Shown: positions 1 to 24,425 of the stretch, piece by piece
Position numbering within the stretch: position 1 is the first letter of the stretch
Layout of the letters: every line of letters starts with the position of its first letter
Source: a virus
Length of the DNA: 24,425 bases
IMG/VR virus record: IMGVR_UViG_3300029908_000145
Coordinates: 1-24,425 of that record
Direction: 5' to 3' (one strand)
The notes under the pieces: model-generated
Told to the model about the DNA's origin: nothing
Seen by the model: only the letters and a program-made list of their open reading frames with translations
Databases searched by the model: none
Position numbers and translations under genes: made by a program

Positions 1-164
1 AACCCAAATTCATGCTCATTAAACAGATCATCTCGTGCAGGAACAAAATACATCTGACAAGCCAATGCTTCCGGTACAGGGTCAGATATATCCCCAATTT
101 GATTCTCACCTATATGGTATAAAGCGAGATTACAAAGTTGTGTCTGTCCAAGTGACTGTGGCAC
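1..164 (-). CDS. Tail-adaptor/head-tail completion-like protein (5' part only)
   Basis: The gene enters from the right and runs off the left edge, so only about 54 N-terminal residues are seen. It starts at GTG 164, five bases after a good SD (AAGGAG) and just past the stop of the gene at 174. The peptide contains LCNLALYHIGENQIGDISD and later YFVPARDDLFNEHEF. This is the typical start of podovirus and siphovirus adaptor proteins that sit under the portal: a helix with a conserved hydrophobic-HIGE turn, then a Y..ARD-LL-EH segment. Its place after capsid genes supports this. The family call comes from pattern memory only; the 3' part is not available. Confidence 0.6.
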   Translation of the reverse strand, partial: MPQSLGQTQLCNLALYHIGENQIGDISDPVPEALACQMYFVPARDDLFNEHEFG

Positions 165-173
165 TTTATCTCC

Positions 174-554
174 TTACAGATCATTTCCAGCAGGTGATTC
201 AATTAACTTTTTTTCTTTCTTGGTCAATGGCACTTCTGCCGGATGTTGACGACCTTCAAAAATGTTCTTCTGTGAATGGCCTTCACCATTATAGAAAGTC
301 TTTTGATCAGCAAAAACTTGACCTGCTGTTGGCTCTTTTTTATATGGCCTTGCAAGAGAATCGGCTAAAGTATTTACGGGCTTATCCACGTCCGCCTCTA
401 CTGGAAGAACCGTGTCTTTGGTAATGCGTTCAAAATATCTTTTGTCCGGTATAACATCTTCTTCAAATTCTACAATTTCATTCTCTGTCCAATAACGACC
501 TTTGAAACCGTAATTCGTCTTTAAAACTAAATACTTGATCATTTTAAGAGCCAT
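174..554 (-). CDS. Hypothetical protein in capsid operon
   Basis: 126 residues, start ATG 554 with SD GGGAG about 7 bases upstream. The N-terminal half (residues 1-60) looks like a small beta-rich domain (MIKYLVLKTNYGFKGRYW, then acidic IVEFEEDV and ..RYFERI). The C-terminal half is polar and low in hydrophobics, probably disordered, and ends in Lys-rich LTKKEKKLIES. It lies between the cement protein, from which a terminator separates it, and the tail-adaptor-like gene. Proteins of this size and position often serve as small head-tail accessory factors, but I do not recognise the family and assign no function. Confidence 0.7.
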   Translation of the reverse strand: MALKMIKYLVLKTNYGFKGRYWTENEIVEFEEDVIPDKRYFERITKDTVLPVEADVDKPVNTLADSLARPYKKEPTAGQVFADQKTFYNGEGHSQKNIFEGRQHPAEVPLTKKEKKLIESPAGNDL

Positions 555-603
555 ATTATTCTCCCTGCTGTACTAACTTCCGACCGGCCGCACTTACGGT
601 CTT

Positions 604-638
604 AAAAAGGGGCGGCCGGCCGCATACACGACCGCCCC
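604..638 (-). terminator. Rho-independent terminator after the cement gene
   Basis: Read on the minus strand, GGGGCGG pairs perfectly with CCGCCCC (plus positions 609-615 and 632-638), and the 3' arm is followed directly by five T (plus 604-608). The loop contains GCGGCCGG. This is a classic intrinsic terminator, 18 bases past the stop of the cement gene. It should lower transcription of the genes to its left relative to capsid and cement genes. Confidence 0.8.
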
Positions 639-655
639 AAGCGACTTAATCTGAC

Positions 656-1177
656 TTACGTTAGGTTAATATCAACATCAGGAACTATCAAGGCACTGAT
701 AGTACCACCACCTGTGAAAATACCAACACAGGTGTAGAAGGCTGACAAGAATCTCTGGCAACCTGATGGGATTTTGGCCTTTAATAAAATAGCACCAGAT
801 GTAGACCCGTAAGCTCCTGCTGTTGCTGGGCCTACTAATGATGCCGCTACAATAGCACCACTAGATAACAACTGAATAGTCTGCCCTGCAACCGCTGTTG
901 GAGCAGAACCAGCGTTACCCGTAGTCCAGATGTTAGCAATCACGTTAGCAGTCCATAAAGCGACAGAAAGTGAAGTTCCACCCGCCGTCATAGACTTTGT
1001 AATAATCGCTTCAAACCAATCCGCTTCATAGGCATCATAACCACCCTGGATTGTGTTCACAGTAGCGATTTGAGCCTGTCCACCCGCAGCACCGACGGTG
1101 TCGATATAATTCGTCGAAGAACCAGTCGTTGTGAGGGCGAAATTGTTGTCTAAAATCAGACTATTATCTACCAACAT
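656..1177 (-). CDS. Capsid cement/decoration protein, Bbp16-like
   Basis: 173 residues, start ATG 1177 with SD GAGGAG. It is rich in Ala, Gly, Thr and Val, with no charged clusters or coiled coil. It opens with MLVDNSLILDNNFALTTT and continues with S-T-YIDT, the layout of the Bbp16-type cement proteins of BPP-1-like phages (short N-terminal strand, then alternating beta segments). These proteins bind the outside of the capsid shell and stabilise it. The gene follows the major capsid gene directly, as in that phage group, and is followed by a strong terminator, which fits a highly made structural protein. Family call is from pattern and synteny. Confidence 0.7.
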   Translation of the reverse strand: MLVDNSLILDNNFALTTTGSSTNYIDTVGAAGGQAQIATVNTIQGGYDAYEADWFEAIITKSMTAGGTSLSVALWTANVIANIWTTGNAGSAPTAVAGQTIQLLSSGAIVAASLVGPATAGAYGSTSGAILLKAKIPSGCQRFLSAFYTCVGIFTGGGTISALIVPDVDINLT

Positions 1178-1250
1178 ATTTCTCTCCTCTGCCCCAATCG
1201 GGACATTTTAAGTTACCGGACGACCCTATGCCGTCCGTGGTTTTCACGAA

Positions 1251-2276
1251 TTAGATGCTCGATTCGGTATTTAGGATGCTGTCAATACGACGGCAAGGAA
1301 CTCCTAAAAACATCAACACTTGGTCAGGACGAGGAATCAAAGTACCCTTAATTTCCTCTAACCTTAAGAGCAAGTTAGGCTTGTTCACAATCTTCAGACG
1401 TAAATAAGAACGAACTGTCTCATTCATGTAGAAGACCTTGCGACCAATGACGTTGGGCGGGATTCTGTCCAAAGCCAAAGACATATACTTCAACAAGTCA
1501 GCTGATGTATCAGAAGCAGCACCAGTGGTCAAAATATTGGTCATATCAATATTCGCAATACGCACGACTGAGCGGTAATCACGAATAGCAAGACCAGCTT
1601 TCCACTGATACCAAGAACACATCATCTGCATGAAAGCACCGGTCGTATTAGGATCTGGAACCATTTGTTCCCCTAAGTCCTTGAACTGGAAACCAGCTTT
1701 AGAACCTTTAGGAACGATCCCGTAAATATTATCCGGACTCCACACAACAAGCCAGATTGAGCTGTTGACGCTATTAGTACCACCAGCCGAAATAACCTGC
1801 TTGGCTGTAGTATTGGTTCCAGTGCTGGAATAATAACGAGCAGCTAAACCAGTAAACTGATTAGGTGATACGGTTACGTCACCATAAATCAGGGTAGAGG
1901 CCAATTGATCGCCGAAGCCCTGGATGATACCCTTATCTTCTGACAAACGATAAGCGGCAGTGTTGCCATTTGCCATAGCCACATCAATGTCAATGTGGTT
2001 ACGGGCTTCCATGATGGCACAAGTTTCGACAATTTGACCGGTTGTCGATTTGACCGGTGTGATACCAGCGTTCAGATAACGGAAGGAAATAGTCGGCTTG
2101 GAAGTACGAACGGTGATCTGTTCACCACTATCCAAGTTACCTTGTTTCCAACCAATATCATCAAGAATTTCGTGATATTGCGTGATAATTTCCGCGATAT
2201 CAGCGACAGACCCATCAGGATCAACCCTGCGGGACATATCGAGATATGTCGGGAAATATGTCGTATTAAGACCCAT
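1251..2276 (-). CDS. Major capsid protein (BPP-1/Bbp17-like)
   Basis: 341 residues, start ATG 2276 with SD AAGGAG about 6 bases away; a GTGGC/GCCAC hairpin lies just before the SD. The N-terminus MGLNTTYFPTYLDMSRRVDPDG, the ILDDIGWKQGN segment, the GDQLASTLIYGD segment and the C-terminal PCRRIDSILNTE are typical of the podovirus capsid family related to BPP-1 Bbp17, with the expected HK97-type fold and usual length (about 330-350). The scaffold gene precedes it and the cement gene follows. It should form the icosahedral shell. No prohead-protease gene is visible in this window. Confidence 0.85.
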   Translation of the reverse strand: MGLNTTYFPTYLDMSRRVDPDGSVADIAEIITQYHEILDDIGWKQGNLDSGEQITVRTSKPTISFRYLNAGITPVKSTTGQIVETCAIMEARNHIDIDVAMANGNTAAYRLSEDKGIIQGFGDQLASTLIYGDVTVSPNQFTGLAARYYSSTGTNTTAKQVISAGGTNSVNSSIWLVVWSPDNIYGIVPKGSKAGFQFKDLGEQMVPDPNTTGAFMQMMCSWYQWKAGLAIRDYRSVVRIANIDMTNILTTGAASDTSADLLKYMSLALDRIPPNVIGRKVFYMNETVRSYLRLKIVNKPNLLLRLEEIKGTLIPRPDQVLMFLGVPCRRIDSILNTESSI

Positions 2277-2310
2277 ATACTTCTCCTTGTGGCTTTGCCA
2301 CTATTTTTAA

Positions 2311-3162
2311 CTAGGGATTGTTCGGGAACAACCGTTTGGCTTTCGCCTCATCGGATGTGTCCTTTTCCCCAGGAGCAGGATTGCCTTTGGGGAAAGTATC
2401 TTCACCAAGCAATTTCCCCGCTTTTATCATAAATTCAACGATTAACTTATTGTTTCCTATGCCGGTTCCCGTTGTTCCTGGCTTATCATTCATAAGTTCA
2501 CGCAGAGCTTTAGGGTCTGACGAAAACTTATTTATGGCTTTAGCGGCATATGCCATTTCTGCGGCTAATTTAACGCCGTAGATTTCCTTCGTTTCATCAC
2601 CCCAAGCCTTGACGTTGTCTTTCCATGCCTTGATAGCCTCGGTTTGCTGTGCTTCAACATATTGTTTCTGTTGAGCTTGCAAATGAGGGGCATAAACGTC
2701 AATGATCTTCTGGAAGGCTTCTTGGGTTACTCCATAGGTCTTTAATACAGGAGATAACTTATCGTTTAAGAAGGCTTCATCAACCTTCATGCCTTCCGGG
2801 GCTTTAAGGGTGTACTTATCAGGAACTAACTTTGCCTTCGCAGCGGTTTCCGCTTCCAACTTCTCACGTTCGGCCTTCTGTTCAGGAGTTTCGTTCTTGA
2901 GTGCTTCTGCTTTGGCATCAGCATCGGCTTTCGCTTTTGCAGTTGCTTCGGCTGCCAATTTGGCAATTTCGTCTGCCGATTTAGGTTCTTCGCCTAAAAG
3001 CGTTCCATCTGCTTCTGGTGCTGGTGTTTCTTTGACTGCTGGCGCAGGTGTCTCCACCTTTGCGGGCGTCTCTAAAACTGGTGTTTCTACGATAGGCGTT
3101 TCGGGGGCGGGAGCGTCAATGACTGTCCCTGCTGCCGGAGCCTTATCAAAAGGGTTTCCCAT
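2311..3162 (-). CDS. Head scaffolding protein
   Basis: 283 residues, start ATG 3162 with SD AAAGGAA. Residues 1-60 are a Pro/Ala/Glu/Thr-rich disordered tail; residues 60-115 are an Ala-Lys-Glu helix likely to form a coiled coil; a middle segment (about 115-200, PDKYTLKAPEGMKVDEAFL...) is helical; the C-terminus is charged and disordered with basic AKAKRLFPNNP at the end. This composition, and the position immediately before the major capsid gene, is standard for internal scaffolds that guide shell assembly and are lost before packaging. No serine-protease motif is visible, so I do not call a fused protease. Confidence 0.75.
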   Translation of the reverse strand: MGNPFDKAPAAGTVIDAPAPETPIVETPVLETPAKVETPAPAVKETPAPEADGTLLGEEPKSADEIAKLAAEATAKAKADADAKAEALKNETPEQKAEREKLEAETAAKAKLVPDKYTLKAPEGMKVDEAFLNDKLSPVLKTYGVTQEAFQKIIDVYAPHLQAQQKQYVEAQQTEAIKAWKDNVKAWGDETKEIYGVKLAAEMAYAAKAINKFSSDPKALRELMNDKPGTTGTGIGNNKLIVEFMIKAGKLLGEDTFPKGNPAPGEKDTSDEAKAKRLFPNNP

Positions 3163-3166
3163 AAAA

Positions 3167-3544
3167 TTAATTCCTTTCTAATTCCTGTTCAGCTTCTTTA
3201 TTTAACTTATCTTCAAATACAACGTCACTCTGATGCTGACGAATCATCTCGCTATAAGCCATTGGGGCAGCCCGTTCAATTTCTGAAATCAACCACAATC
3301 CAATCTGCTGCCGGCCAATATTCACATGAGTCGCATAAGGATCGCCAGCAAAATGAGGGGTACGAGAAGCCCCACATTGCTCTAAAAGTTTATAAAATAA
3401 CCTTTTGCCTGCTGGTAAAGCCAAAACTTCTTTCGTGTCTTTATCTTCACGGTATTGCTTAATCCTAAGTAGCTTTTCTTTTTTCTTGGCTACTTCTGCA
3501 CCGTCAAGTCTCGTCAAATCTTTTATTTCTTCTTTTTCAGGCAT
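3167..3544 (-). CDS. Bbp19-like phage protein
   Basis: 125 residues. The start overlaps the portal stop as TAATG, so translation is probably coupled to portal. Residues 30-95 carry the pattern of the Bbp19-like domain: VLALPAGKRLFYKLLEQCG, then a small loop (ASRTPHFAGDPYATHVNIGRQ) and GLWLISEIERAAPMAYSEMI. The N-terminus is Lys-rich and the C-terminus is acidic and helical. In BPP-1-like phages this gene lies between portal and scaffold, as here. Its molecular role is not established; association with head assembly is inferred from position. Confidence 0.75.
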   Translation of the reverse strand: MPEKEEIKDLTRLDGAEVAKKKEKLLRIKQYREDKDTKEVLALPAGKRLFYKLLEQCGASRTPHFAGDPYATHVNIGRQQIGLWLISEIERAAPMAYSEMIRQHQSDVVFEDKLNKEAEQELERN

Positions 3545-5319
3545 TATTTACCCGCCCCAACCGGCTGTTGCGCCCCTGTCATAGCTCCGTGGAGTGTGCC
3601 AGCGCCGGTTGGTATAGTTCCAATCTTATTGGCGGCATTCGCCGCTTGCTCAGCTTGCATCATTTGCTGCTGTTGCTGTTGAGCTTTTGCGCGTTGTGCT
3701 CGGATTTGATCTATAACAGCTTGGTCTTTGTTCATTTTTGCAGGGGTTCCCTCGGCCTCGCATACTTCCCGTAAAGTCTGATCCCAGTCAATCCCATCCG
3801 CAATAGAAGTATCCTGTCCGCCTAATGCCTGAACAACGGTCTGAATAAATCCAACTACACGACTAATCTGCTGAACCCCAAGTTGCTTTTGCGCTTGCGC
3901 CAAGATAGACGTATACTCAACCTTTATAGGTAAGCCCGCAATTTGTTGCGGGGGAGGAGGGAATAGCTTGTTATCCAAACCTATGTTAAACAAAAGACTC
4001 ACAAGCGGATCAAGCAATTCAGTTTGCAGACGATATAGTATCGGCCCCATCATCATAATTTTCTCTTGCTGACGTTCCGCGACTTCTTGAGCAGTCATAT
4101 TGTTCTTGTCGAAATTCATCAACATCAAGAACAAATTAACGAAGAAGCACTTGTCAATCTTGTCGTGTAAATCATTACACATCTCAAGAAAGCTCTCCAA
4201 ATTAGCCTGAATTTGATATGCAGGGCGGACGCCTGCGTTTGGTACGGCGTTACTGTTAGTACGAGTGACCCCACCAGGTATAGTGCTAACGTGTCCGTCC
4301 ACGCTACCGTCCGCTTGCATAGGTGGATTATGTGTCTTTTCTTGGGTCAAATATTTGTCTTGAGTAGTTTTTTGTAACCCACGGGTATGTCCTATAGCGT
4401 AATGACCGCAACCATAACCATAAACCTGATCTGTGACAACTGTTTCCCATCGCGGGCAAATAACAGGAAACCTTTTAAACCCTCTCATACCTAAAAATGT
4501 ATTTGTTCCATCCGCCATATCCCAATAAGCAGACCGAAACGGCATATTTTTAAAGTCAGGCATATCAAGCATAGCCACATCATTCGGCTCAATCATGTGC
4601 CTAACTTTCCAAAGTACATCCAACTGGTTCCAATCCCACTGTTGCCGGACTGATGCGGAGCAATTCTCATACCCAAATTCTTCAACCATTTGCTGTACTG
4701 TCATCCAAAACTCACGGCAGAAGGTATTTACTCTACCTTTATTATCGCAAGCGATGTAGTATTCCCCCGCCGTAAAAGAAGTTCCTCTGACCACATCTTC
4801 AAAATCTTCTAACACAATAAAACAACCTGTTCCAAAGACACCTAACTCTTCATAGCAATTATTCAGGCAAAAATAGAGATTTGACTTATCAAGCATGGCA
4901 TACAAGGTTTCCTGACATGAATCAAGCCATCCCCGTATTTCAGCGTGTCCTTGCATATTCTCAATGCCATCAATGGTCAATCGAAGCCACGGCATTGATT
5001 GTGAGGTCATGCCGGAACTCATCCCACTTGAAAGTGTCTTGGATGCCTGAGTTGCGTGATCATCAAGGATAATTCTATAATCAGGTAAAATAGCACGTTG
5101 AGAAGGGGATGTATCATATACGCCACGAAGAGGATTTATCCATCTGGACATTTCCTGCATGGCTGGCCGGTAGAGAAGGTGTGTTTGTTTAACAAGAGTG
5201 AATCTTTTATCAAACTCTTTTTTCTTGGTTGCCCGACTCCAAGCCGAAGTATTTGGCGGAGGGGTACGCTGAATCGGAGCGGGATTCATGGTTGTAAAAC
5301 GCTGTGTTTCGTCTTTCAT
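3544..5319 (-). CDS. Portal protein (podovirus head-to-tail connector)
   Basis: About 591 residues, matching the head-tail connecting protein family of short-tailed phages, which forms the dodecameric ring for DNA entry. Visible landmarks: N-terminal W-RP-MQEM-RWINPLRG with following S-RAILPDYRIILDDHATQASKTL-SGMSSG-TSQS-PW-RL, then ELGVFGTGCF and MTAQEVAERQQEKIMMMGP. The last 60 residues are a Gln-rich helix (QQQQQQMM) and a flexible tail. The frame is open to a GTG at 5337, but that codon abuts the T-run of a terminator hairpin and has no SD. ATG 5319 has AAGGA four bases upstream, so I prefer it. The next gene overlaps the stop. Confidence 0.9.
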   Translation of the reverse strand: MKDETQRFTTMNPAPIQRTPPPNTSAWSRATKKKEFDKRFTLVKQTHLLYRPAMQEMSRWINPLRGVYDTSPSQRAILPDYRIILDDHATQASKTLSSGMSSGMTSQSMPWLRLTIDGIENMQGHAEIRGWLDSCQETLYAMLDKSNLYFCLNNCYEELGVFGTGCFIVLEDFEDVVRGTSFTAGEYYIACDNKGRVNTFCREFWMTVQQMVEEFGYENCSASVRQQWDWNQLDVLWKVRHMIEPNDVAMLDMPDFKNMPFRSAYWDMADGTNTFLGMRGFKRFPVICPRWETVVTDQVYGYGCGHYAIGHTRGLQKTTQDKYLTQEKTHNPPMQADGSVDGHVSTIPGGVTRTNSNAVPNAGVRPAYQIQANLESFLEMCNDLHDKIDKCFFVNLFLMLMNFDKNNMTAQEVAERQQEKIMMMGPILYRLQTELLDPLVSLLFNIGLDNKLFPPPPQQIAGLPIKVEYTSILAQAQKQLGVQQISRVVGFIQTVVQALGGQDTSIADGIDWDQTLREVCEAEGTPAKMNKDQAVIDQIRAQRAKAQQQQQQMMQAEQAANAANKIGTIPTGAGTLHGAMTGAQQPVGAGK

Positions 5320-5337
5320 AGATTCCTTTTTAGCCAC

Positions 5338-5379
5338 AAAAAGAAAGGACTTCCACCGCTGTGCACAGTGAAAGTCCTT
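5338..5379 (-). terminator. Terminator/attenuator hairpin just before portal
   Basis: On the minus strand AAGGACTTTCAC pairs with GTGGAAGTCCTT (plus 5368-5379 and 5345-5356; 12 pairs including one G-U), and the 3' arm is followed by TCTTTTT. The loop holds TGTGCACA. The G-U pair forms only in minus-strand RNA, which supports that sense. It ends about 20 bases before the portal start and so should attenuate transcription into portal. Confidence 0.75.
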
Positions 5380-5385
5380 CTAAAT

Positions 5386-5418
5386 GTGGTGATACCACTA
5401 AGCGTGGATCAGACGCTT
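5386..5418 (-). repeat. Two tandem hairpins upstream of the portal attenuator
   Basis: GTGGT-gat-ACCAC (5386-5398) and AAGCGT-ggatcag-ACGCTT (5400-5418) are perfect small dyads that sit end to end, directly followed on the minus strand by the terminator hairpin at 5338-5379. Together they make a three-hairpin stack in the short gap between the secreted-protein gene and portal. Confidence 0.6.
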
Positions 5419-5442
5419 GAGCTTACTGACTACCAAGAAAAT

Positions 5443-5769
5443 TTATGTACAAGTAGAACAAGTAACTCCGCTAATACTTGTAGTACATTTGCCTAACTGT
5501 CCAGCAGATTTCCAACACGCAATAGTTGTAGCTGTTATTGCGGTTGATGCTGATGTTGCAACTGTTCCTGTTACATCAGGAATAGTCACTGTATTAGCCC
5601 CATTCTTAGCGGCTAATCCAACAGTTAATGTAACGCCTGCTCCGTTGTTCTCAAATTGAACCGTCTTTGCATACAAAGACTGAAAACTCTGTGTAAAACC
5701 ATTACTTACCAAAATAGTTATTGCAAAGACACAAACAAACAATAAAACCAAAAATAATTTATTTTTCAT
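5443..5769 (-). CDS. Small secreted or membrane-anchored protein with Cys-rich C-terminus
   Basis: 108 residues, start ATG 5769 (MKNKLFLVLLFVCVFAITIL). Residues 1-22 form a signal peptide or N-terminal membrane anchor (two Lys, then an unbroken hydrophobic run). Residues 40-75 are Gly/Thr/Val-rich and beta-like (GAGVTLTVG, NTVTIPDVTGTVA). The C-terminus carries a Cys series ending in TIACWKSAGQLGKCTT and VTCSTCT. Similar C-terminal ends occur on phage fibre or surface repeats, but I cannot name a family. It lies inside the packaging/capsid operon, where a secreted protein is unexpected; superinfection exclusion or a cell-surface role is speculation. Confidence 0.7.
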   Translation of the reverse strand: MKNKLFLVLLFVCVFAITILVSNGFTQSFQSLYAKTVQFENNGAGVTLTVGLAAKNGANTVTIPDVTGTVATSASTAITATTIACWKSAGQLGKCTTSISGVTCSTCT

Positions 5770-5776
5770 AGTCCCC

Positions 5777-6055
5777 TCATTTTCCTAAAGCTGTTACACC
5801 GCCTGGAGTTGCCATCGGTGTTAAATTAGCCCCTGAACCAGTCATACCTGTCCCTGCGGATCCTGCTGCAACTGTACTACTAAGACCGTACTGCAAGCGT
5901 TTCAAAGTAGCCGCCCTATCTGTCTGTGTAGCTACTGGATTCTGATTCAAAGGCGTTGGTGAAGGAGTTGGCGCAGGTGGTTGCTCTACTTGCGGCGTTC
6001 CACCACCTCCAAAGCCGCCATTTTTCAAGAAAAATAACCAATTAATTTTGTGCAT
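5777..6055 (-). CDS. Pro/Gly-rich small phage protein between TerL and portal
   Basis: 92 residues, start ATG 6055 with SD GAGG eight bases upstream. The N-terminus has FFLKNGGFGGGG, then a Pro-rich stretch (PPAPTPSPTPLNQNP) and a segment RAATLKRLQYGLSSTVAAGS. Short proteins with a Pro-rich start and an R..(Q)R-G-SST(I/V)-(L/A)-G motif are common beside terminase and portal genes in lambdoid and BPP-1-like podoviruses; their function is not known to me. The rest is low complexity. Family placement rests on the GLSSTV motif and synteny. Confidence 0.65.
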   Translation of the reverse strand: MHKINWLFFLKNGGFGGGGTPQVEQPPAPTPSPTPLNQNPVATQTDRAATLKRLQYGLSSTVAAGSAGTGMTGSGANLTPMATPGGVTALGK

Positions 6056-6176
6056 AATTTTTCCTCAATTCATCACAAAATACCTACTACCATCAACAAA
6101 AAATTTCACAAAAGGAATTGAAACATAAATAAAAACTACAGAATGGGTTATGTTAAGTGTGGGTTGCATTAGTTTA

Positions 6177-6205
6177 GATATATAATGTTTTACGATAAAC
6201 GTCAA
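6177..6205 (-). promoter_or_regulatory. Possible sigma70 promoter downstream of TerL
   Basis: On the minus strand TTGACG (plus 6200-6205) and TATATC (plus 6177-6182) are 17 bases apart, in the 157-base gap between the TerL stop and the gene at 6055. It could start a separate transcript for the Pro-rich and secreted proteins and portal. The -10 match is imperfect and the region is AT-rich, so support is moderate. Confidence 0.35.
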
Positions 6206-6212
6206 GAAATAA

Positions 6213-7778
6213 TTAAATAATCTTTGACCCAGCCGTATTGCCCACCAACACATCATATTTACTATCAGGATTACTACCCGCCTCTTCCTGACGGGGTTCC
6301 TTCATCTTAGGGAATACAGCGCCTAAGTTGTCATCGAGGATTCTTGATGAGCAATCTAAAATATCATCATGTGAACTAACAGGAAAATCAATATACTCCT
6401 TTGCTATGAACTCTTGAATAAGATCAACCATCTGTTTAGCTTTTGTAATATACGGCAAACGCCTCGGTAAAAAGAAATGACGACCCTCGAAGATCGGGAC
6501 AAGACGACGTATACGATCGGGCTTCGGCATATGACCAGCGAGAGGTTCAATTTGAAAACGGAAACCTTTTTCCTCTTGGACATATTTAATGTGGGCGATG
6601 TCAGAGTCTTTTCCATATTCTTCGTATCCTATCTTTTTAGGATTCCACTTCATTATCAAATCAAATAAAACATTTGTACGTTCAGTCAAATTAAGCCGAT
6701 CACGCACCATGTCAACCAAATAATAATTCTTATCCGGGGCTGTGGCGATTACAACGAACACGGTATAGTCAGACGTTTTCTTTTTCTTGTCCCCGGCAGG
6801 ATCACAGATGATGTAGTAATTCCAATTCTTGTTGTTTTTAAGGGAATCGTAGTATTCAAGCCAGTTTGTATCGAAACCTTGGGCTTTATCGGCAGCCGGA
6901 TTTTGAAGCATCTGGGTAGCGTAGACGTAAATGCCCATGCTTTTACGCTTCTCTAATAATGTCTCAGATGTCATCAACACAGGATTACCAGAGACTTCAA
7001 TATCGTTCTTGCCTAAGTCGGTTGGGTAAATCTCCCTAACCTTAACCGATCCAGTGTCTATAATTTGAGCGTAAGTATCATTCTGATGATATCGAGTTCC
7101 CCAATATCTTTTCCGGCACGGCTTACCAGCTTGTTCGCTTCCAAGGTTCAAGCTAACCCGCCATGCGTTTGTAGTTTTTTCAATCATTTCAGGTGAAGTT
7201 ACACTGCCAAGCGAAACTATATCATCATAATTCAGGATGGCAAAATGCTTGGACGTAGGCATACCGTCAACAAGTCCCCAGGCTTCAAGGGAGCAGGTTG
7301 GGGCTGATGATTTCCTTTTAACGATAAGGCCGTCGTCGAGTGACCACTTCTTACTCTCCTTCTGCGGATCATCGTAGAGGACATCTTTGAAGAGACTTTT
7401 GATAAAGGTATTTGTTTCGAGTTCTGTCTTGATTGCGAAGAGGAACGCTTTGGCGATTGGACGGGTGTGGGAGAAGATTCCAATGGTGACTTCTGGATCA
7501 CGCAGCACCTCCTGGATTAATAGGGCAAATGTCCCTATGGACGATTTATAATGCTCTCTTGACCAAAGATTTATGAAGCCATCACGATCAATTTCAACCT
7601 CACGGCAACGGGCGTAAACGAAGTCATTATCTGCGTCTTTACGTCTTAATGCTACTGTCAATAAAAAAAACAAATCTTCCTTACACAGCTTCCTTAACTG
7701 ATCCGTGTTACCAACACGCAAGGCATCCGCATAGAGTTCTAAACATTGTTCCCGTGACAGCCCAGTCATTAATGCCAT
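6213..7778 (-). CDS. terL: Terminase large subunit (packaging ATPase/nuclease)
   Basis: 521 residues, start ATG 7778 eight bases after GAGGTGATG. The ATPase part has a deviant Walker A around residues 72-80 (WSREHYKSS; K78, S79) and a Walker B-like hydrophobic-DD at about 178-186 (HFAILNYDD). The nuclease part (RNase H-like fold) shows the three acidic sites: IICDPAG (D326), GYEEYG (E386/E387) and SSHDDILD (D471/D472). It powers DNA translocation into the prohead and cuts the concatemer. Length and motif order are normal for the Terminase_6-type family. The small subunit is four genes upstream in the same operon. Confidence 0.95.
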   Translation of the reverse strand: MALMTGLSREQCLELYADALRVGNTDQLRKLCKEDLFFLLTVALRRKDADNDFVYARCREVEIDRDGFINLWSREHYKSSIGTFALLIQEVLRDPEVTIGIFSHTRPIAKAFLFAIKTELETNTFIKSLFKDVLYDDPQKESKKWSLDDGLIVKRKSSAPTCSLEAWGLVDGMPTSKHFAILNYDDIVSLGSVTSPEMIEKTTNAWRVSLNLGSEQAGKPCRKRYWGTRYHQNDTYAQIIDTGSVKVREIYPTDLGKNDIEVSGNPVLMTSETLLEKRKSMGIYVYATQMLQNPAADKAQGFDTNWLEYYDSLKNNKNWNYYIICDPAGDKKKKTSDYTVFVVIATAPDKNYYLVDMVRDRLNLTERTNVLFDLIMKWNPKKIGYEEYGKDSDIAHIKYVQEEKGFRFQIEPLAGHMPKPDRIRRLVPIFEGRHFFLPRRLPYITKAKQMVDLIQEFIAKEYIDFPVSSHDDILDCSSRILDDNLGAVFPKMKEPRQEEAGSNPDSKYDVLVGNTAGSKII

Positions 7779-7780
7779 AT

Positions 7781-8011
7781 TTACATCACCTCAACAGCCC
7801 TTATTATAATAGGAAGGACGGCTTCTATTTCATCTTTATTCATACGGCCTAGTTTGGTGAAACTAAACTCTCCTTCAACCATATTCTCCCTGCTAATCTG
7901 AATCTTATTAGGCCCACCATTATAAGACCATACTGAAACAGTAATTCTAGTCTTTTCAGTTTCGTATACTTCTTTAAACGATGACACGTCCAACGATTGA
8001 TCGTAAGGCAT
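7781..8011 (-). CDS. Hypothetical protein upstream of TerL
   Basis: 76 residues. The start overlaps the previous stop as TAATG, with SD GAGAGGAA, and its end carries the SD of terL, so the genes are tightly coupled. Residues 15-45 look like a two-strand beta sheet (TRITVSVWSYNGGPNKIQISREN), followed by FTKLGRMNKDEIEAVLPIIIRAVEVM, a helix. Small beta-beta-alpha proteins with a 'KLGR..KEE...' segment are widespread in phages, often with no assigned role. I infer only that it is co-made with the packaging proteins. Confidence 0.75.
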   Translation of the reverse strand: MPYDQSLDVSSFKEVYETEKTRITVSVWSYNGGPNKIQISRENMVEGEFSFTKLGRMNKDEIEAVLPIIIRAVEVM

Positions 8012-8199
8012 TATTCACTTCCTCTCATTCTTTGACTTTTTATTTTACTTTCATATTCCAGCTTGCTTTCATAGAACCTACCATGCTTATTACAGTCCCA
8101 AATAAGGTTCACCCTACAGATACGAGGTTCAGGGACACCAAACTTAGCCCAGTCGCCTATGAATTGAACCATTTCTTTTTTACATTCAGGACAACGCAT
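8011..8199 (-). CDS. Small zinc-ribbon-like protein
   Basis: 62 residues, start ATG 8199 with SD GGAG. Contains CPEC (residues 3-6) and a later C-N-K-H pair in IWDCNKHGRFYES, plausibly four metal ligands of a zinc ribbon. The C-terminus is basic (SKIKSQRMRGSE). It overlaps the next gene by TAATG. Role unknown; small zinc ribbons in phages often bind nucleic acid or host proteins. Confidence 0.7.
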   Translation of the reverse strand: MRCPECKKEMVQFIGDWAKFGVPEPRICRVNLIWDCNKHGRFYESKLEYESKIKSQRMRGSE

Positions 8200-8202
8200 A
8201 GT

Positions 8203-8487
8203 CTACTCCAACGGAAATCCATGTTTATCAATGATAGGGCTTGGGCCTGGGGGTGGGGCGTCCGCCTGCCGGTTCGCCTCTCTCATCCTCATAACCTCTT
8301 CATTAGCCTGCCGAACGTTATGGTCAAAGCTGATTTTAGCTTTTACTGTCTCAAGGATCCCAACTATCTCATGTGCAGACAAGAACCTTGAATATTGTGC
8401 CACTACATCCCAGATTGTGTCCATACAGGTTTGGGCGTGGAGTTCATGTTCTTTGGATAGGGGGTTTGGTGTGGGTTGTTCGTTCAT
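8203..8487 (-). CDS. Hypothetical helical protein next to TerS
   Basis: 94 residues, start ATG 8487 with SD GGAG five bases upstream. Residues 10-75 are predicted to be mostly helical (HELHAQTCMDTIWDVVAQYSRFLSAHEIVGILETVKAKI), and the C-terminus is Pro-rich (QADAPPPGPSPII) and ends KHGFPLE. It lies between TerS and TerL. No motif recognised. The helical core could be an oligomerisation unit, but no function is claimed. Confidence 0.7.
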   Translation of the reverse strand: MNEQPTPNPLSKEHELHAQTCMDTIWDVVAQYSRFLSAHEIVGILETVKAKISFDHNVRQANEEVMRMREANRQADAPPPGPSPIIDKHGFPLE

Positions 8488-8495
8488 ATGTCTCC

Positions 8496-9170
8496 TTAAA
8501 TGTCATCTCCAGGGGTTGATACCAGTTCAGCTTCAATAACCGAAACTGCTTCTGATGATGCTTGTGCTGCTTGGATGGTGGCAGGCAGTGGTCTCCCCTG
8601 CTTCAACGCCGCAATCCGTTCCTCCAAATCAAACCTCTCAACCGAATGTTTAACAAACACCTCACCGGACACATGAACCTTATCAATAAACATATCCAGT
8701 TTCTTCCCAAGCATCTCAATGGCTTTGGTTTTGTCGATCAGCTTGATTTTCTTTACTCTGCCAATGTACACCTTCTCCCTACCCTGCATCTCATAAAGCT
8801 CTTCCACCTCAATCCCCGCGATTGTCCGGCGCAACGCTTCTGGGATCTCTTCTATCGGCCTGACGCACCCAGACGAGTCAAGAGCATCCTTTATATCGTG
8901 AAGCCCAATGTTATGCAGTTCCTGTGATAACCTCTGTATGAGCCATCCTTCCCCAGCCTTGACAGCCGCGGTGAACATCTGATGCCGCACCGAATCGGAC
9001 GTAACGTACCCCAGAAGCTCAGAGTACTTAATCCCTAAGTCTTTGCACAGGTTGAGTACCATCTCACCGTTTGCAAGCCTATCGATCACGTCAGGCATGA
9101 ACGTCGGTTTCAAGCAGATGGGGTTGAAGTATGGTGTGGGAAGTGGCTGGGAAGTGGCGGGGAGGGTCAT
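8496..9170 (-). CDS. terS: Terminase small subunit
   Basis: 224 residues. N-terminal residues 25-65 form the helix-turn-helix DNA-binding part (DVIDRLANGEMVLNLCKDLGIKYSELLGYVTSD). The middle holds the Terminase_2-like signature: DALDSSGCVRPIEEIPEALRR, then GIEVEELYE and VKKIKLIDKTKAIEMLGKKLDMFIDKV. It recognises the packaging site and hands DNA to TerL. The ATG overlaps the HNH stop as ATGA with no SD, so it is translationally coupled to the nuclease gene. The last 30 residues are Ala/Glu-rich. Length is normal for this group. Confidence 0.88.
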   Translation of the reverse strand: MTLPATSQPLPTPYFNPICLKPTFMPDVIDRLANGEMVLNLCKDLGIKYSELLGYVTSDSVRHQMFTAAVKAGEGWLIQRLSQELHNIGLHDIKDALDSSGCVRPIEEIPEALRRTIAGIEVEELYEMQGREKVYIGRVKKIKLIDKTKAIEMLGKKLDMFIDKVHVSGEVFVKHSVERFDLEERIAALKQGRPLPATIQAAQASSEAVSVIEAELVSTPGDDI

Positions 9171-9598
9171 ATGTCGTTACCTACTGTTCTCATCATTTTA
9201 TGACAAATTTTACATTGTCGGTGCTTACCATAAACAAAAGAATTACCTTCATAAGAATGCCCTCGTTTACAATGCGTCCTTTTTATTTTGTTGCCATATT
9301 TACGACCAACAAAATTATCCCTTCCTTTTATTATCATATCATGGCAATTATCTTTTCTTGTTCCTAAAAATAAATGATCTGGATTTACACAAGAAGGATT
9401 ATCGCACTTATGTAAAACGCACATCCCAGCAGGAATCTCACCGCGAAACGCAACCCAAGAAACCCTATGAGCTTGCTCGGTTTTATAATTTACATTAACT
9501 CTTCCGTACCCTTGCTTGTCTTTCCTAAGAGTCCATACCCAACAATTTTCTGAAGAAACAACAGAACAACATTTTATTCTATCGTATATCATCTTCAT
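9167..9598 (-). CDS. HNH nuclease (HNH_3 type, homing-like)
   Basis: 143 residues. The core AHRVSWVAFRGEIPAGMCVLH...CDNPSCVNPDHLFLGTRKDN is the HNH_3 beta-beta-alpha-metal motif (His in AHR and VLH, CVNP-DHL, N of RKDN). After it, CKRGHSYEGN and CKICHK provide a four-Cys/His finger usual in homing endonucleases of this type. It overlaps both neighbours by four bases (ATGA). Two readings fit: a free-standing homing endonuclease, or an HNH packaging factor like those next to terminases in HK97-type phages. Its C-terminus VGNDI repeats the end of the preceding RHH protein. Confidence 0.88.
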   Translation of the reverse strand: MKMIYDRIKCCSVVSSENCWVWTLRKDKQGYGRVNVNYKTEQAHRVSWVAFRGEIPAGMCVLHKCDNPSCVNPDHLFLGTRKDNCHDMIIKGRDNFVGRKYGNKIKRTHCKRGHSYEGNSFVYGKHRQCKICHKMMRTVGNDI

Positions 9599-9762
9599 AT
9601 ATCATTCCCCACCACACCACCAACAGATATCAAAGGATACTTAACACGTTCAAGTTCACGAAGTGCCTCGCCTATAATTACAGATTTACTGTATCCATTA
9701 GCTAATTTCTCTAATAGTATGAAATCCTCGTCGGTGATTGTGATTAGTATTCGCTTCTTCAT
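9595..9762 (-). CDS. Ribbon-helix-helix (CopG-like) protein heading the late operon
   Basis: 55 residues: MKKRILITITDEDFILLEKL, then ANGYSKSVIIGEALRELERV, ending VVGNDI. This is the RHH layout: one beta-strand (RILITIT) that would insert in the DNA groove, helix 1 (DEDFILLEKLAN), the GYSKSVII turn and helix 2 (GEALRELERV). It is first in the operon and has no SD; ATG lies only six bases after a TATAAT box, so the mRNA is probably leaderless. RHH proteins at such positions often repress their own promoter. Its stop overlaps the HNH start (ATGA). Confidence 0.8.
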   Translation of the reverse strand: MKKRILITITDEDFILLEKLANGYSKSVIIGEALRELERVKYPLISVGGVVGNDI

Positions 9763-9768
9763 GTTATC

Positions 9769-9796
9769 ATTATATATTTATTGATATACATGTCAA
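9769..9796 (-). promoter_or_regulatory. Consensus sigma70 promoter of the packaging/capsid operon
   Basis: On the minus strand TTGACA (plus 9791-9796), a 16-base spacer and TATAAT (plus 9769-9774): both hexamers are perfect. The -10 box ends only six bases from the RHH start codon, so the expected RNA start falls at or next to the A of ATG. Confidence 0.75.
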
Positions 9797-10031
9797 ATGA
9801 ATTTAAGAATTTTTTGAAAATTTTTTATACTGGAAAATAAAAATTATGTGATGCAGACAAACAGGGACACCTTTAATTTTAAAAGAGTCCCATCTCAAAA
9901 GACGGTAAAGCAAAATCGGGTATACCATGCCTCGGCGGATAATTTAAAAGACAGAGATACTGACTTTAAACGATCGACATACTTACGCAATAGTATATAT
10001 AATAGCATGAGTGATAGCGACGGAAGCTCGA
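9797..10031. other. Intergenic stretch without a supported gene
   Basis: AT-rich DNA between the packaging-operon promoter and the HNH gene at 10032. One plus-strand frame is open (9848-10084) but lacks an SD, resembles no family and runs into the HNH gene on the other strand. No terminator or clear dyad was seen. Confidence 0.5.
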
Positions 10032-10385
10032 CTATGACTCAACCTGTTTCAATCCACGTATTGCTTGATAGTATTTTGTTATAAGTCTATGACACGACTC
10101 ACATAATGTCATTACATTAGTTTTAGTATGCTGTCCGCCTATTGCTTGCGGTTTAATATGATGAGCTTGCAAGTTCTCCGTCGCTGAACATATACAGCAA
10201 TTGCCTTGAGCATATCTATGATAATGATGATTCTTTCTTGCAACTGCTCGATAATGGTCAATTCTACGATACCATGATCTTTTCTTTTCGCAAGAGGTAC
10301 CGGCCCAACATTCAGGCCTTGCAATTTCACCTCTAAATGATACTTTAGAACACGCTAAACACTTCTCTGATATAGGTTTACCCAT
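10032..10385 (-). CDS. HNH endonuclease with N-terminal zinc finger
   Basis: About 117 residues from ATG 10385, which has SD AAAGGA seven bases upstream; the frame continues to a GTG at 10391 that I consider too close to the SD. N-terminal CLACSK and CWAGTSCEKK give a possible Cys finger. The core GNCCICSATENLQAHHIKPQ, then GGQHTKTNVMTLCESCH is the PF01844 HNH: AHHIKP catalytic His pair, CICS and CESCH structural Cys, and N of TNVMTLC. Probably a selfish or accessory nuclease gene at the edge of the late region. It has its own promoter and is not in an operon. Confidence 0.85.
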   Translation of the reverse strand: MGKPISEKCLACSKVSFRGEIARPECWAGTSCEKKRSWYRRIDHYRAVARKNHHYHRYAQGNCCICSATENLQAHHIKPQAIGGQHTKTNVMTLCESCHRLITKYYQAIRGLKQVES

Positions 10386-10413
10386 ATACACATCCTTTCT
10401 ATTGTTTGTGTAT

Positions 10414-10442
10414 ATCTTAACACAATATCATTATAATGTAAA
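10414..10442 (-). promoter_or_regulatory. Promoter of the HNH gene at 10385
   Basis: Minus-strand TTTACA (plus 10437-10442), 17-base spacer, TAAGAT (plus 10414-10419). Predicted RNA start near 10407, leaving about 20 bases of leader with the SD AAAGGA. Confidence 0.5.
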
Positions 10443-10490
10443 GTCTATGTTCCTATAAGTATAATTATGTCTTGTACACAGCGACGAGAC

Positions 10491-10775
10491 CTATGTCAAT
10501 CTTGTTACTTCCATGCCTGCTAAGTGACGTCTAACATAGAAAGTATATCCTGTTCTTTTGGTGCAAGCCCTTAAACTACAACGGATTAGGTTAGAATCCC
10601 TAATATTAAAGCACTTGTCTATATTTGTCCAGGGGTAGATCGCCGGAATGTTGAGTTTTAGGCTCTCAAAGTGGTATTTTGCCGGATAATCGGAGTTACA
10701 ACGACAAAAACTCGACTTTTTAGGTCTATATCGAGTTAAATGTTTAATTATCTTTAAACACGTTTTACATACCAT
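10491..10775 (-). CDS. Possible Cys-rich hypothetical protein
   Basis: 94 residues, opening MVCKTCLKIIKHL and followed by FCRCNSDYP, then C(F)NIRDSNLIRCSLRACTKR. The first two Cys pairs look like a zinc finger, and the protein is basic (many Lys/Arg), as in small DNA-binding proteins or fragments of HNH-type genes. No SD is present. The ATG lies eight bases after a TATATT box with TGGACA 17 bases further up, which would give a nearly leaderless mRNA as at the RHH genes. No family recognised; this could also be a chance ORF. Confidence 0.4.
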   Translation of the reverse strand: MVCKTCLKIIKHLTRYRPKKSSFCRCNSDYPAKYHFESLKLNIPAIYPWTNIDKCFNIRDSNLIRCSLRACTKRTGYTFYVRRHLAGMEVTRLT

Positions 10776-10783
10776 AATAAGAT

Positions 10784-10812
10784 AATATACTCTTAATCAA
10801 TAAGATTGTCCA
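10784..10812 (-). promoter_or_regulatory. Possible promoter of the Cys-rich ORF
   Basis: Minus-strand TGGACA (plus 10807-10812), 17-base spacer, TATATT (plus 10784-10789); the start codon at 10775 follows after eight bases. It abuts the first AAGACA repeats. Confidence 0.4.
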
Positions 10813-10820
10813 GTAAAAAC

Positions 10821-11101
10821 AAGACAAACAAGACAAACAAGACAAGGAAAGACCTTATAATAAATATATAATTGCACAATTATATATATAATACAAGACA
10901 AAAGACAAGACAAACACCTCAGGTAAACTTTTTCCCACGATTTGAAGAATTACAACCGTATAATCACCTATAATCACTCTATATGGTACTAATGATGTTT
11001 ACTACTATTATCTTGTCTTTTTGTCTTAAAAAAGTATAAACAGTAGTAAATAATAGACTTACATAAGACAAAACACAAGACAGGATACAAGACACAAGAC
11101 A
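10821..11101. repeat. AAGACA repeat field (iteron-like)
   Basis: Ten plus-strand AAGACA copies at 10821, 10830, 10839, 10895, 10902, 10907, 11065, 11077, 11089 and 11096, most within the longer word ACAAGACA, plus two inverted copies (TGTCTT at 11014 and 11022). The first three are spaced exactly nine bases (CAAGACAAA unit), and the last four are spaced 12, 12 and 7. The DNA is AT-rich and non-coding. Such arrays are typical of plasmid/phage replication origins, centromere-like partition sites or multi-site operators. Confidence 0.7.
10864..10887. repeat. AT-rich perfect hairpin in the repeat field
   Basis: ATATATAATTG (10864-10874) pairs perfectly with CAATTATATAT (10877-10887) across a two-base centre. 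It lies between the first and second AAGACA clusters and could be the easily melted part of an origin or a protein-binding dyad. Confidence 0.6.
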
Positions 11102-11400
11102 AAATGTAATAATTACTCCCGCACGCGTTCGATGTGCCGTCGCTATTCACTAAGAACAATACATCTTGCTCGTCGATAGCTCGTCGCTGATTGCACTGCA
11201 TCATCAACAAGCGGGTTAGAAGTTGTCAACAACTATTTTGTCGTCGGGTAAGCGTACCAATCGGATTGAATAAAACAGCGTCGGTATGTCCGTCGGTGTA
11301 ATGGCGTGGTATAGTTTTCGTGTGGCCAGCAAGGCAATCGTGCCAAGCAGCCAAAGCAAGGCCGGATGAAGAGCCAAAGATACGGCCAGAAGAGGGTAAA
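11102..11400. other. Non-coding stretch with CGTCG words before the ArdC gene
   Basis: No convincing gene on either strand. It has six CGTCG words on the plus strand (11138, 11171, 11182, 11242, 11279, 11291), two of the intervals being 11 and 12 bases, and a dyad AGTTGT-ca-ACAACT at 11221-11234. A GGCCG/CGGCC pair lies close to the ArdC SD. No strong promoter for the plus operon was found by eye, though it must start here. Confidence 0.4.
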
Positions 11401-12201
11401 ATGATCAACGAAAAAGACATGGAATACAAGATCAAGGAATTATTGGGCAGCAAGATGCAAGCGGGAGAGCTGGACTTTTTACGCGGCTTTTATCAGATCC
11501 CCGGTGTATATCGCTATAGCATACGCAATAGCATACTTATTGCTATTCAAGGCGGATCAATAGCGCTTGGGTTCGATCGTTGGCAAAAACTAGGGCGTCA
11601 CGTCAAACGCGGGGAGAAGGCTAATATTAGTATATTAGTGCCTAATATTATCAATGGCAAGGCTCCAGCTGGCCCGGCCGTTGACGCGGATCTGGATACG
11701 GCGCGATGCATTGGCTTTTTTGACAAAAAAGTTTTCGATATTACCCAAACGGACGGAAAGCCGCTTGAATATCTTAATAACAGTAGTGAGGTTATTAATA
11801 CCAGGTTTGCAGTGGCGGCCCCGGTATTATCCGCGGCGCTTAAAATTAAGATCACAAGCGCTATCACTGGAAGCGCTCGCGGGTACTTCTCGCAAGGTGT
11901 AACAAGCGGCGGCCCGGAAATAGTTATCTCAAGCATGAGCAACAATAGTGACCAATGTAAAACATTATTTCATGAATTAGGGCATTATATACTAGCTCAT
12001 GATCAAGGCGGCCAGGTCCCGGCCCAAGAGGTCGAAGCGGAGCTAGTATCATTTTTGACGTGCTCCGCGCTTGGAGTTGAGTTCCGCGAAAGTCCTTTAT
12101 ACATCAAGTCCTATAATGAGAATAAACCTTCAGTTAGGGTATTGAAGGTTATTAGCGCGGTGCAAAAGATATTAAAGGCGTTGGAACCTGCCACAGTCTA
12201 A
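11401..12201 (+). CDS. ardC: ArdC-like antirestriction protein
   Basis: 266 residues from ATG 11401, which has SD AGAGGG; an open extension to 11320 has none. The N-terminal domain shows the ArdC pattern YSIRNSILIAIQGGSIALGFDRWQKLGRHVKRGEK, then ISILVP, GFFDKKVFDITQTDG. ArdC N-domains bind single-stranded DNA. Near residue 190 comes CKTLFHELGHYILAH, an HExxH metallopeptidase site, followed by E(V)EAELVSFLTCSALG, the typical third-ligand helix of the IrrE/ImmA-like domain. Plasmid ArdC proteins protect incoming DNA from restriction. It heads a plus-strand cassette of small genes and ends before a perfect GC hairpin. Confidence 0.85.
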   Translation: MINEKDMEYKIKELLGSKMQAGELDFLRGFYQIPGVYRYSIRNSILIAIQGGSIALGFDRWQKLGRHVKRGEKANISILVPNIINGKAPAGPAVDADLDTARCIGFFDKKVFDITQTDGKPLEYLNNSSEVINTRFAVAAPVLSAALKIKITSAITGSARGYFSQGVTSGGPEIVISSMSNNSDQCKTLFHELGHYILAHDQGGQVPAQEVEAELVSFLTCSALGVEFRESPLYIKSYNENKPSVRVLKVISAVQKILKALEPATV

Positions 12202-12208
12202 CTAACAA

Positions 12209-12230
12209 GCGGGCCGGATCATTGGCCCGC
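12209..12230 (+). promoter_or_regulatory. Intergenic hairpin 1 of the ArdC cassette
   Basis: GCGGGCC (12209-12215) pairs perfectly with GGCCCGC (12224-12230); the SD AAAGGAT of the next gene follows 9 bases later. There is no T-run, so it is not a terminator. The bases after it (GCATACATTGAAAGG) nearly match those after hairpin 2. Confidence 0.6.
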
Positions 12231-12251
12231 ATACATTGAAAGGATAATTAT

Positions 12252-12446
12252 ATGACTATTCAAATTGAATTAAGTATCGAAGAAAAAACAGAAATTGGCC
12301 GTACTATATGCCATTTATTAGAATTAAAGAAAATTAGGAACCATGAGAAACATGATCGTTATTATACGGCATGGGGGGATAAAACCTGCCTTGGTATATA
12401 TGAAACAGTCAAGCGCGTGATTGAAGAAGAAATTAAAACAGTCTAA
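12252..12446 (+). CDS. Small hypothetical protein
   Basis: 64 residues, SD AAAGGAT. N-terminal MTIQIELSIEEKTEIGRTIC is followed by HLLELKKIRNHEKHDRYYTA, a Trp-Gly turn and a C-terminal helix YETVKRVIEEEIKTV. It reads as two helices around a short turn, acidic overall. No family recognised. It is the second gene of the ArdC cassette, flanked by hairpins on both sides. Confidence 0.65.
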   Translation: MTIQIELSIEEKTEIGRTICHLLELKKIRNHEKHDRYYTAWGDKTCLGIYETVKRVIEEEIKTV

Positions 12447-12455
12447 CACTAATCC

Positions 12456-12490
12456 GCCAGGCTCCAGCGCGGGCCTGGCATACACTGGAG
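12456..12490 (+). promoter_or_regulatory. Intergenic hairpin 2 with possible SD-pairing loop
   Basis: GCCAGGC (12456-12462) pairs with GCCTGGC (12473-12479). The loop begins TCCAG; with the closing C it gives CTCCAG (12462-12467), complementary to CTGGAG (12485-12490) in the next gene's SD. The RNA could therefore form a pseudoknot or switch that hides the SD of the gene at 12500. Confidence 0.5.
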
Positions 12491-12499
12491 GGTATTAAA

Positions 12500-12922
12500 A
12501 TGACTCAATTAGAAATAACCTACTACGAAGCAATTAAAAGGATCAATAAAGAAAATGGGTATGTTAAAGCGCCTGCACTTGTATCCACTGGCACGTTATG
12601 CCAGCCCGCGCAATTTACACGGCCGGCCGCGATAAGCGCCAGGGTGCCTACAATAGGACAATTAAAAGATAAGAAATACCGTTTTATCAGTGATCCTGGC
12701 CATGCCTGGCTGGAAGTGCCAAAAGCGGACGTATACGCGGCCGGCATAGCGCAGGAAATAAGCGGATATTCGTATATACACGGTAAATATGTATATCTTG
12801 AAGAGGATTGCGATGCTGGCCTCTTCATTGACGCCGTTAAATTGACAAAGGATAATATCATTGATGTATATAAGGATCAGGTTGAAATCAGGGATTATCA
12901 ATCCTGGCCAGCTTTTAAATAA
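12500..12922 (+). CDS. Conserved small protein of plasmid/phage accessory type
   Basis: 140 residues, SD GGAGGG. Residues 60-110 carry RFISDPGHAWLEVPKADVYA, then ISGYSYIHGKYVYLEEDCDA. I know this DPGH-WL-V...S-YSY....YLEED-DA pattern from uncharacterised small proteins on plasmids and phages, often beside ArdC-type genes. The N-terminal 50 residues are variable. Its role is unknown; company with ArdC suggests anti-defence or establishment. A GTCCGG/CCGGAC hairpin follows the stop. Confidence 0.7.
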   Translation: MTQLEITYYEAIKRINKENGYVKAPALVSTGTLCQPAQFTRPAAISARVPTIGQLKDKKYRFISDPGHAWLEVPKADVYAAGIAQEISGYSYIHGKYVYLEEDCDAGLFIDAVKLTKDNIIDVYKDQVEIRDYQSWPAFK

Positions 12923-12935
12923 TAACCTTAATATG

Positions 12936-12961
12936 CCGAGTCCGGCGGCTTGCCCGGACGG
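12936..12961 (+). promoter_or_regulatory. Intergenic hairpin 3 of the ArdC cassette
   Basis: GTCCGG (12940-12945) pairs with CCGGAC (12954-12959), extended by CC/GG around a two-base bulge. The next gene's SD GAGGA follows within 5 bases. Confidence 0.55.
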
Positions 12962-12975
12962 AAAAGAGGATTAAA

Positions 12976-13155
12976 ATGATAATTAAAGTATATCAATGTA
13001 AAAAATGCCGTAAACCGTACCAATTATGTAGAGTATTATCTTGCAAGTGCCAATATTGTCCAGAGTGTAGCGGATCAAAAGAATGTCCGCGATGCAAAGA
13101 AATTGCTCTAGCTGTAGCAAGTGATAATTTTGACATGTTAAATTGTACTATTTAA
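12976..13155 (+). CDS. Cys-rich zinc-finger microprotein
   Basis: 59 residues, SD GAGGA. It holds eleven Cys: CKKC (residues 8-11), C18, CKC-x2-C-x2-C (23-31), C37, C40 and one near the C-terminus. Paired CxxC units (C8/C11 and C28/C31; C37/C40) suggest two zinc sites, as in short rubredoxin-like or double-ribbon proteins. The C-terminal tail (ALAVASDNFDML) is a short helix. It is missed by size filters. Nucleic-acid or protein binding is likely, but nothing more can be said. Confidence 0.65.
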   Translation: MIIKVYQCKKCRKPYQLCRVLSCKCQYCPECSGSKECPRCKEIALAVASDNFDMLNCTI

Positions 13156-13175
13156 TCATTATCTTAGCGTGGCCG

Positions 13176-13207
13176 GCGCTATATCTGGCCTTTTAAGCGC
13201 ATAGCGC
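13176..13207 (+). promoter_or_regulatory. Intergenic hairpin 4 of the ArdC cassette
   Basis: GCGCTAT (13176-13182) pairs perfectly with ATAGCGC (13201-13207) around an 18-base loop that itself contains GGCC and a competing AAGCGC. The SD AGAAGGAT of the next gene follows directly. Confidence 0.5.
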
Positions 13208-13222
13208 GGAAAGAAGGATAAT

Positions 13223-13399
13223 ATGATCAAAACTTGCCCAAACTGTCATAAACACTATAACACTGTCTTAGAACGTTCAACTAATGATAACAGAAATATT
13301 CAAGAAATTTTCCCGGATTCAAAACCCTGGCAAAGAGAACAATTAATATCAGGCATATGCTCTGATAAATGTTGGAATGAATTTTTAGGAGGTGAATAA
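13223..13399 (+). CDS. Small zinc-finger-like protein
   Basis: 58 residues, SD GAAGGAT. CPNC at residues 5-8 and ICSDKCWNEFLGGE at the C-terminus give the two halves of a treble-clef-like finger (C-x2-C ... C-x3-C followed by W--F). The middle is polar (TNDNRNIQEIFPDSKPW). Its last codons form the SD (GGAGGT) of the next gene, which starts one base after the stop, so the pair is coupled. Function unknown. Confidence 0.65.
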   Translation: MIKTCPNCHKHYNTVLERSTNDNRNIQEIFPDSKPWQREQLISGICSDKCWNEFLGGE

Positions 13400-13400
13400 T

Positions 13401-13568
13401 ATGGATTATTACATCCCTAAAACCAAAAAAGAACTCTTAATATGGATCAGACAGCGCTATTTTAGCCAAGGCCAATGCGTCCACGGCCTTGATAAACTAC
13501 CAATAAAGCGCCTATATGCTATATTCTATAGGCTATTAGAACAAGTAAAGGAGGGTAGTTTAGTATGA
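13401..13568 (+). CDS. Small basic helical protein
   Basis: 55 residues, SD GGAGGT inside the previous gene. Sequence MDYYIPKTKKELLIWIRQRY, then FSQGQCVHGLDKLPIKRLYA and IFYRLLEQVKEG. The 'PKTKKELI-WI' start and 'KLPIKRLYAIFY' helix recall small DNA-binding or SAP/HeH-like folds often seen in phages (K-xx-L-xWI...L...K-xLxAI). Its stop overlaps the next start by four bases. The HeH-like reading is an inference from the helical pattern only. Confidence 0.65.
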   Translation: MDYYIPKTKKELLIWIRQRYFSQGQCVHGLDKLPIKRLYAIFYRLLEQVKEGSLV

Positions 13569-13744
13569 TAAATACCAAATCACTCAGAGAACAATATAAG
13601 CGCGAGCGGAACCTTATGAGTCGGGACGCCGCAATCGGTGGGATAATTTTGGCGATCATTGGAGGGGTGACAATCGCCCTGGCAGTCCGGGGCGCTTGCT
13701 GGCTAATAATGGCTATGCCTCACGCGTGGTTATGTATAAAATAA
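13565..13744 (+). CDS. Small single-pass membrane protein
   Basis: 59 residues, starting in an ATGA overlap after SD GGAGGG. A basic N-terminus (YKRERNLMSRD) precedes a long hydrophobic stretch at about 22-41 (AAIGGIILAIIGGVTIALAV), then RGACWLIMAMPHAWLC, which may be a second short membrane segment. No family recognised. Small membrane proteins in phage accessory cassettes may act on the cell envelope or exclude other phages, but that is not shown here. Confidence 0.6.
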   Translation: MINTKSLREQYKRERNLMSRDAAIGGIILAIIGGVTIALAVRGACWLIMAMPHAWLCIK

Positions 13745-13754
13745 GGGGGGTAAA

Positions 13755-13922
13755 ATGAATATTAAACAGTATTTAAGCAAAATAGGTAAGAAGGGCGGAT
13801 CCGTGTCAGGCGGCCGCAAGGCAGAGGCAGCACGCGCAAATGCGGTAATGGCACGCGCGGTCAAAGCAAACAAGACAGTAGGACCGGCCATGGTGGCCGT
13901 AACGAAAGGTAGTGACATATGA
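13755..13922 (+). CDS. Small basic KGG-type protein
   Basis: 55 residues, SD GGGGGG. MNIKQYLSKIGKKGGSVSGG is followed by RKAEAARANAVMARAVKANK. The GKKGG-S...R-AEAARANA pattern is a common short motif in bacterial and phage small proteins, where it forms basic helices likely to contact nucleic acid; the precise role is unknown. The end KGSDI overlaps the next ATG as GACATATGA. Confidence 0.6.
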   Translation: MNIKQYLSKIGKKGGSVSGGRKAEAARANAVMARAVKANKTVGPAMVAVTKGSDI

Positions 13923-14068
13923 AAATCATCTTATTAGCAGTGTTTTTAGCTGTAGGTGGCTGTGCCTGGGCGCAATCAGCCAATAACCCTACCGGACAAT
14001 GGGACCAAGGCCAGAAATTCGGTCAACCATCCCCTACGCCATGTTATGGGCCGGCTGGAAGTTGCTAA
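13919..14068 (+). CDS. Secreted microprotein or lipoprotein, 49 aa
   Basis: 49 residues. MKIILLAVFLAVGGCAWAQS is a clear signal sequence: one Lys, a hydrophobic core, then either a weak lipobox (VGGC, Cys15) or a signal-peptidase-I site after AWA. The mature part is short and ends CYGPAGSC, where Cys42 and Cys49 could form a small disulfide loop. It is the last gene before a strong terminator. Its stop overlaps the stop of the convergent minus-strand gene. A periplasmic or outer-membrane effect such as exclusion is speculative. Confidence 0.6.
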   Translation: MKIILLAVFLAVGGCAWAQSANNPTGQWDQGQKFGQPSPTPCYGPAGSC

Positions 14069-14283
14069 AAGTCGTCATAATAGCCTACGATGACTTGAGA
14101 GGCATCATTTCCTTGATTTTGAGGGGGTGATGCCTTTTTTAATATATCTTTGAACAGGCATAGTAAAGAATGGGAAATATGGGTAGGTTCTTGCCACATT
14201 GGCAGGCGTTTTAGAGGCTTTTTAGGATGCCATGGCATCCATCCACGCGGATCTTCTTTTGTGTAGGGGCGGTCAATTAGCAT
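14065..14283 (-). CDS. Hypothetical protein at the convergent end of the early operon
   Basis: 72 residues: MLIDRPYTKEDPRGWMPWHP, then KKPLKRLPMWQEPTHISHSLLCLFKDILKK and a polar end SQVIVGYYDDF. The ATG overlaps the preceding gene by 11 bases and has no SD, so it depends on coupling. Trp/Pro-rich N-terminus and basic centre, no recognised family. Its 3' half lies over the plus-strand terminator at 14100-14140, and its stop shares bases with the plus-strand stop. This could be a true last gene or a chance ORF; coupling argues mildly for real. Confidence 0.5.
   Translation of the reverse strand: MLIDRPYTKEDPRGWMPWHPKKPLKRLPMWQEPTHISHSLLCLFKDILKKASPPQNQGNDASQVIVGYYDDF
14100..14140 (+). terminator. 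Strong terminator of the ArdC cassette
   Basis: AGGCATCA (14100-14107) pairs with TGATGCCT (14128-14135), extendable by G-U and C-G pairs to about 13, and is followed by TTTTT. It lies 32 bases past the stop of the secreted microprotein. Confidence 0.85.
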
Positions 14284-14464
14284 TACTATGTTTATTTACT
14301 TGTGCTTCAGACATTGTTAATTTAATAGTAGGTGGATTATCAGCCCAATCTTTAATAACATGTCCGATATTTCCTACGACTCCAAATTTTTTACCAGTGT
14401 AATCTTCATGTATATCGGTTATTTTGAATGTAACAAGAATTGTGAATGTATCATTAATTTTCAT
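14273..14464 (-). CDS. Small hypothetical protein after the helicase
   Basis: 63 residues, start ATG 14464 with SD GGGAGGA, directly behind the helicase stop. MKINDTFTILVTFKITDIHE looks like a beta-strand pair, followed by DYTGKKFGVVGNIGHVIKDW, then PPTIKLTMSEAQVNK. The layout resembles small beta-barrel/OB-like phage proteins (strand-strand-GKKFGVVG-strand), but I cannot place it firmly. It is in the replication operon. Confidence 0.65.
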   Translation of the reverse strand: MKINDTFTILVTFKITDIHEDYTGKKFGVVGNIGHVIKDWADNPPTIKLTMSEAQVNKHSNAN

Positions 14465-15805
14465 TTAATCCTCCCATTTTTGTTGATCTTGTGGAATATG
14501 TTTTTTTAATCCATTTTTAAAACAAACCCCTATATAACAACGTGTTTGTTGACCATCAATATATAATCTATTTTTCTTAGGATTCCATCCTTTTTTACGC
14601 ATGTATTCATTAATTGCTTTTGGAAGTAAATATTTATTATATTGATAAATTCTCTCTTTAAAATTTTTAATTGTGACGTATGTTTTTTCTTCAATATCAC
14701 ATTCATCCTCAATAAATTGACCAATAGAATCTTCTTCTTCTTTATATTCTTCAGTGGTATCCATGATTGACGCAGGTGTGGGTAGTCCTGATTCATGGTA
14801 TTTTTTATATCCTTCAATTATCCATTTGAGTATGCCAGGCAATTCTTCTTTTAATTTTAGAGGCAATTCACGATCATCATTATTATCCTCAACTTTAAAA
14901 TCAAATGGGATCATTCTTATTCTTCGCCAAATGCCATTATCAGTTCCGCGTATGTTAGGCTTGTGATTACTTGAGAATATAATTTTAAAGGTTGGCATAA
15001 ATTCAAAAAATTCTTTATGTAAGAATCGAACTTTTAACATATCGGAGCCAGTGAGTTTCTTTATACATCCTTCATCAAGCGTAACATTCTGGTTAGTTTC
15101 TATCATTGAAACTAAACGACATCCTTTAAGGCTTGCAATGTCATTTGGGATGGTATGTTCATCACGTTTAACAATTAAAGTGGATGTAGGACAAACACCA
15201 GCATAATCATTAAATATTTGACGTATTGTTTCTATAAATGTTGACTTGCCATTCCTTCCGTCGCCATTGAATATACACATACATTGTTCTTTGGTAAATG
15301 GAGTAAGTGAATATCCAAGATACCGTTGAATAAAATCTATAATTTCTTCTCTACCTAAGAAAATATCATTAACGAATTTTATCCATGTAGGACATTGGGC
15401 GTCTTTTAAGAAATCTACTTTAGAAATTTTAGTTATTAAGTCAGCGGATGAATGAGGTTGAAATTTAAAAGTTTTTAAATTGATTGTGCCATTATTACAA
15501 TTAAATAAATAAGGATTAGAGTCAAAATTTTCGGCAGGCTCATAAAGATCAGGCTTTGAACAATCAATCATCGCTTCTAATTTTCCTACGTTCCCAGTGT
15601 TTTTAACATGGGTTGCTAATAGACCCTTTTGAGTATCATCACCAGTAAAATTTGTTAAATCCATTATAAGGTTTTCATATACATCCATGCTGTATTTTTT
15701 AACAAGTCCAGGATGTAATTTTTCCCAATATTTTCCATTAAATTCAAAGAAACCGCCCAACGGATCACAGAATTTTAGATTCGATTTGTGAAGGTGGACG
15801 AACAT
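14465..15805 (-). CDS. SF3/D5-type replicative helicase (P4-like), without primase domain
   Basis: 446 residues from ATG 15805. N-terminal D5_N-type region (residues 5-150: FCDPLGGFFEFNGKYWEKL; YLFNCNNGTINLKTF). ATPase core: Walker A GDGRNGKST (181-189), Walker B-like RLVSMIETN (230-238), motif C IIFSSNHKPN (275-284) and arginines IWRRIRMIPF (292-301). A winged C-terminal part follows (350-446). P4-family proteins usually carry a primase upstream, which is absent. ATG 15805 has no SD; GAGAGGAG lies six bases before an in-frame AUU at 15832, so the true start may be AUU (nine residues longer). It unwinds DNA at the phage origin. Confidence 0.88.
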   Translation of the reverse strand: MFVHLHKSNLKFCDPLGGFFEFNGKYWEKLHPGLVKKYSMDVYENLIMDLTNFTGDDTQKGLLATHVKNTGNVGKLEAMIDCSKPDLYEPAENFDSNPYLFNCNNGTINLKTFKFQPHSSADLITKISKVDFLKDAQCPTWIKFVNDIFLGREEIIDFIQRYLGYSLTPFTKEQCMCIFNGDGRNGKSTFIETIRQIFNDYAGVCPTSTLIVKRDEHTIPNDIASLKGCRLVSMIETNQNVTLDEGCIKKLTGSDMLKVRFLHKEFFEFMPTFKIIFSSNHKPNIRGTDNGIWRRIRMIPFDFKVEDNNDDRELPLKLKEELPGILKWIIEGYKKYHESGLPTPASIMDTTEEYKEEEDSIGQFIEDECDIEEKTYVTIKNFKERIYQYNKYLLPKAINEYMRKKGWNPKKNRLYIDGQQTRCYIGVCFKNGLKKHIPQDQQKWED

Positions 15806-15910
15806 TTCTTTGTTGTAGATGTCGTTAAAAATTTTTAACTCCTCTCAAACATCTTTTATTATTTGCCTGTTCTGTCCAAGTTGCCCATTTGCAATTAGAT
15901 AGTAACCTTA

Positions 15911-16042
15911 AAATAAAAATACCCAGGAAACCTTGCGGTTTTGTGTCGGGTAGACAACCTGGGCATAAGAAAGCCGAAGATAATTAAATCTTCGGCATTA
16001 AATATATTTCTTGCAAAAATTTTACGTCTACCCGATTCATAT
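15911..16042 (-). ncRNA. Structured leader RNA with attenuator upstream of the helicase
   Basis: Read on the minus strand: UCGGGUAGAC (plus 16026-16035); perfect hairpin GCCGAAGAU-uuaauu-AUCUUCGGC (15973-15996) followed by UUUCUUA; CCCAGG (15958-15963); GUCUACCCGA (15946-15955), complementary to the first element; AAACC-GCAA-GGUUU (15928-15941), a GNRA tetraloop hairpin; CCUGGG (15922-15927) closing on CCCAGG; and a U-rich tail (15911-15921). It is thus an attenuator whose loop is exactly complementary, over 10 bases, to the 5' end of the same RNA. The GNRA loop and U-tail exist only in the minus sense, downstream of a promoter. Confidence 0.65.
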
Positions 16043-16048
16043 TTCTAT

Positions 16049-16075
16049 ATTATACCAAGGTATAATTGACGTCAA
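16049..16075 (-). promoter_or_regulatory. Promoter and dyads of the helicase operon
   Basis: Minus-strand TATAAT (plus 16049-16054) with TTGACG 15 bases, or ATTGAC 16 bases, upstream, placed just after the stop of the Acb2-like gene. The promoter overlaps two dyads: ATTATACC-aa-GGTATAAT (16049-16066) and the palindrome TTGACGTCAA (16066-16075), candidate repressor sites. Confidence 0.6.
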
Positions 16076-16080
16076 TATAT

Positions 16081-16407
16081 TTATGCTTTATTTTTCTGTC
16101 CAGCCCACTTAGCCCACACAACCACAGCATTGATCTGACCTAACGCCTGGGAACGCTCGCGGCCTTCTTGGAAATTCTCGATAAGGAACATTGAAAATTC
16201 ATAGGCGTGGTTGTTTAAGGCAATTCTTAGATGTTCTGGTAATGGTTCTTCTTCTTTAAACGTCCGGTCTGCGCGTAGGATGTCGGCTTGAACCATCGTC
16301 AAACGAACCATCTCCAAAGGCTTCTTGGATAGTTCTGATACTGGTAGGTCGGTTTGTTCTTGGCTTGAGGGGGGGGTTAGGGTTCCGTCTTGGTGTTGGT
16401 GATCCAT
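16081..16407 (-). CDS. Acb2/Tad1-like cyclic-nucleotide sponge (anti-CBASS/anti-Thoeris)
   Basis: 108 residues, SD AGGAG, TAATG overlap with the upstream stop. Residues 1-60 are a polar tail plus a helix (KKPLEMVRLTMVQADILRAD). Residues 65-102 form the helical hairpin NNHAYEFSMFLIENFQEGRE-RSQALGQINAVVVWAKWAG. The E-(G)RE(R/K)S-AL--(L/I)--A--WA--A pattern is that of the Acb2/Tad1 hairpin domain, known to sequester cyclic oligonucleotide or cyclic-ADP-ribose signals of CBASS and Thoeris defence. The long N-terminal tail is unusual. The call rests on motif recall and needs profile comparison. Confidence 0.6.
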   Translation of the reverse strand: MDHQHQDGTLTPPSSQEQTDLPVSELSKKPLEMVRLTMVQADILRADRTFKEEEPLPEHLRIALNNHAYEFSMFLIENFQEGRERSQALGQINAVVVWAKWAGQKNKA

Positions 16408-16733
16408 TATGTCGTCTCCTTGTAGCCGTGTTGATAAGCGTAATCAAGCATCTCGGCAATTTGTTTTAATGATTTACCATAAACAGTCATGTTTTTCATT
16501 TTCTCATAATCATATTTACCTGTACCATCACAAAATTGACAATCCATTTTTTTGTTAGCAATTTCATCAAATTTTTCTAAAGGTGTCATAGGTTTTTCTA
16601 TTGGTGGTGGTGGACAGCAATCGGATTCTCCAATGCGTCCGATTGATTGTATCATAAAAAATATTGGTATTGCCGTTGCTAATCCTATGACGCAGAAACC
16701 ACAGAATAAACCTTCGTAGAGGTTATGAATCAT
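16407..16733 (-). CDS. Membrane protein with DnaJ-type CxxCxGxG half-knuckle
   Basis: 108 residues, SD AGGA. Residues 8-34 form one membrane helix (LFCGFCVIGLATAIPIFFMI). A Cys/Pro-rich linker (DCCPPPPIEKP) leads to a helix and then MDCQFCDGTGKYDYEKMKN (C65-x2-C68-x-G-x-G), half of a DnaJ zinc knuckle. The end is helical (SLKQIAEMLDYAYQHG). The GT-C-like membrane protein of the same operon (17424-18884) carries two such knuckles, hinting that the two act together. Start overlaps the upstream stop by 11 bases. Confidence 0.7.
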   Translation of the reverse strand: MIHNLYEGLFCGFCVIGLATAIPIFFMIQSIGRIGESDCCPPPPIEKPMTPLEKFDEIANKKMDCQFCDGTGKYDYEKMKNMTVYGKSLKQIAEMLDYAYQHGYKETT

Positions 16734-17253
16734 TAATCGTCCTGTTTAATTCACTTAATATTTCTCTTATTTTTTCACAACTCGCAAAGTATTTATCAAT
16801 GCGGTCGCGTTTCTTATAACAGTCAGCATTTAATTCTTCATATTCAGTTTTTGAAACAAATCCATATTTAAAATCTTCTTTAAATTTTAGTTTTTCCTCC
16901 AAATTTTTAACAAGGCCGTTGGCGATGCAGATTTCACCATACAACTTGTCCCGTTCGTCCTGTAATTTTTGAAACATATGAAGTCCAGATGGCATTTTTT
17001 GTAACGCCGTAATAACTTCTTTTAGACGTTCAATTTCTTTATTAAAAGTTTCAATATCGGCATTTGCGAGGTCAAGGTTAATTTTTAACTGTCTATTCTC
17101 ATTATAAAATCGAGAACTGATTTCACCAATAGATTCGGGAGGCTCGTCGAGGGCTTCGAGAATCATCCTCATTTCATTTAAACTCATATACGAATCACAA
17201 TCACGCCCAGCGGATATGTAAGCAAGTTTAGTAAATGCTTTTTTAATATTCAT
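16723..17253 (-). CDS. Coiled-coil hypothetical protein
   Basis: 176 residues, start ATG 17253 with SD AAGGAG. After a short head (residues 1-45: MNIKKAFTKLAYISAGRDCD and LNEMRMILEALDEPPESIGE), residues 45-120 are heptad-like (NENRQLKINLDLANADIETF, KEIERLKEVITALQ, LQDERDKLYGEI) and residues 120-176 are another charged helix. It should form a long coiled coil or homo-oligomer. No enzyme motif. Coupled with the membrane protein behind it; function unknown. Confidence 0.75.
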   Translation of the reverse strand: MNIKKAFTKLAYISAGRDCDSYMSLNEMRMILEALDEPPESIGEISSRFYNENRQLKINLDLANADIETFNKEIERLKEVITALQKMPSGLHMFQKLQDERDKLYGEICIANGLVKNLEEKLKFKEDFKYGFVSKTEYEELNADCYKKRDRIDKYFASCEKIREILSELNRTINDS

Positions 17254-17256
17254 AAA

Positions 17257-17424
17257 TCACTCCTTGATTATATAATATTGCATTAAATCCAACATATTAC
17301 CAATTCCGTCTCGGCAAATATCAATTTCAATGCCTTCCTTCAACCGTTTTTTTGAAACTTTAAATTCAAAAGATTTATAAGGAATATCACAAGATGGTTT
17401 CTTGATTAAAATTATTATTTTCAT
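17257..17424 (-). CDS. Small hypothetical protein
   Basis: 55 residues: MKIIILIKKPSCDIPYKSFE, FKVSKKRLKEGIEIDICRDG, IGNMLDLMQYYIIKE. The start is coupled to the membrane-protein stop as TGATG, and its own end contains the SD (AAGGAG) of the next gene. The pattern is beta-strand, basic strand, acidic strand and helix. Tight junctions on both sides argue that it is real although small. No family recognised. Confidence 0.65.
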   Translation of the reverse strand: MKIIILIKKPSCDIPYKSFEFKVSKKRLKEGIEIDICRDGIGNMLDLMQYYIIKE

Positions 17425-18884
17425 CACATCCCCGCCTTAAAATCCCTCTCCCACTTCGCCTGTAGCTCTTCTTGACCATAATAATGATTCTGTTCCATCA
17501 ACTCCACATAAGCCCTAGCCTGCGCCCTATCATTAGCTCTCTTAGCACACAAGGCAGCGCCAAACAATAAATCCCAGTCAGTAGGGTTAAACTTTAAACA
17601 CTCCTTAACCATCGTATACGCCTTAATGAAATCCCCTTGCTTAATACACAGGGCTATGTATTCACGATTGACAATAGTATACTGCGGCCAGTTGTAATAA
17701 TGATAGTCAAACATTCCCTGGATATTTTCATACATCCGGTAACTCATAGAAACAAAGCATACATTCATACCAACCACAATCAAACAAGCCCACCACGGAA
17801 GCCACAGGGCAAGAATTACTTGGAAAAATACGTTTGCAAGGACAATATAGCGATCCGCAACTATTTGGGCGAGGTTTCCGATGTTGCACCATTGGAGGGT
17901 TGATAAAAACATAAATATCCCGTAACAACGGATATTAACAGGCAAATAACAAATGCCCACCATAGAAATAAATCCAGCACATATTCCTTTATAAAAATCC
18001 AAATTGAACGCATACGCATCATTCACCCCTTTCTCATCAACGCCCCACCGATACAAAAAGTTATAATTAGTCCTTGTCATAATCGGGAATAACATTTTAA
18101 AAAAATAAAATCCATATGATTTAACTATTACAATTAATCGTCGGGGCGTAAATTCTTTACGTGCAGATTCAACAATAGATCTTTCTTTTTGTTTAAACTG
18201 CGCCCAAAGTTTTTCCTTAAATACTAAAACAATAATAGCCATAAGAGGGATTGAAGGCCAGTACAGCACCGGCGCACAGAAGGCCGTCATGTGGAAGAGG
18301 GGCGTGATTGCGTATAGCGGTAATGCCAGTAAAGTCCAATAACCGCCAGCATTAATACAAGCGACCATAAGCAATATAAGAATAGTATTAACCGCATATC
18401 GCCTTCCGTTAAGCCAGACAGCTATCTGAGTTGTGGTTGATGCACTTATCCAAAGTAGGGCAGCCCATAAGGAATGAAAGTCCGTATACATTAAGAGGCC
18501 GATGATCGCTATTAATGACACAGAAAATAAATGCTCAATCTGGATCCCTGTAATCCACTTACCAAAATATTTTCTCTGCCATGCCACTTTTCCTGAACCT
18601 TTACATTTATTGCAGATGTTATTGGCTTTAACAGTCAGCATTGTACCATGTCCTTGGCAGTTAAGGCATTTCTCGAATGATAGGAACGTACCGCCAGAAT
18701 ACAGGCGATTTGCAATCCAAAAGATAAAATTTTTCCATGTAGGATTCTTTTCCCATAGCCAATGATCTTTGGAAGCGTTTTTGATGGACGCATACCAGCG
18801 GACATCATCGACGATGATGAGGCATTTTAGAGATGGAAAAAAAAGACATAAGGTAAATAAAATGATAACGAAATATGGGTTCAT
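17424..18884 (-). CDS. Polytopic GT-C/TMTC-like membrane protein with zinc knuckle and TPR-like tail
   Basis: 486 residues, SD AGGAG. Residue map: 1-25 first membrane helix, followed by IIVDDVRWY (D26/D27), like the DD of the first loop in GT-C glycosyltransferases; 73-98 an inserted DnaJ-like zinc module (CLNCQGHG ... CNKCKGSG); from 115 to 380 eight or more hydrophobic segments; IVADRYIVLANVFF (about 341-354), resembling the ADRYLYLPS segment of TMTC/O-mannosyltransferases; 405-465 a TPR-like helical pair (FIKAYTMVKECLKFNPTDWDLL, RANDRAQARAYVELME). A lipid-linked sugar transferase altering host surface sugars is the best guess; catalytic function is unproven. A membrane protein of this size is unusual in a phage early operon. 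Confidence 0.65.
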   Translation of the reverse strand: MNPYFVIILFTLCLFFPSLKCLIIVDDVRWYASIKNASKDHWLWEKNPTWKNFIFWIANRLYSGGTFLSFEKCLNCQGHGTMLTVKANNICNKCKGSGKVAWQRKYFGKWITGIQIEHLFSVSLIAIIGLLMYTDFHSLWAALLWISASTTTQIAVWLNGRRYAVNTILILLMVACINAGGYWTLLALPLYAITPLFHMTAFCAPVLYWPSIPLMAIIVLVFKEKLWAQFKQKERSIVESARKEFTPRRLIVIVKSYGFYFFKMLFPIMTRTNYNFLYRWGVDEKGVNDAYAFNLDFYKGICAGFISMVGICYLPVNIRCYGIFMFLSTLQWCNIGNLAQIVADRYIVLANVFFQVILALWLPWWACLIVVGMNVCFVSMSYRMYENIQGMFDYHYYNWPQYTIVNREYIALCIKQGDFIKAYTMVKECLKFNPTDWDLLFGAALCAKRANDRAQARAYVELMEQNHYYGQEELQAKWERDFKAGM

Positions 18885-18885
18885 A

Positions 18886-19026
18886 TTACTCCTGAATGAA
18901 GAAATGTTCTATGACACAGAACATAGGACAATGTTTTTGAGCCGATTCATAAGTTTTGAATACCCCAATAATACAGTTTGAAGTTAAGAATATTCCTTTA
19001 GATATTACAATGTAGACTTCCATCAT
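18886..19026 (-). CDS. Small DUF7336-like protein
   Basis: 46 residues: MMEVYIVISKGIFLTSNCII, GVFKTYESAQKHCPMFCVIE, HFFIQE. The VYIV....II-GVF-T-E-A (strand, strand, helix) and closing strand match small phage proteins of the DUF7336 type. The SD GAGG overlaps the stop of the gene before, and its final codons (CAG GAG TAA) supply the SD of the membrane protein gene, so it is locked between two genes. It is too short for most gene callers. Function unknown. Confidence 0.65.
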   Translation of the reverse strand: MMEVYIVISKGIFLTSNCIIGVFKTYESAQKHCPMFCVIEHFFIQE

Positions 19027-19032
19027 ATAGCC

Positions 19033-19341
19033 TCAAGACTGTTTTTGACCACGTCTCTTGATCTCTCTGTCCACTTCTGACATATCTTTTAGAAGAATAA
19101 TGGATAAAAGATTCAATTCCTGTACCCCCATTGCGTGTAAAGTCTTTTTCGTAATGTCTAATTGTCCTAAGACAGATAGCCCTACACTCGCTTTGAGTTG
19201 AGCAAGGAATGGACTTGATGCCGTAGGGAAAACGTGTGCGATTCCCTCCATCGGCGTAATATATGGCATTAACAAGCCGTGTTTCTTCATAGCTTTCTTG
19301 TATGCTTTGGTGTCTACCCGTCCGTGAATGATTGCAGTCAT
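19033..19341 (-). CDS. Hypothetical helical protein
   Basis: 102 residues, SD AGGAG eight bases before ATG 19341. N-terminal HGRVDTKAYKKAMKKHGLLM, a hydrophobic middle (ITPMEGIAHVFPTASSPFLAQLKASVGLSVLGQL) and a helical end (NLLSIILLKDMSEVDREIKRRG). No recognised motif. An overlapping frame (18998-19435) is also open but has a GTG start inside cspA, so I chose this one for its SD and composition. It lies 59 bases after the CspA-like gene. Confidence 0.7.
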   Translation of the reverse strand: MTAIIHGRVDTKAYKKAMKKHGLLMPYITPMEGIAHVFPTASSPFLAQLKASVGLSVLGQLDITKKTLHAMGVQELNLLSIILLKDMSEVDREIKRRGQKQS

Positions 19342-19400
19342 ATATAAACACTCCTATCCCAAGAATTAAAAACGGCATTAAAATTTCAGCCAATACTTGC

Positions 19401-19592
19401 CTATGCTTTGGTAATATCAACCGCTGCTCTTCCACGATCAGTCTCCGTTGATCTGAACTCTACATAGTCATTTTCCTCCGGCACGTAGTCACGTTCCAAA
19501 GCAGATTTATGGAAGAAGATGTCTTTTTCGCCTTGCACCTTGATGAAGCCAAAACCTTTTGTACTATTAAAGAACTTTACCGTCCCGTTCAT
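19401..19592 (-). CDS. Cold-shock (CspA-like) nucleic-acid-binding protein
   Basis: 63 residues, SD GGAGGG. MNGTVKFFNSTKGFGFIKVQ contains RNP1 (KGFGFI) and EKDIFFHKSAL contains RNP2 (DIFFH). The end, NDYVEFRSTETDRGRAAVDI, matches the classic five-stranded OB-fold of 63-70 residues. Such proteins bind ssRNA/ssDNA and melt RNA structure or antiterminate. In this operon it may help transcripts read through structured leaders such as the helicase attenuator (inference). It overlaps the previous gene by 26 bases. Confidence 0.93.
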   Translation of the reverse strand: MNGTVKFFNSTKGFGFIKVQGEKDIFFHKSALERDYVPEENDYVEFRSTETDRGRAAVDITKA

Positions 19593-19896
19593 CTGAACCC
19601 TCCGTAACTTGTATGATCCCTTTTTCTATTTGACGTAAACGCCTCTGTCTACGTGCTTCAGAGGTAAACTTTGGGTACTGATTACCGCCAACGACATACT
19701 TTTTTGATAGTTTACCTGACGCCGCAAACCGTGTGATAGCCCATTTATTAGGTTTGTTTATTTTGTTGATCTTAGTGGCAAGGTCGGCGACAGATAGATT
19801 CTTGACCACATCTGGCAAGAGCTTTTCGGCTTGCTTGACGGATTCTGGCATTGGTTTTTCTTTTTTCTTGAATAAGTCTAAAAATTTATCAAACAT
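19567..19896 (-). CDS. Basic hypothetical protein
   Basis: 109 residues, SD TGGAG. MFDKFLDLFKKKEKPMPESV is an amphipathic basic start; then a helix (QAEKLLPDVVKNLSVADLAT-KINKINKPNKWAITRFAASG) and a strongly basic stretch (KFTSEARRQRRLRQIEKGII). Net charge is highly positive, which fits nucleic-acid binding. The 3' end overlaps cspA by 26 bases. Unknown family. Confidence 0.7.
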   Translation of the reverse strand: MFDKFLDLFKKKEKPMPESVKQAEKLLPDVVKNLSVADLATKINKINKPNKWAITRFAASGKLSKKYVVGGNQYPKFTSEARRQRRLRQIEKGIIQVTEGSDERDGKVL

Positions 19897-20087
19897 ATAA
19901 CTCCAAATGTCGGTGGGCTGCTCAGGTCATGTATCCCGAAGGACTGTCCAGCACATCCCACCCGTGTACCCGATGAACTGGGCATTTTAAATATCTTCCT
20001 AGGACTTATAACTTTAGTGAGCATTTATGTCCAGAATCTCACGATCAGGGAGCTATAAGGAGCCTAGGAGACCCCATGGGAGTTCGT
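19897..20087. other. Gene-free gap with weak dyads
   Basis: On the minus strand GGTGGG (near 19964) can pair with CCCACC (near 19910) around GCTG/CAGC, and two CCTAGG palindromes occur near 20022 and 20064. A 35-codon frame is open but overlaps the next gene and looks random. No promoter of good quality was seen. It may be a 5' leader of the gene at 19896. Confidence 0.35.
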
Positions 20088-21197
20088 TTAAATATCCTGG
20101 TTGACCGTATCCATCGTAACCGGCTTAATACTCACCAAATTCAAATACGTCTTGCCATCCGTAGCAGACACGTCCTCAACGTACTCGACATTCAACAATA
20201 CTGGATTAGGCTCTTTTAACCAAACTAATATTTGATCATAAACCTTAGAATCAAAAGTCCCCATCCATTTTCCGTCAATTTTGACGCCATATTTGTTGAA
20301 CGGCTTATTGTTCTTGTCTATGCCGGACTTGATCTTTTTGTCTTCGATGGTGCCCTGGATGGATAAGACATTCTTTGGTTCATCCTGCTGTGGTGGATGT
20401 TTTATATCTGGTACAGGCTTTTGTGCGACCGGTGCTGGTTTAGTCTTGACCACTTCTGCCTCTGCGACGGCTTCTGGTGCTACTTTGGATGGAGATGGCT
20501 TGGGGGCAGGTTCAGGCGTTACATCAATAGGTTCATGTATCTCATCAATATCCTGTGTAAAGCAATCACTGGCCGCCGTTGCAGATAGGATGCCATCCAC
20601 ATAGGCACGTTTCTTAGCCATTTTTAAGACAGTATTATACACATCTGCAATATCGGGATGTTCCATCTTTTGACCGATGGTGCAAATTTCCCATGCACCA
20701 GATTCAGTCTTTAAAACCCCATATCCCTTACCGCCAATAAGCTCTTGCATTTCAGCAAACTTGGCAGATTTCTTGAGATCCCAATACTTCCCTGGAACAG
20801 CTACGCCGGTGCTTATCTTTTCAGCTCCACGATACCTAAATTTGCTTTCCATCGTAGAGCATGACCCAACACCAGTCGCAAGCTCAAGACCATCTTGGTT
20901 CATAATGTGACAATCAACGCTGATATTCTTATGTCCGTTAGGAAGTTCTTCAACCCTAATGTCATGTTCATCCATAATCGGACGTAACCGGAATGTAAGA
21001 GATAACTTCTCTGCCCCAGATTTGAATAGGCAAGGCTTATCCCCACAATTAGGTATCGTGCCATAATGTTGTCCATCTGTCATCACATCACGCATGACTT
21101 CTTGAATAAGAACGACCTGTGCCTTGATCTGTTGAGGGGTTTGAGCGTATTCAACCGGTGGTAGGGATTCTTTTACTACTGCGACATTTTTAGCCAT
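20088..21197 (-). CDS. Annealing-type recombination protein fused to an OB fold
   Basis: 369 residues, SD AAAGGAG. Residues 20-215 match a phage family near exonuclease/SSB genes: QVMTDGQHYGTIPNCGDKPC-style start, LFKSGAEKLSLTFRL, a beta-rich middle (VDCHIMNQDGLELATGVGSC), and VYNTVLKMAKKRAYVDGILS-ATAASDCFTQD, which I associate with ERF/Rad52-like single-strand annealing proteins. Residues 222-275 are a Pro/Ala/Glu linker. Residues 278-358 (LSIQGTIEDKKI...GVKIDGKWMGTFDS...LLNVEYVEDVS...YLNLVSIKPV) read as an OB-fold. It would anneal or protect phage ssDNA with the neighbouring DnaQ-like exonuclease. The fusion is unusual; the family name is not certain. Confidence 0.7.
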   Translation of the reverse strand: MAKNVAVVKESLPPVEYAQTPQQIKAQVVLIQEVMRDVMTDGQHYGTIPNCGDKPCLFKSGAEKLSLTFRLRPIMDEHDIRVEELPNGHKNISVDCHIMNQDGLELATGVGSCSTMESKFRYRGAEKISTGVAVPGKYWDLKKSAKFAEMQELIGGKGYGVLKTESGAWEICTIGQKMEHPDIADVYNTVLKMAKKRAYVDGILSATAASDCFTQDIDEIHEPIDVTPEPAPKPSPSKVAPEAVAEAEVVKTKPAPVAQKPVPDIKHPPQQDEPKNVLSIQGTIEDKKIKSGIDKNNKPFNKYGVKIDGKWMGTFDSKVYDQILVWLKEPNPVLLNVEYVEDVSATDGKTYLNLVSIKPVTMDTVNQDI

Positions 21198-21208
21198 TTT
21201 AATCTCCT

Positions 21209-21304
21209 TTATTTATTTGTCCACGTATATGTGGTTTTATAGTGAGGCACTGTTAGGTACAAATCGAAGCCATAGAGTTTTATGTAGCATTGTATTTCGC
21301 TCAT
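21209..21304 (-). CDS. 31-residue coupled ORF after the exonuclease
   Basis: 31 residues: MSEIQCYIKLYGFDLYLTVP, then HYKTTYTWTNK. The ATG overlaps the exonuclease stop as ATGA. The end lies just before the SD of the recombination gene, so it fills the gap almost exactly. Aromatic-rich (six Tyr). No SD and no family. It may be a small protein, or simply a bridge that couples translation. Confidence 0.45.
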   Translation of the reverse strand: MSEIQCYIKLYGFDLYLTVPHYKTTYTWTNK

Positions 21305-21900
21305 ATATCATCTGCCATCACTGGTTTAGCCACCGGATACTTAATCAAATCCATTTCAACCATCTTCTGATAACAGCGATATGTCGCCTCGCAATCCGCA
21401 CCGGCAGAGTGAGCCTCAAATTCTTCTCTGAATAATTTTTTATAAAGTTCTGTGAGTTTAGGCCATTTGCCTACTAATGGGATACCAGCTCGCATGGTGT
21501 CAATGCGTTTGTCTTTATGGAGTAAATCAGTAATTGAGTTAAAAAATCCTTGATCCTCTTGGAACATTTTAAGCACATTTGCTTTTATGATGCTGGTGTC
21601 AAAGTACAGATTATGGCCTATAACATAATCAGCGTCATAGCCATCAGCTAATAACTCTTGTAGAACGCTATCAAGATGATGAGGTGAAGCGTTGCACATC
21701 TCTTGGGTAATTCCGTTGATCTTAGAGGCTTCTGGCGATACTATTCTTCCCTCTTGATTAATAATAAATTCCTTTGCAGGTTCGTCGTTAATTTTCCATG
21801 CGATTGAATAAATCCAGGGGAATTTCATGTAGTCTAATTCGTATGTACAGCCTTTTGGGACGAGTCCGCTTGTTTCCAAATCTAGGATACATGTTTTCAT
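21301..21900 (-). CDS. DnaQ-like DEDDh 3'-5' exonuclease
   Basis: 199 residues. ExoI motif: CILDLETSG (D7, E9); ExoII: GHNLYFDTS (H96, D101); ExoIII: HSAGADCEAT (H164, D169). The H-x-A-x2-D spacing marks the DEDDh class (DnaQ, TREX, exonuclease X). Length is close to the standalone domain. It degrades DNA or RNA 3' to 5', probably with the annealing protein downstream in recombination or replication. It begins as an ATGA overlap with the coiled-coil gene without an SD. Confidence 0.9.
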   Translation of the reverse strand: MKTCILDLETSGLVPKGCTYELDYMKFPWIYSIAWKINDEPAKEFIINQEGRIVSPEASKINGITQEMCNASPHHLDSVLQELLADGYDADYVIGHNLYFDTSIIKANVLKMFQEDQGFFNSITDLLHKDKRIDTMRAGIPLVGKWPKLTELYKKLFREEFEAHSAGADCEATYRCYQKMVEMDLIKYPVAKPVMADDI

Positions 21901-22889
21901 ATGTCGTTTTCTTCTTCCTTAACAAATAATCTTAATATAGTAATTGCTTTATCTAACAATATTTCAACCGCTTCTATAGCATTTTTTGATTCTTTACTTT
22001 TAATATCAATAGGAATAAATACTTTTCCAAGGTCATTAGCTAAATTGGTTAGTTTTTCCTTATCCCCCGCCTTCTTCAACGCTTCTTCCTTCGCAACCCT
22101 CTCCCGTTCCGCCTTTGTTTCTGCATCTCTCTTAGCTCTCAATTCATCTTCAACCTTTTTAAGCTTAATTCTCTCCTCAGCTAACTTTGCTTCTTGTTCT
22201 TTTCTAACCAAATCAAGTTTTGCCTGCTGTTCTGCTCTTTCACGAGCGATTTTAGCTTCATTTTCTTTCTTAATTTTTTCCTGTTCATCGGCAACCCTCT
22301 TACGTTCCGCGGCCAGTTTCGCTTCGTTGGATCTACGTTCAGCAATCAATTCTTGTTCTTTTTGGTATGCCTGTTCTTTAAGAGTTTCATTCTCTTCTCT
22401 TATACGCTGATCTTCTTGCTCTTTAATCTTGGCGGCCTCTGCTATTTCTTCTTCAATTCTCTTTTCAACCTCAAGTCTTATAAGTTCTGCTTTTTCTTCC
22501 TCTTGATACTTAACAAAATTTTCCTGTTTATCATAGTAAACTTCAAGCGGTTCTAATAACGCAAGCAAAACATTCTTGATACCATCAATAGCCCTGCCTT
22601 CTCTTAATACGTCAGCCTTTATCTCTTTATGGGCTTTCTCAACAGCAATCCTTCTTTCCCTTATAGTAAGGCGTGCGGCTCTTGCCATATCCATAAGATG
22701 TGTTTGGGAGGCATCTGTAACCTTGATTTGTTGAGTTGTTTTGGTCAACTCATCAGCAAAGGTAAAGTAATCTTGGAAGCGTTCTAAGATGTACTTGGCT
22801 TTGGATTGAGGGAGCTTTGACTCTTCGACAATGGTGACGAGTTGGTTTTTATCTGGTTCGTCAAAATTAACTTGAATATCTTCGTTCAT
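21897..22889 (-). CDS. Long coiled-coil phage protein (recombination-associated)
   Basis: 330 residues, SD GGAG. Residues 1-60 are a small head (QLVTIVEESKLPQSKAKYIL, then RFQDYFTFADELTKTTQQIK). Residues 60-120 are helical (RAARLTIRERRIAVEKAHKE, IKADVLREGRAIDGIKNVLL), like DUF1351-type phage proteins located by exonuclease/annealing genes. Residues 120-270 are almost pure Glu/Lys/Ala coiled coil. The end is FIPIDIKSKESKNAIEAVEI. It probably forms a rod or an oligomer that holds recombination proteins together; function is not established. The DUF1351 likeness is moderate. Confidence 0.75.
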   Translation of the reverse strand: MNEDIQVNFDEPDKNQLVTIVEESKLPQSKAKYILERFQDYFTFADELTKTTQQIKVTDASQTHLMDMARAARLTIRERRIAVEKAHKEIKADVLREGRAIDGIKNVLLALLEPLEVYYDKQENFVKYQEEEKAELIRLEVEKRIEEEIAEAAKIKEQEDQRIREENETLKEQAYQKEQELIAERRSNEAKLAAERKRVADEQEKIKKENEAKIARERAEQQAKLDLVRKEQEAKLAEERIKLKKVEDELRAKRDAETKAERERVAKEEALKKAGDKEKLTNLANDLGKVFIPIDIKSKESKNAIEAVEILLDKAITILRLFVKEEENDI

Positions 22890-23254
22890 TTCTTCTTCTC
22901 CGCCGTCTCATAAAATTTATGACGATAAATAATTTGAGAAATAGGTTTTAATTTATTATAGAAATATGCTTCTCTAATTGCTAATGCTCGGTATTGACAA
23001 AAATAACATTCAACTTCAATATTTTTTAATTTAATTATTTTTATAATATATTGTAATAATGGTGAAATTATGCGTCCATTTTGAAATATTCTAAAGGCTC
23101 TACACCATAACGATTGAGTAGCCCCCACATATAAACATACATCATCATATTTATAAACATAAATACCAGGGCAACTCAATTTATATTTAAAATCATCTTT
23201 ATAATTTTCAAATTGATATTGATTTAAAATATAATTTGGTTTATTTATTTTCAT
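22886..23254 (-). CDS. Standalone GIY-YIG endonuclease
   Basis: 122 residues. CPGIYVYKYDDVCLYVGATQ holds the GIY and YVG strands, S-LW-RA gives the conserved Arg, and AIREAYFYNKLKPISQ the catalytic Glu with N-L-P. The insertion RIISPLLQYIIKII forms the helix between. These one-domain nucleases behave as mobile or homing genes or as DNA-processing enzymes. Start ATG overlaps the RHH gene by 14 bases, without clear SD. The protein is AT-coded and Lys/Ile/Tyr-rich. Confidence 0.87.
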   Translation of the reverse strand: MKINKPNYILNQYQFENYKDDFKYKLSCPGIYVYKYDDVCLYVGATQSLWCRAFRIFQNGRIISPLLQYIIKIIKLKNIEVECYFCQYRALAIREAYFYNKLKPISQIIYRHKFYETAEKKK

Positions 23255-23387
23255 TAATTTTATTTCTCACTAAAGAACGCATAAATTGAGCCAACGTCTC
23301 AAAGCCTTCTTTAATAGCAAGTTCTTTTAGACGTTGTTTTTCTTCTTTTTTACAATTCACGACGAAGTAAACACGTTTTGTTTTCAT
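23241..23387 (-). CDS. RHH/Arc-like protein heading the early operon
   Basis: 48 residues: MKTKRVYFVVNCKKEEKQRL, KELAIKEGFETLAQFMRSLV, RNKINENK. It fits a ribbon-helix-helix: strand KRVYFVV, helix KKEEKQRLKELAIKEG, turn FETL, helix AQFMRSLVRNKI. Start ATG 23387 lies seven bases after a TAATAT box with no SD, so the mRNA is probably leaderless. A likely autorepressor of the divergent promoters; compare the RHH gene at 9762, which has the same set-up. Confidence 0.75.
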   Translation of the reverse strand: MKTKRVYFVVNCKKEEKQRLKELAIKEGFETLAQFMRSLVRNKINENK

Positions 23388-23394
23388 GGTTACA

Positions 23395-23465
23395 ATATTA
23401 ACAGATATTTTTCTTTTGTCAAATGTTTTTTTTCATTGACAAAATTATTTTTCTGTGCATAATAT
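23395..23465. promoter_or_regulatory. Back-to-back divergent promoters with symmetrical -35 boxes
   Basis: Minus: TTGACA (plus 23417-23422), 16-base spacer, TAATAT (23395-23400). Plus: TTGACA (23436-23441), 18-base spacer, TAATAT (23460-23465). The two -35 regions form a near-perfect inverted repeat TTTTGTCAaATG / CATTGACAAAA around eight T. A repressor bound here would control both operons. Confidence 0.7.
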
Positions 23466-23470
23466 CAATC

Positions 23471-23611
23471 ATGCGCGATAAAAAAATGTTAGGTATCGGC
23501 AAGAACAAAGCGATCAAGAAGGCCAGGATGAGTCCTCTTCCTTTAATGAAACTAACCACCTATATAGAGAAGCTATGCCAAACAAAAGTGAAGAACGCGA
23601 CCAAGTCCTAA
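23471..23611 (+). CDS. Small basic leader protein of the right-hand operon
   Basis: 46 residues: MRDKKMLGIGKNKAIKKARM, SPLPLMKLTTYIEKLCQTKV, KNATKS. Highly basic, with one hydrophobic helix centre. ATG 23471 lies five bases after a -10 box and has no SD (leaderless); the frame is also open further upstream, but those starts would lie before the promoter. It overlaps the next gene by 37 bases. Could be an RHH-type or other DNA-binding peptide, but no motif is clear; it may also be a leader ORF. Confidence 0.5.
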   Translation: MRDKKMLGIGKNKAIKKARMSPLPLMKLTTYIEKLCQTKVKNATKS

Positions 23612-23973
23612 ACCCCTGCCTCAAGCTCTGTAAGAAGCTAGAGACCGCAGGCTATATATTAGAGTACAGGCGTTTAGATGTGTTCGATGCAACGCATGTG
23701 GATGGATCCCCGGACATTGAAATCAAATTACCAATGGAAGATGTTGTCTTCTTACTTATGGCTGAATGTAAGAAGGCAATCGGTGGCGTCCAGAGCGACG
23801 TTCAAATCGCATATGAAGAGAAGTATAAACCATACCGGAATGTTCAGTATCAGCTTATCCGTAGCCCAGAAGAGCTTGAGTATTTTGTTAAGAAGCTAAG
23901 TAATAGAAACATTGATATGACAGAATTTTTAGCATTTCAATGTAAACCAACAGAATACGCGGAGGACATCTAG
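23575..23973 (+). CDS. VRR-NUC-like PD-(D/E)XK nuclease
   Basis: 132 residues. Core: DGSPDIEIKLPMEDVVFLLM, AECKKAIGGVQSDVQIAYEE, with PD-x(n)-(E/D)-x-K as PD(I)EI ... AECKK, followed by Q-AYEEKYKPYRNVQYQLIRSPEEL. This is the minimal VRR-NUC layout (GSPD; E-K; S/Q-Q helix). A structure-specific nuclease for Holliday or flap DNA is usual in phages. SD is poor. Ends EDI, and its last codons contain the SD GGAGG of the next gene. Confidence 0.8.
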   Translation: MPNKSEERDQVLNPCLKLCKKLETAGYILEYRRLDVFDATHVDGSPDIEIKLPMEDVVFLLMAECKKAIGGVQSDVQIAYEEKYKPYRNVQYQLIRSPEELEYFVKKLSNRNIDMTEFLAFQCKPTEYAEDI

Positions 23974-24200
23974 TGGAAACCTACTCAACCATCCAATGCA
24001 ACATGAAAGTTTCAGATCGTGTTTACACGAGCCAGCAAAAAGACGCAAAAGATATCCCGTCAAAGTACATCATCAAGGATTCCAACGGTAAACTGCTCTG
24101 TTTCATTGTATTTAAGAGTGATGACGCAGATGGCATTACCGATGATGATCTCGTTACCATATTGAAGGACAGGAAAGAGATACAAGAAAGAGCTAAATAA
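23973..24200 (+). CDS. Small hypothetical protein
   Basis: 75 residues, start GTG 23973 with SD GGAGG seven bases upstream, sharing one base with the previous stop. METYSTIQCNMKVSDRVYTS; later YIIKDSNGKLLCFIVFKSDD (strand pair) and ITDDDLVTILKDRKEIQERA (helix). Reads as beta-beta-alpha. No family assigned. Second stable gene behind the nuclease. Confidence 0.65.
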   Translation: METYSTIQCNMKVSDRVYTSQQKDAKDIPSKYIIKDSNGKLLCFIVFKSDDADGITDDDLVTILKDRKEIQERAK

Positions 24201-24233
24201 CCATCTCCAACCCCGTAATTGAACAGGAGAGAT

Positions 24234-24263
24234 ATGGGCGGCATTGTTAAAGGAGGGATATGA
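24234..24263 (+). CDS. Nine-codon mini-ORF before the last gene
   Basis: ATG at 24234 after SD GGAGAG, encoding MGGIVKGGI and ending in the ATGA overlap with the next start. The peptide itself includes the SD (AAAGGAGGG) of the next gene. It may act only to load ribosomes; its existence as a made peptide is uncertain. Confidence 0.3.
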   Translation: MGGIVKGGI

Positions 24264-24425
24264 ACATAACACAACAACAGTTAAAAGATTGGTCAGCCTG
24301 TACTGACGGCTACAAATGGGCATGCGGTATATTAAAAGACAAGCCTATGGAAGCCAAGAAGTTTATCAAAATAACCGCTGATCATAGGATGGATTGGGCG
24401 AATTGGGTCATAGTTCGTGTTATGG
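24260..24425 (+). CDS. Hypothetical phage protein (N-terminal part only)
   Basis: At least 55 residues to the right edge; SD GGAGGG. MNITQQQLKDWSACTDGYKW, then ACGILKDKPMEAKKFIKITA and DHRMDWANWVIVRVM. The W-ACTDGYKW and DWANW(V/L)IVRVM pieces recur at the start of uncharacterised phage proteins, often followed by leaf-like repeats (DUF7666 type). The remainder is outside the window, so family and size are open. Confidence 0.6.
   Translation, partial: MNITQQQLKDWSACTDGYKWACGILKDKPMEAKKFIKITADHRMDWANWVIVRVM

Follow-up and report, generated by a model that had tools for sequence, protein, structure and literature searches.

How does a phage control the expression of its replication helicase, and can such control be left to RNA? 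The question is raised by a leader RNA region on the minus strand (16042 to 15911) of a viral sequence of 24,425 nucleotides, referred to here as the window, by which the whole stretch analysed is meant. The leader lies between a small gene (16407-16081) and the gene of a D5_N/SF3 helicase, and it contains two complementary elements (A and A') and two terminators (T1 and T2). The initial annotation took it for a possible RNA immunity switch resembling those of phages P4 and P1/P7. Several questions follow. Is the complementarity an accident? Do A and A' pair in cis, in trans or in both ways? Does a ribosome take part? Why do close relatives carry different pairing letters? The answer favored here is a two-terminator attenuator that controls the replication helicase through RNA-RNA pairing, with a short RNA acting in trans, a reading for and against which we find the chances evenly balanced.

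The elements were read directly from the window sequence (Table 1), and the promoter, A, T1, T2, A' and the GCAA hairpin all lie on the minus strand exactly where the initial annotation had put them, to the base, including an A' within the T2 loop that is the exact 10-base complement of A. Transcription is predicted to start at 16042 from a promoter whose spacer of 15 nt is below the ideal length and which has an extended -10 TGG. A dyad, TATACC-TT-GGTATA (16049-16064), overlaps the -10, and sequence comparison finds both the promoter and a near-identical dyad in a related phage, G001, which is also the only other viral contig with a match to the promoter-region motif ATTATACNTTGGTATAATATA. 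A more distant relative, G004, has a similar dyad, TTATACCTAAGTATTA, but upstream of its promoter; these dyads are possible candidates for a repressor operator. T1, which has a weak U tail in the window, is the sole terminator-like site of its type within 15700-16300, and the U-rich tail of T2, UAUUUUUAUUUU, runs to 15911. The leader RNA folds at -43 kcal/mol as compared with -26.4 +/- 3.8 for shuffled sequences, 4.4 sd below them. About 40 bases after T2 (15850-15890, minus strand) resemble the 3' end of the small gene before the leader (TGGGC..TGGACAGAA..AAATAA), which might be a remnant of leader exchange; as a duplication the likeness is weak and was set aside, 11 of 500 shuffles scoring equally well.

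Table 1. Features of the leader and of the adjoining helicase gene, in window positions.
Feature	Position	Strand	Sequence or remark
Promoter	16049-16075	-	TTGACG 16075-16070; TATAAT 16054-16049; N15 spacer; extended -10 TGG
Element A	16026-16035	-	TCGGGTAGAC (UCGGGUAGAC); +8 to +17 from predicted start; exact complement of A'
Near-leaderless ORF	15984-16040	-	MNRVDVKFLQEIYLMPKI; stop TAA in T1 loop; overlaps A
T1	15973-15996	-	9-bp hairpin; tail CUUUCUUAU, U-rich to about 15965; proposed short-RNA end
T2 attenuator	15911-15963	-	CCCAGG 15963-15958 / CCUGGG 15927-15922; encloses two hairpins
Hairpin a	15956-15944	-	inside T2; overlaps A'
Element A'	15946-15955	-	GTCTACCCGA (GUCUACCCGA); T2 interior; overlaps hairpin a
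Hairpin b	15928-15941	-	AAACC-GCAA-GGUUU; GCAA loop; inside T2
Probable helicase start	15830-15843	-	AGGAG 15843-15839; AUU 15832-15830
Helicase (regulated gene)	14465-15832	-	Pfam D5_N 2.9e-22, DUF5906 2.4e-10; SF3-type, without prim-pol domain

Terminators are common in the intergenic gaps of phages, and the leader could be imagined as two ordinary terminators standing back to back, with a complementarity that arose by chance. A detector was written for the layout, requiring an 8-mer A, a short-loop terminator T1 after it and, further on, a terminator T2 whose loop encloses A'. Run over both strands of the two sequences, window and G001, it matched only the window leader and its orthologue. 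Dinucleotide shuffles amounting to 9.1 Mb gave six matches at 8-mer stringency and one at 9-mer stringency, so that about 0.07 chance matches are expected per real scan against the two observed, which stand at orthologous sites. With a third leader in G004 and the compensatory changes described below, the probability left to such an accident is negligible; three-way conservation already refutes it.

The same detector revealed no second family at about 100 other loci (SF3 helicases and related capsid or terminase genes), where a match in L017 was rejected because its T2 falls inside a primase coding sequence. It is silent on the P4 leader, which served as a positive control, because the P4 targets do not lie in terminator loops. 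A scan of genome contigs yielded no helicase relatives above about 40% identity. The view that this RNA is unrelated to known families agrees with the absence of any Rfam match in the window at gathering score; around two of the leaders, a search up to E 5 gave only sub-threshold chance matches and no phage immunity RNA. One of these, L10_leader on G001, was dismissed as sub-threshold, scoring 26.8 bits (E 0.012) where the cutoff is 44. Comparison of the leaders with phages and plasmids by blastn gave no relevant match, and weak Vibrio phage matches were discarded, since their positions fall after T2, outside the switch.

Three leaders can thus be compared, and the helicases of two of the phages are near-identical. 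G001 (IMGVR_UViG_3300014838_000052) shares its promoter with the window and has a helicase protein 98% identical to the window one, but its leader differs: its 5' element UGCGAGGAC matches GUCCUCGCA inside T2 (CCCCUGGU/GCCAGGGG), and its T1 is CCGACGGUG/CGCUGUCGG with U7. G004 (IMGVR_UViG_3300049716_000014), whose helicase is 53% identical, has GGCGAGG as the 5' element, CACCGA/UCGGUG as T1 and CCCUGG/CCAGGG as T2 with CCUCGCC inside; this leader was recognized by inspection of the orthologous site, because its perfect A:A' core of 7 bp is under the detector stringency. T1 is found at the same place in both relatives, as are an orthologous T2 and a hairpin equivalent in place to hairpin b, and the three leaders are homologous, their alignment scores exceeding those of all shuffles. 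The layout is constant among the three phages while the pairing letters differ. By hand alignment, A and A' form standard pairs in 28 of 30 cells, with changes on both sides in four of the 10 columns; double changes also occur in two of nine columns of the T2 outer stem, two of four in hairpin a and three of four in hairpin b, and the T1 row is not relied on, the G004 register there being uncertain. Compensatory change of the 10-mer pairs, which the initial annotation had named as something to look for in relatives, is therefore present, and the leader is confirmed as a real feature that is conserved and covaries. A second loop contact, B:B' (ACAGUUAA/UUAACUGU), was dropped as a general feature as it occurs in G001 only, where it joins the 5' arm (L010:1416-1440) to the loop of hairpin b (1505-1535) and crosses A:A'.

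What do A and A' do to each other? In cis the A:A' helix encloses the 5' arm of T2, and the two structures cannot nest; the folding with RNA energies used here ignores pseudoknots, and the A:A' helix and T2 might coexist. The best A:A' fold and the best T2 fold differ by at most 3.3 kcal/mol in all three leaders (-40.6/-37.3 in the window, -43.8/-45.6 in G001 and -37.7/-36.4 in G004). In the free leader the probability of T2, P(T2), is 0.007 for the window, 0.80 for G001, which slightly prefers T2 even without masking, and 0.14 for G004. Masking of A raises it to 1.0 in all three, and masking of A' to 1.0, 1.0 and 0.95, respectively. In the model, the leader has antiterminator and terminator folds that exclude each other, are close in energy and are toggled by masking either element, and attenuation by alternative folds is well supported. 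When each 5' arm was joined to each T1-T2 part, an arm opposed its own T2 only, P(T2) being at least 0.92 in all six heterologous combinations; shuffled arms gave a mean P(T2) of 0.86-0.99, against which the G004 arm is not significantly unusual (8.75%). Duplex energies in trans are likewise best for self pairs (-19.5 for the window with itself, -8.3 and -9.8 with the others), that of G004 being not significantly unusual among shuffles (64 of 500). Cofolding of the short RNA with T2 was set aside because kissing cannot be represented.

The cis action of A:A' against T2 was absent from the initial annotation. As A:A' opposes T2 in cis as an antiterminator, a trans copy of A would favor termination; in the fold model A is thus most likely an antiterminator in cis and termination-promoting in trans, and trans action of the short RNA is plausible. 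The process may be outlined as follows: RNA polymerase would start near 16042 and make A, and some transcripts would end at T1, giving a short RNA of about 70-80 nt that carries A. In transcripts going past T1, A is proposed to pair with A' in cis, because A' is transcribed ahead of the T2 3' arm. This helix spans the T2 5' arm, so that T2 would stay unfolded and transcription would enter the helicase gene. When the short RNA accumulates, at high copy number or with a resident relative, its A would occupy A' in trans; the cis antiterminator would then fail to form, the outer stem of T2 would fold, transcription would stop and the helicase would be shut off. The same element would mean 'go' in cis and 'stop' in trans. 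We infer in this way the short RNA, its trans action, its effect at the level of the helicase and a role in immunity or copy control.

The sign of the trans effect might also be the reverse. The short RNA could be a trans activator like IsrK of Gifsy-1, its terminated form binding the read-through form and turning it on; a precedent exists for short and read-through RNAs from the same promoter of which the short one acts in trans (PMC4825925), and a positive sign is compatible with the folding. The masking of A' alone favors T2 in all three leaders, however, and the target of IsrK is translation whereas here it is a U-tailed terminator, with no isrK match in Rfam, which makes an activator improbable.

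Does a ribosome take part? The leader contains a near-leaderless ORF, also absent from the initial annotation, that overlaps A and ends in T1. It starts at +3 in the window, +2 in G001 and +1 in G004 and ends inside T1 in all three, encoding peptides of 18-22 codons (MMIHCEDVSTVKGQNILTPTVI in G001 and MLKARLKTLEDHSFSAPTV in G004; see Table 1 for the window). When the upstream part is shuffled, such an ORF arises in 1.3, 2.8 and 1.3% of cases for the window, G001 and G004, respectively. Its translation could open T1, or mask A during initiation, and the putative translation is a likely second input, since a ribosome at the stop would open T1 and one at the start would cover A. The conservation of the ORF suggests an input from translation that the trans model does not require. 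Might the leader be a translation-coupled attenuator working in cis only? A ribosome at the stop in the T1 loop would open T1, and A:A' would then block T2 in cis; without translation T1 would end the transcript, and the short RNA would be a by-product. Besides the ORF in three of three leaders, this account is favored by the effect of masking A, as an initiating ribosome would, which drives P(T2) to 1.0 in every leader. Tandem attenuators with leader ORFs are also known, for example that of Salmonella mgtCBR (PMC3641672). Against it, the ORF lacks a Shine-Dalgarno sequence and no peptide is conserved beyond P(T/K)(V)(I)-stop. A further point against it comes from the exchange of pairing letters between near-identical phages with the architecture kept: a purely cis-acting element gives no obvious reason for it, whereas an element of trans specificity would explain it. 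We regard control in cis alone as possible but rather unlikely.

This exchange is seen most clearly between the window and G001, which are 90% identical in the upstream gene and up to the -10, and 96% identical in the helicase (93-100% along almost its whole length), but 72% identical in the leader, where shuffled sequences align at 61%. The relation is the other way round between G001 and G004 (79% in the leader and 68% in the helicase). From this mismatch the leader and the gene that it controls seem to have had separate histories. The incongruence is suggestive of an exchange of specificity, as at immunity or incompatibility loci; since these phages are mosaic it falls short of proof, and in mosaic genomes the swapping of a leader is not in itself proof that specificity was under selection. 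A design that two related phages keep while its pairing letters differ points to an RNA switch governing phage replication, with a possible part in distinguishing self from non-self. Of the P4/c4-like switch first suggested for this position, much has held: the element before the D5_N/SF3 helicase is real, its architecture is kept, A:A' has changed in a compensatory manner, and the specificity differs between phages with 98% identical helicases. What had to be added is the effect of the pairing in cis, where A:A' opposes T2, together with the near-leaderless ORF. The observed features are those expected of an RNA immunity or incompatibility switch, which is to that extent partly supported.

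The controlled gene probably begins at a non-AUG codon. In the window an AUU precedes the first helicase ATG by nine codons and follows the Shine-Dalgarno sequence AGGAG by six bases, and the codons after it align with the ATG-started N-terminus of G001, MYNDIYNKEM, and with YND of G004, whose equivalent site (L117, near 11146) has an AUC seven bases after AAGGA; both Shine-Dalgarno sequences are good ones. As the upstream homology reaches AUU or AUC, a non-AUG start is likely in two of the three phages; G001 uses AUG. The gene before the leader (window 16081-16407, minus strand; G004 L117:11703-12062, minus strand) encodes an Acb2/Tad1-type small protein; the G004 homologue, which shares 40% identity with the window copy, matches Pfam Acb2_Tad1_hairpin (1.6e-14). 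The Acb2/Tad1 family includes cyclic-nucleotide sponges that counter CBASS or Thoeris defence. A gene for an anti-restriction/M78-peptidase-like protein is apparently split in two in the window (11320-12922, plus strand); it is one ORF in G001 and G004, and both window pieces match L117:7243-8430. In the gap between the helicase and this gene, an ORF segment ALTARA..RPPDTDPP.LPI is conserved (window 13730-13918 and L117:8753-9028, both minus strand); it might represent some other feature read in the reverse frame. A DEAD/ResIII helicase ORF of G004 (L118:343-1899) contains an intein splicing domain (PF14890, 7.4e-15).

What life style does such a leader serve? No integrase was found among about 20 non-structural proteins scanned in the 46-kb G004 record, which include RecT, YqaJ, VRR-NUC and a DnaG-type zinc ribbon, as well as the anti-restriction (M78-peptidase-like) and Acb2/Tad1 hairpin proteins. 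Because a virulent, a plasmid-like and an integrating life style are all possible, 'immunity' is one possibility beside copy control or replication timing. The leader might even be a replication RNA, an origin transcript or primer under folding control: extrachromosomal mycobacteriophages need non-coding RNAs, and ColE1 RNA II is a comparable replication RNA. It adjoins a replication helicase, and prophage origins based on RNA have been described (PMC7157519). Against this speak the two terminators in which the RNA ends, immediately ahead of the helicase, its sense orientation, its covariation as an attenuator and the absence of iteron-like repeats in 15700-16150, and we consider it very unlikely. 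As a tentative and on the whole doubtful generalization, these leaders, from podovirus-like phages in which no integrase was detected, may represent a novel family of RNA switches that target themselves and are gated by the ribosome. A single element of 8-10 bases would serve as antiterminator in cis and as a repressor inducing termination in trans, so that a phage would count its own copies and exclude or tolerate relatives by interchangeable letters.

How does this leader compare with known systems? To our knowledge very few systems are known in which RNA alone controls phage replication and immunity (P4 and P1/P7). If the proposal is true, it would add an independent and compact one, with no detectable homology to P4 or P1/P7, in uncultured phages without a detected integrase; if trans action holds, the opposite uses of one element in cis and in trans would amount to a simple circuit for sensing copies. 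The three variants found in nature, whose predicted specificities exclude one another, lend the idea to a direct reporter test in a laboratory strain.

In the satellite phage P4, the small CI RNA pairs with sites in the leader of the left operon and stops transcription of the replication genes early (PMC4825925). The present leader is like it in standing upstream of a D5_N-type replication primase/helicase, here D5_N/DUF5906 directly downstream, and this part of the likeness to P4 noted at first stands. The P4 sequence has three complementary elements, TTCACAGG (8651), TCCTGTGAA (8464) and TTCACAGGA (8384), which we take to be seqA, seqB and seqC, with the regulator in the middle, and its CI RNA has been reported as a product of processing. 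The leader is P4-CI-like in its working but falls outside that family, as it has two elements, with the 5' end serving as regulator and an intrinsic-terminator loop holding the target, and there is no sequence match to P4, either in Rfam (where a dedicated P4 CI family is possibly absent) or by blastn of the leader. The overlap with a near-leaderless ORF and the lack of a detected integrase are further differences from P4.

The c4 RNA of P1/P7 is a phage antisense RNA in which altered pairing letters bring about heteroimmunity (PMC12197685). Both are phage-encoded RNAs complementary to their own targets, but what c4 blocks is translation in the region of the ant ribosome site, whereas here a terminator before the helicase is concerned: A' lies inside T2, and the probable helicase start is more than 100 nt further on. 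The Rfam C4 family gave no match. With IsrK, one promoter gives rise to a short terminated RNA and a longer read-through RNA, the latter being the target of the former (PMC4825925); unlike the present leader, to which no homology was found, IsrK is an activator of translation, and its action leads to an antiterminator protein. The leader is like trp-type and mgtCBR tandem attenuators in that an ORF overlaps alternative hairpins, and we know of no complementary trans-capable element with swapped specificity described for these. In the copy control of pT181 and pIP501, pairing with an antisense RNA decides whether a terminator or an antiterminator forms ahead of a replication gene, and its specificity gives incompatibility; their antisense RNA comes from the opposite strand, whereas here the regulator would share promoter and strand with its target.
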